DNA of 64,000 bases from Rhodothermus bifroesti (GTDB taxonomy: Bacteria; Bacteroidota; Rhodothermia; Rhodothermales; Rhodothermaceae), in assembly GCF_017908595.1 (NCBI RefSeq), contig NZ_JAGKTL010000005.1:124001-188000 (forward strand). The letters are read 5' to 3'. A model generated the notes under the pieces. The model was not told the DNA's origin and made no database searches. It saw only the letters and a list, made by a program, of their open reading frames with translations. The translations under genes and the position numbers were made by a program. Positions 1 through 64,000 of this stretch are shown here, in pieces (within the stretch, counting starts at the first letter, position 1; every line of letters begins with the position of its first letter).

Positions 1-66
1 GCCAGGATGTTTTGGGGTGGCTGTTGGGGGTGACCGGTGGGCGCGCGTAGGGCATGTTGGGCAGGG

Positions 67-600
67 TTAGGGCGCAGGGGAAGTGTGATCGCTAACTTCA
101 AGTGCAGCGATGGCCGCTCGCAGCTTACGGTACGTATCGCGTAAAGCTTCGGGGATAACCTTCGTTTCGGCTATTGTTGGCATAAAATTCGTGTCTCCTT
201 CCCATCGAGGTACAATATGCAGATGCACGTGGTCGGGGATACCAGCACCTGCTACTTTTCCAAGGTTCATCCCTACGTTGAATCCATCAGGTTTGAGGGC
301 ATACTTGAGCCAGCGTAGGCATCGGGCTATGGTTTGGGCCAACTCGCACTGTTCTTCGGCGGTCAGCGCTTCATAATCGGCTACCTGCCGATAGGGTACG
401 ATCATCAGGTGGCCGTTGTTATAGGGGTAGAGGTTCATGATGACGAAAACGTGCTTGCCGCGCCAGAGGATCAGGTTGTCTTCGTCTTGCTGCGCAGCAG
501 CCAAGCGAGCAAAAAGGGACGGCTCTCCCGCTCGGCTCAGCGGCTCCTGCACCACGCGCTCAATATGCTGCGAGCGCCAAGGGCTCCATAGCTGCTTCAT
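67..600 (-). CDS. HIT-family hydrolase/nucleotidyltransferase
   Basis: A 177-residue protein of the histidine-triad superfamily. The triad HVHLHIVPRW lies near residue 123, preceded by the family's usual G-x-P-D-H; its middle histidine should be the nucleophile that attacks the alpha-phosphate of nucleotides such as Ap4A, AMP-amidates or ADP-sugars. An upstream segment (NLYPYNNGHLMIVPYR) is the usual first half of the HIT fold, and the length suits the longer HIT branch related to AP4A hydrolases/phosphorylases. It is cytoplasmic, with no signal peptide. It is transcribed divergently from the PHP gene across about 90 bp. The family is secure; the natural substrate cannot be told from sequence. 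Confidence 0.9.
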   Translation of the reverse strand: MKQLWSPWRSQHIERVVQEPLSRAGEPSLFARLAAAQQDEDNLILWRGKHVFVIMNLYPYNNGHLMIVPYRQVADYEALTAEEQCELAQTIARCLRWLKYALKPDGFNVGMNLGKVAGAGIPDHVHLHIVPRWEGDTNFMPTIAETKVIPEALRDTYRKLRAAIAALEVSDHTSPAP

Positions 601-691
601 GAGCCTATGCAGATCGGGTTTGGTTTAAGGCCAGTTCCTAAAACTAAAAGGGAATTGGCACGTTGCAAAGAGGTACTTATAGAAAACAGAT

Positions 692-1525
692 ATGTTTGAT
701 CTGCGTCGTGCCGATTTGCACCTGCACACGTCCTGCTCAGACGGGCGCCTTGCGCCAGGTCTGCTAGTGCAGAAAGCTCGGGGGGCTGGATTGTTTGCGC
801 TTGCGATTACCGATCACGATACGATTGAGGGGATTGCGCTGGCTGAGCAGGCTGCTCGGAGGTGGGGCATGGAAATCGTTCCAGGTGTGGAGCTGAGTGC
901 TACGGTTGAGGGCGACGAAGTGCATCTGCTGGGCTACTTCTTCGATCCCGTGCATCCGGCCTTGCACGCAGCGCTTGCCGCTTACCGGCAGGCCCGCCTA
1001 GAGCGTTTGCAGATGATGCTCGACCGCTTGCGTGCCGAAGGCGTCAGGCTCACGCCTGAGCAGGTTGTAGCAGCTGCTGGAGATGGGGTGCCGGGACGTC
1101 CGCATGTGGCGCGAGCTTTGGTCGCTGCCGGCTATGCCGCAAATTACACCGAAGCTTTTCAGCGCTACCTACTGCCGAACGCACCGGGCTACGTACCCAA
1201 GCCTGCTTGGGAGGCAGCCGAAGCTATTGCCGTATTGCACGAAGCCGGTGGGATCGCCGTGCTGGCCCATCCCGGTGAGCGGTTGCGCGACCGGGTGTTT
1301 CGCCAGTTGCTTGAAGCCGGAATCGACGGCATCGAAGTCATCCATCCGATGCACGGCCCGCACCTGGTGCAGCACTACCGGCAAGTAGCACGCGACTTTG
1401 GATTGCTGGAAACTGGTGGATCGGATTATCACGGGCACCGGCCCGAAGACGATGCCTTGCTGGGCACTTATAGCATCCCTTACCCGCGGCTGCTTGAGCT
1501 GCGTCGGTGCGCAGCTCAAAGGTAA
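692..1525 (+). CDS. PHP-domain phosphoesterase (YciV/RnmA-like)
   Basis: A 277-residue PHP-domain protein. The N-terminal metal-binding motif DLHLHTSCSDG (about residues 8-18) is followed by ITDHDT near residue 40, an acidic position in VPGVELSA, and a C-terminal GGSDYHG motif. These supply the His/Asp ligands of a multinuclear metal centre. The domain order matches the stand-alone family that includes E. coli YciV/RNase AM and 3',5'-nucleoside bisphosphate phosphatases, which act on pAp or 5' ends of short RNA. The inserted helical segment of about 60 residues near residue 110 is typical of this family. It is soluble and cytoplasmic. It precedes ribH by 50 bp and may share its transcript. 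Exact substrate is inference. Confidence 0.88.
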   Translation: MFDLRRADLHLHTSCSDGRLAPGLLVQKARGAGLFALAITDHDTIEGIALAEQAARRWGMEIVPGVELSATVEGDEVHLLGYFFDPVHPALHAALAAYRQARLERLQMMLDRLRAEGVRLTPEQVVAAAGDGVPGRPHVARALVAAGYAANYTEAFQRYLLPNAPGYVPKPAWEAAEAIAVLHEAGGIAVLAHPGERLRDRVFRQLLEAGIDGIEVIHPMHGPHLVQHYRQVARDFGLLETGGSDYHGHRPEDDALLGTYSIPYPRLLELRRCAAQR

Positions 1526-1575
1526 GTTCGTTTTTGTATTTTGGAGCATTCCATAGAGCGTCAACTGCTTAACCT

Positions 1576-2043
1576 ATGCCGGTTTTTGTTGAAGGAAGTT
1601 ATCGCCCCGACGCAGTCCGACTGGCCATTGTGGTCAGTCGCTTTAACCACTTTATTACCGAACGCCTACTGGAAGGGGCGTTGGATATGCTGGCCCGTCA
1701 GGGTGTAGATACCGATCAGGTAACCGTCGTGCGCTGCCCCGGCGCCTTTGAAATGCCCTTGGTTGCGCAAAAGCTTGCACGTTCGGGTCGCTACGACGCA
1801 ATCATTTGCCTGGGTGCAGTTATTCGAGGGGAAACCAGCCACTTTGAGTATGTGGCGGGCAATGCAGCTCAGGGCATTGCCCGGGCTATGCTGGAAACAG
1901 AGGTGCCTGTAGTTTTTGGCGTGCTCACTACGGATACCATCGAGCAAGCTATTGAGCGCGCAGGAACGAAGGCAGGAAACAAAGGGGCTGAGGCGGCGCT
2001 GACTGCGCTGGAGATGATCGACCTGCTGCGCAAGCTGGGCTAA
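1576..2043 (+). CDS. ribH: 6,7-dimethyl-8-ribityllumazine synthase
   Basis: A 155-residue lumazine synthase. It condenses 5-amino-6-ribitylaminouracil with 3,4-dihydroxy-2-butanone 4-phosphate, the penultimate step of riboflavin synthesis. Diagnostic segments are [17 protein letters not shown] (about residues 17-33), the GAFEMP stretch near residue 56, and [15 protein letters not shown] near residue 83, whose RGETSHF loop holds the catalytic histidine. [12 protein letters not shown] follows. Length is normal for the icosahedral type. No other riboflavin genes are nearby, and the 50 bp upstream is too short for an FMN riboswitch, so regulation by FMN is not indicated here. The next gene starts 3 bp after its stop. 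Confidence 0.97.
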
Positions 2044-2046
2044 GCC

Positions 2047-4371
2047 ATGCGTTGGCTGTTGCTTTTGATGGGATGGTGCGGTGTGGGATGGGCGCAGGCG
2101 CAATTTGGGGCGCGTTGGCAAGCCCATACGTCCATGCAGCAAATCACCGATTTGGCCTTAAGTCCCGATGTGGTATGGGCAGCCACAGCAGGCGGGATCT
2201 TCGGCTATCGGATCGAAGGGGGCAGCCTGGTGCGCTTTACTGCTGTGGAAGGCTTGCACCAGGTTGGGCCGCAAGCGCTGGCCTGGGATGCACGGCGACA
2301 AGTGCTTTGGATTGGCTATGCCGATGGCGTGCTCGACCGCCTCGATCCGCGTAGTGGGCAGGTACGGGCCTATTTTGAGATTGCGCGTGCAACGCGTTTC
2401 CCCAACCGACAAATTTATCGACTACGGCTGCAAGGCGATACGCTCTTTGTCGCTACTGCGTTTGGCCTGGTGGTGTGGGATCCCGTCTCAGGGCTAGTGC
2501 GCGACACCTACACGCAGTTTGGCGCATTTTCGGAGGTTGCCGTCTACGATTTGACCATTGGGCCAGATCCCCAAGGCGTGATGCGGCTTTGGCTAGCTAC
2601 AGCCCAAGGCATTGCCCATGCGCCGCTGCAGGCGCCCAACCTGAAGGATCCTGCAGCCTGGACGCTAGAAGGCGGTGAGCTTGCATCCCGGCTTCCAGCA
2701 CAGGCAATCGTTTGGGCAGGTGATCAGCTTTACGTAGGCCTTTCGCGTGGACTAGGTGTACGGGACGCAACAGGCGCCTATCGCGTGCTGCTCTCGGAAG
2801 GTGCAGTGCAAGACTTGTTGTGGTTAGAAGATCGCCTGCTGGCCGCTGCGGCAAACGGGTTATGGATGGTATATGCCAACGATAGGGTGCAGCAGCTTCG
2901 TGGGGAAAGTATTGCGCAACCTGTTCGGCTCGAGCGCAGCGCAACAACGCTCTGGATTGGCGATGCACGATCTGGACTGCTACGTGCCCAGCTTCCGCAG
3001 CCTGACGAAACCGTCGTAACTGTTGAGGCCACGCTGCGTCCCGAAGGGCCTCCTGTGAATGTTTTTGCGGATTTAGCCGTCGATCCACTGGGAAACCTAT
3101 GGGCAACCGATGCCGCAACCGACGGCACAGGTGGATTTCACCGCATGGATGTTGATGGACGATGGACAGCCTTCTGGCCAGCGCAAATCGGACGTCATTC
3201 CTTCCGGCCTGTCCATGCTGATGCTTCTGGAAACGTCTGGTTGGGCTCCGATGGAGGTGGCCTAGTTCAAGTGACTCCTGAAGGTACTCTCCAGCTTTAC
3301 GATGCGGCCAACTCTACGCTACAGCCTGCCGCAGGCACAAGCAATTTCATCATTGTGCGGGGTCTGGGCACCGATGCCGAAGGCCGGCTTTGGGTAGCCA
3401 ACCTAACAGCACCTAGCCCATTGCACGTTCGGCTTCGAGACGGCTATTGGTTGCGGGCACCTACACCCGCTTGCATCAATGCCTTGAGTACCACGCTTGG
3501 GAGGTTACTGGTCGATAGTTATGGAAATCTCTGGATTATTGCGGTGAGCCGGGGTAACCTGCGCCTCAATACCGGGCTAATCCTTTACGACCCTGGAGAC
3601 AATCTGGAAGATGCCGGGGACGACGCCTGCCGCTATTTGAGCGAGCGCGGTGCAGCTGGGCAAGGGCTTCCAGGAGTCGCTGTGCAGGCCTTAGCCGAAG
3701 ATCGGGACGGCCGCATTTGGATTGGCACCACTGAAGGGCTAGCTTACGTGCTCAACCATCCATTGGCTGCTTCGGATCCCAATACAGTTCCCATTTGGCC
3801 ACTCAATGCTGAGCGCCGGCCAGGAGACAATCCTTTTTTACTCAGTGGCCTAGCCGTCAATGACCTGGCTGTCGATCCTGCAAACCGGCTCTGGGTAGCT
3901 ACGAATGAAGGGGTGTACGTGGTTGAACAGGCAGGTATCGACTTTCGGGTTGCGGCTCACTACCATACCGAAAACAGTCCCCTATTTTCAAACAGGGTGC
4001 AGGCTATAGCCATCGATCCGAAAAGTGGCCGGGTTTTCTTGGCAACGGCGGCTGGACTGCTTAGCTATCAAGGTGACGCTAGGCTTCCAGCGGAACAGCC
4101 CCGACCGCTGTTTGTTTACCCGAACCCAGTACGGGTGGGGCCAGACGAAGATGCCGAAGTGTTCATCGAAGGTCTGGTGGAAGCAACCGAGTTGCGCATC
4201 CTCACCCTTGATGGACGTCTGGTGGCGCGTTTTGCCACGCGGGGTGGCCGGGTGCGTTGGAATGGACGCGATCTGCAAGGGCGGCCTGTGCCCTCGGGGG
4301 TTTATTTGGTTGTCGCTGTAGGTCAAAGCGGGGAGGGAACGGCCTATGGCAAAATAGCCGTCCTTCGCTGA
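2047..4371 (+). CDS. porZ: PorZ-like two-propeller protein with T9SS-type C-terminal domain
   Basis: A 774-residue secreted protein. A cleavable signal peptide ends in WAQAQ. The body is a run of beta-propeller blades in which motifs such as VWAATAGGIFGY, LWIGYADG, IWIGTTEGLAYV and LWVATNEGVYVV recur (two-component-regulator propeller type). The last 85 or so residues (from PLFVYPNPVRVG) form an Ig-like FlgD/type IX secretion sorting domain ending in GKIAVLR. Two propellers plus this domain is the architecture of PorZ, the surface subunit of the T9SS attachment complex that handles A-LPS. It follows ribH by 3 bp, with no terminator between, and is followed by tRNA genes. PorZ identity is likely rather than proven; another T9SS cargo propeller protein is the alternative. 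Confidence 0.75.
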   Translation: MRWLLLLMGWCGVGWAQAQFGARWQAHTSMQQITDLALSPDVVWAATAGGIFGYRIEGGSLVRFTAVEGLHQVGPQALAWDARRQVLWIGYADGVLDRLDPRSGQVRAYFEIARATRFPNRQIYRLRLQGDTLFVATAFGLVVWDPVSGLVRDTYTQFGAFSEVAVYDLTIGPDPQGVMRLWLATAQGIAHAPLQAPNLKDPAAWTLEGGELASRLPAQAIVWAGDQLYVGLSRGLGVRDATGAYRVLLSEGAVQDLLWLEDRLLAAAANGLWMVYANDRVQQLRGESIAQPVRLERSATTLWIGDARSGLLRAQLPQPDETVVTVEATLRPEGPPVNVFADLAVDPLGNLWATDAATDGTGGFHRMDVDGRWTAFWPAQIGRHSFRPVHADASGNVWLGSDGGGLVQVTPEGTLQLYDAANSTLQPAAGTSNFIIVRGLGTDAEGRLWVANLTAPSPLHVRLRDGYWLRAPTPACINALSTTLGRLLVDSYGNLWIIAVSRGNLRLNTGLILYDPGDNLEDAGDDACRYLSERGAAGQGLPGVAVQALAEDRDGRIWIGTTEGLAYVLNHPLAASDPNTVPIWPLNAERRPGDNPFLLSGLAVNDLAVDPANRLWVATNEGVYVVEQAGIDFRVAAHYHTENSPLFSNRVQAIAIDPKSGRVFLATAAGLLSYQGDARLPAEQPRPLFVYPNPVRVGPDEDAEVFIEGLVEATELRILTLDGRLVARFATRGGRVRWNGRDLQGRPVPSGVYLVVAVGQSGEGTAYGKIAVLR

Positions 4372-4421
4372 AGACTCATTGGGCGTCCATCAAAAGTTTA
4401 TCAGAATCGATGGGCGGATCC

Positions 4422-4453
4422 TTGAAGGAGATATCGCCGTTCTGCTAAATTGC
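4422..4453 (+). promoter_or_regulatory. Candidate promoter of the tRNA-His/tRNA-Glu unit
   Basis: TTG at 4422-4424 and TAAATTGC at 4446-4453 are separated by 21 bp and resemble the Bacteroidota -33/-7 elements (TTTG, TAnnTTTG), with two mismatches in the -7 box. The box ends 17 bp before tRNA-His. Motif match only. Confidence 0.35.
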
Positions 4454-4470
4454 AACGCTCTCCACAACGT

Positions 4471-4545
4471 GGTGACCGTAGCTCAGTTGGTCAGAGCGCC
4501 AGGTTGTGGCCCTGGAGGTCGGGGGTTCAAGTCCCCTCGGTCACC
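4471..4545 (+). tRNA. tRNA-His (anticodon GTG)
   Basis: Full cloverleaf. The acceptor stem GTGACCG pairs with CGGTCAC; the D arm is GCTC/GAGC; the anticodon stem is CCAGG/CCTGG around the loop TTGTGGC, giving anticodon GTG; the T arm carries TTCAAGT. A genomic G lies at position -1 (4471) opposite discriminator C73 (4545), the histidine identity pair in bacteria. CCA is not encoded. A run of eight T follows directly and may act as a processing or termination signal. Confidence 0.97.
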
Positions 4546-4562
4546 CTTTTTTTTATGTCCTT

Positions 4563-4635
4563 GCCGCGTTCGTCTAGGGGTCTAGGACGCCGGTCTTTCA
4601 AGCCGGAAACACGGGTTCAAATCCCGTACGCGGCA
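4563..4635 (+). tRNA. tRNA-Glu (anticodon TTC)
   Basis: The acceptor stem GCCGCGT pairs with ACGCGGC, and discriminator A is at 4635. The anticodon stem CCGGT/GCCGG encloses the loop CTTTCAA, giving TTC, which reads GAA/GAG. The T arm is ACGGG/CCCGT around TTCAAAT. CCA is not encoded. It lies 17 bp after tRNA-His, probably on the same transcript, and is followed by a rho-independent terminator. Confidence 0.97.
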
Positions 4636-4641
4636 CTGCAA

Positions 4642-4666
4642 AGCGCCTAGAGAGGGCGCTTTTTTG
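4642..4666 (+). terminator. Rho-independent terminator after tRNA-Glu
   Basis: AGCGCC and GGCGCT arms around a seven-base loop, followed by six T. It ends the tRNA unit just before the convergent DUF4105 gene. Confidence 0.85.
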
Positions 4667-5860
4667 CTACTTAGGGTGTAGGCTAAGGGTGGTACGTGGA
4701 GCCCAGAGCTGAGCGGCGCTGCGGAGCACCAAAAGCAAGGCTATAGGCTGCAGGGCTGGGTGCAAGTCCTGCGGCCAGAAAGGCCAGCCTAGCGCCAGGG
4801 GGAGCGTTAGGGCGGCGGTGAGCAGCACATAGTGGCGTTCCCAGGACGTAAGCGAAGGTTGCTGCCGGCAGCGGAGACCTATCCACAAGTGAGGGGGCCA
4901 AGCCCAGAGCAAGTTCCAGTTCCAGGCGGTTACGGTGTGCAGTGTAGCAACCCAGAGGAGCAGGAGCACCAGCCCAACAAGTCCTACAACGCCAAAGAGC
5001 AACGCATCGAGTCGGCTTGGATAAGCCCAGCGGTGCCGGTAAGCCTGAACCGTGGCCAGGGCGCTTGCAGCAAACAGGATCCAGCCTAAGGCTACAGGCC
5101 AAGGCCAAGTTGGCCGAGGTAGGGGCTGGTGGCCTGGAGGCCAAAATAGGGTGTCTGTTTGGGCTACCAAGGGTGCCCAGCCGCTATCTAGGCGCACGGT
5201 CGCCTGATCGACGGCATACATGAGTTCTAACGGCAAAAACATCACTTCACGGGCCGTAGGGGGGCGATCGACGCGAGCGCCTAAAGTCAGGTAAAAGCCC
5301 AGCTGGAGGAGAGGCCGGTCGGCTACGTACGGATCCAGCAGTTCACGGAAGGTGCTTTGAGGAGCACTGTGACTAAAGCGTAGCGCAGGGCCTAAGGTGC
5401 GTTCCAGCACATCGCGAATTCGCGTAGAACAGTTATCAAATAGAAAATCGTAGCGGTAGGTGCGGTTTTCGGGCTGGGCGTTCCAAAGCAAAAAGGCAAA
5501 AAGCGTATCGCGCTGCGCGGGCGTTAGGTGTAGCCACTGCGCAATGATCGGACGGCCTTCTACCTCGCGGTAAAATTGCACGGAGCGGACATAATCGCTC
5601 ACCGAAAGAAAATAGTTGAGCTCTCCGTAGACGAAGCGTGGCAAGAACCAAGGGTCGTTAAAGTCGAAGGTACCGTAATTGAAGAGCCAGTCGATATTTT
5701 GCACGGGGTCGTAGACGCGCAGTGCGCTGTGGCCGAAAGCCGCGTAGAGGGCATCTCCGGGTAAGACCGTTACCAGTGCGATGCGGGCACTATCGGATAG
5801 CTGCAGTGGCTGCGCTTGGGCCGTAGTAACCAGAAGGAGCGCAATAAGCAACCCGCGCAT
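4667..5860 (-). CDS. lnb: DUF4105 protein, probable Lnb-type lipoprotein N-acyltransferase
   Basis: A 397-residue inner-membrane protein. A signal peptide (to TTAQAQP) leads into a periplasmic DUF4105 domain (about residues 25-225), now called the Lnb N-terminal domain. A conserved histidine sits in FGHSALRVYDP near residue 43 and a cysteine in DNCSTRIRDVLE near residue 142; together they fit the papain/NlpC-like Cys-His site described for Lnb. About four to five hydrophobic segments follow (residues 250-385). Known Lnb enzymes of Bacteroidota add the third acyl chain to lipoproteins in place of Lnt. Several lipoproteins in this window would be substrates. It is monocistronic and converges on the tRNA unit. 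The function is transferred from the family. Confidence 0.8.
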   Translation of the reverse strand: MRGLLIALLLVTTAQAQPLQLSDSARIALVTVLPGDALYAAFGHSALRVYDPVQNIDWLFNYGTFDFNDPWFLPRFVYGELNYFLSVSDYVRSVQFYREVEGRPIIAQWLHLTPAQRDTLFAFLLWNAQPENRTYRYDFLFDNCSTRIRDVLERTLGPALRFSHSAPQSTFRELLDPYVADRPLLQLGFYLTLGARVDRPPTAREVMFLPLELMYAVDQATVRLDSGWAPLVAQTDTLFWPPGHQPLPRPTWPWPVALGWILFAASALATVQAYRHRWAYPSRLDALLFGVVGLVGLVLLLLWVATLHTVTAWNWNLLWAWPPHLWIGLRCRQQPSLTSWERHYVLLTAALTLPLALGWPFWPQDLHPALQPIALLLVLRSAAQLWAPRTTLSLHPK

Positions 5861-5991
5861 AGCTCATTGGGCTTGAGCATACGGCGGCTCCAACGACGGC
5901 AGGGTCGCTAGGGTTCGCCTATGCAATTTTCAATGGAACTTGACGGTCGTTGCGCTATTTTGCAGCGGTTTTCGTTTGGCATAAAACGCCT

Positions 5992-6834
5992 GTGAAACGT
6001 TCTGCTCGGGCTCAAGAGGTGCTGCAGCGGTTGCGCCGCGTCATTCCTAAGCCGCAGACTGAGCTGCGCCATGAGGATCCCTATCAGCTTCTTGTGGCTG
6101 TGATGCTGTCGGCGCAGTGCACCGACGAGCGGGTTAACCGGGTCACGCCAGCGCTTTTTGCGGCTTTTCCGACGGTGGAAGCCTTGGCTGCTGCTGAGCC
6201 TGAAGCAGTGCTGCCTTACATTCGATCGATCTCCTATCCAAACAGCAAAGCGCGGCATTTGGTGGCCGCTGCCCGCTGTCTTCGGGATAGGTTTGGGGGG
6301 CAGGTGCCTGCTTCACTGGAGGCGCTCTTGTCGCTTCCGGGTGTAGGGCGAAAAACGGCGCAGGTAGTAGCCTCGGTGGCTTATGGTGCAGCTGCGCTGC
6401 CGGTGGACACGCACGTCTACCGCGTAGCCCATCGGATTGGGCTGGTGCGAAAGGCACGCACGCCCTACGAAGTCGAGCGCCGCCTCAAACGTCAGCTTCC
6501 GAGCCGCGATTGGGGAGAAGCACATCACCTGCTCATCTTGCACGGTCGTTATACCTGCACGGCCCGAAAGCCGCTGTGCAATCGTTGCGTACTAACCGAC
6601 TTATGCGATTACTATCGGCGGCTGCAGCGTTTGCCTGCGCCCCTTCAGGGGCTAGATCCACGCCAAGGGCGCTATTACTGTAAGACGGGCCGGCATTACT
6701 TCAACGAACCGAGCTACCGCGCAGACCGCTACGGTATCGAGCAGCTTTGCTGTCCACAGTGTGGCGCGATGCATGTATTTGATGCAAAAACCGGTCGTTC
6801 TACGAAACGCATTCCCGACTATCGCGTGCGCTGA
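5992..6834 (+). CDS. nth: Endonuclease III (DNA glycosylase/AP lyase) with C-terminal extension
   Basis: Base-excision glycosylase for oxidised pyrimidines with AP-lyase activity. The helix-hairpin-helix LPGVGRKTA carries the catalytic lysine, and the catalytic aspartate is in PVDTHVYRVAHR. The [4Fe-4S] cluster motif C-x6-C-x2-C-x5-C is complete (C189, C196, C199, C205). I chose GTG at 5992 because similarity to Nth begins there (VKRSARAQEVLQRL); an in-frame TTG at 5950 would add 14 unconvincing residues. The protein is 280 residues, about 70 longer than E. coli Nth. The extra tail holds a lone C, a CCPQC cluster and histidines, and looks like a small metal-binding appendix of unknown role. 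Confidence 0.93.
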   Translation: MKRSARAQEVLQRLRRVIPKPQTELRHEDPYQLLVAVMLSAQCTDERVNRVTPALFAAFPTVEALAAAEPEAVLPYIRSISYPNSKARHLVAAARCLRDRFGGQVPASLEALLSLPGVGRKTAQVVASVAYGAAALPVDTHVYRVAHRIGLVRKARTPYEVERRLKRQLPSRDWGEAHHLLILHGRYTCTARKPLCNRCVLTDLCDYYRRLQRLPAPLQGLDPRQGRYYCKTGRHYFNEPSYRADRYGIEQLCCPQCGAMHVFDAKTGRSTKRIPDYRVR

Positions 6835-6859
6835 GCGATAACCTGCTTAACATTATGCC

Positions 6860-8392
6860 ATGGACCCGAAAAAACGCCACATTCTAATCGTTCTCGACGG
6901 CTACGGCATTGCCGAAGATCCTTCGGTCAGTGCCATCGACCATGCCCGTAAGCCTTTTTTAGATCATTTGTTTGCCACCTATCCCCATGCCACTTTGCGC
7001 GCTTCGGGTTTGGCGGTAGGCTTGCCCGAAGGCCAGATGGGTAATTCCGAAGTGGGGCACCTTAACTTAGGCGCGGGCCGCGTCGTTTATCAGGAAATTA
7101 CGCGTATTGACAAGGAGATCGAAGACGGAACGTTTTTTACCAATGCAGCGCTGGTGCAAGCTGCTCAGCATGCGCGGCAACAGAACACCCGGCTGCATCT
7201 AATGGGCTGCTTTTCGGATGGGGGCGTGCACAGCAGCCTGCATCACCTGTTTGCGCTGTTGGAGCTGGCGCGGCGTGAAGGATTGCGTCCCGAGCAGGTG
7301 TGCGTGCACGCTTTCACCGATGGTCGCGACACCGATCCGAAGTCGGGGATCACCTATGTGCAGCAGTTCCAAGAAAAAGCCCGAGAAATAGGCGTTGGGC
7401 GCATCGTTTCGATTGTGGGCCGCTATTACGCAATGGATCGCGACAAGCGCTGGGATCGTACGGAAAAGGCCTATCGACTGCTGGTTTATGGCGAAGGCGA
7501 AGTCTTTGATGATCCGATCAAAGCGCTACAGGCCAGCTATGCCGAAGACGTGACGGATGAGTTCGTCAAGCCGCGCCGGATTGACTATGGCGATAGCTTT
7601 TCAACGCGTGTAGCCGATGGAGATGCTGTCGTGTTTTACAACTTCCGCGCCGATCGCGCGCGCCAGCTGACGCGTGCCTTTACGGATCCGTCTTTTGATG
7701 CCTTCGATCGGGGCAAGCCGCTGAAGCTGCTTTTCGTCACGTTTACGCCCTACGATGAAACGTTCGATTTGCCAGTAGCCTTTGGCAAAGTCAACCTGCG
7801 CATGACGCTAGGAGAAGTTATTGCGGCTTTGGGGGGGCGCCAGCTGCGCATTGCCGAGACCGAAAAGTATGCGCATGTAACCTACTTTTTCAGCGGCGGC
7901 CGCGAAGAGCCTTTTGAAGGGGAAGATCGGATTTTGGTGCCTTCGCCCAAGGTGCCGACCTATGATTTGCAGCCAGAGATGAGCGCGCCCGAGGTAGCCC
8001 GGCGCTGCGCTGAAGCGATTGCAAAAGAAGTCTACAACCTCATCGTGCTCAACTTTGCCAACCCCGATATGGTAGGCCATACGGGCGTTTTCGAGGCGGC
8101 TGTCAAGGCTATCGAAGCCATAGATGCAGCTACGCAGGTGGTTGTCGAGGCTGCGCTGCGGCATGGCTATACGGTGACCGTACTGGCCGACCATGGCAAT
8201 GCCGACCGCATGAAGAACCCCGACGGCTCACCCCACACCGCGCATACAACAGCACTGGTACCACACCTGATTATCAAGCCTGGATTCAAGGGTCCGATCA
8301 AGGATGGAAAACTAGGAGACGTAGCGCCTACAATTTTGCGCATCTTAGGCGAAGAAATCCCCCCCGAGATGACCGGCGAAGTGCTGATCTAA
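6860..8392 (+). CDS. gpmI: 2,3-bisphosphoglycerate-independent phosphoglycerate mutase
   Basis: A 510-residue glycolytic enzyme that interconverts 3- and 2-phosphoglycerate. It belongs to the alkaline phosphatase superfamily and needs Mn2+ in characterised members. The N-terminal metal site is DGYGIA (about residues 10-15), and the phosphoserine nucleophile lies in GQMGNSEVGH near residue 63. FTDGRDTDPKSG, GRYYAMDRDKRW and the NFRADRARQLTR segment form the phosphotransferase lid; NFANPDMVGHTG and LADHGNADRM supply C-terminal metal ligands. Length is normal. It follows nth by 25 bp and may be co-transcribed. The next gene has its own promoter. Confidence 0.98.
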   Translation: MDPKKRHILIVLDGYGIAEDPSVSAIDHARKPFLDHLFATYPHATLRASGLAVGLPEGQMGNSEVGHLNLGAGRVVYQEITRIDKEIEDGTFFTNAALVQAAQHARQQNTRLHLMGCFSDGGVHSSLHHLFALLELARREGLRPEQVCVHAFTDGRDTDPKSGITYVQQFQEKAREIGVGRIVSIVGRYYAMDRDKRWDRTEKAYRLLVYGEGEVFDDPIKALQASYAEDVTDEFVKPRRIDYGDSFSTRVADGDAVVFYNFRADRARQLTRAFTDPSFDAFDRGKPLKLLFVTFTPYDETFDLPVAFGKVNLRMTLGEVIAALGGRQLRIAETEKYAHVTYFFSGGREEPFEGEDRILVPSPKVPTYDLQPEMSAPEVARRCAEAIAKEVYNLIVLNFANPDMVGHTGVFEAAVKAIEAIDAATQVVVEAALRHGYTVTVLADHGNADRMKNPDGSPHTAHTTALVPHLIIKPGFKGPIKDGKLGDVAPTILRILGEEIPPEMTGEVLI

Positions 8393-8419
8393 ACCAACCA
8401 AAAGCACGGAATGGTTGCA

Positions 8420-8448
8420 TTTGTGCGCGGCGAAAAGCCTTATTTTTG
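8420..8448 (+). promoter_or_regulatory. Bacteroidota-type promoter for the PCu(A)C-like gene
   Basis: TTTG at 8420-8423 and a perfect TAnnTTTG (TATTTTTG, 8441-8448), separated by 17 bp. This is slightly shorter than the usual spacing of about 19 bp. Transcription from here would start near 8455, which supports the ATG at 8485 rather than an upstream start. Confidence 0.5.
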
Positions 8449-8484
8449 GGGGAGATTTCTATGTACACCAAACCAGGGAAAGCT

Positions 8485-8955
8485 ATGCGGTACGGTTGGA
8501 TTATTGGGGGTATCCTGGCTTGGCTCGTTGGGTGTGGACCACAACAGTCGGCTGAGCAAACGACACCAGGTGAGGCTCCACTACCCGAAGGCCGGCTTGC
8601 CGTTGAGGCACCTGTGGTGTACACTGCGGCCGCGGGGGATAGTGCGGTGGTCACGTTGCGGATAGCCAATGGAACGGCTGAAGCCGACACGTTGGTAGGA
8701 GCTGAAGCCCCAGCTGTAACCCGTACGGTTGTGTTGCGAGCGTTGGTAGGCGATACGGTGCAAACCAGCCAGCCTGCTGCGCGTATTGTGCTTCCAGCGC
8801 GAAGCCGGGTAACCGTCCAGCTGGTACTGCGCAACGTGCAGCAAGCCTTGACGCCTGGACAGGTTGTGCTGGTGGATCTGAGCTTGGCCCGTCAGGGACG
8901 GTTGCGCGTGCGCGTGCCGGTTGAACAGGCAAACGCTGAGGCCCTTCCGATGTAA
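8485..8955 (+). CDS. PCu(A)C-fold lipoprotein lacking copper ligands
   Basis: A 156-residue lipoprotein. The start at 8485 puts a lipobox (WLVGC, Cys17) after a short hydrophobic segment; ATG 8461 and TTG 8446 lie in or very near the promoter. The mature part matches the order of the PCu(A)C copper-chaperone fold: GDSAVVTLRIANGTAEADTLVGAEAP, then IVLPARSRVTV, then a final strand block LTPGQVVLVDLSLA with RLRVRVPV. Functional PCu(A)C proteins bind copper through a Met/His set (M-x10-M-x21-H-x-M type). The mature protein here contains no histidine, and its only methionine is the last residue. It cannot be a canonical copper chaperone. It may be a structural paralogue or a repurposed periplasmic binder. 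Confidence 0.65.
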   Translation: MRYGWIIGGILAWLVGCGPQQSAEQTTPGEAPLPEGRLAVEAPVVYTAAAGDSAVVTLRIANGTAEADTLVGAEAPAVTRTVVLRALVGDTVQTSQPAARIVLPARSRVTVQLVLRNVQQALTPGQVVLVDLSLARQGRLRVRVPVEQANAEALPM

Positions 8956-8960
8956 ACACA

Positions 8961-8993
8961 GATGGGGCCGTCTGAGCACGGCCCCATCTTTTG
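8961..8993. terminator. Strong terminator between convergent genes
   Basis: Perfect 11-bp stem GATGGGGCCGT/ACGGCCCCATC with a six-base loop, followed by TTTT. It sits between the PCu(A)C-like gene (plus) and the M1 peptidase gene (minus), and probably serves mainly the plus strand. Confidence 0.8.
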
Positions 8994-9012
8994 AGCAAAC
9001 GACAAGTCTAGT

Positions 9013-11010
9013 TCATGGCCTAGTGCTGCTAGCGGCAGACCAGACGTTATTTTCTCGATCCAGGTCAGGAAACCAGCGCTCGGGGTCAATTTCTACCCGG
9101 ACTACAGGTGCAGCTGTAGGCACGGTGATGGTTGTGCGGCGTCGTCCCTCCAGCCATATGTCTACTGCAATGGTATCGCGCACCTGCGTGCCATCGGTCA
9201 GCGTGAGCGACAGATAGACAGGCATAGGTGCCAGCCCGCGGTCTTCTACGGTGATGCGCACGCCATTTTCGATGGGTTCAACAGCTGCAATGGCCTGGTC
9301 GAGCGTCCAGGTCTGGTAGTACCAGCTGTACCAAAACCAGCTGAGGTCGCGGCCGCTTACGCGCTCGAACGTGTGGAAGAGGTCGTAGGGATAAGGATGC
9401 TTAAAGGCCCACTCGCGGATGAAGGTGCGGTAAGCCTGCCAGAAGACCGTTTCCCCTAAAAGACCGCGTAGGGCCTCAAGGAGTGCGGCCGGTTTGCTGT
9501 AGGAAGCGACGCCAAAGGCAAAATTGGAATAGTGATAATCGGACCAGCGCATGATTTCGCCTTCGGCCCCCATGCGGGCCAGCATCAGGTAGTTATCCTG
9601 CTCGTCGAGTCTTGGTTGGGTTCCTGGGAAGAAGTCCTCTCGGGCATGATTTTCGGCAAACGTAGTGCTGCCTTCGTCCATCCAGCTGTAGCGCCGTTCG
9701 TTGGGACTAACGATCATGGGGATCCACATATGGGCCAGCTCATGAGCGACAACGTAGTACAGGGCACTATCGCCTGCGGCATTGTAGTCGCCAATGAGCG
9801 TCATCATGGGGAATTCCATGCCACCTCCGATGATGCCACCGCCCTCAACAGCCGTCATGTGCGGCCAAGGATAGGGAAAGCCGGTAAGGCGGGAGAGGAA
9901 CGTGATGGCATGTTGCTGGTAGCGCGTTACGTTCGCCCATCGGGGGGCTGTAGGACGCCAGAAGGTGTTGATCCAGGTGTAATCGGTTTGGCCGTCGCCG
10001 TCGCGATCGCCTACCGGCGTGCGTGCGCCTTCCCAATAAGCCTGACGCACCAGGCTAAAGGCCACATCGCGTACGTTTGTGGCCCGAAAGCGCCATTGCA
10101 GCCGTCCCTCGGCGCCGGATTGGGTGACTGGATCGGTGGTGGGTTCAGCGATACGCACCGGAGTATCGCTTGCATACGCCTGCCGCATGCGGGCTAAAAC
10201 GTTAGGCGCAAGCACCTCTTCGGCGTTTTCGAGCAGACCGGTGGCCATCGCCAGCCAACCTGCTGGCGCATCAAGGGTAAGTTGATAGTCTGCAAAACCG
10301 TGGTAGAATTCCGCTCGGCTGAGGAACGGATCGGTAAACCAACCGATCACGTCGTCATAGACGGCCACATGGGGATACCAGTAGGCCAGAAAAAATAGGT
10401 TTTCGTCGTATCCCATGCGTCCCCCAGCACCACGCTTAGGAATAGCCAGCGACCAGCGAAAGGCGAGCTGAACCGAATCCCCTGGGGCCAGGGCACGTTG
10501 CGGGAAGATCACCAGCCGGGTGCCGTTGACGGCATAGCGCGGTGCGCCTTCAGGGGCTTGCTCCGGCGTAAAGGCCTCCTGACCGTCAACGGCCACGTAG
10601 CTTAGCTGGACGCCACCTGTAATCTCGGCAGGTTCATTGCGCACAACGCCCTCGGCGTGCACGTTGAGCGGTAGCTCGAGAAAAAGCTGGCGCAGCGTTT
10701 CGGGTGAGCGGTTGAAGTAGACAATGCGGCCTGCCCCTTCTAAGCGGCGCTCTGCGACATCGATGCGGGCTGTAAGGTCATAGCGTGCATACTGCTGCCA
10801 ATAGTTAGGTCCTGGCTGCCCACTGGCGCTGCGCGAGCCGCGCTCTATGGCACGCAGGAACGCAGGCGAAGGGGTTACAGGCCCTGGTAAGGGACGCTCA
10901 GGTCGGGCTAGGACCGGTTGCCTGGGCGTTTGGATTGCGGTAGAACGTGAAGTGCTGCATCCTACGATAAAGACCAGCCCAATGCTTAAAAGCAAACGAC
11001 GAATGCGCAT
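9013..11010 (-). CDS. M1-family metallopeptidase lipoprotein
   Basis: A 665-residue zinc aminopeptidase of the M1 (gluzincin) family. The signal peptide ends in a lipobox (FIVGC, Cys18), so it is a membrane-anchored envelope enzyme. The zinc site is complete: HELAH at 423-427 and the third ligand Glu446 in MDEGSTTFAE, the HExxH-x18-E spacing. An exopeptidase-like loop GGGIIGGGMEFPMM lies about 45 residues earlier, in place of the GAMEN motif of classical aminopeptidases. An N-terminal beta-sandwich precedes the catalytic domain. A perfect -7 box on the minus strand (TAGCTTTG, complement of 11034-11041) lies about 24 bp before the start, but a good -33 box is not evident. It probably degrades peptides outside the inner membrane. 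Confidence 0.9.
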   Translation of the reverse strand: MRIRRLLLSIGLVFIVGCSTSRSTAIQTPRQPVLARPERPLPGPVTPSPAFLRAIERGSRSASGQPGPNYWQQYARYDLTARIDVAERRLEGAGRIVYFNRSPETLRQLFLELPLNVHAEGVVRNEPAEITGGVQLSYVAVDGQEAFTPEQAPEGAPRYAVNGTRLVIFPQRALAPGDSVQLAFRWSLAIPKRGAGGRMGYDENLFFLAYWYPHVAVYDDVIGWFTDPFLSRAEFYHGFADYQLTLDAPAGWLAMATGLLENAEEVLAPNVLARMRQAYASDTPVRIAEPTTDPVTQSGAEGRLQWRFRATNVRDVAFSLVRQAYWEGARTPVGDRDGDGQTDYTWINTFWRPTAPRWANVTRYQQHAITFLSRLTGFPYPWPHMTAVEGGGIIGGGMEFPMMTLIGDYNAAGDSALYYVVAHELAHMWIPMIVSPNERRYSWMDEGSTTFAENHAREDFFPGTQPRLDEQDNYLMLARMGAEGEIMRWSDYHYSNFAFGVASYSKPAALLEALRGLLGETVFWQAYRTFIREWAFKHPYPYDLFHTFERVSGRDLSWFWYSWYYQTWTLDQAIAAVEPIENGVRITVEDRGLAPMPVYLSLTLTDGTQVRDTIAVDIWLEGRRRTTITVPTAAPVVRVEIDPERWFPDLDRENNVWSAASSTRP

Positions 11011-11134
11011 GTGCTCATGCCGATAAAGCTGAACAAAGCTACCACGTAGACAATATAGGCGTTGTGCAGATTCTTGCCAAGTTGCCTGTGTTAACGATTT
11101 GATAATGCGCTTTGGTCAAAGGATTTGCCGTTCG

Positions 11135-11168
11135 TTGACAATTTTCGGCAACGTATTGCGTAACTTTG
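11135..11168 (+). promoter_or_regulatory. Promoter of the pst-phoU operon
   Basis: TTGACA at 11135-11140 and a perfect Bacteroidota -7 box TAACTTTG at 11161-11168. The distance from the end of TTGACA to the -7 box is 20 bp. The predicted start point near 11175 excludes the long upstream in-frame start of pstS and supports ATG 11216. I could not recognise a Pho box. Confidence 0.65.
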
Positions 11169-11215
11169 CCGTTAAGCTTAAAGAGGGTTTTTTCTTCACC
11201 AAACCGATACGGGCA

Positions 11216-12247
11216 ATGCAACGGCTTACAGGAGGCTTGAGCGCTGCGTTGGTGTTGCTGTTGGCGGGGTGCGGTGGGGGAGGTCAAACCGGGCAGCTTA
11301 GTGGATTGGTACGTGTCGATGGCTCGAGCACGGTCTATCCGCTTACCGAAGCAGTGGCCGAGGAATTCATGAAGCAATATCCAGGGGTGCAAGTGACGGT
11401 TGGCATTAGTGGGACGGGTGGGGGTTTTTCACGGTTCTTGCGTAAAGAGACAGACATCAATAATGCCTCGCGGCCGATTCGGCCAGTTGAAGACTCGCTG
11501 GCTCGGCAAAACGGCCTTCAGTACATTGAACTTCCAGTTGCTTACGACGGACTGGCCGTTGTGGTGCATCCGCAAAACGACTGGGTCGAGTGCCTAACGG
11601 TCGAAGAGCTGCGACGCATGTGGGAACCGGGTAGCCAGATTACCCGCTGGAATCAAGTGCGGCCTTCGTTTCCGGATCGGCCGCTAAATCTGTATGGGGC
11701 AGGGACCGACAGTGGTACCTACGACTATTTTACCGCGGCTATTGTAGGCCAGGAGCACGCCAGCCGGGCAGACTTTACCGCGAGTGAAGACGACAATGTG
11801 CTGGTGCAAGGTGTCAGTGGTGACCCCAACGCCTTGGGCTTTATTCCACTGGCCTATTATGAAGAAAATATGGACAAGCTCAAGGTCGTAGCCATAGACG
11901 ATGGCAACCCGAACAATGGCGAGGGCTGCATTCTCCCCAGTGCCGAAACCGTTAACAATGGCACCTACCAGCCGCTTTCTCGGCCTATCTTCATTTACGT
12001 CAATGCGGAGCGGGCTAACGATCCAACGGTAGCGGCATTTGTTGAATTCTATCTGCAGCAGGCTGCCGTGTTGGCACCTGAGGTAGGCTATGTGCCCCTT
12101 GCAGCCGAAGCCTACACGTTGGCACTGGAGCGTTTTCAAAAGCGGCTTACGGGTAGTATCTTTGGGGGTAAAGGATCTCAGGTGGGCGTTCGCGTAGCGG
12201 ACTTGTTGCGCTTAGAGCAGCAAAGTACGGAAGCCAATACCCCGTAG
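11216..12247 (+). CDS. pstS: Phosphate ABC transporter substrate-binding lipoprotein
   Basis: A 343-residue phosphate-binding protein. The ATG at 11216 places a lipobox (LLAGC, Cys19) followed by GGGG, and it lies just downstream of the promoter. The mature protein starts with the hallmark [18 protein letters not shown]; the phosphate-binding Ser/Thr residues are in GSST and in the later [39 protein letters not shown] is also diagnostic. It delivers phosphate to PstCA. It is first of five genes in the order S-C-A-B-phoU with gaps of 10 bp or less. Induction by phosphate starvation is expected from the family, not shown by a motif here. Confidence 0.96.
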
Positions 12248-12256
12248 GCGATTGTT

Positions 12257-13213
12257 ATGGCCTTTTCGCCGTCTTCGAAAGACCCGTTGCTGTGGCAGCG
12301 ACAGGGTTTCCCAGGCCTGAAGCTTGATGCAAAACTTTCGCGTGGACCCAAGGAGCGCCTTATTGGCGCGTTCCTTGGGTTTTGCGCCTTAGTAACGGTG
12401 TTGACTACGCTGGGCATTGTGGCCGTTTTGGTAGGTGAGTCGGTAGCGTTTTTTGAACAGGTGTCGCTGCGCGCCTTTTTTGGGGATACGAAGTGGACGC
12501 CCCAGTTTGCCGAGAAGCATTTTGGCATTTGGCCGCTACTGGCCGGCACGCTGATGATTACCGTGATTGCAGCGCTGGTAGCGATTCCCATTGGGCTAGC
12601 TGCGGCTATCTATATTTCGCAGTATGCGCCCGAAACCGTGCGGCGTTGGCTTAAGCCTTCGCTAGAATTGCTAGCGGGGGTACCTACAGTGGTTTACGGC
12701 TATTTTGCGTTGACGTTTGTTACGCCCCTGTTGCAGCGCGTTTTGCCCCAGATGCAGGTTTACAATGCGCTTAGTGCTGGACTGGTGGTGGGGATTATGA
12801 TCATTCCTATGGTCGCCTCGTTGAGCGAAGACGCGCTGCGGGCAGTGCCGCGGTCGTTGGCCGAAGGGGCCTATGCCCTAGGGGCTACCAAATATGAAGT
12901 CGTGTTGCGTGTGGTTGTGCCGGCAGCGCTGAGTGGCATCATGGCCAGCTTCATTTTGGCACTAAGCCGGGCGATTGGAGAGACGATGATTGTAACGCTG
13001 GCTGCTGGGGCTACACCGCGCCTAACGCTGAATCCCTTGGAGTCCATTCAAACGATGACGGCGTACATTGTGCAGGTAAGCCTGGGAGATACGCCGCAAG
13101 GTACGGTGGTCTACCAGAGCCTATTTGCCGTAGGCTTGGTGCTGTTTGTGCTTACGCTGGGTATGAACTTGTTGGCCAACCGCATTATCCTGCGCTTTAA
13201 AGAGAGCTATTGA
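12257..13213 (+). CDS. pstC: Phosphate ABC transporter permease
   Basis: A 318-residue inner-membrane permease with about six transmembrane segments. The binding-protein-dependent transport signature (EAA loop) reads [27 protein letters not shown] and contacts Pst[18 protein letters not shown] is typical of PstC. The N-terminal cytoplasmic stretch of about 40 residues ([13 protein letters not shown]) is of normal type. It starts 9 bp after pstS and ends one base before pstA. With PstA it forms the phosphate channel. Confidence 0.96.
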
Positions 13214-13214
13214 G

Positions 13215-14114
13215 ATGGGTATGGTTGAAGTTGAAGCAGCCGTAGCCGCGCGTTTTGATCCTAGGCCAATCGAGCGGCGGCGCATTGGACAGGTACTGGC
13301 GGTTGTGCTGTTTTTTTCTACCACCTTTGGGCTACTGGTACTGTTGACACTGCTGGTGGACGTGGTCCAGAAAGGCCTCCCCTGGCTCGATTGGCAGTTT
13401 TTGACGTCTTATCCCTCCCGAAATCCAGAAGAGGCCGGTATTAAGTCGGCCATTGTGGGGTCTTTTTGGATGATGCTGCTGACCGCGCTGTTTTCCGTGC
13501 CTGTTGGCATAGGTGCTGCCATTTATCTGGAAGAATATGCGCCGCGGGGTTGGTTTTTGCGGTTAGTTCAGCTCAACATTGCAAACCTAGCGGGCATTCC
13601 TTCGGTCATTTATGGTATTTTGGGCTTAGGGCTTTTTGTGCGCTTTTTCGGACTAGGGCGCAGTCTGCTGGCAGGAGCGCTTACCATGAGTTTATTGGTG
13701 CTTCCGATCATTGTGATTAGCACGCAGGAGGCTTTGCGGGCTATCCCCCAGGGCATTCGAGAGAGCGCTTATGCGTTGGGAGCTACGCGTTGGCAGGTGG
13801 TTTCGAGCCATCTGCTGCCCATTGCTGCTCCAGGTATCCTTACGGGCGTGATTTTGTCGCTGAGCCGGGCAATGGGAGAGACCGCGCCTCTGATCATGAT
13901 CGGAGCACTCACGTTTATTGCCTTTTTACCCAGCAGTTTGCTGGATCCTTTTACCGTGCTGCCCATCCAGATTTTCAACTGGACGGCGCGGCCTCAGGAA
14001 GCTTTCCGTGGTTTGGCAGCAGCGGCCATCCTGGTGCTTATGGTGTTTCTGCTGTTGATGAACCTAAGCGCCATTCTACTGCGCAACTACTATGAACGTC
14101 ACCGTCCGCACTAA
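13215..14114 (+). CDS. pstA: Phosphate ABC transporter permease
   Basis: A 299-residue inner-membrane permease with about six transmembrane segments. The EAA loop is [27 protein letters not shown], followed by the PstA-type [19 protein letters not shown]. The conserved [11 protein letters not shown] segment sits near residue 110. It partners PstC. Its end overlaps the annotated start of pstB by 23 bp, which suggests translational coupling. An alternative pstB start at 14119 would remove the overlap. Confidence 0.96.
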
Positions 14115-14952
14115 GGCCATGGCTGATCACGTGTTACCCACCGAAGCGCTCATGCGCACGCAGCCTACCCCGTGGAGTGAGGATCAACAGCTCCAGCCAA
14201 GTAGTCCACCGCCTAAAATGGAAGTGCGTAACCTGTATTTTTGGTATGGCGACAAGCTCGCACTCGAAGATATTTCCTTGCAGATTCGGCCTAATGAGGT
14301 AACTGCGTTCATTGGGCCTTCGGGCTGCGGTAAGAGCACGCTGCTGCGTTGCTTGAACCGGATGAACGAGCTCATTCCGAATACGCGCTTAGAAGGCGAA
14401 GTGCTGCTCGATGGAAGGGATATTTATCGTGAAATGGACCCAGTGGTGGTACGACGCCGCGTAGGCATGGTTTTTCAAAAACCCAATCCCTTCCCTAAGT
14501 CCATTTACCAGAACGTAGCCTGGGGGGCGCGCATCAACGGGTATAAAGGCAACTTAGATGAACTGGTGGAGCGTTGCTTGCGTCTGGCAGCCCTTTGGGA
14601 TGAAGTCAAAGATCGGCTGCATGAGAATGCCTATCGCCTCAGTGGGGGGCAGCAGCAGCGCTTGTGCATTGCGCGCGCACTGGCTGTTGAGCCCGAAGTG
14701 CTTTTGATGGACGAGCCGGCCAGCGCTCTCGATCCGATTGCTACGGCAAAGCTGGAAGAGACGATTCTGGATCTAAAAACGTCCTATACGATTGTAATTG
14801 TTACCCACAACATGCATCAGGCCTCGCGCATTAGCGATACGACAGCGTTTTTTTACATGGGCGAGCTGATTGAAATGAATCGCACCGACGAGCTTTTTAC
14901 GCGCCCACGGGAGAAACGCACGGAAGATTATATTACCGGAAGATTTGGCTGA
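14092..14952 (+). CDS. pstB: Phosphate ABC transporter ATP-binding protein
   Basis: The ATPase of the Pst importer. Walker [10 protein letters not shown], the family-specific [10 protein letters not shown] that follows it, signature LSGGQQQR, Walker [14 protein letters not shown] and switch histidine in IVTHNMHQA are all intact. The first 42 residues (to PPPK) are an unconserved leader; similarity begins at [13 protein letters not shown]. Starts at 14092 (overlapping pstA), 14119 or 14218 are all possible; I list the longest. It is coupled tightly to pstA and phoU. Confidence 0.95.
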
Positions 14953-14954
14953 GG

Positions 14955-15659
14955 ATGACCATTCGTCGACATATCGACCTTGAGCTGCTGCTGTTGCAGC
15001 GCATGCTGTTTGAGATGGCCGAGCTGGTCGATGCGCAGCTTTCAGATGCAATCGATGCCCTTTTGCATCGCGACGTGGCTTTGGCCGAGAAGGTACGTGC
15101 CCGAGACGACGAGGTGGATGCCTATGAGCTCAAAATTGACCGCCAGTGCGAGCGCATCCTGGCTTTGCACCATCCGGTCGCAGCTGAGCTGCGCATGATT
15201 ATCACGGCCGTTAAGGTCAATACGGACCTGGAGCGCATTGGGGATCATTGCAAGAACATGGCCAAGAACACGCCGCATGTGGTGGAAGCGCCAGAGGCTT
15301 TGGCGCAGACGCGGCTTGAAGAGATGGCTGATGCGTCGCGGGAGATGCTGCGCCAGGTACAAGAGGCGTTTGTTAAGCGGGATCGATTGCTGGCGCGTCA
15401 GGTCCTTGCTCAGGACCTACAGATCGACCGCTTGCACAAGGAGAACTTTGCCCGACTGGTGCAGTTTGGACGACAACACCCGGAGCATATCGAGGCTGTT
15501 GCCCACCTGATCACGGCCAGCAAGGCGCTGGAGCGCATTTCTGACCATGCCAAAAACATTGCCGAAAGCGTGGTCTTTTTGATCGAAGGCGTTGATATTC
15601 GCCATCGAACTTTGCGCTCTTCGGAGGCTTCGACGCCCGACAGTACCGCATCCGCATAA
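14955..15659 (+). CDS. phoU: Phosphate signalling regulator PhoU
   Basis: A 234-residue all-helical protein made of two three-helix repeats. Each repeat carries the metal-binding E/D-x3-D signature: DLERIGDHCKNMAKN near residue 95 and ALERISDHAKNIAES near residue 195. PhoU links Pst transport state to the PhoR/PhoB two-component system in other bacteria and restrains phosphate uptake. It begins 2 bp after pstB and closes the operon. No phoR/phoB genes are in the window. The final 20 residues (STPDSTASA) are a non-conserved tail. Confidence 0.95.
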   Translation: MTIRRHIDLELLLLQRMLFEMAELVDAQLSDAIDALLHRDVALAEKVRARDDEVDAYELKIDRQCERILALHHPVAAELRMIITAVKVNTDLERIGDHCKNMAKNTPHVVEAPEALAQTRLEEMADASREMLRQVQEAFVKRDRLLARQVLAQDLQIDRLHKENFARLVQFGRQHPEHIEAVAHLITASKALERISDHAKNIAESVVFLIEGVDIRHRTLRSSEASTPDSTASA

Positions 15660-15666
15660 CGTGTCT

Positions 15667-15704
15667 ATAAAAAAGCCCGGCCCTTAGGGCCGGGCAAATG
15701 TTTT
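15667..15704. terminator. Bidirectional terminator between phoU and hsp20
   Basis: Perfect nine-bp stem GCCCGGCCC/GGGCCGGGC (15675-15695) with a three-base loop. On the minus strand it is followed by six T, giving a textbook terminator for hsp20. On the plus strand the stem is followed by AAATGTTTT, a weaker end for the pst operon. Confidence 0.85.
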
Positions 15705-15722
15705 GCGCATGCGAGGGCCCCT

Positions 15723-16169
15723 TTAGGAAATCTTGACGCGTACTGGCTTGCGCTCTTCGCGCTTGGAGGCCTCGATCACCAGGATGCCATTTTCAAAGCG
15801 GGCCTTGATCTTTTCAGGGTCCACATTTGGGCCCAGGTGAAGCGACCGGAAGAAGCGTCCATGCCAGCGCTCCATCCGGTGATACTGGGCATCCTTGTGC
15901 GTCTCTAACTGCGAAGGACGTTCGCCACTAATGGTCAGCGTCCCTTCCTCGAAAGTGAGCGTTACTTGGTCCCGGTTGACGCCGGGCAGGTCGACATAGA
16001 TAAAGTAGGCATCGTCCGTTTCCAACACATCGACGGTTGGCGTCCAAACAGCCGACGTGATTTCAGAGCGCAGCCAGTTGCCGAAAAAGTTCTCAAACAG
16101 GCGGTCTACTTCCCGCTGCAGTTCGCCCAGCAGCGACGTCGGCGACGTATAGCGCATCACCTCAGCCAT
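15723..16169 (-). CDS. Small heat-shock protein (Hsp20/alpha-crystallin)
   Basis: A 148-residue ATP-independent holdase chaperone. The alpha-crystallin domain runs from VWTPTVDVLETDDAYFIYVDLPGV (about residue 41) to the end, with the conserved ARFENGILVIEASK block near the C terminus. The IxI-type tail motif that ties oligomers together is present as VRVKI. A strong Shine-Dalgarno (GGAGGTG on the minus strand, about five bases before ATG) is notable in a phylum that mostly lacks them. Upstream lies an unusual array of CCGAC/GTCGG repeats (16212-16248), the likely site of heat-shock or stress control. It is monocistronic between two terminators. Confidence 0.96.
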   Translation of the reverse strand: MAEVMRYTSPTSLLGELQREVDRLFENFFGNWLRSEITSAVWTPTVDVLETDDAYFIYVDLPGVNRDQVTLTFEEGTLTISGERPSQLETHKDAQYHRMERWHGRFFRSLHLGPNVDPEKIKARFENGILVIEASKREERKPVRVKIS

Positions 16170-16211
16170 GGCACCTCCGCGGTTTGGTTTAGGGGTTATG
16201 CGATACGCCTA

Positions 16212-16248
16212 CCGACAAGCCAATCCGACAAAATGTCGGATTCGTCGG
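16212..16248. promoter_or_regulatory. Nested CCGAC/GTCGG inverted-repeat element upstream of hsp20
   Basis: Four pentamers in symmetrical order: CCGAC (16212), CCGAC (16225), GTCGG (16235) and GTCGG (16244). The inner pair is part of a perfect nine-bp inverted repeat AATCCGACA/TGTCGGATT with spacer AAA (16222-16242). It is 43-79 bp upstream of the hsp20 start. It is not a CIRCE element (TTAGCACTC-N9-GAGTGCTAA). It could be a repressor/activator operator or, if transcribed, a 5'UTR hairpin. Confidence 0.6.
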
Positions 16249-16253
16249 CTGCT

Positions 16254-16291
16254 TTTGTAAAAAAACAAAGGGTATGCCATTGGGCATACCC
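16254..16291 (-). terminator. Terminator of the S41 protease gene
   Basis: On the minus strand, GGGTATGCCC and GGCATACCC arms with a short loop are followed by TTTTGTTTTTTT. It lies 45 bp after the stop of the S41 protease gene and isolates it from hsp20. Confidence 0.85.
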
Positions 16292-16335
16292 TAAAACCAG
16301 GAGGACAGGTTGTCTTGCAGTGCCTGTCAACTTGG

Positions 16336-18006
16336 CTATCGACCTTTGCGTGGATTTTCAGACCGCTTCGGCTGAAAGTACGCTGCTAGCGCTTCGGCCT
16401 GATCCCAGTGGCGGAGCGCTTCTTGCAGCACTGGATCGACCTGATTGACCAGTGGGAACCAAGCTTCACGGCCAAAGAGCTGCCAGGCTAGGTGGGCTTT
16501 GAGCAACGTGCTGAGTTCTGGACGGTGGGCTTCCACATCGGCCGGGCTAAAGCTTCGGGTGCGTGAGGTATCCGTACTAAACAGCCCTTGCTTGCGGGCA
16601 TATCCTAGAAAAGCCTGCCACATAGCCTCGTCTACATTGAAGGAAGCGGCGAATTCCTGTTGGCGACGGGTCCATGCTTGCCGCAGTTCTGCCTCGTGCT
16701 TGGCAAACCATTCGCGTACAAACGTAAAGGCCAGATTGCGGCGCGAGACTTCGAGGAGGAGCGAAGTCGTATCTGGAGCCACAACGATATCAGGCATAAT
16801 GCCACCGCCGCCAAAGACGACCCGGCCATGCACGGTTTGAAACTTCAGGGAGTCTGGAATTTCGTTCAGGTAATCCCGGGGATGGAACGTGGCGGCGTCG
16901 TAGTTAGCAAACTTTTGGCGGTAGTAGTCTTCTGCGTCGCCGTTGCGATAGGGCGTTTGGATGAGGCGTCCTGAGGGCGTATAGTAGCGGGCAACGGTGA
17001 GCTGAAGCACGCTGCCGTCGGAGAGCGTGAACTGATTTTGCACCAAGCCTTTGCCAAAGGTACGCAGGCCTACGATGAGCGCGCGGTCGTTGTCCTGCAG
17101 GGCGCCGGCCACGATTTCACTGGCCGAGGCAGAGTTCTGATTGACCAGCACGATGAGCGGCTGCGTCTCGAAGCGTCCACCTGAGGTGGAGCGATGGCTG
17201 AGGTCAGCTTGCGCAACGCGGCCGCGGGTATAGACGATGGTCTGGCCGGCCGGCAAGAATTCATCGACCAGCTCCACGGCAGCTTCCATAATGCCGCCGG
17301 GATTGTCGCGCAGGTCCAGCACCAGGCGCTGCATGCCTTGGCGCAAGAGCCGGTCAAGATGTTGCATAAACTCGTCATAGGTGGTCATTGCAAAACGATT
17401 GATGCGAATGTAGCCGGTTTTCCCATCGTCGAGCAGGTAAGCGGCATCAACCGTATAGAGCGGAATGCGGTCGCGTGTGATCACAAATTCCAGCGGTTGG
17501 GCCATGCCTAAGCGGCGAATGGTGACTTTGACCCGGGTTCCTTCGGGTCCCTTCAGACGCTTTTGGATCTCATTGGAAGAGAAGCCGATGGCGCTGGAGT
17601 CGTTGATGGCTACGATGCGGTCTCCAGGCAAAAGCCCCGCTGCCTCGCTGGGACCGCCACTGATGGTCGCTACGACGCGGGCCGTGTCTTCAACCACCTC
17701 AAACCAGATCCCTACGCCACCAAAGGAGCCTTGGTAGCTTTCACGAATTTCTTTCATCTCTTCGGCGGTGATGTAAACCGAGTGCGGGTCCAGCTCATTG
17801 AGCATGGCCCGAATGGCTTCTTCAACGAGGGGCTCTGGGGTGACGGGATCTACGTAGCGTTGCGTGATCGTCAAAAAGGCCTCCTCTAGCTTGCGCAGGC
17901 TGGCTAGCGTATCGGTTCCAGAAAGTGCCTGCTGCAGGTTCCAACCCAGCAAGATGCCTAGGCCGAGTAGCAAAATGGCCGGCAGCGTATAGCGAAGCGT
18001 TTTCAT
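16336..18006 (-). CDS. S41-family C-terminal processing peptidase
   Basis: A 556-residue envelope protease. I start at the ATG whose complement is 18004-18006, because the signal anchor (MKTLRYTLPAILLLGLGI) begins there; the frame is open 183 bp further upstream without similarity. An N-terminal CTP region is followed by a PDZ domain (about residues 85-170: GGVGIWFEVVEDT, LLPGDRIVAIN), then the S41 protease core with DLRDNPGG, catalytic Ser in VNQNSASASE and Lys in TFGKGLVQ. A C-terminal domain of about 170 residues follows. Related enzymes trim or degrade periplasmic proteins by recognising C termini. A TATCTTTG -7-like box on the minus strand (complement of 18041-18048) lies 35 bp before the start. 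Confidence 0.93.
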   Translation of the reverse strand: MKTLRYTLPAILLLGLGILLGWNLQQALSGTDTLASLRKLEEAFLTITQRYVDPVTPEPLVEEAIRAMLNELDPHSVYITAEEMKEIRESYQGSFGGVGIWFEVVEDTARVVATISGGPSEAAGLLPGDRIVAINDSSAIGFSSNEIQKRLKGPEGTRVKVTIRRLGMAQPLEFVITRDRIPLYTVDAAYLLDDGKTGYIRINRFAMTTYDEFMQHLDRLLRQGMQRLVLDLRDNPGGIMEAAVELVDEFLPAGQTIVYTRGRVAQADLSHRSTSGGRFETQPLIVLVNQNSASASEIVAGALQDNDRALIVGLRTFGKGLVQNQFTLSDGSVLQLTVARYYTPSGRLIQTPYRNGDAEDYYRQKFANYDAATFHPRDYLNEIPDSLKFQTVHGRVVFGGGGIMPDIVVAPDTTSLLLEVSRRNLAFTFVREWFAKHEAELRQAWTRRQQEFAASFNVDEAMWQAFLGYARKQGLFSTDTSRTRSFSPADVEAHRPELSTLLKAHLAWQLFGREAWFPLVNQVDPVLQEALRHWDQAEALAAYFQPKRSENPRKGR

Positions 18007-18198
18007 GGGTATGCGTGCCATCAACTCAAGCTGCTTAGTGCAAAGATACAATACTGTGCTGCAAAACCTGCACCACTTTTTGCATTTCATATCGCCTACG
18101 TATGGATTTGTTGCATCATTTGGTCGCTTTTGCGAAACCTCGTGCTGAAGGATGCGTAGGCCGGCGAAGCATGTGTGTCCATAAGGCAAGACAGCGCT

Positions 18199-18801
18199 AT
18201 GCGAAGCAAAGGCCTACTGGTTCTCCTGGTGCTGGCCCTGCTGGCTGGTTTGGCAGGCTGCGCCGGTTGCAGCACTTACAATACCTTGGTCGAGGCCGAT
18301 GAAACGGTAGCTCGCGCTTGGGCAGATTTGCAGGCGCAGTACCAGCGGCGAGCTGACCTCATTCCTAACCTGGTGCGCACCGTGGAGGCATCAGCCACGT
18401 TTGAGCGCGAAACGCTCGAGGCAGTTACCAATGCTCGGGCCCGGGCTACGGCGATCACGCTAAGCGTTGAAGATTTGAGCGATCCGGAAAAAGTGCGTCA
18501 GTTTCAGGAAGCGCAGGCACAGCTTTCTAGCGCGCTGGCCCGGTTGCTTGCCGTGGCTGAAAACTACCCCCAATTGCAAACGACAGAAGCCTTTCGGGAT
18601 CTGCTGGCCCAGCTCGAAGGGACGGAAAACCGCATTACCGTGGCACGGCGCGATTATAACGAGGCCGTACGTCAGTACAACATTCACGTGCGCCGTTTCC
18701 CGACAATGCTGGTGGCCAGTTTGACCGGGTTCCGTCCCAAACAGCCCTTCGAGGCAGCCGAAGGCGCCCAGCAGGCTCCGCAGGTGCAATTTGACCTCTA
18801 A
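18199..18801 (+). CDS. lemA: LemA-family protein
   Basis: A 200-residue LemA protein. The start at 18199 gives a clean hydrophobic segment (GLLVLLVLALLAGLAG); an upstream in-frame ATG at 18175 adds eight polar residues. The diagnostic core is YNTLVEADETVARAWADLQAQYQRRADLIPNLVRTVE, followed by long helices (ARATAIT, LAVAENYPQLQTTEAFRDLLAQLEGTENRI) and RFPTMLVASLTGFRPKQPFE. The cysteine in LAGCAGC could also make it a lipoprotein. LemA proteins occur with TPM/YgcG proteins and HtpX proteases; all three are here. Cellular role is not well defined. Confidence 0.93.
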   Translation: MRSKGLLVLLVLALLAGLAGCAGCSTYNTLVEADETVARAWADLQAQYQRRADLIPNLVRTVEASATFERETLEAVTNARARATAITLSVEDLSDPEKVRQFQEAQAQLSSALARLLAVAENYPQLQTTEAFRDLLAQLEGTENRITVARRDYNEAVRQYNIHVRRFPTMLVASLTGFRPKQPFEAAEGAQQAPQVQFDL

Positions 18802-18805
18802 TGCC

Positions 18806-19585
18806 ATGAAGGGGTTGAGCCTCCTGATCCTTCTGGGATTGCTGCTTGCTCCGGTGGCGCAGACGCAGCGCATTGAGGTGATTCCTCCAAGTGGGCAGTG
18901 GGTTACCGATGAGGCCGACCTGCTTACACCTGCCGAGGAGCAGCTGCTCAGTCAAAAACTGGCAGCCTACGCCGACACCACCTCTACGCAGATCGTTATT
19001 GTGACATTGCCTACGCTGGGAGGCATTCCAGCAGCCGATTATGCCGTCGAGCTAGGCCGACGTTGGGGAGTGGGGCAGCGTGCCTACAACAATGGAATTG
19101 TGATCCTCGTTGCGCGTGAAGAGCGGGAGGTTTTTATTGCGACCGGCTATGGACTCGAGGGAGCGGTGCCCGATGCGCTAGCCAGCCGCATTGTGCGTGA
19201 GGTGATTGTGCCCCGCTTTCGGCAAGGTGACTTTTACGGCGGGCTTTCGGCAGCGGTCGATGCGTTGATTGCTGCGGCCCAGGGAGAATACCAGGCGCCC
19301 CCGCGAGCTCCAGCTAGCCAGGGAACATGGATGGCCCTAGCACTCCTTTTTGCCTTTCTCATCGTGCTGGTGTTTTTGCTTTCGGCTGCTCGAAACAGCG
19401 GCAGACCTCCAGGAAGTGGCTCGCAGCGCGTTCGATCGCCTTATCGGAGCTATCGCCACCATGCCGACTTCCCGCCTGTGATCATCTGGGGAGGGGGTGG
19501 AGGAGGCTTTGGCGGTGGGGGCTGGGGTGGATTCTCGGGTGGTGGAGGTAGCTTTGGTGGAGGCGGCGCTGGAGGACGCTGGTAA
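18806..19585 (+). CDS. TPM-domain (YgcG-family) membrane protein
   Basis: A 259-residue protein that starts 4 bp after lemA. A signal peptide (to VAQTQR) leads to a TPM domain (about residues 25-160: GQWVTDEADLLTPAEEQLL, QIVIVTLPTLGG, GVGQRAYNNGIVILVAREEREVFIATGYGLEGAVPD). One transmembrane helix follows near residue 178 (MALALLFAFLIVLVFLL), then a Gly-rich tail of GGGG/FGGGGW repeats ending in GRW. This architecture and pairing with lemA are widespread. TPM domains are thought to act as phosphatase-like or chaperone modules in some organisms; the activity here is unknown. The frame is open to TTG 18791, but ATG 18806 is the better start. Confidence 0.93.
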   Translation: MKGLSLLILLGLLLAPVAQTQRIEVIPPSGQWVTDEADLLTPAEEQLLSQKLAAYADTTSTQIVIVTLPTLGGIPAADYAVELGRRWGVGQRAYNNGIVILVAREEREVFIATGYGLEGAVPDALASRIVREVIVPRFRQGDFYGGLSAAVDALIAAAQGEYQAPPRAPASQGTWMALALLFAFLIVLVFLLSAARNSGRPPGSGSQRVRSPYRSYRHHADFPPVIIWGGGGGGFGGGGWGGFSGGGGSFGGGGAGGRW

Positions 19586-19587
19586 AA

Positions 19588-19929
19588 GTGGATGCCGTCA
19601 TGGATCGCTTGGAAGCTTTGCTGCAGTTTTACCAGGAAGATCCTCACGATGCCTTCACGCGCTTTGCGTTGGCCCAGGAGTATTGGAAGCGCGGCGACCT
19701 AACGCAAGCCCTGCACTTTTTTGAGGGCTTGCTGGCCGATCATCCCGACTATGTAGGCACCTACTATCATCTGGCACGTCTCTACCAAGTACTCGGTCGG
19801 CAAGACGATGCCCGGCGCACTTATCAAGAGGGCATCAAAGTAGCCCAGCGGCTGGGTGAGCGTAAAGCACTGGCTGAGCTGCAGGATGCCCTGATGGCGC
19901 TTGAGCTTGGCACCTCGACCGATAAGTAG
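19588..19929 (+). CDS. Small TPR protein
   Basis: A protein of about 109-113 residues made almost wholly of tetratricopeptide repeats. Three helical pairs are visible: [58 protein letters not shown] and a C-terminal partner. There is no signal peptide, so it is probably a cytoplasmic adaptor. Start is GTG 19588 or ATG 19600. It begins 2 bp after the TPM gene and is likely co-translated. No partner is identifiable. Confidence 0.85.
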
Positions 19930-20003
19930 AACCCAAGCGCCGGCTTGTCGTATATCGAGGGGTGGTATCTGTCCCATTAACCCTTAACCTAGAAAACGAG
20001 GCT

Positions 20004-20849
20004 ATGTCAAGTGGGCTGCGTACAGCGGCACTTATGGCCCTGCTGATTGTCCTTTTTGTGCTGATCGGCGAAGCGATTGGCGGGCAACAGGGCATGGTCA
20101 TCGCTTTTTTCTTTGCAGTGGCGATGAACTTTTTCAGCTATTGGTTTAGCGACAAGATCGTACTCATGATGTACAGAGCTCGGGAGATTCAGCGCGAAGA
20201 TGCGCCCGAGCTCTACGACATGGTCGATCGCTTGCGGCAGCGCGCTGGGCTTCCCATGCCCCGGGTGTATGTGATTCCTTCGGAGCAGCCAAACGCGTTT
20301 GCTACGGGGCGCAACCCAAAGCATAGCGCAGTTGCTGTTACGCAGGGCATTGTGCGTCTGCTTCAGCGGGAAGAGCTCGAAGGGGTGATTGCCCATGAGC
20401 TAGCGCACATCAAGCATCGAGATATCCTGATCTCTTCGATTGCGGCTACGCTGGCAGCAGCCATCACAATGCTGGCCCGTTTTGCCTTTTTCTTTGGACC
20501 AAGCAGCGATCGGGATCGTGGAGGGAATGCGCTGGCTGCCCTGCTGATGCTGATTCTGGCTCCGCTGGCGGCCATGCTTATTCAAATGGCCATCTCGCGG
20601 GCGCGTGAGTTTGCTGCCGACCGGGGCGGGGCACAAATTTGCGGCAAGCCGCGGGCACTGGCACAGGCACTGCAAAAGCTCGAGCAAGGCGTAGCCCATA
20701 TCCCCATGGAAGAAGGCAATCCAGCCACAGCGCACATGTTCATTGTGCATCCGTTCAGTGGCGGGGGATTCGCTCGCCTGTTTTCGACACATCCCCCCAC
20801 GGAAGAGCGTATCCGTCGCTTGCTTGAACTGGAGCGTACCGGTTTCTAA
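20004..20849 (+). CDS. htpX: HtpX-like M48 zinc protease
   Basis: A 281-residue inner-membrane metalloprotease. ATG 20004 is preceded by a purine-rich stretch and starts at the first transmembrane segment ([15 protein letters not shown]); a second follows ([19 protein letters not shown]). Zinc motif [10 protein letters not shown] is near residue 131, with the third ligand in [15 protein letters not shown] near residue 210, and the characteristic [13 protein letters not shown] at the end. HtpX degrades misfolded or damaged membrane proteins in E. coli together with FtsH. It lies 75 bp after the LemA/TPM/TPR genes, a common association. A terminator follows. Confidence 0.96.
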
Positions 20850-20864
20850 GCAGGACCTCTGAAG

Positions 20865-20893
20865 GCGGCCGGATGCTTCCGGCCGCTTTTTCT
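20865..20893 (+). terminator. Terminator after htpX
   Basis: GCGGCCGGA and TCCGGCCGC arms around a short loop, followed by TTTTTCTT. It separates htpX from the thioredoxin-like gene. Confidence 0.85.
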
Positions 20894-20919
20894 TGGAAAG
20901 GCAAACGTTCACGAGGCGT

Positions 20920-21510
20920 ATGGCGCTGACCTATTCGCAGGAAATTGCCCTAGGCACAGAAGCTCCCCCTTTTGAGCTGCCTGTGGTCAATCCTGAAGCT
21001 GATGGCTTAAATAAACCGACGCGCAGCTTAGAAGATTTTGCCGATGCGCGCGTTTTGGTAGTGGTGTTTACGTGCAACCATTGCCCCTACGCGCAGCACA
21101 TTGAATCGGCGCTTATCGAGCTGGCCCGTGCTTATGCTCACAAAGGCGTGCGCTTTGTCGCAATTAACGCGAACGATCCCACGCAGTATCCAGAGGACGC
21201 GCCCGAAGAGATGGCGCGACGAGCGCGCGCCAAGGGCTATCCATTCCCTTACTTGTTTGACGAAACCCAAGAAGTGGCCAAAGCCTATGGGGCGCTCTGC
21301 ACCCCCGATCTATACGTGTTTGATGCGCAGCGACGACTGGTCTACCATGGCCGGTTCGACGACACGCGCCCCGGCCAGGGCCGTCCAGCAACCGGAGCAG
21401 ACCTCACGCGGGCTATTGATGAACTACTAGCGACAGGAACCGTAACAGGTCCGCAATACCCTTCCATGGGCTGCAACATTAAGTGGCGGCCCGCGAGCGC
21501 ACCTCGCTAA
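20920..21510 (+). CDS. Thioredoxin-like (AhpC/TSA family) protein
   Basis: A 196-residue cytoplasmic protein of the thioredoxin/peroxiredoxin fold. It has no signal peptide. The N-terminal GTEAPPFELPVVNPEADG is peroxiredoxin-like. The redox motif is CNHCPYA in VVVFTCNHCPYAQHIES near residue 55, i.e. CxxC. VAKAYGALCTPDLYVFD holds the cis-proline region and a third cysteine, and the C terminus PQYPSMGCNIKW is typical of this family, seen beside metabolic genes in many bacteria. Substrate is unknown. Start is ATG 20920; the in-frame TTG at 20893 overlaps the terminator. It ends 4 bp before the antiporter gene. Confidence 0.9.
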   Translation: MALTYSQEIALGTEAPPFELPVVNPEADGLNKPTRSLEDFADARVLVVVFTCNHCPYAQHIESALIELARAYAHKGVRFVAINANDPTQYPEDAPEEMARRARAKGYPFPYLFDETQEVAKAYGALCTPDLYVFDAQRRLVYHGRFDDTRPGQGRPATGADLTRAIDELLATGTVTGPQYPSMGCNIKWRPASAPR

Positions 21511-21514
21511 GCCG

Positions 21515-22954
21515 ATGCCAAGTATGGATGGCTTAGTGCTGCTTCCACCGGTAGTGGCTATCGTCCTGGCCCTGTGGACGCGCGAAGTATACCTGTCGCT
21601 GCTCATCGGTCTCTGGCTAGGAACCACCCTGCTGGAAGGGGGCAATCCCCTAGAAGGCCTGCGGCGCTTGGGCGACGAGGTAGTGGCCGTGTTTGCCGAT
21701 GCCGGCAATACGCGGGTAGTGATTTTCTGTCTGTTGGTGGGTGGATTGGTGGCGTTGGTTCAGGCTTCAGGAGGCGTACAAGGCTTTATTGCTTGGGCGC
21801 AGCGACGCGGCTGGGGCGCGACGCGGCGCAGCGCTGAGTTGCTGGCATGGAGCGTAGGTATGCTGATCTTTGTGGAATCCAGCATTACTTCGCTAGTGAC
21901 AGGAGCCGTAGGGCGCCCCTTTTTCGACCAGTTACGGCTACCGCGGGAAAAGCTGGCATTTTACTGCGATGCTACGAGTGCGCCGGTGTGCATGATGATT
22001 CCGCTTAACGGCTGGGGTGCTTACGTGTTAGGATTACTGGCCGCTCAAGGGATTACCACCGGTGCCGTTGGTTTATTGGCTCATAGCCTGCTGTACAACG
22101 TTTTTTGCTGGCTAATCATTGTGTTTGCGCTCTTTTTGGCCTGGACAGGCTGGGGGTTTGGGCCGATGCGAAAGGCCGAGCAGCGCGCAGCCGCTACTGG
22201 ACAGGTGCTGCGTCCAGGCGCTCGTCCCCTCATGGCTGAAGAGGTAGCTGGAATGACACCCGTAGAAAATGCCCCTTGCCACGCCCGGGATTTCCTGATA
22301 CCATTGGCCGTGATGGTAGGGATGATTTTTGTAGGGCTCTGGGCGACAGGTCAAGGAAACCTGATGGCTGGTAGTGGATCAACCGCGGTTTTCTGGGCCG
22401 TGTCGGTAGCCATGGCAGTCGCTATGGGCCTGTATGCGCTGCCAAGACCGCTGGGGGGAGGACGACCGGTGCTTTCGCTAACGCAAGGAATGAGCATTGC
22501 CCTACGCGGCATGGGGGGATTGGTAGGCGTTACGGTGCTGGTCGTCTTGGCGTTTGCGCTAGGACAGGTGTCTCGGGCACTGGAGATGGGGCCCTACTTG
22601 GTTGGACTTATTCATCCCGATTGGCCCGTATGGTGGCTGCCCGCATTGGTGTTTCTGATCGGTTGCTTTGTGTCGTTCACCCTTGGTTCTTCCTGGGCAA
22701 CGTTTGCTATGCTGATACCTGTAGCACTGCCTCTAGCAGAAGGACTGGGACTACCCCTGCCGCTCATGCTGGGCGCCGTGCTCTCCGGGGGCGTTTTTGG
22801 CGACTACGCTTCGCCGCTCTCGGACACGACCATCATCTCTTCCATGGCGGCTGCCTGCGATCACGTGGACCACGTCAACACGCAACTCCCCTATGCCTTA
22901 CTGATCGGAGGCATTGCACTGGTTGTTTTCCTGGTATTGGGTGCCCTGGGTTAA
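21515..22954 (+). CDS. NhaC-family Na+/H+ antiporter
   Basis: A 479-residue polytopic membrane protein with about 11-12 hydrophobic segments. Segments such as LLIGLWLGTTLLEGGNP, ESSITSLVTGAVGRPFFDQ and the conserved CDATSAPVCMMIPLNGWGAYV, with GGVFGDYASPLSDTTIISSMAAACDHVDHVNTQLPYAL near the end, are characteristic of the NhaC branch of the ion-transporter superfamily. It presumably exchanges Na+ for H+ (some members exchange organic acids). Starts at 21515 and 21524 are equivalent. Its stop shares four bases (TTAA) with the stop of the convergent ABC permease gene. Confidence 0.9.
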   Translation: MPSMDGLVLLPPVVAIVLALWTREVYLSLLIGLWLGTTLLEGGNPLEGLRRLGDEVVAVFADAGNTRVVIFCLLVGGLVALVQASGGVQGFIAWAQRRGWGATRRSAELLAWSVGMLIFVESSITSLVTGAVGRPFFDQLRLPREKLAFYCDATSAPVCMMIPLNGWGAYVLGLLAAQGITTGAVGLLAHSLLYNVFCWLIIVFALFLAWTGWGFGPMRKAEQRAAATGQVLRPGARPLMAEEVAGMTPVENAPCHARDFLIPLAVMVGMIFVGLWATGQGNLMAGSGSTAVFWAVSVAMAVAMGLYALPRPLGGGRPVLSLTQGMSIALRGMGGLVGVTVLVVLAFALGQVSRALEMGPYLVGLIHPDWPVWWLPALVFLIGCFVSFTLGSSWATFAMLIPVALPLAEGLGLPLPLMLGAVLSGGVFGDYASPLSDTTIISSMAAACDHVDHVNTQLPYALLIGGIALVVFLVLGALG

Positions 22955-24054
22955 TAGAGCTGGCGACGGAAGCGCCAAGCACTCAGGCCAAAAAGCAACA
23001 AACCCAGCACAAGTAGCGCCAGCATTTCATCCCATAGCACATGGAGGCCCACACCCTTTAGGAAAATCCCGCGCACAATGACAAGAAAGTAGCGCAAAGG
23101 CACGACCGTCGTAGCAGCCCGGATCACGGGAGGCATGCTCTCGATTGGAAATACAAAACCGGAAAGGATAATCATGGGCATAATTGCAAAGAACCCAGCG
23201 CCAATAAGCGCTTGCTGCTGCGTGCGGCTCAGTGTGGAAATGAGCAGGCCCAGACCTAGCGTGTTGAGCAAAAACAGAATAGCACAGCCAAAAAGAAGAG
23301 GAATGCTTCCGCGCAGTGGCACCTGAAACCACAGTGTGGCTACAAGCACCACCAGCAGTACATCCAACAGCCCAATCAGCAGAAACGGCACGAGTTTGCC
23401 CAAAAGCACGGTTGACGGTCGCAGAGGCGTCACCAGCAATTGTTCTAAAGTGCCCATCTCTTTCTCTTTGACCAGCGCCAGGGCTGTCAGCACAGTAGTC
23501 ATCACGGTCAAGAGCAAGCCTACAAGACCTGGAATAATGAACCAGCGGCTCGAAAGCGCGGGGTTAAACCACACGCGCATTTCAGCTACTACGCCTTGGG
23601 ATCCTAAGGTAGGGCGCTCACTTTCTAGGTAGTGCCGGATGATTTGGGTAGCATAGTTCATTGCCACGGTAGCCGTATTCGATTCGCTGCCATCCACCAG
23701 CAGTTGTACCGAAGCTGGGGTGCCGCGTGCAACGGCTTCTTCAAAATCGGGCGGAAAGACCAGCGCCAGGGTAGCGCGGCCACGGTCCAGCCAATCGCCC
23801 ACACGAGACGGGTCAGGTTCATAGCCAGCCAGCTTGAAGTATTCACTGGCCATGAGCCGATCAACCAGGCCGCGGCTCGTTGCCGAGGGTACGGGATCGC
23901 ACACCACTACAGGTACGCGGCGTACATCTAGGTTAGCTGCATAGCCCAGCAGGATAAGCTGCACTATAGGGGGCATAATCAGCAGGAACAGCATGCGCGG
24001 ATCGCGCCGCAGCTGCTGAAATTCTTTCTGTAGAAAAGCTACAATCCGATACAT
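22951..24054 (-). CDS. ABC-2 permease of the efflux operon (YbhR-like)
   Basis: A 367-residue inner-membrane permease. One transmembrane helix near residue 28, a large periplasmic loop (about residues 50-170) and five further helices from residue 175 form the ABC2_membrane_3 architecture. Typical segments are EKEMGTLEQLLVTPLRPSTVLLGKLVPF and FFAIMPMIILSGFVFPIESMP. It pairs with the upstream permease to make a heterodimeric channel for large or hydrophobic substrates, as YbhR with YbhS. It is last of seven genes, 7 bp after the previous one. Its TAA stop overlaps that of the antiporter gene on the other strand. Confidence 0.92.
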   Translation of the reverse strand: MYRIVAFLQKEFQQLRRDPRMLFLLIMPPIVQLILLGYAANLDVRRVPVVVCDPVPSATSRGLVDRLMASEYFKLAGYEPDPSRVGDWLDRGRATLALVFPPDFEEAVARGTPASVQLLVDGSESNTATVAMNYATQIIRHYLESERPTLGSQGVVAEMRVWFNPALSSRWFIIPGLVGLLLTVMTTVLTALALVKEKEMGTLEQLLVTPLRPSTVLLGKLVPFLLIGLLDVLLVVLVATLWFQVPLRGSIPLLFGCAILFLLNTLGLGLLISTLSRTQQQALIGAGFFAIMPMIILSGFVFPIESMPPVIRAATTVVPLRYFLVIVRGIFLKGVGLHVLWDEMLALLVLGLLLFGLSAWRFRRQLY

Positions 24055-24061
24055 ATGCTGC

Positions 24062-25207
24062 TTAGAGCAGGTGGTGAAACAGCCGACGCAGTCGCAAGCT
24101 GCTTAGCGTGAGCGTCAGCACTGCAAAAGCAAGGAGCAAGAGCACCTCAGGCCAAAACACGGCCAGTCCTGTTCCTTTAAGCATGACCCCGCGCAATGCG
24201 GTTAGAAAATAGCGTGCAGGCACCAGGTAGGTGATGGCCTGAATAACCGGGGGCATGTTGTAAATCGGAAAGACAAAGCCTGATAAAATGAACGTGGGCA
24301 GGAGTGTGCTGAGGATGGCGATCTGGAAGGCGACCTGCTGGCTAGAAGCAATGGTGGAAATCAACAGCCCTTGGCCTAGTCCGGCGAGTAAATACAGCAC
24401 AACCACAAGGGCCAGCACAGCAGGCGTCCCCCGTACCGACACGTTAAACAAGATCTGGCTCACCAGCAGGATGAGCCCCGTTGCACCAATAGCTACCAGC
24501 AAATAGGGCAGCGTTTTGCCCAGCACCAGCTGATACGGCTTGAGTGGTGCCAGCACGAGCTGTTCCATCGTGCCCCGCTCGCGCTCACGTGTGACCGAAA
24601 GCGACGTAGCAATCACCGTGGTGACCATCAGCAAAAAAGCAATCAGTCCAGGCACCAGAAATCGGGCGCTTTGCAGCTCAGGATTGTACCAGATGCGGGC
24701 TTCTACCGAAACGGCAAAGGCAGGCAGACGCTGCCCGTAGTGCAGCGCGCGTTCTAGCAGCACCTGCCTACTAAAAGCTTGAATGATCGCTTCGGCATAG
24801 CCTGTAACGGCCGAAGCGATGGTCGCGTTGGTGCCGTCGATCAGCAACTGGACAGGTGCCGCTTGACCAGCCTGAAGCCGCTTTTCGAAGTCTGAAGGAA
24901 TAACCAGACCAACCCGTATGGCTTCTTGGTCAATGAGGCGCGTTAACTCCCTGGGATCGTCTGCCTGCACGGCCAGGTCGAAGTACTCCGTCAGATTAAA
25001 GCGGCGGATGAGTTCCCGACTGGCTGCTGAGCGATCCTGATCGCATACGCCTATGGCCAGATGGCGCACGTCGAACGTCAGGGCATAGCCAAATAGAATA
25101 AGCAAGAACGCTGGCAAGACCAGCAGCATCCCTAGCGAGATGGGATCCCGCCGAATCTGGATGAACTCTTTAACGAACAGGGTGGCAATCAGACGGAAAG
25201 CGCGCAT
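24062..25207 (-). CDS. ABC-2 permease of the efflux operon (YbhS-like)
   Basis: A 381-residue permease with the same layout as its downstream partner: one N-terminal helix (ISLGMLLVLPAFLLILFGYA), a periplasmic domain of about 130 residues (VRLGL/VPSDFEKRL region) and five C-terminal helices. Diagnostic segments are RERERGTMEQLVLAPLKPYQLVLGKTLPYL and LLPTFILSGFVFPIYNMPPVIQAITYLVPARYFL. It is close to YbhS and YhhJ of E. coli. The start lies 2 bp after the preceding ATPase gene. Confidence 0.92.
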   Translation of the reverse strand: MRAFRLIATLFVKEFIQIRRDPISLGMLLVLPAFLLILFGYALTFDVRHLAIGVCDQDRSAASRELIRRFNLTEYFDLAVQADDPRELTRLIDQEAIRVGLVIPSDFEKRLQAGQAAPVQLLIDGTNATIASAVTGYAEAIIQAFSRQVLLERALHYGQRLPAFAVSVEARIWYNPELQSARFLVPGLIAFLLMVTTVIATSLSVTRERERGTMEQLVLAPLKPYQLVLGKTLPYLLVAIGATGLILLVSQILFNVSVRGTPAVLALVVVLYLLAGLGQGLLISTIASSQQVAFQIAILSTLLPTFILSGFVFPIYNMPPVIQAITYLVPARYFLTALRGVMLKGTGLAVFWPEVLLLLAFAVLTLTLSSLRLRRLFHHLL

Positions 25208-25209
25208 GG

Positions 25210-26148
25210 CTAAGCTTCGGCAGGAGGATGCTCGATCAGGTGGATAAAGACGTCTTCGAGGCTGGGTACAATAGGTCGGATCGAGGTGACCGATACGCCA
25301 GCCTCGCGTAGTCGGTTAAGGAGCGCTTCAGGTGCAAGCGAAGTGTCTTGGAGTGTGCAGTGGAGGCGACTGCCAAAAACCGTAGCCTCAAAGACTTCGG
25401 GCATGCAGCGCAGGTGTTCCAGCGCTTGGATCAGGGGGACAGCCTCCAGCTCGTAGAGTGGTCGCGTTAGGTAGCGGTTTTTGAGGACTTCTGGTGCACC
25501 TAAGGCAATTAGGCGTCCATTATGCATTAGCCCCAGGCGGTTGCAGTATTCGGCCTCGTCCAGATAGTGCGTTGTAACCAGCACGGCGGCGCCTTCTGCT
25601 GCCAATTCAGCAATCAGGTCCCAAAAGTGTCGCCGAGCAAGGGGATCGACGCCACTGGTGGGTTCATCTAGAAAGACCACTTGGGGATGATGAAGCAAGG
25701 CGCCGGCAAGGGCTAAGCGTTGACGCCAGCCGGTGGGCAGTGTGCGCACGAGCCGATGGGCTTGATCGCCTAGCCCTACGCGGGCCAGGGTGTCGCGGAT
25801 GCGGGCCTTGAGCTGCGCCCCTTTGAGTCCGTAAGCTGCCCCAAAGAAAAGCAGATTTTCGATGCCGGTTAGGTCCTCATAAAGCGAAAAACGCTGAGCC
25901 ATGTAGCCGATGGCTTGGCGAACCCGATAGGGTTCGCGCTTGATGTCAAAGCCTGCCACATAGGCGGTGCCTTCGGAAGGCGCAAGCAGGCCACAGAGCA
26001 TGCGAATGGTGGTTGACTTACCCGCGCCATTGGCGCCAAGAAAGCCAAAAATTTCGCCTGCTTCGACCTGAAACGTCACGTGATCAACGGCTACAAAGGC
26101 GCCAAAGCGGCGCGTAAGACCACGCACATCGATGGTCGGTGTGCTCAT
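25210..26148 (-). CDS. ABC transporter ATPase (YbhF C-half-like)
   Basis: A 312-residue cytoplasmic ATPase. Walker A is GANGAGKST (38-46), Walker B VVFLDEPTSGVDP, and the switch histidine is present in TTHYLDEAE. The ABC signature is degenerate: LPTGWRQRLALA instead of LSGGQ. This combination is seen in the second half of YbhF-type double ATPases. Here that half is a separate gene. A C-terminal regulatory region of about 80 residues carries a DrrA-type ending (SLEDVFIHLIE). Its start overlaps the tolC-like stop by four bases (ATGA), implying coupled translation. Confidence 0.93.
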   Translation of the reverse strand: MSTPTIDVRGLTRRFGAFVAVDHVTFQVEAGEIFGFLGANGAGKSTTIRMLCGLLAPSEGTAYVAGFDIKREPYRVRQAIGYMAQRFSLYEDLTGIENLLFFGAAYGLKGAQLKARIRDTLARVGLGDQAHRLVRTLPTGWRQRLALAGALLHHPQVVFLDEPTSGVDPLARRHFWDLIAELAAEGAAVLVTTHYLDEAEYCNRLGLMHNGRLIALGAPEVLKNRYLTRPLYELEAVPLIQALEHLRCMPEVFEATVFGSRLHCTLQDTSLAPEALLNRLREAGVSVTSIRPIVPSLEDVFIHLIEHPPAEA

Positions 26149-27473
26149 GGCTCCAGGGTGAGGCTGCCAGTGGTGTAGCGAAGGGCTAGCCAGGCTCGGG
26201 TATAAGCAAGCTGCGCTTGAATTTCCTGAAGGTGTGCTTGGGTTAGTGCAGTTTCGGCATCAAGCAGGTCGCTGCTGGCGAGCAGTCCCTGAGCAAACTG
26301 ATCACGCGCCACGTTGTAGCGGGCTTGGGCCTGACGGACCAGCAGGCGGGTCATCTTGAGTCGTTCGTAGGCCTGCCCCACTTCGAGCCGTGCTTGCTCC
26401 AAGGCTATGTCCAAATCGCGCAGCGCCTGCTCGATTTGTGCTTCGGCCTGGCGACGGTGTGCCGCAGCTTCGGCTACCTGGTGGCGCGTGCGCAGCCCGT
26501 TCCACAGCGTTAACGTGAGCGATAGTCCTACTTCCCAGGTACCTTCGAAGCGATCTTGCAGTGGAATGATGCGCGGGTTAGGACGGGCATAGAGGTAGCG
26601 TCCTACCAGAGCTAGCTGCGGCCACCAAGCTGCACGGGCAACCAACTGGGCTGCATTGGCCTGGGCCACCCTCAGGCGCAGCGCCTCAAGGTCTGGCCGC
26701 CTGCGGAGTGCTAGGTCACGCAGGCTGTCGAGCGAAGGCACAGGCTGGTAGGCGGTGTCCGGCTGCTCAAGGAGCGCAAGTGGCGTTTCTAAGGGGAGGC
26801 CGATGAGGCTGTTGAGCGTAACGGTGGCCAGCTTAAGGTACTCCTGCTGCCGTAGCCTATCCAAACGCGCCTGTTCAAGAGCGACTTGAACTTCCAGCAC
26901 TTGACTTTCGAGCAGCAAGCCTTGGGCTTGCCGGTTACGGGCATCTTGCAAGTGCGCCTCCAGTCGCCGAATGTTTTCTTCGGCGGCACGAGTCAGCGCT
27001 TCCGCTTCCACACGTTGCCAATAGGCTGCGGCAATGCGGTAGGCGAGCGCTTCGCGCCGGGCCTGGCGTTGCGCTTGCGCTTCAGCCGCCCCGAAGGCCG
27101 CGGCTTGTGTCTGAGCCCGAAGCCTCCCACCCTGAAATAGCGGCTGCTCAAGCGTCAGCTGAAGCTGATACTGGTTGGGAATATTTGGGGTGATCTCGAT
27201 CGGCTCTGCACCCGGTAGCGGCAGGGTGATGGCAAAAGGTGTAATTTCACTGAGCCGATGGTAGGTGCTGGAAAACTGCACCCTGGGCTGAAAGGCCGAT
27301 TGGGCCTGTTTGAAGCGCGCTCTGGCTGCCTCGAGGGCTGCTTCGGCCGCAGCTAGATCGGGATGCGTCTGAAACCCGCGCTTTAGAGCTTCAGTCAGCG
27401 TGAGCGCGACCGGCTGTGCTTGGGCTAGGGTTGCCAGACTCCAGCACAACATCCAAAAAAAGGGACGTTTCAT
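26145..27473 (-). CDS. TolC-family outer-membrane efflux protein
   Basis: A 442-residue outer-membrane channel. A signal peptide (to TLAQAQP) precedes two repeats of the OEP domain: LTLTEALKRGFQTHPDLAAAEAALEAARARFKQAQ near residue 25, and DLALRRRPDLEALRLRVAQANAAQLVARAAWWPQL near residue 250. Long coiled-coil helices between them form the periplasmic tunnel. It is encoded inside the ABC operon, between the two ATPase genes, and overlaps both by four bases. The transporter therefore brings its own exit duct. No lipobox is seen. Confidence 0.95.
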   Translation of the reverse strand: MKRPFFWMLCWSLATLAQAQPVALTLTEALKRGFQTHPDLAAAEAALEAARARFKQAQSAFQPRVQFSSTYHRLSEITPFAITLPLPGAEPIEITPNIPNQYQLQLTLEQPLFQGGRLRAQTQAAAFGAAEAQAQRQARREALAYRIAAAYWQRVEAEALTRAAEENIRRLEAHLQDARNRQAQGLLLESQVLEVQVALEQARLDRLRQQEYLKLATVTLNSLIGLPLETPLALLEQPDTAYQPVPSLDSLRDLALRRRPDLEALRLRVAQANAAQLVARAAWWPQLALVGRYLYARPNPRIIPLQDRFEGTWEVGLSLTLTLWNGLRTRHQVAEAAAHRRQAEAQIEQALRDLDIALEQARLEVGQAYERLKMTRLLVRQAQARYNVARDQFAQGLLASSDLLDAETALTQAHLQEIQAQLAYTRAWLALRYTTGSLTLEP

Positions 27474-28411
27474 CGTTTATCGTCGATTAACTTTTGTTCT
27501 TCTTGTAGCAAATAGGCCAGAAAGACGTTTTCCAGCGTAGGGGCTATGGGTTGGCAGGCGCTTAGGCGTACACTACCGTCACTTTCCAGGCGGTGGCAAA
27601 GTCCTTCCAGCGCTGTCTCGCTGTCAAGCAGCAGGTGAATGCGGTTACCTATGAGCTGCACGCGATGAGGCTCGAGCCAGGAGCGCAATCGCCGAGCTGC
27701 CTCACGTATGGGGGTAGCTGTTAGCTCAAAAAGGCGTCCGGGTAGGGCAGCCCGCAACGCCTGGGGTGTATCGAGAGCCAGCAGGTGGCCGTGATGCATC
27801 AGCCCTACGCGTTGGCAGCGTTCCGCTTCATCCAGGTAAGGTGTGGCGAGCACAATGGTTAGCCCTTCTTGCTGAAACTGGACAAGGAGCTGCCAAAACT
27901 GGCGTCGGGCAACTGGATCGACACCGGTCGTAGGCTCGTCGAGCAAAAGCAGCCGTGGGCGATAGACCAGGGTGCAGATGAGCGCCAGTTTTTGTTTCAT
28001 GCCGCCCGAGAGGTGTTCGGCCAGCCGATGCCGAAATGGCGCCAGGCCGGTCATTTCCAGCAGTTGTTCCTGCCAGGTGCGTTCGGCTTCGGTTCCGTGC
28101 ATCCGAGCGAAGAAGCGGAGGTTTTCTGCTACGGTGAGGTCAGCGTAGAGCGAAAAACGCTGGGACATGTAACCGATGTAGGGACGAATGTGGGGGGCCT
28201 TATGGGCCAGGTCATGACCCAAGACACGTACGACACCCTCGTCGGGCTGTGCAATTCCGGCCAAAAGGCGTAGCAGTGTGGTTTTACCTGCACCGTCGGG
28301 ACCCACGAGCCCGAACATTTCCCCTTCGCGAACCTCCAGGGAGACGCTGTGCAAGGCCGTGATCGTGCCAAAGCGTTTGGTAACCCTGTGGACTTCAATA
28401 GGCGTTGCCAT
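27470..28411 (-). CDS. ABC transporter ATPase (YbhF N-half-like)
   Basis: A 313-residue ATPase with Walker A GPDGAGKTT (37-45), in which Asp replaces the usual Asn. This is a feature of the first half of YbhF/RbbA-type proteins. The signature is canonical (LSGGMKQKLALICTLV) and Walker B reads LLLLDEPTTGVDP. The switch histidine is replaced by proline (ATPYLDEAERC, near residue 200). It thus complements the other ATPase, which keeps the histidine but has lost the signature. The C-terminal tail (ENVFLAYLLQEEQK) is of DrrA type. It lies 3 bp after the HlyD-like gene and overlaps tolC by four bases. Confidence 0.93.
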   Translation of the reverse strand: MATPIEVHRVTKRFGTITALHSVSLEVREGEMFGLVGPDGAGKTTLLRLLAGIAQPDEGVVRVLGHDLAHKAPHIRPYIGYMSQRFSLYADLTVAENLRFFARMHGTEAERTWQEQLLEMTGLAPFRHRLAEHLSGGMKQKLALICTLVYRPRLLLLDEPTTGVDPVARRQFWQLLVQFQQEGLTIVLATPYLDEAERCQRVGLMHHGHLLALDTPQALRAALPGRLFELTATPIREAARRLRSWLEPHRVQLIGNRIHLLLDSETALEGLCHRLESDGSVRLSACQPIAPTLENVFLAYLLQEEQKLIDDKR

Positions 28412-28414
28412 AGC

Positions 28415-29380
28415 TCAGCGGACAGGTTGCACCGTGGCGTCGGCTGGAAGGCCAGGCTTCAGCTGTCCTTCAGGGTTAGGCAGCGTTACTTTGATGCGGA
28501 AAACGAGTCGCGTGCGGTCCTCTTTGGTTTGGACGTTGCGTGGTGTAAACTCGGCCTCTGAGGCGATGTAGGTAACACGGCCTTCAAAAGTGCGATTAGG
28601 CCAGCTGTCAACGCGTACCGTGACGGGCTGGCCATACTGCACCACACCGATAAGCGGCTCAGGAAGGTAAAGCTGCACGTAAACAGTGTCGAGTTGCATC
28701 AGCGTTAGGAGCACCGAACCAGGGCCAGCAAACTCTCCCACCTCGGCTACGCGCCGGCTCACAATGCCATTGATCGGTGCTTGGAGGCAAGCGTCGTTGA
28801 GCTGTCGACGGAGCAGATCGCGTCGGGCTTCGGCCTGCGCTACGTGGGCTTGGGCTACAGCCAACTCTTCCGGGCGCGTCAGGTGTTGCAGCTTACGCAA
28901 ATAGGCTTGGGCAGCCCGGTATTCGGCTTCAGCCAGCCGAAGCTGCAGCTGAGCATCTTCGAGCTGGCGGTCGGTAGCACTATGCTGGGCGTGCAGTACC
29001 TCAAGACGAGAAGCATCGCGCTGAGCCTGCGCCAAGCGCATAGCAGCTTGTTGCAGGCGCGCCTCGGCCTGTGCTAGGTCTTCTGGGCGGGCACCGGCTT
29101 TAAGGAGCTTGAGCTGAGCTTGAGCTGCAGCCAGGTCGGCTTCGGCTTGGCGCAATTGCAAGACCAGCGAGGCTGTGTCTTGGCATACAAGAGGTTGGCC
29201 GCGGCGGACGCGGTCGCCTTCGTCTACAAAAAAGCGCACAATCTCACCAGTAGTGCGCGCAGCCAGTTGGACTTCGGTAGCTTCGATGGTACCGGAGACC
29301 TCAAGCGTTTCGGGATGGGCAGCCCGGCATCCGACCAATAAGCCACCCATCAGCAGCACAGAAAGCAAATATGTACGCAT
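28415..29380 (-). CDS. HlyD/MacA-type membrane-fusion lipoprotein
   Basis: A 321-residue periplasmic adaptor. The signal peptide ends in a lipobox (LLVGC, Cys18), so it is probably lipid-anchored. The first lipoyl half is ATEVQLAARTTGEIVRFFVDEGDRVRRGQPL (about residues 33-65). A long alpha-helical hairpin rich in Ala, Gln and Arg follows (residues 70-200), then the second lipoyl half ACLQAPINGIVSRRVAEVGEFAGPGSVL and a beta-barrel domain ending in GLPADATVQPV. It should bridge the ABC-2 permeases to the TolC-like channel, as YbhG does. It starts 9 bp after the regulator gene. Confidence 0.93.
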   Translation of the reverse strand: MRTYLLSVLLMGGLLVGCRAAHPETLEVSGTIEATEVQLAARTTGEIVRFFVDEGDRVRRGQPLVCQDTASLVLQLRQAEADLAAAQAQLKLLKAGARPEDLAQAEARLQQAAMRLAQAQRDASRLEVLHAQHSATDRQLEDAQLQLRLAEAEYRAAQAYLRKLQHLTRPEELAVAQAHVAQAEARRDLLRRQLNDACLQAPINGIVSRRVAEVGEFAGPGSVLLTLMQLDTVYVQLYLPEPLIGVVQYGQPVTVRVDSWPNRTFEGRVTYIASEAEFTPRNVQTKEDRTRLVFRIKVTLPNPEGQLKPGLPADATVQPVR

Positions 29381-29389
29381 AGCAGCCGT

Positions 29390-30040
29390 TTAGTGGTTGG
29401 CATCCTTTGCACTCAGCGTGTTGATTACGCCTCGAAACTCAAGGCGAGCTTCGTCGGTCAGCACTCCTTCAAAAAACAGTCGAATCAGCATGTGGATAAG
29501 CTCTGGGAGCGTATAGGGCAGCTGCATCAGTACCGCAGGGGTGACTAAGCGTTCGGCAGTCGCTAGAAAACTGCGGAGCATGAGCTCTGCCGGCACATCG
29601 GTGCGCACCATTCCGGAGGCCTGTCCTTCTGCGAGCGCCCCACCTAAAAAACGGGTGATGGCTTCGGCGCGAAAGCGCTCGGTTTCGGCCCAAACTTCAG
29701 GTAGAAAACGGGACAAGTCTTCCAAAAAAGGGCGTTCTAGCTGTCGGAGGCGATGAGCCGCTTCACCAAAAGCACGGGCCAGACGCTCTGGTAAAGGAAG
29801 GCTTGGATGGTGAAAAATGCTTTCTAGCGCCTCGTAAACCTCTTGGCGAAACTTTTCCATAATGGCCGCTGCCAAAGCCGCCTTGTTGGGGAAGTGTTGG
29901 TAAAGCGTCTTTTTGCTTATGCCAAGCTCGCGGGCCAGGGCATCCATGGTTACGCGGGCATAGCCTTCCTGGAAAAAGCGTTGCCGTGCAGCTTCCAGAA
30001 TGCGTTGGTGCAAGGTTAGTGTTTCTGGATTGGAAACCAT
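29390..30040 (-). CDS. TetR-family repressor of the efflux operon
   Basis: A 216-residue regulator. ATG at 30038-30040 (complement) gives a normal N terminus; the frame extends 60 bp further, but that stretch is the promoter and operator. The helix-turn-helix is ARQRFFQEGYARVTMDALARELGISKKTLYQHFPNKAALA (about residues 15-55). The C-terminal ligand domain is helical (FLEDLSRFLPEVWAETERFRAE) and unassignable. As first gene of the seven-gene operon behind a perfect palindrome, it very likely represses its own transcription, released by a transported compound. Confidence 0.92.
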   Translation of the reverse strand: MVSNPETLTLHQRILEAARQRFFQEGYARVTMDALARELGISKKTLYQHFPNKAALAAAIMEKFRQEVYEALESIFHHPSLPLPERLARAFGEAAHRLRQLERPFLEDLSRFLPEVWAETERFRAEAITRFLGGALAEGQASGMVRTDVPAELMLRSFLATAERLVTPAVLMQLPYTLPELIHMLIRLFFEGVLTDEARLEFRGVINTLSAKDANH

Positions 30041-30068
30041 GGAAACTAAAAATGTTTTTTTAGTTTCC
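30041..30068. promoter_or_regulatory. Palindromic operator of the TetR/efflux operon
   Basis: Perfect 12-bp arms GGAAACTAAAAA (30041-30052) and TTTTTAGTTTCC (30057-30068) with a four-base spacer. It lies between the predicted -7 box and the regulator's ATG, where a bound repressor would block transcription. A further half-site GGAAACC (30032-30038) sits just inside the start codon. Confidence 0.75.
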
Positions 30069-30071
30069 AAA

Positions 30072-30100
30072 AAGATATCCTTTTGAGAACAGGTTGTCAA
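30072..30100 (-). promoter_or_regulatory. Promoter of the efflux operon
   Basis: On the minus strand TTGACA (complement of 30095-30100) is followed 17 bp later by TATCTT (complement of 30072-30077), which continues as TATCTTTTTG and resembles the Bacteroidota -7 box. It is placed directly upstream of the palindromic operator. Confidence 0.55.
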
Positions 30101-30154
30101 TCCTTAGGGCCGATAAAGAATAGATGAAGTCGTCCTATGGGCTTGCTTCCTACC

Positions 30155-30185
30155 ATGCGGGGCAGACCTGGGGTCTGCCCCGCAT
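30155..30185. terminator. Perfect 14-bp hairpin after the outer-membrane barrel gene
   Basis: ATGCGGGGCAGACC and GGTCTGCCCCGCAT with a three-base loop, five bases beyond the stop codon of the minus-strand barrel gene. No T-run follows on either strand, so it may be a non-canonical terminator or an mRNA 3'-end stabiliser. Confidence 0.55.
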
Positions 30186-30189
30186 AGAT

Positions 30190-31833
30190 TTACCAAGAGC
30201 GGCTGTAGTGTAGCATAACCAGGCTTTCGGTAAAGCCTGCGCCGCTGCGCCAGAGTTTGCGCAGCTGGTGGTTGAGACCGATTGTACCGCCGTAAGGGGT
30301 AGGTAGCTGATAGGTTAGGCCCCAGCGGATGCCCATTTGGGTGCGTGAAGCGACATCGCGAATGCGTGACAGGCTAAGGCTGGCTTGGCCGTTAAGGTTA
30401 GAGCGGAGGGGATAGCGGACCGACTCGGCGAGTGTCAAAAAGCGGGTGCGCCATGCAGCAGTTTGGGTGTGGGTATAACTAAGGCTGCTGCTTAGACTAA
30501 GCCGTGAAGGGGCCTGATAGGTGTGCAGAAGCAAGAAGGTGTGGGTTTGGTTGCGCTGCGTTTGCGTTTGGAAAAACGTGCGGTCTTGGGAATCCTGAAG
30601 CGTGTAGCCGATGCTTATGGTGTGCATGTGTGCACCGCGGCTGTAGAGCAAGCGCGGCGTGAGGGAAAACTGCTGCGCAATGTTGCGCAGGCGGAGGGTA
30701 TCGGCCTGCGGTTCTAGGGTTAAGCCGTAGTTGCTGTAGGAGGCATCTAAGCCAAAGCGCTGCACAGGTTGCCAGGAGAGGTCGATGGCGCCGATCGTGC
30801 GCTTCGACGTAGCCAGGCGTGTGTTGCGTAGGTTGTTTTGACGCAAGCCTCCGCGCAAACGTACACTAAGCCGGCGTGCAAAAAGCCGAAAGCTGGGTGA
30901 GGCGCTCAGCTCAAACACGTCATTTTGCAGGTATGGCTGGCCAAGCGTCACAAAGCCGGGGCCGATCCAGCGCCCTTCGAGCTGCAGGCTAAAATCTTGA
31001 CTCGGTGAGACCAACAGGCTGGCGCGTGCAGCACCGTCGAGGTTAGAGGAATACCTAGGGGTAAAAAGCCAGGCGGGCAGGTTCAAATCGAGCGTTTCGC
31101 TTCGCAAGTCACTGGTAAAGGCACTGAGCGCCACTTCCGACTGGAGGCGCACGTACCGGCTGACGCTCAGGCCCCAGCTAAGGGAAGCGACGGTATTCTC
31201 ATAGGCGGGCAGCGTGTAGGTGTTGTAGGACAGGCGCTGGCCGCGTGTGGTGTCGTCTTTCTGATGCGTGAGCGTGAACAGTAGCTCTCCGCCACGGGTC
31301 TGAAAACCAAGCTGTGCTGCCCATAGCCTGCGCGCATAGGCGCCTGCAAAGCCCCGCTCAAGATCGGCTTCCTGAGCCAACTGGCTTTGGCCGTAGAGCA
31401 ACGCCAGGCGGAGCGCGCCTGGCGTGGCCACGGCGCCGACACCGCGAATGCGTAGCGATCCTAGGCTTAATGCCGAGAGCGGCTGACTAAAAGAACCCAA
31501 ATGCAGCTGCAGCCAATCCCCGATACGGGGACTTACGCCAAATTGGTTAAAGGATTGCAGTCCGATAGGACTCGGTCCTTGAAAGCGCTGCCCTTGGTTA
31601 CTCAGGTAAAACTCAAAAGGAAGCGAAAGCCACGGACCAAGGTGCAAGGTAGGGCGCACGATGAGCCGCGCCGTCCAATCAGGGCGATAGGCTTGTGTGG
31701 GCGCCTGTCCACTTGCGGTGTAGGCTTCAGTAGTTGCGCTAATTGAGCCTTCAAGACGCACAGGCGTCTGCGCCTGAAGCGGCAGTGTGATGGCCCAAAG
31801 TGCTATAAGTCCAAAAGAAGGTTTCCAGTTCAT
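30190..31833 (-). CDS. Outer-membrane beta-barrel protein, unknown function
   Basis: A protein of about 547 residues. I chose the ATG at 31833 (MNWKPSFGLIALW) over 31845 because a 30-bp perfect palindrome ends eight bases before 31845 and would block initiation there. A signal peptide ends in LPLQAQ. The rest consists of alternating amphipathic strands rich in aromatic residues and Arg, Gln, Ser and Thr (for example WLSLPFEFYLSNQ, LSVRLRGGLRQNN, LSLSSSLSYTHTQ), as in porin-like barrels of 20 or more strands. It ends with LVMLHYSRSW, and an aromatic last residue is typical of BAM substrates. I do not recognise a family. It follows the secreted FN3/Ig-like protein on the same strand. Confidence 0.75.
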   Translation of the reverse strand: MNWKPSFGLIALWAITLPLQAQTPVRLEGSISATTEAYTASGQAPTQAYRPDWTARLIVRPTLHLGPWLSLPFEFYLSNQGQRFQGPSPIGLQSFNQFGVSPRIGDWLQLHLGSFSQPLSALSLGSLRIRGVGAVATPGALRLALLYGQSQLAQEADLERGFAGAYARRLWAAQLGFQTRGGELLFTLTHQKDDTTRGQRLSYNTYTLPAYENTVASLSWGLSVSRYVRLQSEVALSAFTSDLRSETLDLNLPAWLFTPRYSSNLDGAARASLLVSPSQDFSLQLEGRWIGPGFVTLGQPYLQNDVFELSASPSFRLFARRLSVRLRGGLRQNNLRNTRLATSKRTIGAIDLSWQPVQRFGLDASYSNYGLTLEPQADTLRLRNIAQQFSLTPRLLYSRGAHMHTISIGYTLQDSQDRTFFQTQTQRNQTHTFLLLHTYQAPSRLSLSSSLSYTHTQTAAWRTRFLTLAESVRYPLRSNLNGQASLSLSRIRDVASRTQMGIRWGLTYQLPTPYGGTIGLNHQLRKLWRSGAGFTESLVMLHYSRSW

Positions 31834-31852
31834 AACGGACGCCATGCTGCAG

Positions 31853-31882
31853 GCTTTAGGGGAGCCTAGGCTCCCCTAAAGC
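31853..31882. terminator. Perfect 14-bp hairpin between the two genes of the 30-34 kb unit
   Basis: GCTTTAGGGGAGCC, loop TA, GGCTCCCCTAAAGC: a flawless 30-nt palindrome 31 bp after the stop of the secreted-protein gene and 19 bp before the chosen start of the barrel gene (minus strand). No T-run is present. It may attenuate or process the dicistronic message. Confidence 0.6.
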
Positions 31883-31913
31883 ACGGTTTTGATTCGACGG
31901 GTTCAGGTTACTG

Positions 31914-33824
31914 TTACTCTGTGATCAGCTTAACGACGGCGCTAATGACCGTTGCACGCTGCCTAGGCCATTGGAAAATGACCGCATCGTTTTCGGTCAT
32001 CCCAATAACACCTATGGTGGGATTCTGGGGATCTCCTGTAGGGAGCCAGCAGATCACCACACCATCGTCCGCTTCGTCGAGAGCGGTTGCTTGCTGTAGG
32101 TTGAAGGGGGGCGTGGGGGGAGCACATTTGGCGTTGGGTGGGCATTCTTCAGGAGACTGGCCGCCTATAGGTGGCTGGTTCCCTGTTGGTGCTTGACGAA
32201 AGTCGGGCAGGCCCACTTCGCTGGGTTTGGGAAGAAGAACGCCACGCCCTTGACCCTGTTGGGGGGGTGCCTGCCGGGTTACAGCCCCCAGTGTTTTGCC
32301 GCTAGCGCGTCCAGCACCGCTGGCAACAGCTTGGTTCAGCACGTAGCCAGTGTACCTTGCGGTTGCTATAGAGGCATCCCCTTCCAGTGTAGGAAGGTCA
32401 CACACTGGTGGATTTTCACCCTCAAGTTCGAGGTCTAAAAGCGGTATGAAAATGCTTGTGGGGATGAACGTGCCGATAATACCTACAGGGTGCCCTGGGG
32501 CTTCGTAAATCATCAACCTTCCCCCTGGTGCTTCCTGTGTGCCGTTTCGCCGTTCGACAGTAATAGCCCCTTCCTTACCCGCATTGTAGGCGATTTGCCT
32601 GGCGGCCTCAAAGGGTTGATCCGTCCATCCCACCAGTACGGCTGGCTGCGTGCTGTCTGGGGACAGACGATAAGCGTAGTAGCCCCCACGAGGATCAGAA
32701 CCTATTGCTGGCATTTGATCTGGAGTTGCTCCAGCAATCAGGTGAGCATCGACTACTAGGGTATCGGTTGGGGCTTGCTGTTGTCCAAGAAGGAGGGCCA
32801 GCTGCTCAGCCGTGAGCGTTTGAGGCATACGCAGCCGAAGCCTATAGAGCACAGGGCGCTTGCTTTGAGGGGGAAGGGAAGCTACAAGCTTCACTGGGCG
32901 GCCGGCTAGCAGCGCTTCGTAAGGAACTTCCCACGCTAGCAGGTCAAAGGCAGGAGGTGCAAAGGAAGTGTCGCTCGTGGCTGTGGCCTCAACACGAGCT
33001 AAAGAGAAGGTCGCCAATGCACTTAGGCCATGGTTGCGTCCGTAGGGTTGGCCATTCATCAAGGCTTGTACTTGCCAGACAAAGGCCTGTGCATCAGCAA
33101 ATTGGCCTAAGTCAGGGTCTGAAGGAAGATATTGGTAACTGGTAGCAGACGTCTCGTGTTGGAAAAGCAGTGGATTGGCCTGCAAAGCCTGATCTGGAGA
33201 TTGGTTGGCAAAAACAGGCTTGATAATAAGCCGGTAGGTAGTACCTGGGAGCTGGGGCGTCGTGGGGGTCCACTGAAACAGCGGTAGGCTTTGCGTAGGA
33301 TGGATCACCGCTCCGTCGGCAGGTGAAAGCAGTTGGGGCGGATCAGGCAAGATGACCGAAAGCTGACCACAAGGCTCGGTTTGTCCTAGGCGTTGGCCTT
33401 TGGCATCAAGTACTTGTAGGCAGAGCTGATAGCCGCCCTCGGGCAAGGTGCCGCTGGTAGCGACGCGACTGACCCAAGTGCGGTCGTAGTCTAAAGCCTC
33501 TGGATTGATCAGCTCGCGCCACGAGAAGCTGCGCGTTTCTCCAGGTTCTAGGCTAAAGCGCGGCTGCGCCCGATGCCCCTCAACAATCGACGCTAGCCGG
33601 CGTCCATCTTCCCACTCAAGGTAGCCAGCTATGTGCAATTGCTCTAAGGGTGTCGGGGTAGTGTTGCTAATAAAAATGCGAATGAGCGCCTCGTTATGCT
33701 CCCATTCACTCAGAGAAGCCGGCATTTGATGGGCAAACGGGAGTTCCAGCTGGATGCGAACTTGGGCCTGGGCAAACCAAGGAGCGAGCAATAAGCAGCC
33801 CCAAAAGAGACCTTTCTTGCTCAT
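31914..33824 (-). CDS. Secreted multidomain protein with Ig/FN3-like modules, unknown function
   Basis: A 636-residue secreted protein; the signal peptide ends in WFAQAQ. Residues 22-155 form a beta-sandwich with a stretch of the type EGGYQLCLQVLDAKGQRLG ... CGQLSVILPDPPQLLSPADGA. Residues 160-275 look like a fibronectin III/Ig module (LPLFQWTPTTPQLPGTTYRLII, ... FVWQVQALMNGQPYG). The remaining half has no recognisable family; it includes a Gln/Pro/Gly-rich linker (residues 530-585) before a final beta-rich segment. Such FN3-like modules occur in Bacteroidota surface proteins, including neighbours of TANFOR-domain proteins, but no TANFOR domain is present. It probably works with the barrel protein downstream. 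Confidence 0.7.
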   Translation of the reverse strand: MSKKGLFWGCLLLAPWFAQAQVRIQLELPFAHQMPASLSEWEHNEALIRIFISNTTPTPLEQLHIAGYLEWEDGRRLASIVEGHRAQPRFSLEPGETRSFSWRELINPEALDYDRTWVSRVATSGTLPEGGYQLCLQVLDAKGQRLGQTEPCGQLSVILPDPPQLLSPADGAVIHPTQSLPLFQWTPTTPQLPGTTYRLIIKPVFANQSPDQALQANPLLFQHETSATSYQYLPSDPDLGQFADAQAFVWQVQALMNGQPYGRNHGLSALATFSLARVEATATSDTSFAPPAFDLLAWEVPYEALLAGRPVKLVASLPPQSKRPVLYRLRLRMPQTLTAEQLALLLGQQQAPTDTLVVDAHLIAGATPDQMPAIGSDPRGGYYAYRLSPDSTQPAVLVGWTDQPFEAARQIAYNAGKEGAITVERRNGTQEAPGGRLMIYEAPGHPVGIIGTFIPTSIFIPLLDLELEGENPPVCDLPTLEGDASIATARYTGYVLNQAVASGAGRASGKTLGAVTRQAPPQQGQGRGVLLPKPSEVGLPDFRQAPTGNQPPIGGQSPEECPPNAKCAPPTPPFNLQQATALDEADDGVVICWLPTGDPQNPTIGVIGMTENDAVIFQWPRQRATVISAVVKLITE

Positions 33825-34303
33825 ACATGCTGCTTTTTACGTTAAACCTCAGAGAAGCATTCCATAAGCTGTGTACATGAGAAAATTACAAACTGTATGC
33901 CAAGCCTGGGATAAGATGCTTTATTTTAAAATGTAAAGGGTTGTGCGCAAGGAAAAAGGGGATACTGTTACCGCTTTGCACAAAAGTGGTAGGGTCGCTA
34001 GCCCAGTACTTCGGGACCGTGAAAGAGGCAAATCACAGCCGTAGGGTTTCGGATGGCGCGGAGCGTTCTTTTGCGCTATGATGGAGCGGAGGGGCTCGGA
34101 GACATTGCTGTCGCAGGCTATAGGGGTAGTAAGCCCTGCTTCAAACCATCGCGTGGGGACAGGTAGAAAAAAGTGAGCTCCATGCCTATACAAAATTTGG
34201 GATAGGTATCGTTTTTGCAAGGGGAAACGAATCGCAAACACAGCCGTTAAGAGGAACCGTTGATTTTTAGGGGTTAACACATTGGCCTGGCTAGCGTTAG
34301 TCC
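33825..34303. other. 479-bp divergent intergenic region
   Basis: This is the longest gene-free stretch. It separates the minus-strand secreted-protein gene from the plus-strand GH63 gene and must carry both promoters. On the minus strand a TACAGTTTG near 33890 resembles a -7 box with one extra base; no convincing pair is found for either gene. Reading frames here have no family resemblance, and I see no tRNA, no long hairpin and no repeat. An undetected small RNA is possible but unsupported. Confidence 0.4.
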
Positions 34304-35632
34304 ATGTCTGCTGCCATTGATGCCGAAGCGCTTCTTGAACAAGCCAAGGCAGTACTTCGAGCAAACGACGTCGAGGGGATTTTCATCAAACCTGGCACGT
34401 ACCAATATCCGCATCAGTGGAACTGGGATGCTGCATTGGTAGCCCTCGGGCTGAGCCATTTTGATCGACCACGTGCTGAGCAGGAAATCCGTTCGCTGCT
34501 AAAAGCTCAGTGGAAAGATGGTATGCTGCCGCACGTGGTCTATCATAATGGGGCCTCAGACTACTTCCCTACACCGGACTTTTGGCAGATTGAACGCAGT
34601 CCGAATGCCCCCAATGGGTTGCTGACCTCAGGCATTGTGCAGCCCCCGATTTTGGCCACATGCGTACGCCTGATGCATGAGCGGGCTAAAGACCGTAAGG
34701 CGTCGCTGGCTTTTGTACGAGAAGTTTATCCTGCCTTGCATCGTTGGCATCGCTGGTTGCGTGCAGCACGTGACCCGGAAAATACCGGTCTCGTAGCCAT
34801 TGTACATCCCTGGGAATCTGGCACAGACAACGCTGCCCGCTTTGTGGAGCCGATGATTCGCGTGATTCCTAGCCGGGTTCCTCCGTATCAGCGGAAAGAC
34901 TTTCTGCATGTGCGCGAAGACGAGCGCCCAATTCAAGCTGAATACCAACGCTTTGTGTATCTGATTGACCTGTTTCGGCAATGGAACTACGATCAGGAGA
35001 CGATCTATGCCCGCTCGCCATTTTTGGTGCAAGACACCCTTTTTAATGCCCTAATGTATCGGGCGCAGTATGACCTGCGGATGCTGGCCCGTGAATTAGG
35101 AGAGCCTACAGAAGAGCTTGACGAGTGGTTAGCCACAACCCGATATGCCTATAACGCGCGGCTATGGAGCGAAGCACATGGACTGTATTTTGCCTATGAC
35201 CTGCGTGGCCAACGCTTGCTTCAGGAAAACGGATGCGCAACTTTTATCGCCCTCTTTGCTGGTCTGGCCAGTGAGCACCAGGCCCGGCGGTTGGTCGAAG
35301 AGCACCTGCTGAATCCGGAAGAGTATGCGCCTAACGGTACCCGTTACTTCGTGCCGTCTCAAGCCAAGAACAACTTGTTTTTTGAGCCGCGACGTTACTG
35401 GCGTGGTCCCGTTTGGATTCTGATCAACTGGATGGTTTCCGAAGGCTTGCGGCGCTACGGTTACCACGAACTGGCCGAAACAATCCGGCAGCATAGCCTG
35501 GAGCTGGTTCAACGATCTGGCTTTATGGAGTACTATGATCCCCGCGACGGCACCGGCTGTGGGGCTAGCGGTTTTTCTTGGACCGCTGCGCTGACGATCG
35601 AAATGCTGGCTGAAACAATGATGCCAGCTTAA
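34304..35632 (+). CDS. GH63-like mannosylglycerate/glucosylglycerate hydrolase
   Basis: A 442-residue cytoplasmic (alpha/alpha)6-barrel glycosidase; no signal peptide. Residues near the start (YQYPHQWNWDAALVALGLSHFD), the central HPWESGTDNAARF and the C-terminal YWRGPVWILINWMVSEGLRRYG and GFSWTAALTIEML match the short GH63-type enzymes that hydrolyse mannosylglycerate and glucosylglycerate in Thermus and Rubrobacter. The Asp of WESGTDN and a C-terminal Glu are candidate acid/base residues. Mannosylglycerate is a known thermo- and osmoprotectant in Rhodothermus, so a recycling role during hypo-osmotic shift fits; this is inference. Trehalase-like specificity is the alternative. Its stop TAA shares TTAA with the stop of the convergent porin gene. 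Confidence 0.75.
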   Translation: MSAAIDAEALLEQAKAVLRANDVEGIFIKPGTYQYPHQWNWDAALVALGLSHFDRPRAEQEIRSLLKAQWKDGMLPHVVYHNGASDYFPTPDFWQIERSPNAPNGLLTSGIVQPPILATCVRLMHERAKDRKASLAFVREVYPALHRWHRWLRAARDPENTGLVAIVHPWESGTDNAARFVEPMIRVIPSRVPPYQRKDFLHVREDERPIQAEYQRFVYLIDLFRQWNYDQETIYARSPFLVQDTLFNALMYRAQYDLRMLARELGEPTEELDEWLATTRYAYNARLWSEAHGLYFAYDLRGQRLLQENGCATFIALFAGLASEHQARRLVEEHLLNPEEYAPNGTRYFVPSQAKNNLFFEPRRYWRGPVWILINWMVSEGLRRYGYHELAETIRQHSLELVQRSGFMEYYDPRDGTGCGASGFSWTAALTIEMLAETMMPA

Positions 35633-36780
35633 GGATGCCAAAGAAGCCGAACACCACCAGCCAGTAAGCTGCCTGGAAGGGTATCGGGCTGATGAACCCA
35701 CTGCAGATCAAATTGAAGGTGTAGCCTAGCGCTAAAATGCCATAGGTAAGTGCCTTCGACCACCCACTCTGTAGCATTTGTTTTACCCTGGGAGAGGTTG
35801 TAGTGTGGGCTGTGGTGTACGGCGGCAAGGCCAATGCCCATGTGATCCTCCGGGCGGATCCATCCTTTTGCGCTGAGCCCACCCCCTGTGTAATACGCAA
35901 ATCGGTTAACCCGCGGGTCGGCTATGCCTATACGCAAAAAAAACCACACTGCTTGAGGCATTTTCTCCGTGAGCCGTGCCTCGCCCAGCACGTACGCACC
36001 GGCGTTGCCTCGCTGGCGACCTGCATCGAGTCGCTCAAACCGTGCCGTGTAATACCAAAGACCGAAGGCTACCTTAGGCGCATCGTCTACTTCGGTCAGT
36101 CGGCTTGTTAGGTGCCAAGCCGGGTCAGTAAGGTGCTTAGGGTGAAACCCCACTTCGGCCACCAGCAACAAGCCATCGTTCGCTCCAAAGCGAATATGTG
36201 TGCCTGCCGGATGCCTAGGATCGCCGGGCACGCCGTCAAGCACGGCAAGCTGGCCATAAACCCTAGGGGTGAACATCGTGCGCAAACGTATTCCAAGCGA
36301 GGTAATAGGAAAAATCGAAGGACCCTGGGGGCGGCTTTGGGCCAGCTCTGGACCTGTACCGAACGAACTGTTTAGAAAAAGCCCTGCGGTCGACAGGACG
36401 TCAAACTCACTACTCAGGTCGTACAATCCGGCCAAAACCGAAAGACGCTTGGCCGCTGCGAGGTATTCCACAAACGCCTCGTACAGACGCCATGAAGCGG
36501 GCGCCTCGATATTGCTGAGCGTTTGCACAACCCCTAAGGATTCACTCAGGGATTTACCTTGGGTCCCCAAACCATAGAGGAAAACTGTTGTCTGCGGGCT
36601 TAGTCGAAGCGTCAGCATCACGTCCACCTTATCCCTCCAGGCCAGATGTGGCCGGGCGCCGCTGAGGGGAGACCAGAGCTCAATGGTATAAGCAAGCCCT
36701 AAAGCAGCCGACGAACGATGCGTGTCGGCCGTGGCAATCCATAGGTTTGACAAAATAAACGCTAGAATGGAAAATGTCAT
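35629..36780 (-). CDS. OprB-like carbohydrate-selective porin
   Basis: A 383-residue outer-membrane protein with an N-terminal signal peptide (to ATADTH). It keeps the order of OprB/carbohydrate-selective porins: WRLYEAFVEYLAAAKRLSVLAGLYDLSSEFDVLSTAGLFLNSSFGTGPELAQSRPQGPSIFP, then SLGIRLR, LAVLDGVPGDPRHPAG and paired strands ending in LAGGVRLLWHP. Members of this family admit sugars by passive diffusion. It has its own promoter (36816-36846) overlapped by a palindromic operator. A porin next to a compatible-solute hydrolase suggests sugar or solute handling, but a functional link is not shown. Confidence 0.82.
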   Translation of the reverse strand: MTFSILAFILSNLWIATADTHRSSAALGLAYTIELWSPLSGARPHLAWRDKVDVMLTLRLSPQTTVFLYGLGTQGKSLSESLGVVQTLSNIEAPASWRLYEAFVEYLAAAKRLSVLAGLYDLSSEFDVLSTAGLFLNSSFGTGPELAQSRPQGPSIFPITSLGIRLRTMFTPRVYGQLAVLDGVPGDPRHPAGTHIRFGANDGLLLVAEVGFHPKHLTDPAWHLTSRLTEVDDAPKVAFGLWYYTARFERLDAGRQRGNAGAYVLGEARLTEKMPQAVWFFLRIGIADPRVNRFAYYTGGGLSAKGWIRPEDHMGIGLAAVHHSPHYNLSQGKTNATEWVVEGTYLWHFSARLHLQFDLQWVHQPDTLPGSLLAGGVRLLWHP

Positions 36781-36804
36781 GTTTAAAAAATGTATCCTTT
36801 CAAG

Positions 36805-36820
36805 TTTAGTTTAAGCTAAA
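36805..36820. promoter_or_regulatory. Palindromic operator in the OprB-like porin promoter
   Basis: TTTAGTTTAAGCTAAA matches its own reverse complement at 14 of 16 positions and is centred on TTAA. It overlaps the -7 box of the porin promoter. No regulator gene adjoins it. Confidence 0.5.
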
Positions 36821-36846
36821 ATACACTTCTTAGATTTGGGTTGCAA
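36816..36846 (-). promoter_or_regulatory. Promoter of the OprB-like porin gene
   Basis: On the minus strand, TTG (complement of 36844-36846), 20 bp, then TATTTTAG (complement of 36816-36823). This matches the -33/-7 pattern with one deviation in the TTTG half, 36 bp before the start codon. Confidence 0.5.
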
Positions 36847-36999
36847 CCTGGTAGGGTTCAAAGTGCTACACTGTTGACTCTTGCGGCTTGCACAATAAAA
36901 AGCGGGTTTGCGTCGTTGGGGTCAGCGGAACTTTTGGGGTGCCAAAAGAAATAGAGGCCGCGTCGGTTTTCTGGCGATCAGAAGCAAGCCCAGGCATCC

Positions 37000-37926
37000 A
37001 TGATCGAGGTCCGTGAACTGACAAAACGCTATGGGTCGGAGCTCGCTGTGGATCGCATTTCTTTTTCGGTGCGTGCAGGTGAGGTGGTGGGTTTTTTAGG
37101 ACCCAATGGTGCGGGCAAGACGACCACCATGAAGGTGATCACCTGCTATCTTCCCCCGACCGAAGGCACCGTCTTTGTAGATGGGCTGGACGTGCGTCGA
37201 GATAGCCTGGCCATTCGCCGGAAGATTGGCTATCTGCCCGAGAACACGCCGTTGTATCCCGACATGGTCACTTACGACTACCTGGAGTTTGTGGCGGCCA
37301 TGCGGGGATTGGAAGGCGCAGCGCGGCGTCGGCGTTTGGCTGAGGTGGTCGAGGTTTGTGGTTTGGGCGAGGTGTTGCATAAACGTATCGAGACGCTATC
37401 TAAAGGCTATCGCCAGCGTGTAGGTCTTGCCCAGGCGATGGTGCACGATCCGCCCATTTTGATTTTAGATGAGCCGACTTCTGGTCTGGATCCGAACCAG
37501 ATTGTAGAGATCCGAACGCTGATCAAGACGCTGGGGCGTGAAAAGACCGTTATCCTGTCAACGCACATTTTGCCTGAGGTGCAGGCTTCCTGCGATCGGG
37601 TGCTGATCATCCATCGCGGTCGCATTGTGGCCGATGGAACGCCCGATGCGTTGCAGTTGGCCCATGGCGGTCAACGCCTTCTGTTTGGCGTGTTTGCCCC
37701 AGAGCCTGAAGTGCGGGCGGCGTTAGAACGGATTGACGGTGTGCGGGTGGAGGAGGTACGCTCAGAAAGCGATGGGTCGCTGCTGCTGCGCCTTGGCACT
37801 GAGGGTCAGCGTGACCTGCGACCGGAGCTGTTTCAACTGGCTGTCGACCGCGGTTGGAAGCTCACCGAGCTGCACCGTGAACGGGTCGATTTGGAAGAAG
37901 TCTTCCGTCAACTCACCATGAATTAA
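37000..37926 (+). CDS. gldA: GldA-like ABC transporter ATPase
   Basis: A 308-residue ATPase. Walker A GPNGAGKTT near residue 36, signature LSKGYRQRVGLAQAM, Walker B PILILDEPTSGLDPNQ and switch histidine ILSTHILPEVQASC are intact. The LSKGYRQR form and the following permease, GldG-type and DUF4340 genes identify the GldA class. In Flavobacterium, GldAFG is an ABC system needed for gliding; in non-gliders the same set has unclear export roles. It is first of four closely spaced genes. The 219 bp upstream is shared with the divergent porin gene; I could not find a good promoter for gldA. Confidence 0.88.
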   Translation: MIEVRELTKRYGSELAVDRISFSVRAGEVVGFLGPNGAGKTTTMKVITCYLPPTEGTVFVDGLDVRRDSLAIRRKIGYLPENTPLYPDMVTYDYLEFVAAMRGLEGAARRRRLAEVVEVCGLGEVLHKRIETLSKGYRQRVGLAQAMVHDPPILILDEPTSGLDPNQIVEIRTLIKTLGREKTVILSTHILPEVQASCDRVLIIHRGRIVADGTPDALQLAHGGQRLLFGVFAPEPEVRAALERIDGVRVEEVRSESDGSLLLRLGTEGQRDLRPELFQLAVDRGWKLTELHRERVDLEEVFRQLTMN

Positions 37927-37941
37927 GCTGCACGCAGGGCC

Positions 37942-38649
37942 ATGCGGGAAGTCTGGATTCTCACCCGAAGAGAACTGCGCGCTTTTTTCGATAGTCCGTC
38001 GGCCTACATTGTACTCAGTGTATTTTTGTTGATTACCGGCTGGTTTTTTGGTAGCAGCCTGTTTGTAGAAAACGTGGCTTCGCTGCAGTCGGTGTTTGAC
38101 CTGGCGCCTGTTCTCTTCATGTTCTTTATCCCGGCCTTGACCATGGGCACGTTTGCTGAAGAACGCCGGGCAGGTACGATCGAGCTGCTCCTGACGCTGC
38201 CTGTGCGCGATGGGCAGGTCATCGCAGCCAAATTGCTTGCAGTGCTGCTCATGCTGCTCGTAGCCCTGGGGCTGACGGGGTTTTATGGGCTAACGATTGC
38301 GTTACTGGGCGACCCCGACAACGGCGCCACGCTGGGGGGCTACATCGGCCTTGGGCTGCTGGGACTGGCATGCAGCGCCTTGGGGCTGCTTGCCTCGAGC
38401 CTAACGCGTAACCAGATCGTGGCCTTTATCTTAGGGTTTGCGATGATCTTTGGACTCTATTTGATGGACAAGGTCACGATCTTTGCCCCAGGCTGGCTGG
38501 CGCCAGTGCTTGAGTACCTGAGCATCGATTTTCATTACCGTAACCTGATGCGCGGCGTCATCGATTCGCGCGACGTGCTCTACTATCTGTCGTTGACCAC
38601 GTTTGCTGCTTTGCTGACAGCCTACCACCTGGCACGACGTCCAGAATAA
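37942..38649 (+). CDS. gldF: GldF-like ABC-2 permease
   Basis: A 235-residue inner-membrane protein with six hydrophobic segments. The N-terminal ILTRRELRAFFDSPSAYIVLSVFLLITGWFFG and the loop FAEERRAGTIELLLTLPVRDGQVIAAKLLA are diagnostic of the NosY/GldF ABC-2 subfamily. FHYRNLMRGVIDSRDVLYYLSL near the end is also conserved. It forms the channel for GldA and begins 15 bp after it. Confidence 0.88.
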   Translation: MREVWILTRRELRAFFDSPSAYIVLSVFLLITGWFFGSSLFVENVASLQSVFDLAPVLFMFFIPALTMGTFAEERRAGTIELLLTLPVRDGQVIAAKLLAVLLMLLVALGLTGFYGLTIALLGDPDNGATLGGYIGLGLLGLACSALGLLASSLTRNQIVAFILGFAMIFGLYLMDKVTIFAPGWLAPVLEYLSIDFHYRNLMRGVIDSRDVLYYLSLTTFAALLTAYHLARRPE

Positions 38650-38652
38650 GCC

Positions 38653-40176
38653 ATGCAACGGAACTGGACCACGCGTACCGCGCTGCTTTTGGCCGGACTG
38701 ATTCTGATTGCGCTGAATCTGGTGGGATTGAACGTGTTTTTCCGGCTGGACTTGACCGACGAGAAGGTCTACTCGCTTGCCAAAGCCTCGATTGAAACGG
38801 TGCGCGCGCTCGACGACCCGGTGACTGTACGCGTTTACTTTACGGCGGATCTGCCTGCTCCCTACAGCAGCAACCGGCGCTTGCTGCGCGATAAGCTGGA
38901 TGAATACCGCGCCTACGGGGGTAACAAATTCCAGTATCGATTTATCGACCCGGGCGCTGACGAATCCCTCCAGCAAGAAGCAGCCCGCTACGGTATTCCC
39001 CCGGTCCAAGTGCAGGTGATCGAAAATGACAACCTGCAAATCAAAAATGCCTACATGGGACTGGTTGTCGAATACGGGGGCAAGCGGGAGACAATCCCTG
39101 TCGTTGCGGATTTAGCGATGCTGGAGTATGACCTTACCAGTGCAATCCGGAAGCTCACACGCGAGCGACTGCCTGTAGCGGGCTTGCTGACGGGGCATGG
39201 AGAAACGAGCCGCTCGGCGATGGAGACTTTCTGGCGCGCCTTGGAACGCAACTATGAGGTGCAGCTGGTGAGCGTGCGCGACAGCGTACTTGACGCTCGG
39301 CCCGACGTGCTGCTTATTATTGCGCCTACGGATTCTTTTCCCCAGCCACACCTCAAAGCGATCGATCGCTACCTGATGGAAGGAGGGCGCCTGGGCGTCT
39401 TGCTCAACCGGGTCAGCGCCAATTTGCAGTTTGGGTTTGCCAACGAGCTGCAAACCGGACTTGAAGACTTGTTGGCCCACTATGGCGCCGTCATCCGGCC
39501 CGACCTGGTCCTGGACCGCCAAAGCTCAATCGTTACCGTGCAACGCACCATAGGTATTTTTCGGGTAACGCAGGCAGTAGCATATCCATTCTTTCCAATT
39601 GCCACGCGATTTGATCCAGAACATCCCATCGTGAATCGTCTGCGCGAGGTGTACTTTTACTTTGTGAGCTCTATCGACACCAGCGCGGCTGTTCCCAAAG
39701 GCGTCGAACGCGTGCCCTTGGCCTATTCCTCAGTCCAAAGCACCACGCAGCAAGGCTTTTTTATGATTCAGCCTATGATGCTTCCAGAGCCTGACTTTGG
39801 GGATGGTCCTTACGTGCTGGCCGTGGCACTGCATGGCGCGTTGCCCAGCGCCTATGACAGTACACGCACAGCGCAATCGGCACGACTGGTTGTTGTAGGG
39901 GATGGCGACTTGGTTAACGAGCAACTCTATGCGGGCCAACTTCCCCCGGGTAACCTAGCCTTTGTATTAAACCTTGTCGACTGGCTTGGGCAAGACGAAG
40001 CATTGCTGGCGATTCGGACCAAGTCGATTGCTCCACGGATGCTTGAGTCGGTCAGCGACAGCCTGAAACCTTGGATTAAGTATGCCAACATCCTGGGGCC
40101 AGTGGTGCTGGTGGTGCTCGTTGGCCTAGTGCGTTGGCGCATGCGCCGGCAGCGCCACATGGTTCTTACCGCATAA
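38653..40176 (+). CDS. gldG: GldG-like auxiliary protein
   Basis: A 507-residue protein anchored by an N-terminal helix (LLLAGLILIALNLVGLNVFF) and a C-terminal helix (ILGPVVLVVLVGLVRW) followed by a basic tail. The extracytoplasmic core has the ABC_transp_aux features RLDLTDEKVYSLAKASIETVRALDDPVTVRVYFT, LRDKLDEYRAYGGNKFQYRFIDP and VAGLLTGHGE, with GGRLGVLLNRV further on. GldG proteins are obligate partners of GldA/GldF. It begins 3 bp after gldF. Confidence 0.87.
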   Translation: MQRNWTTRTALLLAGLILIALNLVGLNVFFRLDLTDEKVYSLAKASIETVRALDDPVTVRVYFTADLPAPYSSNRRLLRDKLDEYRAYGGNKFQYRFIDPGADESLQQEAARYGIPPVQVQVIENDNLQIKNAYMGLVVEYGGKRETIPVVADLAMLEYDLTSAIRKLTRERLPVAGLLTGHGETSRSAMETFWRALERNYEVQLVSVRDSVLDARPDVLLIIAPTDSFPQPHLKAIDRYLMEGGRLGVLLNRVSANLQFGFANELQTGLEDLLAHYGAVIRPDLVLDRQSSIVTVQRTIGIFRVTQAVAYPFFPIATRFDPEHPIVNRLREVYFYFVSSIDTSAAVPKGVERVPLAYSSVQSTTQQGFFMIQPMMLPEPDFGDGPYVLAVALHGALPSAYDSTRTAQSARLVVVGDGDLVNEQLYAGQLPPGNLAFVLNLVDWLGQDEALLAIRTKSIAPRMLESVSDSLKPWIKYANILGPVVLVVLVGLVRWRMRRQRHMVLTA

Positions 40177-40195
40177 ACCTGTTGCCTGGAACGCC

Positions 40196-41104
40196 ATGCT
40201 TAGGAAAAATCCGATCCTTACGCTTTCAGCTATCCTCGTGGTGCTGCTGCTCCTTGCATGGCTCACCGGAGCCTTCAGGCGTAATCCTTCGACGCTACGG
40301 CTGCCGCAGCTAGCGGTAAAAACCGAAGACGTGGTGCGCTTGCGGATTGAGCATCCGGGGCGCGATCCAGTAGTGCTTGAGCGTAGCGCAGCGGGGTGGC
40401 AATTGACCGCTCCCTTGCGCTATCCAGCCGATTCTTTGTTAGCGGCACGCTTTGTCGAAGATCTCTCCAAGACCACGCTGGAAAGCGTAGTATCCACCAA
40501 TCCCGAGCGCTACGCCCACTTCGGCGTGACCGATACCAGCGCCGTTCGGCTTGTTGTCTATCGGCAACAGGGCGACTCACTACGCTTTTTTTGGGGCCAT
40601 ACGGGGCCCGATTTTGACAGCCGCTACGTGCGCCTGGCCACCGATGCGCGTATTTTCTTAGCGCGAACGAACCTGAGTTTTCCTGAAGAACTGGACCGGT
40701 GGCGCGACAAGACCGTAGTGCGCATTCCAGCAGCTCAGATTGAAGCCCTTGAAGTAGCGCAGCAAGGGCAGCGTTACGGTGTGCGTCGCACGGATGCGGG
40801 TTGGGCTTTGTTGCGGGATGGAGCATCGCTCGCAGCCGATTCGGCTGCAGCTGCGCGCTGGGCAAGCCAGTTTGGTCCGCTGCGTGCGGATGGCTTTATG
40901 ACGGTTTCGGCCGACTCCGTACGCCAGGCCGCGCAGGCCGTGCTTACGCTCCGCCTGTCGGGTAGCACGCCCCAGGTACTCTACTTCTTGGAGCGCCCCG
41001 ATGGCTGGGCCGTGGTGCGCAACGGCGACAGCGTCGTTTTTCGTCTATATGCCTACCGCCGCAGTCAACTCTTGCCCGAAGTCACCTCCCTGCAAGCCAA
41101 GTAG
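40196..41104 (+). CDS. DUF4340 protein, partner of the GldAFG-like transporter
   Basis: A 302-residue protein. One N-terminal helix (LSAILVVLLLLAWLTGAF) anchors an extracytoplasmic region with two beta-rich DUF4340 repeats. Diagnostic pieces are RLRIEHPGRDPVVLERSAAGWQLTAPLRYPADSLLAARFVEDLS, and VRLVVYRQQGDSLRFFWGHTGPDFDSRYVRL. DUF4340 proteins repeatedly follow GldG-type proteins, so it is probably a structural or substrate-handling subunit. No catalytic motif is visible. The gene is followed by a LacI-like operator and a terminator. Confidence 0.85.
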   Translation: MLRKNPILTLSAILVVLLLLAWLTGAFRRNPSTLRLPQLAVKTEDVVRLRIEHPGRDPVVLERSAAGWQLTAPLRYPADSLLAARFVEDLSKTTLESVVSTNPERYAHFGVTDTSAVRLVVYRQQGDSLRFFWGHTGPDFDSRYVRLATDARIFLARTNLSFPEELDRWRDKTVVRIPAAQIEALEVAQQGQRYGVRRTDAGWALLRDGASLAADSAAAARWASQFGPLRADGFMTVSADSVRQAAQAVLTLRLSGSTPQVLYFLERPDGWAVVRNGDSVVFRLYAYRRSQLLPEVTSLQAK

Positions 41105-41128
41105 CCCTAAGGGTTCGACGTTTTCCCC

Positions 41129-41143
41129 TGGTAAGCGCTTGCA
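41129..41143. promoter_or_regulatory. LacI-type operator candidate upstream of the secreted glycosidase gene
   Basis: TGGTAAGCGCTTGCA contains the palindromic core AAGCGCTT. Its last 14 bases match eight of the nine fixed positions of the CcpA/LacI-type pattern TGNAANCGNTNNCA. It lies 62 bp before the glycosidase start and just before the terminator of the previous operon. Confidence 0.45.
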
Positions 41144-41149
41144 TTTTGA

Positions 41150-41185
41150 GCCTGCCCAGTGCTTACTTTCTGGGCAGGCTTTTTT
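41150..41185 (+). terminator. Terminator of the gldAFG-DUF4340 operon
   Basis: GCCTGCCCAG and CTGGGCAGGC arms with a loop of ten bases, followed by six T. A weak TTG/TACTTTCT promoter-like pair for the next gene (41139-41172) overlaps the hairpin. Confidence 0.85.
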
Positions 41186-41204
41186 GTGGTTTTGGGAAGC
41201 AACC

Positions 41205-43799
41205 ATGCAACGCAAAAGCTATAGGTTAGGGCTCTGGAGCCTAATGCTACCGCTTATGGCTATGGCCCAGACAACGGCAGAGTTAGTACCCCGTTTTGAG
41301 CCTCCGGCAAGTCGGCTGCTCCTGGAGCGGCCTACCCAATTTGGCGCGTTTGTGGATGTGGTCGGACGGCGTGCAGCATTGCTGGGCTATGAGCACCGAT
41401 CCTTTGAAGCGTGGGTCTATCCGCTCAAAATCCTTCGGGATTTACGCCTAGACTTTGCCATCGCCGACTACCCTATACCCCTAAGTGGCGAGGAAACGCT
41501 CTCCTATATTGAGGTGCGGCCTGAGGCAACTGTGCTCACCTATAGCCACGCTGCCTTTACCGTGCGGCAGCTGCTCTACGCACCGCTCAATGAGCCCGGC
41601 CTCATCATGCTGTTTGATGTGCAGACAGTGCGGCCGCTGACCATCGAGGTATCGTTTCGACCAGATTTGCGGCTGATGTGGCCTGCCGGACTGATGACCG
41701 GTTATCTGGGATGGAACGAAACAGGTCGCTACTACACGATCACCGAAGAAACCCACCGCTTTGCAGGGGTGATCGGCTCCCCGCTAGCACAGGACGTTTC
41801 TGTACAACCCTATCAAGAAGAGCCTAAGGACCTCCCGAACCGCTTTCGCCTAGAGGTGACACCGGACTTAGCACGCAAGTATTACGTTCCCGTTGTGGTT
41901 ACGGGTAGCATAGAAGGCGTAGAGGATGCCCTGGCCGTCTACCGGCGATTGCTAACGCAGGCCGAAAGCTATTACCGCCAAAACGTGGCCCACTACGAAC
42001 GCTTACTGGAACAAGCGCTGCAGCTGGAAACGCCGGACCCTAAGCTCAATGTTGCCTACCAGTGGGCGCTCATTGGCATTGACAAAGGACTGGCAACCAA
42101 TCCGCAGCTGGGCACGGGGTTGATTGCAGGCTTTCGCACTGCAGGCAACAGCGAACGACCAGGTTTTGCGTGGTTTTTTGGCCGTGATGCGCTTTGGACA
42201 GTGCTAGCGACAACTGCTGTTGGCAATTATGAGACTACGCGCACTGCGTTGGACTTTCTGCGCCGCTTTCAGCGTGAAGACGGCAAAATCCCCCATGAAA
42301 TTGCGCAAAGCGCAGCGCTGCTCGACTGGTTTGAAGCTTATCCGTACCCTTGGGCCTCGGCCGATGCCACGCCGCTGTTTATTGTAGCCCATGCGGATTA
42401 CTGGCAGGCGAGTGGAGACCTGGAATATATCCGTCAACACTGGGAAGCGCTGCTCAAGGCTTATCGCTTTACAGCAGCGACCGACACCGACGGCAACGAC
42501 TTGGTGGAAAACACCCAGGTGGGTCACGGATGGGTAGAAGGCGGCCTGCTCTATCCACCGCATGAAGAGCTCTATCAACAGGGCGTTTGGTTGGCCGCAC
42601 TCGAGGGGATGGAAGCCATGGCAATAGCCTTGGGTGAAACAGAACTTGCGGCAGAAGTCCGCCAGCGGGCACAGGCTCTACGTGCAGCTATTGAGCGTAC
42701 GTATTGGCTAGAAGATGCAGGTTTTTATGCCTTTGCTACCTGGAAGCCTCAAGCTGACGCAGCCCCCGAGCTGCTTCGGGAAAACACCGTGCTGCAGGCT
42801 GTACCGCTTTGGTGGCGGCTGCTTCGTCCGGAACGGGCCCGACGGGCCCTGGAGCACCTGGGCAGTGCGGCACTAGCAACCGACTGGGGAACCCGCATCC
42901 TCTCCAATGCCAGCCCACGCTACGATCCGCTTTCTTACCACCATGGATCGGTATGGCCTTTGTTTACAGGCTGGGCAGCTCTGGCAGCCTACCGCTACGA
43001 GAAACCACATATCGGCTACCAGGCCCTTATGGCCAACGCCCTCCTGACGTTTCAAGGAGCCTTAGGCTACATAACCGAATTGCTCTCGGGCGATTTTAAC
43101 CGTGACTTTGGGCGCTCTTCGCATCACCAGATCTGGTCCGAGGCCATGGTCATTACCCCCCTGGTACGTGGACTGCTGGGACTGGAGGTGCGCGAAGGGG
43201 GGCACCTATTGCACTTTGCCCCCCAACTCCCGGCAGTGTGGGACACCGTTACGCTGCGGCATGTGCCGGTAGGCCGAGATCGGTATGCGATAACCCTCTG
43301 GCGTCAGGAAGAGCGCTTTCACGTTCGCGTTCTTCCCGAAGGGGAAGCCGCACCAATTGCACTTGAGCTAGCTCCAGCTTTTCCGCTAGATGCACGCGTG
43401 CAGGCAGTGACGGTCAACGGCCAGCCTGCTGCGTTTGCCGTACGTCAGGAAGGGGACGTGTTGCGTGTGGCTATCCGCACCGTGGTTGGCGGTCCGGTAG
43501 AAGTTACCTATACCCTAACACCCGGCACCGACGTCTATGTAGCCCCTACCCCATTGGTACCGGGTATGGAAAACAAGGGTTTACGCGTACTTCGGGTGCG
43601 GGCGGCTGCAGAGACCCTGGAGCTCGTCGTCGAAGGCCGCGCTGGGCGTACCTACACGGTCCAGGTACGCACACCGCGGCGACTCCAAGCAGTGGAAGGG
43701 GTGAAGCTTGAGAAAACCGCCGATGGCTATCTCCTCCAGGTGGCGTTTCCGAACGGCGACGGCTATCAGCGCCGCGTGCTGCACCTGCCGCTCAATTGA
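41205..43799 (+). CDS. Secreted six-hairpin glycosidase, amylo-alpha-1,6-glucosidase-like
   Basis: An 864-residue secreted enzyme. ATG 41205 begins a signal peptide ending in MAMAQT; the frame is open 204 bp further, across the terminator. Residues 25-270 form a beta-sandwich (super-sandwich) domain. Residues 280-700 are an (alpha/alpha)6 barrel with WFFGRDALWTVLATTAVGNYETTRTALDFLRRFQREDGKIPHE, LVENTQVGHGWVEGG and DPLSYHHGSVWPLFTGWAALAAYRY, the pattern of GDE_C/amylo-alpha-1,6-glucosidase and GH15-like enzymes. The acidic residues in GRDALW and in SHHQIWSEAM near the end are candidate catalytic ones. A C-terminal beta domain completes it. It probably releases sugar from alpha-glucan outside the inner membrane, upstream of SusCD; linkage specificity is inference. 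Confidence 0.8.
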   Translation: MQRKSYRLGLWSLMLPLMAMAQTTAELVPRFEPPASRLLLERPTQFGAFVDVVGRRAALLGYEHRSFEAWVYPLKILRDLRLDFAIADYPIPLSGEETLSYIEVRPEATVLTYSHAAFTVRQLLYAPLNEPGLIMLFDVQTVRPLTIEVSFRPDLRLMWPAGLMTGYLGWNETGRYYTITEETHRFAGVIGSPLAQDVSVQPYQEEPKDLPNRFRLEVTPDLARKYYVPVVVTGSIEGVEDALAVYRRLLTQAESYYRQNVAHYERLLEQALQLETPDPKLNVAYQWALIGIDKGLATNPQLGTGLIAGFRTAGNSERPGFAWFFGRDALWTVLATTAVGNYETTRTALDFLRRFQREDGKIPHEIAQSAALLDWFEAYPYPWASADATPLFIVAHADYWQASGDLEYIRQHWEALLKAYRFTAATDTDGNDLVENTQVGHGWVEGGLLYPPHEELYQQGVWLAALEGMEAMAIALGETELAAEVRQRAQALRAAIERTYWLEDAGFYAFATWKPQADAAPELLRENTVLQAVPLWWRLLRPERARRALEHLGSAALATDWGTRILSNASPRYDPLSYHHGSVWPLFTGWAALAAYRYEKPHIGYQALMANALLTFQGALGYITELLSGDFNRDFGRSSHHQIWSEAMVITPLVRGLLGLEVREGGHLLHFAPQLPAVWDTVTLRHVPVGRDRYAITLWRQEERFHVRVLPEGEAAPIALELAPAFPLDARVQAVTVNGQPAAFAVRQEGDVLRVAIRTVVGGPVEVTYTLTPGTDVYVAPTPLVPGMENKGLRVLRVRAAAETLELVVEGRAGRTYTVQVRTPRRLQAVEGVKLEKTADGYLLQVAFPNGDGYQRRVLHLPLN

Positions 43800-43816
43800 G
43801 CGATGACGCAGGGGCG

Positions 43817-43824
43817 AAACGTTT
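43817..43824. promoter_or_regulatory. Weak LacI-like core upstream of the plug lipoprotein gene
   Basis: An AAACGTTT palindrome within GCGAAACGTTTTTA, 53 bp before the plug gene. It shares the LacI-family core but misses three of the nine fixed positions of the longer pattern, so it may be chance. Confidence 0.2.
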
Positions 43825-43876
43825 TTATTTTTCAAAGGTATCGCCCTTAGGACCATATCGCAGCCTGTATAGAGCC

Positions 43877-44383
43877 ATGAAACACCCATATCTCACCGGG
43901 TGGCTGGCACTGCTTGTTGGAGGCGGACTGCTTATGGGTTGTGCAAGCAGCCGGTCAACAGCGGACACCAGCGCTACTGCGCAAGAAGATCGCGTTGAGG
44001 TAGGCTACGGCACGGTACCGCGCGACCAGCTTACAAGCTCGGTCAGCGAGCTCGATCCCGACAAAATCACCGAGCGGCCCATAGCCCGTGTGGAAGAACT
44101 TCTGCGGGGACGTGTAGCGGGCGTGTATGTGACCGAAGCTTCAGGAGGCGAGCTATCGATTCGCATTCGCGGCCAAAACACGTTGCTGGGGAATGCCGAG
44201 CCGCTATTTGTGGTCGATGGCGTGCCCATTACTCCTATGCCGGGCGGGACCATCTCGTTTTTGAATCCGTACGACATCGAGTCGATCACCGTGCTGAAAG
44301 ACGCGGCTGCAACAGCCATTTACGGCTCGCGTGGCGCCAATGGTGTCATCGTGATCACCACCAAGCGCCCCCGGCAGCGCTGA
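43877..44383 (+). CDS. Stand-alone TonB-receptor plug-domain lipoprotein
   Basis: A 168-residue lipoprotein; ATG 43877 gives a lipobox (LLMGC, Cys22). After a Ser/Thr/Ala linker, residues 44-165 are a complete SusC-type plug domain: VGYGTVPRDQLTSSVSEL, LLRGRVAGVYVTEASGGELSIRIRGQNTLLG, PLFVVDGVPITP, then DIESITVLKDAAATAIYGSRGANG. The protein stops at VIVITTKRPRQR, exactly where a receptor would enter its barrel. There is no barrel, and the frame downstream is not a broken continuation. The final half is nearly identical to the plug of the SusC encoded 295 bp downstream. It may be a plug-only periplasmic or outer-membrane lipoprotein that acts on SusC, TonB or the substrate; its role is unknown. 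Confidence 0.85.
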   Translation: MKHPYLTGWLALLVGGGLLMGCASSRSTADTSATAQEDRVEVGYGTVPRDQLTSSVSELDPDKITERPIARVEELLRGRVAGVYVTEASGGELSIRIRGQNTLLGNAEPLFVVDGVPITPMPGGTISFLNPYDIESITVLKDAAATAIYGSRGANGVIVITTKRPRQR

Positions 44384-44408
44384 CCCACACCTCAAAAGAC
44401 AAGAAAAC

Positions 44409-44428
44409 CCGGTCTAAGCTCAGACCGG
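44409..44428. terminator. Weak hairpin after the plug lipoprotein gene
   Basis: CCGGTCT/AGACCGG stem of seven bp with a six-base loop, 26 bp after the stop. No T-run follows, so its function as terminator is uncertain. Confidence 0.35.
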
Positions 44429-44613
44429 AAGGTAGGCCTATCTATGCAGGATAAGGGTAGGGCAAAGCATGCCCATAAGGATAGGACTACATTGCCCTAT
44501 GGCTTCATGTGAAGATGTGATGAAAGTTTATTGTTTTGTTACAACTTAACCGATTACGCAACGGGGGTGTCCCCTAAAAAAGGGATTGCTTTTCTGAACC
44601 TGGGCTTGCAGAT

Positions 44614-44648
44614 TGAAAGCGTTCCCACCGGAAATGGAAACGCTATCA
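44614..44648. promoter_or_regulatory. Two LacI/CcpA-type operators 21 bp apart upstream of susC
   Basis: TGAAAGCGTTCCCA (44614-44627) and TGGAAACGCTATCA (44635-44648) both match all nine fixed positions of TGNAANCGNTNNCA, the pattern bound by CcpA and related LacI-family regulators. They start exactly 21 bp apart, two helical turns, so two dimers would bind the same face. The second ends 29 bp before the susC ATG. I found no strong -33/-7 pair in the region; TATCATTTCG overlapping the second site is a weak -7 candidate. Confidence 0.65.
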
Positions 44649-44677
44649 TTTCGTCAACTAATTAGATAAAAGGGGTT

Positions 44678-47600
44678 ATGAACCGCATGATCCACTGGAA
44701 AAAGTGGCTGCTGGGTGTAGGAGCTTGGTTGTGTAGTGTAAGCGTTGTCATGGCCCAGCCCCGCATGGTTACTGGAACTGTTTCGGACGCTTCTACAGGA
44801 GATCCGCTTCCTGGGGTTAATATTGTAGTGCTGGGGACCACCACCGGCACAACGACCGACGTGGGTGGTCGCTACCAGATTGAGGTCCCTGGGCCAGAAG
44901 CGATTTTGGTTTTCTCGTTTGTGGGCTATGAGCAAGTGCAGGAGGTGGTGGGCACACGCTCGGTCATCAACGTACGCCTGCAGCCTACGGTAGAGGTGTT
45001 AGGGGAGATTGTGGTGGTAGGTTATGGCGTGCAGCGGCGCGAGGACGTGACGGGCTCGGTGGCTTCGATTAGTGTGGATGAAATCAATCAAGGCCGCTAT
45101 ACCTCTCCAGACCAGCTCCTGCAAGGTCGGGTGGCCGGTCTTACGATTGTGGCCAACAACGGTGAGCCTGGAGCAAACCTAAATATTCGGCTGCGTGGGG
45201 GCACGTCGATCAGCGCCAGTAACCAGCCGCTTATTGTGATCGATGGCGTGCCGATCGATAACGTGCCGCTAACACCAGGAGGTGCTGGTGTAAACGGGGC
45301 ACCGCCGCCACCGCGTAACCCGCTCAGCCTGATTAACCCCAACGACATTGAGTCTATTACCGTTTTGAAGGATGCAGCTGCGACAGCCATTTACGGTTCC
45401 CGTGGTGCTAATGGCGTCATCCTGATTGAGACCAAGAAAGGGCGGCAAGGGCAGCTCCAGGTGGATTATGATGGCTATGTGACGGCCTCAACGCCTTATC
45501 GAAAGATGGACGTGCTCAATGGCGAGGAGTATCGCCGTTTTGTAGAGCAGCAAATTCAGGCGGGCAACCTCCCTGCTTCGGCCCGCAACGTCCTAGGCAA
45601 TGCCAATACCGATTGGGAGGAGGCGGTTATGCGTACAGCCCTCACCCAGTCGCATAACCTGGCCTTCTCGGGAGGCACTAGCCAGACGCGCTATCGCGCT
45701 TCGGTTAACTACCTGAACGAAGAAGGGCTGGTAATTAACTCGGGCCTAGAGCGCTTAACGGGGCGCTTGAACGCGGATCATCAAGCACTGGATGGACGGC
45801 TGCGGCTGCAGCTGAATTTGACCTCTTCGTTTACGCACGACAACCTGCTCCCCTATAACCAAACTGCAGGTTTCGAGGGAGGGGTGCTCTCGAACGTCTT
45901 TCAGATGAACCCGACCTATCCCATCCATGCCCAAACTAACCTGGACGGGACGCCGGCACGCGATGGCTACTTTGAGATCGCGGATGGTCGCACCTCGGTG
46001 CGCAACCCCGTGGCCATGGCTGAACAGGTGCAGGATTTTGCTAAAACGACGCGCAGCCTAGGTAACCTTGCTGCGGAACTGGACCTGCTAGCTGGCCTAA
46101 CGGCTCGGGTGAACTTTGGGGCCGACCGCGCCCAAGCCAGTCGCCGGCAGTACTTCCCTCAGGAAAGCCCTGTAGGGAATGAGTTTGGCGGCCGTGCCTT
46201 GCTGCGCAATCGGGAACACTCCTCTATGACGTTCCAGAGCTACCTGACCTATCGGGGAACGTTTGCGCGGCAACATAACGTGGAGTTGCTGGGAGGCTAC
46301 GAGTTCAACGAGTACATGACCGAGGAATTCGGGGTCGAAGGACGGGACTTTGTGACCGACCTCACGGGCTACAACGCTGTACAGGCTGGTGCCCTTTTGG
46401 TCAAAGAAGGAACGTTCTCCTACAAAGACAAAAGCCGACTGGTCTCGTTCTTTACGCGCCTTAACTATAACTTTGCCAGTAAATACTACCTCACAGGGGT
46501 GCTGCGCTACGATGGGTCTTCGCGGTTCGGCGAAGGCAATAAGTGGGCCCTCTTTCCAGCTGTATCCGGTGCTTGGCGCTTAAGCGCAGAACCCTTCCTG
46601 CGAGGTGTCGACTGGATCAGCGACTTGCGACTGAAGGTAGGTTACGGAATCACCGGTAGCCAGGAAATCGGCAACTACCTGTCGCTGGCACAGTTGGGCG
46701 CCCGCCAGGACCTGCAGGCCGTCTTCAACCAGGAAGCCTTTACGGGCTTTGCTCCGATCAACTACGCCAATCCCAACCTCCAGTGGGAAGAAACCGCCTC
46801 CTTTAACGTAGGCCTAGACTATAACTTCTGGAACGGCAAGCTGTCGGGTACCCTGGAGTACTACGTTAAAGAGACCGATAAACTGTTGCTGGAAATCCCA
46901 GTGCCCCAGCCAGCGCCGGTGCCAACGCGCATTGAAAACATTGGCAAGACGCGTAACCGGGGCTTTGAGCTCTCGATGGACGCGCTGGCCATCGATCGGC
47001 CTAACTTCAACGTGCTTTTGGGACTGGTCTTTAGCGCTAACCGTAACGAGGTGGTCAGCCTTGGCCCTCACGAGTTTATCGTGACTGGCGTGGTTAGCGG
47101 TCGCGGCCAGTCGGGGAACTTCGCCCAACGCCTGATTCCGGGAGAGCCGGTAGGCACATTCTACGGCTGGATCTTTGAAGGCGTAGAAAATGGCCGTCAG
47201 AAGTTCCGCGATCTCAACGGAGACGGCCGCATCGACGATGCCGACCGCACCATCATTGGAAAAGCGCAGCCCGACTTTACCTACGGATTCCGGACAAACA
47301 TCTACTGGGGCAACCTGGACTTTAGCCTCTTCATCCGCGGTGAGCAAGGCCGCGACGTGTTCAACAACACAGCCTTGGTCTACCAAACCAAGAGCGCTGT
47401 ATTGCAAAACCAAAACTTCCTGAAGGCTGCTCTGGATGACCCCGACGCGCTGGATGAACCGGCCATCTTTTCTTCGCGCTGGATTGAGGACGGCTCGTTC
47501 TTGCGCGTAGACAATGTGACCATTGGTTACACGTTCAGGAATCTAGGAGGGGTGCTCGGGCAGCATGTGCGCCGCGCCCGCGTCTACGTCACGGGCCAGA

Positions 47601-47737
47601 ATCTGCTGCTCCTTACGCCATACTCAGGCTATGACCCCGAGGTAAACATCAGCGCTGGCCTTGCTGCGCTGGGCATTGACTATGCCCAGTATCCACGGCC
47701 CCGGAGCTTTACGCTAGGGGTAAGCTTGGGATTCTAA
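44678..47737 (+). CDS. susC: SusC/RagA-type TonB-dependent outer-membrane transporter
   Basis: A 1019-residue receptor. A signal peptide (to SVVMAQP) is followed by a carboxypeptidase-regulatory-like domain (residues 28-110: VTGTVSDASTGDPLPGVNIVV ... TTDVGGRYQIEVPG). The plug runs over residues 112-255, with VVVGYGVQRREDVTGSVASI, GRVAGLTIVANNGEPGANLNIRLRGG and DIESITVLKDAAATAIYGSRGANGV. The rest is a 22-strand barrel ending with SFTLGVSLGF, whose last Phe is the BAM signal. It imports oligosaccharide under the SusD lid using TonB energy. It is first in the susCD operon behind two LacI-type operators. Confidence 0.96.
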   Translation: MNRMIHWKKWLLGVGAWLCSVSVVMAQPRMVTGTVSDASTGDPLPGVNIVVLGTTTGTTTDVGGRYQIEVPGPEAILVFSFVGYEQVQEVVGTRSVINVRLQPTVEVLGEIVVVGYGVQRREDVTGSVASISVDEINQGRYTSPDQLLQGRVAGLTIVANNGEPGANLNIRLRGGTSISASNQPLIVIDGVPIDNVPLTPGGAGVNGAPPPPRNPLSLINPNDIESITVLKDAAATAIYGSRGANGVILIETKKGRQGQLQVDYDGYVTASTPYRKMDVLNGEEYRRFVEQQIQAGNLPASARNVLGNANTDWEEAVMRTALTQSHNLAFSGGTSQTRYRASVNYLNEEGLVINSGLERLTGRLNADHQALDGRLRLQLNLTSSFTHDNLLPYNQTAGFEGGVLSNVFQMNPTYPIHAQTNLDGTPARDGYFEIADGRTSVRNPVAMAEQVQDFAKTTRSLGNLAAELDLLAGLTARVNFGADRAQASRRQYFPQESPVGNEFGGRALLRNREHSSMTFQSYLTYRGTFARQHNVELLGGYEFNEYMTEEFGVEGRDFVTDLTGYNAVQAGALLVKEGTFSYKDKSRLVSFFTRLNYNFASKYYLTGVLRYDGSSRFGEGNKWALFPAVSGAWRLSAEPFLRGVDWISDLRLKVGYGITGSQEIGNYLSLAQLGARQDLQAVFNQEAFTGFAPINYANPNLQWEETASFNVGLDYNFWNGKLSGTLEYYVKETDKLLLEIPVPQPAPVPTRIENIGKTRNRGFELSMDALAIDRPNFNVLLGLVFSANRNEVVSLGPHEFIVTGVVSGRGQSGNFAQRLIPGEPVGTFYGWIFEGVENGRQKFRDLNGDGRIDDADRTIIGKAQPDFTYGFRTNIYWGNLDFSLFIRGEQGRDVFNNTALVYQTKSAVLQNQNFLKAALDDPDALDEPAIFSSRWIEDGSFLRVDNVTIGYTFRNLGGVLGQHVRRARVYVTGQNLLLLTPYSGYDPEVNISAGLAALGIDYAQYPRPRSFTLGVSLGF

Positions 47738-47784
47738 AACCTTGTGGCATAACCATGATGCAGACCAAACAGCATAGATCGACT

Positions 47785-49383
47785 ATGAACCGCTGTTGCA
47801 CCTACCGAGCGCTTCTCCGGGGATGGCCTTTCCTTGCTTTGGCTATCTTGCTGGGAAGCTGTACTAACCTCGAGGAGGAGACCTTCTCGGTCGTAACGCC
47901 CGATAAGTTTTATCGAACCGACCGGGAAATCACAGCCGCCTTGGCACCTATCTACGCGCAACTCCGCGCGCTAGAATGGAGCTACTGGACCATGAGCCAG
48001 GTAACGACGGACGAGACCGTTGTGCCTACGCGCGGCTCGGACTGGTACGACGACCGCCGCTGGCTCAACCTCCACGAGCATAACTTCTTGCCCTCACAGG
48101 TAGACTTTAACGGTGCCTGGGTAGATCTCTACACCGGCATTGCCCGCGCGAATGGCTTGCTCCAAACCCTGGCTGAAATTGATGTGGCCAATAAGGAGCA
48201 AATCGAGGCCGAAGTGCGGCTGTTGCGGGCATTCTACTACTATTGCCTGTTGGACCTGTTTGGCAACGTTCCCATTGTAGGAGACGATGAGTTTGTGGTG
48301 GATCCTGAAAATCCACCACCCACCGAACCCCGCAGCAAAGTTTATGACTTTGTCAAAAGCGAGCTGCTGGCGGCACGGGAAAATCTGCCCGAAACGCCAC
48401 CGCTGCCAGGTCGCGTGACAAAATGGGTAGCGGATGCCCTTTTGGCAAGCCTCTACTTGAACGCAGGGGTGTTCACGAAAAACAGTACCCAAATCAATCC
48501 CAACGGCTACAACTCCTGCATGGACGTCCCCAATGCTTGCCAAGAGGCAGTGCGGCATGCTGACAACGTGATCAACTCGGGCTACTTCCAACTCGCTGCT
48601 AACTGGTTCCAAAACTTTCTACCGGACAACCACAACTCGCCCGAAATCATTTTTGCTACCCAGCATCTGCCAGAACCCGGCCTGGGCATGAACTTCGTCA
48701 TGCGCACGCTGCACTACCACCAGCTGACGCCCTCGCCGTGGAACGGGCATTCCATCTTAGCAGAGACCTATAACCTGTTCGACGATGACGACCTGCGCAA
48801 GACGATCTTCTTGGTAGGTCAACAGTATGCTGAGCCACGCGGCAACTGCATTGGCCGGCAATGCTACTCGCAAGGGGCACCCTTGCAAGACCGAGCAGGC
48901 AATCCCTTGGCCTATACGCCCGAGATCAATAACGTATTTGCCGCTACCGAGTACGAAGGCGTGCGCGTGCTCAAGTATGGCCCAGACCCTGCGCACGTTG
49001 GCGGGGACCATGGAAACGACTATGCTTGGTTCCGGCTGGCTGAAATGTATCTGATTAAGGCCGAGGCGCTCAATGAAATCAACGGCCCGAATGCCGAGTC
49101 GATCAACCTGATCAACCAGGTGCGGGCGCGCGTATTCGATCCACCTAAACCCTTGAATTTGGCCGACTATCCCTCCAAAGAGGCCCTACGAGAGGCCATC
49201 CTAAAAGAACGGCTCTTTGAGTTCACTTGGGAGGCTAAGCGGCGGCAAGACCTCATTCGGCACGGAAAATATACGCGGGCTTACCAGTTTAAGCCGCAAA
49301 GCCCGCAGCGCGTCCTACTCCTACCGATTCCACAAGCGCAGCTCGACGCTAACCCGAATCTCCAGCAGAACCCGGGCTACTGA
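47785..49383 (+). CDS. susD: SusD/RagB-type surface glycan-binding lipoprotein
   Basis: A 532-residue lipoprotein. ATG 47785 puts the lipobox (LLGSC, Cys24) after a normal signal peptide; an in-frame ATG at 47755 would add ten residues. TNLEEETFSVVTPDKFYRTDREI is the usual SusD N terminus, with the TPR-like helices following (QIEAEVRLLRAFYYYCLLDLFGNVPIV). The C-terminal part has EMYLIKAEALNEINGPN, INQVRARVF and ERLFEFTWEAKRRQDLIRHGKY, all standard for the family. It closes over SusC and captures substrate. It starts 47 bp after susC. A terminator follows. Confidence 0.95.
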   Translation: MNRCCTYRALLRGWPFLALAILLGSCTNLEEETFSVVTPDKFYRTDREITAALAPIYAQLRALEWSYWTMSQVTTDETVVPTRGSDWYDDRRWLNLHEHNFLPSQVDFNGAWVDLYTGIARANGLLQTLAEIDVANKEQIEAEVRLLRAFYYYCLLDLFGNVPIVGDDEFVVDPENPPPTEPRSKVYDFVKSELLAARENLPETPPLPGRVTKWVADALLASLYLNAGVFTKNSTQINPNGYNSCMDVPNACQEAVRHADNVINSGYFQLAANWFQNFLPDNHNSPEIIFATQHLPEPGLGMNFVMRTLHYHQLTPSPWNGHSILAETYNLFDDDDLRKTIFLVGQQYAEPRGNCIGRQCYSQGAPLQDRAGNPLAYTPEINNVFAATEYEGVRVLKYGPDPAHVGGDHGNDYAWFRLAEMYLIKAEALNEINGPNAESINLINQVRARVFDPPKPLNLADYPSKEALREAILKERLFEFTWEAKRRQDLIRHGKYTRAYQFKPQSPQRVLLLPIPQAQLDANPNLQQNPGY

Positions 49384-49408
49384 TGGTCCGTTAGGTTGCG
49401 CGGTGACG

Positions 49409-49455
49409 CATCGCCGGGGCCTGCGCTTGCCGCAGCGCCCCGGCGATGTTTTCTT
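49409..49455 (+). terminator. Terminator between susD and the FG-GAP/ASPIC genes
   Basis: Perfect 12-bp stem CATCGCCGGGGC/GCCCCGGCGATG with a 16-base loop, then TTTTCTT. It should reduce read-through from susCD into the two large genes downstream. Confidence 0.85.
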
Positions 49456-49477
49456 AAGGCCTATCGAACAGCCTGCA

Positions 49478-52400
49478 ATGTACGGTATGACTCGGAAGGG
49501 ATGGTGGATAGGACTAGTGCTTATCGGACTAGGGTGCCGATCGACGCCGCCTAGCAGCACGCTTTTTGAGGCGCTTTCAGGACGCCAAACCGGCGTGCGC
49601 TTCGAAAATCGCCTGCGTGAAACGCAACAGTTCAACGTGTTTATCTATCGCAACTTTTACAACGGCGGTGGCGTGGGGCTAGCCGACTTTAACGGCGATG
49701 GCTTACTGGACATTTATCTCACTGCCAACCAAGGCCCTAACCGTCTTTATCTGAACCGCGGCAATTGGCGCTTTGAGGACGTTACCGAACAGGCCGGCGT
49801 GGCTGGCAGCAAACCCTGGAGCACGGGTGTAGCTATTGCTGACGTCGACGGCAACGGCTGGCCGGATATCTACGTGTGCAACAGCGGTCCTTTTGCCGAT
49901 AGCCTGCGGGCCAATGAGCTTTTTTTAAACTTGGGTCCCGGCGAAAACGGCATTCCCCGTTTTCGAGAAGCTGCCGCTGAACTGGGCCTGGCCGACACCG
50001 GCTTTTCGATCCATGCCGCATTTTTTGACTACGACCGCGACGGCGACCTGGACGTCTACGTCCTCAACAACTCCATGCGCCCCATTATCAGTTTGGATTT
50101 ACGCAACACGCGCCATGAGCGCAGCTGGGAAGGGGGTGACCGGCTTTACCGCAACGACGGAGGACGGTTTGTAGACGTCAGCGCCGAAGCAGGCATCTAC
50201 GGCCCAGAAATTGCCTTTGGGTTGGGGGTGACCGTAGCTGACCTCAACCGAGATGGCTGGCCTGATCTATACATCTCGAACGACTTCTTTGAACGCGACT
50301 ACTTGTATCTCAACCAAGGGGATGGGACGTTTCGTGAAGTGCTGGAAGAGGCCATGGCCTCTATTAGCCTTTCCTCGATGGGGGCCGATGCAGCTGATCT
50401 CAACAACGATGGCTTCCCAGAAGTGTTTGTCACCGATATGCTCCCCGAAGCGGACGCACGCCTGAAAACCACCACAACCTATGAAGGCTGGCAGCTCTAC
50501 CAGACGAAACTCCGACAAGGGTTCTACCACCAGTTTACACGCAACACGCTGCAGTATAACCATGGCGATGGCACCTTCAGCGAAATCGGCATGATTGCCG
50601 GTGTAGCCGCTACCGACTGGAGCTGGGCTGCACTCATTTTTGATGCCGACTTAGATGGCTATAAAGACATTTTCGTGGCCAACGGCATCTACTGGGACGT
50701 GATCGATCAGGATTACTTGGACTATCTGGCCAGCGAAGAAACCATGCAGGCCATGCTCCAGCGTGAACGCGTCGATTACCTGGAGCTTATCCGTCGCATG
50801 CCTTCGCATCCGCTCCCCAACTACCTGTTTCATAACCAGGGCAACCTGACCTTTAGCAACCGTGCGCAAGCATGGGGTTTGGGTCGCCCGGGCTTCTCGA
50901 GCGGTGCTGCCTATGGCGACTTAGATGGCGATGGAGATCTGGATCTGGTGGTCAACGATGTCAACGGTCCCGTACGCCTCTACCGAAATCGGGCCCAAGA
51001 GCTAACCCATCATCGTTTTCTTCAGATCCACCTCGAAGGTGAAGCGCCGAATACCCAAGGTGTAGGGGCTCAAGTAACGATTGTCGCTGGGGATCAGCGT
51101 TTTTACCAGGAGCAGATGCCCAACCGCGGCTTTCAGTCGTCGGTCGATCCCGTACTGACCTTTGGGCTGGGTAAGTTGGATACCGTGGAGGCCGTGGTGG
51201 TGGTCTGGCCCGACGGCCGGTATGAGGTGCGTCGTCAGGTAGCCACAAACCAGCGACTGCGTTTTCGCCAATCTGAAGCGCAACCTGGAACGCCTGAAGT
51301 GCCGCTGTTGCCTGCACGGCAGATCCCGCACTTGGTGGACGTCACCGCACGCATAGGGCTTACCCATCGGCATCAGGAAGATGCATTTGTGGACTTCCAG
51401 CGAGAAGGCCTGCTTCCCTGGATGCGTTCGCGCGAAGGTCCCCGGGTGGCTGTGGGCGATGTCAACGGGGATGGGCGCGAAGACTTCTATCTTGGTGGGG
51501 CTAAAGGTTTTCCAGGCGTGCTCTTTATCGCACAACCCGACGGGCGCTTTGCGCCAACCCACGAGGCCCTCTTTGCGGTCGATGCCCTGTCGGAGGATGT
51601 AGGCGCTGTGTTTTTTGATGCCGATGGCGACGGCAACCTCGACCTTTACGTCGCCAGCGGGGGTACAGCCTATGCCCCGCAAGCCTCAGCCTTGCAGGAT
51701 CGCCTGTACCTCAATGATGGCCGCGGACGATTTGTCAAGGCACCTGATCGCTTGCCAGAATACCGCATCAGCACCCAGGCCGTTGCCGCAGCCGACTACG
51801 ACGGCGATGGGGATCTGGATCTGTTCGTGGGCGGCCGTCTGGTCCCCTGGCGCTATGGCGAAACGCCCCCGAGTGTGCTGCTGGTGAATAACGGCAAGGG
51901 ATACTTTACCGACCAAACCGATCTGCGCGCCCCCGGCTTACGCCAAGTAGGCATGGTCACCGATGCCGCTTGGGCTGATCTCGATGGTGACGGCCGGCTT
52001 GACTTGGTCGTGGTTGGTGAATGGATGCCAATCACCTTCTTGCGCAACGCGGGCCAGGGACGGCTCGAACGCCAAGCTGTGCCTGCACTGGATAGCCTAA
52101 AAGGTCTGTGGCACCGACTGGCCATAGCCGACTTTGATGGCGACGGCGACCTCGACTTTGTGGTGACCAACTTGGGACTGAACACCCCGCTCCAGGCCTC
52201 ACCCGAGGCTCCCTTAGTGCTCTGGGCAAAAGATTTTGACCAAAACGGCTTTTTCGACCACATCCTCACCCGCCGTGAAGGTGCCCGCCATCGACCACTT
52301 ACGTTGCTTGCCGAGCTGCGCAGCCAGCTTCCCTACGTTGCGCTGCGGATCCCTTCTCATGCCGCCTATGCCCAGATGATGCTTGAAGATATCTTCCGCC

Positions 52401-52813
52401 CCGAAGAGCTCGAAGGCGCCTTGGCGCTTGAAGTGACCGAACTGCGGAGTCTGTACATCGAAAACTTGGGGAATTGGCAGTTTCAAGTGCACCCGCTACC
52501 CTTTGAAGCGCAATGGGCGCCGCTCTACGGACTGCTGCCAATCGATGTGGATGGGGATGGCCACCTGGATCTGCTGGCTGGCGGCAACTTTCGCTGGGCA
52601 CAAACCGGGATTGGGCTGATGGAAGCTACCTATGGGCTTTGGCTCAAGGGAGATGGCCGGGGCCATTTTACAGCCATTTTGCCGCGCGATAGCGGCTTTT
52701 TTGTGCGTGGTGAAGTGCGCGACGTGCGTCTGCTGCGACGGGCTGGCCTGTCTCCCCTGGTGCTTGTTGCCCTAAATGACGATGCTCCACGCTTTTTCCA
52801 GTTACGTCGATGA
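49478..52813 (+). CDS. FG-GAP/VCBS-repeat and ASPIC-domain lipoprotein, copy 1
   Basis: An 1111-residue surface lipoprotein. ATG 49478 gives a short signal and lipobox (LIGLGC); the frame extends 261 bp upstream through susD and the terminator without similarity. Two seven-bladed FG-GAP/VCBS propellers are indicated by about a dozen calcium-binding loops of the type DxDxDG or DxNxDG (for example ADFNGDGLLDIY, ADVDGNGWPDIY, DYDRDGDLDVY). Between them an ASPIC/UnbV domain (about residues 505-600) contains QMPNRGFQSSVDPVLTFGLG and VVVVWPDGRYEVRRQ. Such integrin-alpha-like proteins follow susCD in many Bacteroidota and are thought to bind glycan or proteins at the cell surface. The actual ligand is unknown. 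Confidence 0.9.
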   Translation: MYGMTRKGWWIGLVLIGLGCRSTPPSSTLFEALSGRQTGVRFENRLRETQQFNVFIYRNFYNGGGVGLADFNGDGLLDIYLTANQGPNRLYLNRGNWRFEDVTEQAGVAGSKPWSTGVAIADVDGNGWPDIYVCNSGPFADSLRANELFLNLGPGENGIPRFREAAAELGLADTGFSIHAAFFDYDRDGDLDVYVLNNSMRPIISLDLRNTRHERSWEGGDRLYRNDGGRFVDVSAEAGIYGPEIAFGLGVTVADLNRDGWPDLYISNDFFERDYLYLNQGDGTFREVLEEAMASISLSSMGADAADLNNDGFPEVFVTDMLPEADARLKTTTTYEGWQLYQTKLRQGFYHQFTRNTLQYNHGDGTFSEIGMIAGVAATDWSWAALIFDADLDGYKDIFVANGIYWDVIDQDYLDYLASEETMQAMLQRERVDYLELIRRMPSHPLPNYLFHNQGNLTFSNRAQAWGLGRPGFSSGAAYGDLDGDGDLDLVVNDVNGPVRLYRNRAQELTHHRFLQIHLEGEAPNTQGVGAQVTIVAGDQRFYQEQMPNRGFQSSVDPVLTFGLGKLDTVEAVVVVWPDGRYEVRRQVATNQRLRFRQSEAQPGTPEVPLLPARQIPHLVDVTARIGLTHRHQEDAFVDFQREGLLPWMRSREGPRVAVGDVNGDGREDFYLGGAKGFPGVLFIAQPDGRFAPTHEALFAVDALSEDVGAVFFDADGDGNLDLYVASGGTAYAPQASALQDRLYLNDGRGRFVKAPDRLPEYRISTQAVAAADYDGDGDLDLFVGGRLVPWRYGETPPSVLLVNNGKGYFTDQTDLRAPGLRQVGMVTDAAWADLDGDGRLDLVVVGEWMPITFLRNAGQGRLERQAVPALDSLKGLWHRLAIADFDGDGDLDFVVTNLGLNTPLQASPEAPLVLWAKDFDQNGFFDHILTRREGARHRPLTLLAELRSQLPYVALRIPSHAAYAQMMLEDIFRPEELEGALALEVTELRSLYIENLGNWQFQVHPLPFEAQWAPLYGLLPIDVDGDGHLDLLAGGNFRWAQTGIGLMEATYGLWLKGDGRGHFTAILPRDSGFFVRGEVRDVRLLRRAGLSPLVLVALNDDAPRFFQLRR

Positions 52814-55800
52814 CACAGATACGCCATTTTCTTGGGATCGTTGTGTTGCTTGCCTTGTCGGCCTGCTCCAAGCCAAGCGCGCCTACCTTGTTTGAACCAC
52901 TCTCTGCCGAGCGCACTGGAATCACGTTTGTTAATGCAGTGCCACCCGATGACCCCGCTTTTAACATCATCGAATACATGTATTATTACGATGGGGCTGG
53001 GGTAGCTGCAGCAGACTTTAACGGCGACAGGCTGCCCGATTTGTACTTCGTCGCTAACCTGGGCCCAAACCGGCTGTACCTAAACCGGGGAGATTTTCGC
53101 TTTGAGGACGTCACAGAGCAAGCTGGCGTGGCCGGCACAGGCAACTGGAATACGGCCGCGGCTGTAGTAGACCTCGACGGCAACGGCTGGCCGGATATCT
53201 ACCTCGTGACGTTTAGCAATTACTTAGACCGAACCGGACGCAACCAGCTTTTCTTGAACCTGGGCCCTGACGAAAACGGCATCCCGCGCTTTCGCGAGGC
53301 AGCTGCTGAATTTGGCCTCGACATCGCAGCTTATGGCACGCAGGCTGTGTTTTTGGACTATGACCGTGATGGCGATCTCGACGTCTACTTGCTGCACCGG
53401 GCACTGCACACCCCCGAAAGTTATGGCCCTGCGCAAACGCTGCGAGCCCGCTTTGATCCGAATGCCAGCGATCGGCTACTGCGCAATGATAACGGCCGTT
53501 TTGTGGACGTTACGGCTGAGGCCGGCATCGAAGACGGCCTGATTGGCTACGGCCTGGGTGTGGTCGTGAGCGATCTGGACCAGGACGGCTGGCCCGATTT
53601 GTATGTGGCTAACGACTTTCACGAAGACGATCGCCTGTATCGCAACAACGGAGACGGTACGTTCACCAACGTGTTGCCAACAGCCACCTACTACACCTCG
53701 CGCGCCTCTATGGGCGTTGATGCCGGCGATGTGAACGGCGATGGGCTCCCAGACATTGTCGTGCTCGACATGATGCCTTTTGATGTAGCCATCTACCAGG
53801 CTTCTGGGGGACCTGAAAGCTTCGAACTCTATCAACTGCAGCGGCGATTGGGCTATCATCCCCAATTTCCACACAACGTGCTCTTGCTCAATCAGGGCCA
53901 AATGCGCTTCATCGATGTAGCTTTTCTGGCTGGAATTGCCGCTACAGATTGGAGCTGGGCCCCTTTGCTGGCCGATTTGGACAACGATGGGCATGTGGAC
54001 CTGTTTGTGACCAACGGGATCTATCACCGACCCAACGACCTCGATTATATCCGTTACATTGAGCAGCCTGAAGTCCAAGAAGCCCTAACCCATGGCCTAA
54101 CGCCCAAGTTGATGGCCGAGGTGCTGCGCCACATGCCCCACGTGCCGCAGCCAAACTTTGCCTTTCGCAACAACGGCGACGGGACGTTTACCAATCAGGC
54201 CGCCAGCTGGGGTCTGGCAGAACCAGGATTTTCTACCGGTGCCGTGTACGTCGATCTCGACGGCGACGGCGCGTTGGATTTGGTCGTCAATAACCTCAAC
54301 GCGCCAGCAGCCGTGTACCGCAATCGGGTGCGCGAGCTGCAACCTGAGCATGCAAACTTTTTGCGCGTTGCCCTGGAAGGCGAAGGGATGAACCGCATGG
54401 GGATTGGGGCGCGCGTGACCGTACACTATGCCGGTAGGATGCTGCTTCGAGAACAACAGCCTGTGCGGGGTTGGCTGTCGTCCGTTGAGCCCGTAGTGCA
54501 CTTTGGGCTAGGCGCTTACGCCCAGGTTGATTCGGTGGTGGTCGTCTGGCCCGACGGGCGCTATGAAGTGCGCCGCCAGCTCGCTGCCAACCAAACGCTG
54601 ACGTTTCGCCAAAGCGAAGCCAGTGGAAGCGATCGCTACCAGCATGCTTTGCCACAAGCGCTGTTCTTTACCGACGTAACGCAGACCTTAGCGTTGCCCT
54701 ACCGGCACGAAGAAAATGCTTTTGTGGATTTCACCCGGGAGCCGTTGCAACCGCACCGTCTTTCCCGAGAAGGCCCGGCGCTAGCAGTAGGCGATGTCAA
54801 CGGAGATGGTTTGGAAGATGTGTTCCTAGGCGGAGCCAAGTGGCAAGCAGCCCAGCTGCTTTTGCAACGAGCCGATGGCACGTTCGCACCCTCTAACGAA
54901 GCCTTGTGGCAAGCCGAAAGCCCCTACGAAGATGTCGACGCCGCACTTTTTGATGCCGATGGCGACGGCCACTTGGATCTCCTGGTCGTCAGTGGAGGCA
55001 ACGAATGGTGGGGACGTGCCGAAGCCCTGCGCGGTCGGCTGTACCGGAATGACGGCCAGGGAAATTTTAGGCGAGATGAAACAGCCCTCCCTGATGTATT
55101 TGTCAATGGCGCTTGCGTGCGCCCAGCCGATTTCAACGGTAATGGCTATGCGGACTTGTTCATCGGCGGTCGGGTTGAAACCGGCCGCTATGGACAATCT
55201 CCGCGTAGCTACCTGCTGGAAAATCAGGGCGATGGAACATTTATAGACGTCACAGAAGCCCGTGCGCCTGCCCTGGCCCGGCTAGGGATGGTCACCGATG
55301 CCGCCTGGGCCGATCTCGATGGCGACGGCCGGCTTGATTTGGTCGTTGTTGGCGAATGGATGCCGATCACCCTTTTTTTCCAGCAGCCTGACGGCACGTT
55401 TACCCCCACTGCTTTAGCAGACACCGAAGGCTGGTGGTTTACCGTGCAGGTGGTAGATCTCGACAGCGACGGAGACCTAGACCTTGTGGCAGGCAACTTA
55501 GGACGCAATGCGCTGTTGCAGGCTTCGCCTGAGCGGCCGGCTCGACTCTACCTGCAAGACCTGGACGAAGACGGGCAGCCAGATCCAGTGATTACGGCCT
55601 ACTGGGGAAACCAAGCCTATCCCATAGCGCTGACAGATCAGCTACTGCAACGTTTCCCTAAGCTTCGATCGCGTTTTAAGGGGTACCACAACTGGGGGGT
55701 GCCCAGGCTGGAAGACCTCTTCGGATCCCAGGTGGTACAGCAGGCTGAAGTGCGCCAGGCCAAAACGTTCGCTTCCGTCTGGGCAGAAAACGATGGTAAG

Positions 55801-56166
55801 GGCCACTTCACCGTACACGCGCTACCAGCTGCAGCACAGCATTTTCCAATCCGGGCCATGGCCCAGGCCGATCTCAACGGCGACGGCCACTTGGACCTAA
55901 TCCTGGCAGGGAATTTTTTTGAAGCACAGCCGCACCTGGGATCCTACGGTGCCGGCTATGGATTGGTACTGCTGGGACCGCCCGATGCCTGGCGTCCGCT
56001 CTTGCCGTCGCAAAGCGGCCTGTGGCTAGAGGGGCAGGTGCGGCGCTTGCAGTGGCTGCTGCATCGCGCTTCGGGCCGAAAGCTGCTGCTAGCTGCGCGC
56101 AATGACGCACCGGTGCAGGTGCTGGCAGGGCAACCGGCTTCGGCCGCCACAGCGCTTCGTCCATAA
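52810..56166 (+). CDS. FG-GAP/VCBS-repeat and ASPIC-domain lipoprotein, copy 2
   Basis: An 1118-residue paralogue of the preceding protein, whose stop it overlaps by four bases (ATGA), so translation is coupled. Lipobox LSAC (Cys19) follows a short signal. The same order recurs: propeller with ADFNGDRLPDLY, VDLDGNGWPDIY and DYDRDGDLDVY; ASPIC domain (about residues 500-600: QPVRGWLSSVEPVVHFGLG, VVVVWPDGRYEVRRQ); second propeller. A 29-residue stretch is identical to copy 1 (see findings). Copy 2 differs in its C-terminal part (KGYHNWGVPRLEDLFGSQ). The two proteins are probably made in equal amount and may form a complex. Confidence 0.9.
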   Translation: MTQIRHFLGIVVLLALSACSKPSAPTLFEPLSAERTGITFVNAVPPDDPAFNIIEYMYYYDGAGVAAADFNGDRLPDLYFVANLGPNRLYLNRGDFRFEDVTEQAGVAGTGNWNTAAAVVDLDGNGWPDIYLVTFSNYLDRTGRNQLFLNLGPDENGIPRFREAAAEFGLDIAAYGTQAVFLDYDRDGDLDVYLLHRALHTPESYGPAQTLRARFDPNASDRLLRNDNGRFVDVTAEAGIEDGLIGYGLGVVVSDLDQDGWPDLYVANDFHEDDRLYRNNGDGTFTNVLPTATYYTSRASMGVDAGDVNGDGLPDIVVLDMMPFDVAIYQASGGPESFELYQLQRRLGYHPQFPHNVLLLNQGQMRFIDVAFLAGIAATDWSWAPLLADLDNDGHVDLFVTNGIYHRPNDLDYIRYIEQPEVQEALTHGLTPKLMAEVLRHMPHVPQPNFAFRNNGDGTFTNQAASWGLAEPGFSTGAVYVDLDGDGALDLVVNNLNAPAAVYRNRVRELQPEHANFLRVALEGEGMNRMGIGARVTVHYAGRMLLREQQPVRGWLSSVEPVVHFGLGAYAQVDSVVVVWPDGRYEVRRQLAANQTLTFRQSEASGSDRYQHALPQALFFTDVTQTLALPYRHEENAFVDFTREPLQPHRLSREGPALAVGDVNGDGLEDVFLGGAKWQAAQLLLQRADGTFAPSNEALWQAESPYEDVDAALFDADGDGHLDLLVVSGGNEWWGRAEALRGRLYRNDGQGNFRRDETALPDVFVNGACVRPADFNGNGYADLFIGGRVETGRYGQSPRSYLLENQGDGTFIDVTEARAPALARLGMVTDAAWADLDGDGRLDLVVVGEWMPITLFFQQPDGTFTPTALADTEGWWFTVQVVDLDSDGDLDLVAGNLGRNALLQASPERPARLYLQDLDEDGQPDPVITAYWGNQAYPIALTDQLLQRFPKLRSRFKGYHNWGVPRLEDLFGSQVVQQAEVRQAKTFASVWAENDGKGHFTVHALPAAAQHFPIRAMAQADLNGDGHLDLILAGNFFEAQPHLGSYGAGYGLVLLGPPDAWRPLLPSQSGLWLEGQVRRLQWLLHRASGRKLLLAARNDAPVQVLAGQPASAATALRP

Positions 56167-56206
56167 GGTGCTGTTTGCCCTTAGGGTTGCTAATCCGCTG
56201 CCAAAG

Positions 56207-56965
56207 ATGAACCAGGCCTTTTTTCGCCGTTTGGCCGACATTGCAGCTGAAACGCTGCGCCCCTACTGGGGCCAGCAGCTGGCGGTAGAGCTTAAGGAAG
56301 ATGCCTCACCCGTTACCGAAGCCGATCGCGCCGTTGAGCGGGCTCTGCGTGCGCAGATTACCCAAGCCTATCCGGCCCATGGGTTGTGGGGCGAAGAGTA
56401 TGGACCGGAGCGGCCAGATGCCGAATGGGTGTGGGTACTGGACCCGATTGATGGCACCAAGTCGTTTATTGCTGGCGTGCCGCTGTTTACCACGCTTATC
56501 GGATTGCTGCATGAGGGACGCCCCGTCCAGGGCGCCATTATTCAGCCGGTTTTAGGACAGTTTCTCTATGGAGATGGCACAGGGGCTTGGTTCAATAACA
56601 AGCCGGTACGCGTGCGGCAGTGCATGCGGCTGGAAGAGGCCGTACTGCTGACCACCGACGAAAACCACATCGAGCAGCACTATGGCAGCGCAGCTTTTAC
56701 CCAGCTACGCCGCCGCGTGCGGCTGTTTCGAACGTGGGGCGACGCCTATGGATATTTGCTGGTAGCTACCGGACGGGCCGATATCATGTTAGATGCCGAA
56801 ATGCATCCCTGGGATGTGTTACCCCTCATTCCTGTTGTGACCGGGGCAGGGGGCATGATCACTTCTTGGTACGGCGGGGATGCACCTCAAGGGCCAGGAT
56901 GCGTGGCCGCTGCGCCCACATTACATGCCGAAGTGCTGGGCATCTTACGTGCAGCTACCACGTGA
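56207..56965 (+). CDS. hisN: Inositol-monophosphatase-family histidinol phosphatase
   Basis: A 252-residue Mg2+-dependent phosphatase. ATG 56207 is preceded by a purine-rich stretch; the frame is open 105 bp upstream, inside the ASPIC gene. Metal sites are complete: EDASPVTEADRAVE near residue 27, GEEYG near residue 62, WVLDPIDGTKSFIAGVP near residue 77, and DAEMHPWDVLPLIPVVTGAGG near residue 198. The DPIDGTKSFI-GVP form and MHPWDV are characteristic of HisN-type histidinol-phosphatases rather than plain inositol phosphatases. It would catalyse the penultimate step of histidine synthesis. It ends in an 11-bp convergent overlap with the DUF481 gene. Confidence 0.88.
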   Translation: MNQAFFRRLADIAAETLRPYWGQQLAVELKEDASPVTEADRAVERALRAQITQAYPAHGLWGEEYGPERPDAEWVWVLDPIDGTKSFIAGVPLFTTLIGLLHEGRPVQGAIIQPVLGQFLYGDGTGAWFNNKPVRVRQCMRLEEAVLLTTDENHIEQHYGSAAFTQLRRRVRLFRTWGDAYGYLLVATGRADIMLDAEMHPWDVLPLIPVVTGAGGMITSWYGGDAPQGPGCVAAAPTLHAEVLGILRAATT

Positions 56966-57713
56966 GCCGTAGTCCAGTGCGTAGCGCAGCGTCGTAGGGG
57001 AGCACCGCATCAGGGGGATCGCTATCGTAGCGGTACGTAAAGGTTGTAGAAAAGGCCACATGAGGGCTTAGGCGCGTTTCAAAGCTGCTTTCATGTAAAA
57101 GGCGCACATCCCGAAACGCCTCCAGGCGCGGCTGAAGGTAAGTGACCGAAAGCAGCGCAAGCTGCTCCCCCAAACGTAAACGCAGCGTTAGGTAGTTGCT
57201 CCAGCGCAGGGCCCGCACACGAACCGGATGGCGCGCTACACGCGTCAGATCCAGCACCTCATATTCGAACATCAGCGCGCTGGCTTGGTGAATACGCAGG
57301 GCAGGCGTGTGCATATAGCCTATACGCAGTCCCGATCCTATTAATGAGCGAAGCTGGAGAAGCGTAAAGCCATCTCGTTCAAGCTGTCCAAAAGCTTCCC
57401 AGGTCCATCGAGACGTTACATCGTAATTATAGCGCGTGTGAAAAAAGGCGCTGTTCCTGAACGTGCGTCCCCTGCGCTCGCCATAACGCAGCGTGCCTAC
57501 CCAGAAGATGAGATGGGCATCCTTGCGGTAATCAAAGCGGGCATTTAGGGTAGCCTCGAAAAGCGCGGCGTTCCCACGTCGTACGTCGAGCTCGCCCCCG
57601 AACATGCCTCCAAAACCTTGGGGCTCTGTAGGACGCAGGCGTTCGGTGTTGACCTGCGCTTGAGCGCTTGCGTAGGCCAACAAAAACAACCCCATAACTA
57701 TACACCAACGCAT
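56955..57713 (-). CDS. DUF481 outer-membrane protein
   Basis: A 252-residue protein. ATG at 57711-57713 (complement) begins a signal peptide (WCIVMGLFLLAYASAQAQ); an upstream ATG at 57737 adds eight residues. The mature part is the DUF481 beta-barrel: RGNAALFEATLNARFDYRKDAHLIF, RNSAFFHTRYNYDVTSRWTWEAFGQLERDGFTLLQLRSLIGSGLRIGY, HESSFETRLSPHVAFSTTFTYRYDSDPP. It ends in LRTGLRLTW with a C-terminal aromatic residue typical of outer-membrane barrels. The function of DUF481 proteins (E. coli YdiY-like) is unknown. It is monocistronic and divergent from the next gene. Confidence 0.85.
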   Translation of the reverse strand: MRWCIVMGLFLLAYASAQAQVNTERLRPTEPQGFGGMFGGELDVRRGNAALFEATLNARFDYRKDAHLIFWVGTLRYGERRGRTFRNSAFFHTRYNYDVTSRWTWEAFGQLERDGFTLLQLRSLIGSGLRIGYMHTPALRIHQASALMFEYEVLDLTRVARHPVRVRALRWSNYLTLRLRLGEQLALLSVTYLQPRLEAFRDVRLLHESSFETRLSPHVAFSTTFTYRYDSDPPDAVLPYDAALRTGLRLTW

Positions 57714-57905
57714 GGCATAGCCCCATCGATTGCGCACAAATGCCGCCTAGTAAACCGGTCAAACCGTGAGGTTCCTTTCCTGAGATCAACACCAGGTGTC
57801 TACAATTGACAACAATAGGCAGGTACTTTAAGGGCTATTTCAAGCTGGTACAACATTGGATGCTCATCTTCCAGGGTGAAACTCAAAAAAACAAATTCTA
57901 TAATT

Positions 57906-58514
57906 ATGAACTTGCGTTTCTGGTTACTCAGCACGGCGATTTTTCTTGCCGGGTGCACAAGCGTACGCATAGCTGGGGAAACAGACCCAGAGGCCTATCC
58001 GCTGCGTCGGGTACTTGTGCATGCAGAAGCTGAAGATTTAGCGTTGCGCCAGCAAATTGAGCGTTCGCTAACGGAAGCCCTGCGCAAACGCCATGTAGAG
58101 GCCGAAATGTCATTGGAAAAAGTGCCTGCCACACGCAGTGTCGCAGACTGGCCGCGTTGGGCAAGGCAATCCGGCTACGATGCCTACCTACACGTGATTG
58201 TGCGTGAACGGGGACAGCAGTTTAAGCCCACCTATACGCGAGTCGATACCCGTGTAGAAAATAGCCGGCGTACGACCACGGTAATCGAACAAACCGGCTC
58301 AGTGCGAGACTATGCCCTGCTGGAAGCACGTCTAATTGAAACCAGCGAGCAACGCACCTTTTGGGTCGGTAGTGTGCTTACCCGTTCAAACATGCAAACA
58401 AGCGGGGTCTTGACCAGCCCAGATCACGATCTGCAGCTTGCGCTTAAGGATGCCGCTAAACGATTGGCCAAAGAGCTGACCCAGAAGCACAAATTGCTTC
58501 AGGCAAGCCGCTAA
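57906..58514 (+). CDS. Lipoprotein of unknown function
   Basis: A 202-residue lipoprotein. ATG 57906 gives the lipobox IFLAGC (Cys16); an upstream in-frame start at 57876 adds ten residues. The mature protein is alpha/beta: RRVLVHAEAEDLALRQQIERSLTEALRKRHVEAEMSLE suggests a Rossmann-like or CsgG-like first part, then GYDAYLHVIVRERG and a strand-rich region, with a charged C-terminal helix. I do not recognise a family; the pattern resembles small lipoproteins of the DUF4136/CsgG type. It stands alone between a divergent promoter region and its own terminator. Confidence 0.75.
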   Translation: MNLRFWLLSTAIFLAGCTSVRIAGETDPEAYPLRRVLVHAEAEDLALRQQIERSLTEALRKRHVEAEMSLEKVPATRSVADWPRWARQSGYDAYLHVIVRERGQQFKPTYTRVDTRVENSRRTTTVIEQTGSVRDYALLEARLIETSEQRTFWVGSVLTRSNMQTSGVLTSPDHDLQLALKDAAKRLAKELTQKHKLLQASR

Positions 58515-58536
58515 ACTGCAGTAACAACGCAGCTTG

Positions 58537-58565
58537 AGCCCCCATATACTGGGGGCTTTTTTTTC
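58537..58565 (+). terminator. Terminator after the lipoprotein gene
   Basis: AGCCCCC/GGGGGCT seven-bp stem with a seven-base loop, followed by eight T. Textbook rho-independent terminator. Confidence 0.9.
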
Positions 58566-58611
58566 GCGTAGGAGCACTACAAATTTGAGCCCGATGGGCT
58601 AGTCCTGAAAG

Positions 58612-58625
58612 AGAAACCGCTTTCC
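58612..58625. promoter_or_regulatory. LacI-type operator candidate upstream of the TonB receptor gene
   Basis: GAAACCGCTTTC (58613-58624) fits GAAANCGNTTTC exactly. It matches seven of nine fixed positions of the 14-bp pattern seen in front of susC. It lies about 170 bp before the receptor start, so a direct role is unproven. Confidence 0.35.
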
Positions 58626-58735
58626 GGAAACAGGCTGCTCTAAGTTTGCTAAACCTATAAATGCTTATAGGTTATTTCTTGGGACCGCTTCCAAAGTGTG
58701 CAGGGATGAATTTTTGCACTTGACGGGGTGCAGAG

Positions 58736-58762
58736 TTTGTCAAAATTTTGGAAATAAATTTG
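58736..58762 (+). promoter_or_regulatory. Promoter of the TonB-dependent receptor gene
   Basis: Perfect -7 box TAAATTTG at 58755-58762, with TTTG at 58736-58739. The spacing of 15 bp is shorter than usual. Transcription would start near 58769, 24 bp before the ATG. Confidence 0.5.
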
Positions 58763-58792
58763 ACCTGTCACCTCAACCTTTAGCGAGACCTT

Positions 58793-61700
58793 ATGAAGCG
58801 GGTATTGCGACTACAGGGTTTGCTGCTGCTTGGTTCCCTCTTTTGGGGAGCAGTGGCATGGGCCCAAACGGGCAAAATTTCTGGTCGGGTGGTAGATGCC
58901 AGCAGTGGTGAGCCGCTTCCAGGGGTAAACGTGGTTATCGAAGGGACCACGCTGGGGGCCACCACCGACATTGATGGGTACTACAACATTATCAATGTTC
59001 GTCCCGGTACGTACACCCTACGCGCTTCGTTTGTGGGCTATACGCCCCAGGTTGTAGAGAATGTGGAAGTTAACGTGGGGTTGACGACGGAGATCAACTT
59101 TGCCCTGCAAGAAGTAGCGATTGGCTTGCAAGAAGTGGTGGTGCAGGCTACGCGGCCTATCGTGCAGCCCGACATCTCGGCCAGCATTGTCAACATTAGC
59201 GCTTCGGTGATTCAAGCGCTGCCGGTAGCAACCGATGTGGCGCAAGTGATTGGCCTGCAGCCGGGCTTTGAGCCAGGGCTAGTAGTGCGTGGCTATGGTG
59301 GAAACCAGATTGCATTTTTGCTTGATGGTATGAACCTGGCCGACCCGCGCACCAATGCGCCGTTTACGGGCGTCAGCTTTACTGCGGTTGAAGAAGTGCA
59401 AGCGCAAACGGGAGGGTTTACAGCTGAGTACGGGAACGTGCGTTCGGGTCTGATCAACGTGGTTATGAAAGAGCCTGCGCGGAATCGGTATACGGTTGAC
59501 CTGATTGCGCGCTATGCGCCACCCCAGCCGAAGAACTTTGGCGGAACCCCCAACGACCCAGAGTCTTATTGGGTGCGCCCCTACTTTGATCCCAGTGTGG
59601 CGTTTGTGGGAACGAGGGCAGCGTGGGATGAGTGGACGCAGCGACAGTATCCAGAGTTTGCGGGGTGGAATGCAGCAGCCAATGCCTATAACACTGCGCA
59701 TGGTACCAATGTGACGCCGCAGCAGTTGCAGAAGGCGTTCGAGTGGTACATGCGCAAAGACAATAAAATCCACGAGCCAGATTATCAGCTCGATGGTACG
59801 ATTACAGGCCCTGTGCCTGGTATTGGGTCCTATTTAGGCAATTTGCGCTTTTTGGCTTCTTATCGCCAAACGCAAAGCGCCTTTGTGATCCCACAACGTC
59901 GCAAGGCTTATCAGGACTATACCGCCCAAGGGAAGCTGGTTTCAGACATTTTTGCAGGAGGCCGGCTGGAAATCCTGGGCATGCGTTCGCAGCGTAAAGG
60001 GCTGCAGCCGGTGCTGAGCGATGCCCCGACGGCAGCCATTGTCGATGGCTCGACGCCTACGTTCCCGTGGGATGGTCGGGGAGATTTGCAAAATATGGCC
60101 ATTGGTTCTGTAGGGGATCACGTCACACGTGCCGGTCTTTACGGAGACTGGGTCTTTGCGCAGATGGACATCACCTATACGCTGGGTGGCCTGAAGTTTA
60201 CCCATGCCTTCTCACCGCAGACCTACTATGAGGTGCAGCTGCAGCGGACGCAGACCGAGTACAAGACAGGTCATATTCCGCCTCGAGATCCGAACCCGGT
60301 GGTTTGCGTAACGCCTGGTAATCCAGAGATTCGGGATATCAACGATCCAGCCTGTCAGGATGCCAACGCAATTAGACTGACCTCGGCGCCGTTTGGCTAT
60401 GAGTATCGCGGTATGGATGACGGCATTGGGCCTGGATTGCGGCTTGGGGGCCACGGGGGTACGCCTTATGACACCTCTAAAGTAGGTCGCTGGCTGTTCT
60501 CTGCGGCACTGACAAGCCAGGTGAACCGCTTCTTGCAGGTTAAGGGTGGGGTAGAGTTTAACTTGAGTGATTACAAGATGAATTATGGGGAAAATGACCC
60601 CTTCTTTGTACACCACCCCAACCCAAAATACCGTTGGCATCGGAAGCCGCAGCAAGGGGCAGCTTTCCTGCAGAGCAAGTTGGAGTTCAAAGGATTGATC
60701 GCCAACCTGGGCCTGCGGCTCGACTACTTTAACCCAAGCGGCAAGTGGTATGTCTATCAGCTTTATGACCGAGCCTTTACGCCAGTCATTGGGGCAGACC
60801 GCATTGCCGAAGTGCTCCCGCAAGAACCCGTAGACAAGCAGCTTACGCTAAGTCCACGCCTGGGTATTTCCTTCCCGGTCTCGGAAAACAGCAAGCTGTA
60901 TTTCAACTACGGTCACTTCCGGCAAATGCCAGACCCTGTGCCCCTGTTTGAGGTCGAAAAGATCTCCAGTGGGGCTGTATCCCGTATTGGCAACCCCAAT
61001 TTGCCGCTCCAGAAGACCGTTGCCTACGAGCTGGGCTTTGAGCAGAACCTTTACAATATGTTCCTGCTGCGTCTGGCCGGTTATTACCGAGATGTATCGC
61101 TGCAGGCGCGCAATATCAACTTCCAAAGCATCGATGGCGAGGTCAACTATTGGGTAGCCCGTCCGTGGAATTACGGGGATGTGCGTGGCTTTGAGATCTC
61201 GCTCTCGAAAAACCGTGGACGGTGGGTGCAGGGTTTTGTGAACTATACCTACATGGCCCGCAAAACGGGTAACTTTGGTTACACAAACAACTTCGAAAAC
61301 CCCGTTCGCCAACAGCAGTACCTGCTGACCACTACAGACCACTATCAGAGCCGGCCAATTCCGGAGCCTTTTGCCCGGTTTAATGTCGACATCCTGACGC
61401 CGTCGGACTTTGGGCCAAATTATGGCGGCCTGCGGCCATTGGCTGAGTGGCGGCTCAGCATTCTAGGCGAATGGCGTGCGGGACAAGTGCTCACCTGGAC
61501 CGGCAACAGCCTGCTTGAGGCCGGTAGCCCGGTGCGCGGGATTGAGCACAACGTGCGTTGGAAAGATTACTACAACGTTGACCTACGCCTAAGTAAGACC
61601 ATCGACAGCCGGATAGGTGAGGTCCAATTTTTCATGGACGTAACCAACGTCTTCAATATCCGGCATCTAAATCGCTGGAGTGGTTTTGTGAACGCGACCG

Positions 61701-62068
61701 ATCTGCTGCAGTACTTGCAGTCGCTCCATCTGCCCAAAAAGACCTTCGAGGGCCTTGAGAGCGGTCCGCCCTATCCGCTGATCCCGGGCAACGACCGGCC
61801 AGGGGACTATCGGAAGCCAGGCGTAGAGTTCGTGCCTATTATCGTATGCACGGGAGAATGCGCGCCGGCGGCTAGCAACCCAGGCCGAGCCCTGTACTAC
61901 AGGGATGGGGAGTATTTCCAATACAAAAACAATGGGTTCGTCCTAGCGGACCGCAAGTTTGTTGACCGGGTGCTGAAGGATAAGGCCTACATCGACATGC
62001 CAAACGCGGACTTCTTCACCTTCTTCAATCCGCGGCGCGTGTTCTTCGGTATTCGGGTCTCGTTCTAA
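58793..62068 (+). CDS. TonB-dependent receptor with N-terminal carboxypeptidase-regulatory-like domain
   Basis: A 1091-residue outer-membrane receptor. A signal peptide (to AVAWAQT) precedes an Ig-like domain (residues 25-110: ISGRVVDASSGEPLPGVNVVIEGTTLGATTDIDGYY), then a plug with VVQATRPIVQPDISASIVNI, VIGLQPGFEPGLVVRGYGGNQIAFLLDGM and GGFTAEYGNVRSGLINVVMKE. The barrel ends in RRVFFGIRVSF. It lacks the SusC signature and has no SusD, so it belongs to the oar-like/TBDT group in which the substrate (often peptide, metal chelate or oligosaccharide) is unknown. It is followed after 27 bp by a large secreted protein, probably its functional partner. Confidence 0.92.
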   Translation: MKRVLRLQGLLLLGSLFWGAVAWAQTGKISGRVVDASSGEPLPGVNVVIEGTTLGATTDIDGYYNIINVRPGTYTLRASFVGYTPQVVENVEVNVGLTTEINFALQEVAIGLQEVVVQATRPIVQPDISASIVNISASVIQALPVATDVAQVIGLQPGFEPGLVVRGYGGNQIAFLLDGMNLADPRTNAPFTGVSFTAVEEVQAQTGGFTAEYGNVRSGLINVVMKEPARNRYTVDLIARYAPPQPKNFGGTPNDPESYWVRPYFDPSVAFVGTRAAWDEWTQRQYPEFAGWNAAANAYNTAHGTNVTPQQLQKAFEWYMRKDNKIHEPDYQLDGTITGPVPGIGSYLGNLRFLASYRQTQSAFVIPQRRKAYQDYTAQGKLVSDIFAGGRLEILGMRSQRKGLQPVLSDAPTAAIVDGSTPTFPWDGRGDLQNMAIGSVGDHVTRAGLYGDWVFAQMDITYTLGGLKFTHAFSPQTYYEVQLQRTQTEYKTGHIPPRDPNPVVCVTPGNPEIRDINDPACQDANAIRLTSAPFGYEYRGMDDGIGPGLRLGGHGGTPYDTSKVGRWLFSAALTSQVNRFLQVKGGVEFNLSDYKMNYGENDPFFVHHPNPKYRWHRKPQQGAAFLQSKLEFKGLIANLGLRLDYFNPSGKWYVYQLYDRAFTPVIGADRIAEVLPQEPVDKQLTLSPRLGISFPVSENSKLYFNYGHFRQMPDPVPLFEVEKISSGAVSRIGNPNLPLQKTVAYELGFEQNLYNMFLLRLAGYYRDVSLQARNINFQSIDGEVNYWVARPWNYGDVRGFEISLSKNRGRWVQGFVNYTYMARKTGNFGYTNNFENPVRQQQYLLTTTDHYQSRPIPEPFARFNVDILTPSDFGPNYGGLRPLAEWRLSILGEWRAGQVLTWTGNSLLEAGSPVRGIEHNVRWKDYYNVDLRLSKTIDSRIGEVQFFMDVTNVFNIRHLNRWSGFVNATDLLQYLQSLHLPKKTFEGLESGPPYPLIPGNDRPGDYRKPGVEFVPIIVCTGECAPAASNPGRALYYRDGEYFQYKNNGFVLADRKFVDRVLKDKAYIDMPNADFFTFFNPRRVFFGIRVSF

Positions 62069-62095
62069 CAAGAAAGTAAAAGGATGAGGATATCT

Positions 62096-64000
62096 ATGAT
62101 TGCAACCCACAAAACGGCAAGTTTAGGGCGTTGCGTGGGAGCCTTGTTGCTCCTGCTGATCTTCAGCGACATCGCGCAAGCCCAGTGGAGCGGTCGCTGG
62201 CTTGCCATTGGCCGGCTACAATCCCACTACTTAGGGGGTGGCTCAGAGCCAGAAAGTATGGCTGGTATTGATGGTACCGGCACGTATACCTGGCCAGGCC
62301 ACCACATTGGTGCCTACTGGGGCCACTGGCGAGGACTGTGGGTGAGCGCTAAAAATTGGCGTTCGCCTGATGGACAGACGTTCCCCGTGCGCATTGAGCA
62401 TATCGGTCCTCGCTTTAACGGGGTAGGAGAGGTGTTTCAAGATGTGATTAAATTGGTCTACAAATTTGAGCAGCCAGAAATTGTGGTTGATGGCCTTCGC
62501 ACTTTTGATAAACCTGCTATACCTGACGAAATTGATCCTTCGCTCAAAGCCGATGCCATGGTATACAATAAAACACGTAATGCCATGGGCATCGAGATGG
62601 AGCGCAAAGTATATCAATTCAGTAACGAAATCCATCAGGATTATCACATTATCGAATATGTATTTACCAATACCGGCAATGTAGACGAAGACGACGAGAT
62701 TGAACTGCCTAACCAAACCCTGCAAGACGTTTACTTCACGTTCTTCTATCGCAACAAAGCCAATGCGCCAGCGGGTGCATGGGATAACAGTGGGGGTGGA
62801 GCAGCCTGGGGACAGTTTACGATGAATGATGCGCTGGTGCCGGGCTTTCAAGAATATGGGCAGTCGTTTGCCCAACGCCATGCTGCGCAGTTTTCCTGGT
62901 TGGGACATGTGCCGGCGCAGACCGTGTTCAACACCATTGGTAACCCCATGTGGTTTGAACTGCAGCCCTGGATTGCCCATATCGGGGGTGACACTACAGG
63001 GCGCTTAGGCGCAGCTGCCATGTTCGGTACGTTGACTATCCATGCGGATCAGTCGGCAACCAACAAGACCCATGATCCCAGCCAGCCCCGGATGATGACG
63101 CGGCTAGACTCGGACGATGCCGAGCTAACAGCGCGTAATGACCACAACGACCTCAGCGTCATGCAGCTGGAACGCAACTGGCTTGAGGATGGCAATAAGG
63201 TGGCCAGTGATCCAGCCAATGCCCGCTATAACCCCAACAACCCCACGCATGCGTATATCATCCAGCCAGACGGTCGCTTCCATCTGCAAACTTCTGATCC
63301 TTCGCAAGGCCGTCCAGGCGGATGGGGCTATGTCCAAAGCTTTGGCCCGTACACGCTTCAGCCCAACCAGAGCATCCGCATTGTTGTGGCCGAAGGCATC
63401 GCAGGCCTAAGCGACAAGCTTAGCTTTATGCTGGGCAAGTGGTATAAGAACAAAGTTCGGGCAGAAGGGCAGGCTGCTGCTAACGCGGCACGCTTCAGCT
63501 GGAATCCAGTGACGGATAGTCCCTGCCAGGAGGGAAGCCCAGGCTGCGTTAGCCTGACCAAGAATGAGTGGGTGATGACTGCCCGCGACTCACTCTTCCA
63601 GCTCTTCCAGCGGATCCTCAACGTATGGGAGAACAACTTGGACATCCCACAGCCACCTAAACCGCCACGTCGGTTCGTGGTGACCTCAGGCACCGATCGC
63701 ATTACGCTGGAATGGGAGACCTATAGCGGCGAGCCGGATCCACCTGGAGGCTGGGAAATCTGGCGTGCCCAAAGCTTCTACTTTGGTATCCCCCTGCCCG
63801 ATAGCTCTACGGTTTACCAACGGATCGCAACGCTGCCTGGCAATGCGCGCTCGTACGTCGATGAAAACGTGACGCGCGGGGTCAACTACTACTACTACAT
63901 CCAGGCGGTGGGCAATGAAGTCGACGATCCAACCGCAGGTCGCCGCGTGCGCCTCAAGAGCAACCGGTACTGGACGCAAACCTACCAGCCGGCTGTGTTG
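62096..64000 (+). CDS. Secreted protein with C-terminal FN3-like module, cut by window edge
   Basis: The reading frame is open from ATG 62096 to the last base, so at least 635 residues, with no stop in the window. GAGGA lies five bases before ATG 62096; an in-frame ATG at 62084 is possible. A signal peptide (LGRCVGALLLLLIFSDIAQAQ) leads to a long region of unknown fold (for example GTYTWPGHHIGAYWGHWRG, RKVYQFSNEIHQDYHIIEYVFTN). A fibronectin-III-like segment starts near residue 522 (PPRRFVVTSGTDRITLEWETYSGEP ... GWEIWRA). The missing C terminus may carry a T9SS sorting domain, which is inference. It follows the TonB receptor by 27 bp and is probably its surface partner in place of SusD. Confidence 0.85.
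   Translation, partial: MIATHKTASLGRCVGALLLLLIFSDIAQAQWSGRWLAIGRLQSHYLGGGSEPESMAGIDGTGTYTWPGHHIGAYWGHWRGLWVSAKNWRSPDGQTFPVRIEHIGPRFNGVGEVFQDVIKLVYKFEQPEIVVDGLRTFDKPAIPDEIDPSLKADAMVYNKTRNAMGIEMERKVYQFSNEIHQDYHIIEYVFTNTGNVDEDDEIELPNQTLQDVYFTFFYRNKANAPAGAWDNSGGGAAWGQFTMNDALVPGFQEYGQSFAQRHAAQFSWLGHVPAQTVFNTIGNPMWFELQPWIAHIGGDTTGRLGAAAMFGTLTIHADQSATNKTHDPSQPRMMTRLDSDDAELTARNDHNDLSVMQLERNWLEDGNKVASDPANARYNPNNPTHAYIIQPDGRFHLQTSDPSQGRPGGWGYVQSFGPYTLQPNQSIRIVVAEGIAGLSDKLSFMLGKWYKNKVRAEGQAAANAARFSWNPVTDSPCQEGSPGCVSLTKNEWVMTARDSLFQLFQRILNVWENNLDIPQPPKPPRRFVVTSGTDRITLEWETYSGEPDPPGGWEIWRAQSFYFGIPLPDSSTVYQRIATLPGNARSYVDENVTRGVNYYYYIQAVGNEVDDPTAGRRVRLKSNRYWTQTYQPAVL

Follow-up and report, generated by a model that had tools for sequence, protein, structure and literature searches.

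A short block shared by two old tandem ASPIC/UnbV and FG-GAP paralogues of Rhodothermus bifroesti, probably the trace of a past gene conversion

The window analysed here is a stretch of 64,000 nt from Rhodothermus bifroesti (contig NZ_JAGKTL010000005.1, positions 124,001 to 188,000; all coordinates below are counted from its first letter), and it contains a run of plus-strand genes in which a SusC gene and a SusD gene are followed by two giant paralogues. The SusC/RagA-family TonB-linked outer-membrane protein (44678..47737, + strand; NCBIfam TIGR04056, 846.6 bits against a cut-off of 368.25) is adjacent to a SusD/RagB-family protein, the usual partner of SusC (47755..49383, + strand; Pfam SusD_RagB, 112.9 bits against a cut-off of 23.1), and this adjacency of the two families marks a SusCD uptake locus. 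Behind them lie ORF A (49478..52813, + strand, 1111 aa) and its paralogue ORF B (52810..56166, + strand, 1118 aa), which overlap by the 4 nt ATGA, the start of B lying within the stop of A. Upstream of the SusC gene is a solo TonB plug-domain protein of 195 aa (43796..44383, + strand; Pfam Plug, E 1.2e-20), with a lipobox read by eye. Elsewhere in the same genome there are seven further matches to ASPIC/UnbV (contigs C1, C2 and C5), in open frames of roughly 580 to 1200 codons.

The two giant proteins are members of the ASPIC/UnbV plus FG-GAP (CRTAC1-like) proteins, both by domain content and by fold. Pfam matches exceed the cut-offs in A (FG-GAP_3, 284.7 bits; UnbV_ASPIC, 77.6 bits) and in B (292.6 and 82.7 bits), and the lipoboxes LIGLGC of A and LSAC of B can be read by eye. 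AlphaFold2 single-chain models (pLDDT 91.2 and pTM 0.91 for A; 89.8 and 0.91 for B) reveal a CRTAC1-like propeller with an ASPIC/UnbV domain followed by a second, separate propeller, and this layout is shared by A and B. CRTAC1 is a secreted animal protein, and mouse CRTAC1 (9etn) superimposes on residues 25-617 of the A model (Z 37.3, 476 aligned, rmsd 3.1) and on the first half of the B model (Z 36.4, 457 aligned, rmsd 2.5); it was also the sole match at E 0.001 when the PDB was searched with the sequence of A. The structure matches ranked below CRTAC1 are mostly propellers of other families, together with other unrelated proteins. For the second halves the best structural matches are to LGI1, with Z about 31 (31.6 for residues 615-1110 of A).

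Within the second propeller, A and B share a block of 29 consecutive identical residues (residues 825-853 of A, encoded at 51950..52036, and 826-854 of B, encoded at 55285..55371, both + strand). This block is a family motif, moderately conserved, of one propeller blade; in the A model it forms two strands (826-833 and 842-851) joined by a DLDGDGRLD loop, which we take to be a calcium-type motif. The first-pass annotation of this DNA had reported the identity of the block with only silent changes, and that observation holds: all 29 residues agree, and the two DNA sequences have 8 mismatches in 87 nt, every one silent and at a third codon position. The same annotation described the remainder of the proteins as widely diverged, which is correct in part and overstated, since 544 of 1102 aligned residues are identical in a global alignment (49%); the DNA outside the block is about 54% identical. 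The next longest identical runs measure 15, 13, 13 and 11 residues, and no run exceeded 21 when the match positions were shuffled 20,000 times, although this randomization takes no account of how conserved motifs cluster and is therefore too generous. The codons of the block are also shared more often than expected. More specifically, 17 of its 25 degenerate codons are the same in both genes. Their codon usage predicts 9.2 (P 0.0012), and at identical residues outside the block 214 of 503 are shared (binomial P 0.009, Fisher P 0.014).

The duplication that gave rise to A and B is old, as had been proposed from the sequence alone. In a FastTree phylogeny of 86 proteins (the R. bifroesti pair, 37 hand-chosen pairs, 2 third copies and 8 upstream copies), a single branch, at a local support of 100, parts the 38 As from the 38 Bs; with a midpoint root the Bs fall into two groups and are thus not necessarily a clade. 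Each set includes the order of R. bifroesti, Gemmatimonadota, Fidelibacterota, Bacteroidota and one Zixibacteria record. The last of these sits among the Gemmatimonadota. Such a spread fits an old duplication, though transfer of the whole pair between phyla may also have occurred. The tandem arrangement of A and B is present in all six congeners compared. SusC and SusD are encoded upstream of A at 32 of the 37 testable loci among 79 named ones, and at 18 of the 23 testable among 27 relative loci. Downstream of A, a B-type gene is present in 32 of 43 testable named loci and in 25 of 26 testable relative loci, the latter having mostly been selected for presence of the pair. As a rule, the pair follows SusC and SusD in the same orientation.

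Several further arrangements were seen around the pair. In Bacteroidota loci such as L054, L064, L071 and L107 a third giant copy stands upstream of A, giving the order SusC, SusD, third copy, A, B, and the tree places this copy on the side of the As. Short plug-like ORFs occur near A and B in 7 of 18 testable named loci and 14 of 22 testable relative loci (21 of 40 together), a count that may include broken SusC genes. Solo TonB plug-like ORFs near the pair were seen, for instance, at L045, L050, L055, L057, L128 and L132, and in some Gemmatimonadota such an ORF separates A from B and is read from the opposite strand. The stretches examined from the congeners G003 and G006 showed none.

Against this background of old divergence, orthology is locally broken at the block. 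Outside it, A is 76-78% identical to the As of the six congeners and 47% identical to its own B. Within it, A differs from its own B by 8 of 87 nt and from the six congener As by 19-21 nt; B likewise differs from the six congener Bs by 19-21 nt, its own A being nearer at 8. When 1064 windows of 29 ungapped codons were scanned in each of seven genomes, the own pair was nearer than all orthologues at two places only, namely the R. bifroesti block (13 overlapping windows) and a tract in the congener G002 (13 windows). When own-pair identity is set against the expectation from the congeners, the block has the largest residual of the 1064 windows (29 residues against a mean of 24.8, z 2.7). It is also the top window in a separate scan for own-pair excess (permutation p 0.017).

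Phylogenetic trees place the break at the same position. In 258 of 267 windows scanned with FastTree the As form one side of a branch. The R. bifroesti pair are sisters in 6 windows, which overlap one another and all cover the block (support 0.55-0.97), and in none of the 267 windows is the A/B pair of any other genome sister; in 3 windows the A clade is broken with no own pair as sisters, which indicates that small tree errors occur. IQ-TREE analysis of the 87-nt block with 14 rows pairs the R. bifroesti A and B (92/87) and joins G003_A to them (85/88), and a single A clade is rejected by the AU test (p 0.0155), while in a control stretch the As stay together. When the alignment is widened to 42 rows from 21 genomes, the two genes stay paired (94/92; AU p 0.00186) in a block tree that is otherwise poor and contains other incongruences as well. 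Branch supports in the IQ-TREE trees are below 95, and the tests for conversion all rest on the same 87 nt, so that they are weak and not independent. The block nevertheless presents both a bounded tract in which the paralogue is nearer than the orthologues and an incongruent tree, the marks by which interlocus gene conversion is recognized.

A past gene conversion, which the first-pass annotation had offered as one of two causes, is therefore favored by the distances, the tree incongruence and the codon sharing, with statistics of moderate strength, and is not favored by the scan for exact shared runs. In a GENECONV-type scan of the R. bifroesti A and B the top fragment was not the block but 29 identical nt at VDGNGWPDIY (49845-49873 in A, 53174-53202 in B; p 0.015). 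Because the block carries eight silent changes, an exact-run test has little power there. A mismatch-tolerant mode of the same kind was uninformative, as it returned fragments of several hundred codons and did so in cross-genome controls too.

The second place found by the distance scan, in G002 (L119, 8005-14756), belongs to another blade. There A and B are identical over exactly 69 bp around NRLYLNRGNWRFEDVTEKAGVAG, with abrupt ends, and the tract is significant in the exact-run scan (p 0.0025). It is likely a recent conversion. The AU test on this tract does not reject a single A clade (p 0.244), the G002 A and B are unpaired in the 267 FastTree windows, and the top window of the own-pair excess scan in G002 lies away from the 69-bp tract. 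Long exact matches in two other genomes, G012 (1072) and G008 (50), were rejected as conversions since they derive from mutually overlapping ORFs.

Taken as a whole, the identity of the block is probably the result of an old, short gene conversion between A and B, with A as the probable donor and B as the probable recipient, after the split of R. bifroesti from the six congeners. A tract of roughly 90 bp would have been copied between the two genes in the R. bifroesti lineage, and the eight silent differences would have built up afterwards. Short matching FG-GAP stretches may supply the local identity needed for conversion. The direction from A to B is weakly suggested, since the pair is placed close to the As of congeners and B carries A-like residues. 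In the 14-row block tree the A/B split is supported at only 52/79, with G002_A on the side of the Bs, and in the 42-row tree the R. bifroesti pair lies loosely among congener As with G003_A not adjacent. Some of the residues shared by the two blocks may have been retained from the ancestor, as the V of DLV and the I of PIT are also found in outgroup As or Bs.

Both the event and its age are what we infer from these patterns, the age from codon sharing. Silent sites are near saturation between R. bifroesti and its congeners, which use the same codons at 39-48% of positions (44-48% for As and 39-45% for Bs). The A and B blocks share 68% of their codons; among A orthologues of 93-94% identity the figure is 69-74%, and 72% for the matching Bs (G003-G006 and G001-G005). 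The sharing of 68% places the conversion after the congener split, near the age of the splits between G003 and G006 and between G001 and G005.

The other cause put forward in the first-pass annotation was a special constraint on one blade, that is, purifying selection in which important residues were kept in both genes without any exchange while silent sites drifted. Such a history accords with the silence of every A/B difference in the block and with the recognizable form GMVTDAxWxDxDGDGxxDLxVVGEWMPxT across the aligned As and Bs, a form that was judged without counting and from which some rows depart widely. Conservation of the block is nonetheless middling. Among the hand-picked proteins, its mean pairwise identity is 0.62 in 38 As (rank 262 of 1083 windows, 76th percentile) and 0.58 in 37 Bs (rank 235 of 1090 windows, 79th percentile), and windows that are better conserved are less alike between the R. 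bifroesti A and B. In all six congeners the two blocks differ, agreeing at 22-26 of 29 residues (3-7 differences) with 14-22 of 87 nt different. Constraint on the blade is thus unsupported as the cause, and the excess sharing of silent sites and the incongruence of the block trees with A/B orthology likewise argue against purifying selection alone, which appears unlikely.

Less likely again is convergence or co-adaptation, in which the same core-packing changes would have been selected in both proteins because the two blades share a job or touch. Three positions lend themselves to this reading: the R. bifroesti A and B carry L, V and I where all six congener Bs and five of the six congener As carry F, L and L, the remaining one, G003_A, having L, L and I. 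Yet the R. bifroesti A and B share four block residues that depart from the congener majority, and three of these have identical codons as well; the sharing of silent sites, moreover, runs across the block. Chance, by which the block would be merely the longest of many conserved runs in repeat proteins of 49% identity, chosen for its length, is very improbable, for while the clustering of conserved motifs makes the simple shuffle too generous and the exact-run scan misses the block, codon sharing is in excess there though it was no criterion in choosing the block, which is also the sole place in the R. bifroesti pair where both genes leave their orthologues.

The identity of the block by itself requires no functional reading. 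The ATGA overlap had been read as tying the synthesis of A and B one to one, and a putative heterodimer had been proposed from it. A genome at greater distance (G043) has the overlap too, but because a gap of 5 nt separates the two genes in the six congeners, it is no firm sign of a fixed stoichiometry, and the claim of one-to-one synthesis is weak. The co-occurrence of A and B suggests a joint function. Their co-occurrence with SusC and SusD, the lipoprotein-like N-termini and the large propellers suggest that they are surface lipoproteins of an uptake complex. They probably work on the SusC/SusD outer-membrane transporter, where they perhaps capture cargo or cap the transporter. A broader proposal, that SusC, SusD, A and B constitute one multi-phylum outer-membrane uptake machine in which the two giant lipoproteins act as a pair, their blades being kept matched within each species by micro-conversions of less than 100 bp at about 54% identity, is speculative and doubtful.

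The gene order SusC, SusD, A, B is widespread, and roughly half of the testable loci also have a solo plug-like gene close by. No description of the A/B pair or of this gene order was found in the open-licence literature, as judged by titles and the starts of abstracts. As the block suggests, tandem paralogues may remain open to gene conversion even when only about half identical and separated by a split common to several phyla, which would bear on the dating and the alignment of such pairs.

Three known systems offer comparisons. The first halves of A and B resemble CRTAC1 (9etn) by model fold; its chain of 551 residues covers only these halves, at 23-27% identity. The ASPIC/UnbV domain appears by name in tables of PMC3174227. 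A and B also recall SusC/SusD uptake pairs through their usual place after SusC and SusD in the same orientation, and they differ in being two extra giant proteins outside the defining pair. Finally, the block has the patch pattern of interlocus gene conversion and concerted evolution of duplicated genes (PMC3924818, a review; PMC2720389), in which paralogues of one genome are nearer to each other than to their orthologues within a patch and divergent outside it. Gene conversion is said in PMC3924818 to occur mainly above 80% identity, whereas the tract here, about 90 bp long, lies in paralogues whose DNA identity of only about 54% falls short of that level. Conversion is an ordinary process, here met in unusually diverged gene partners.
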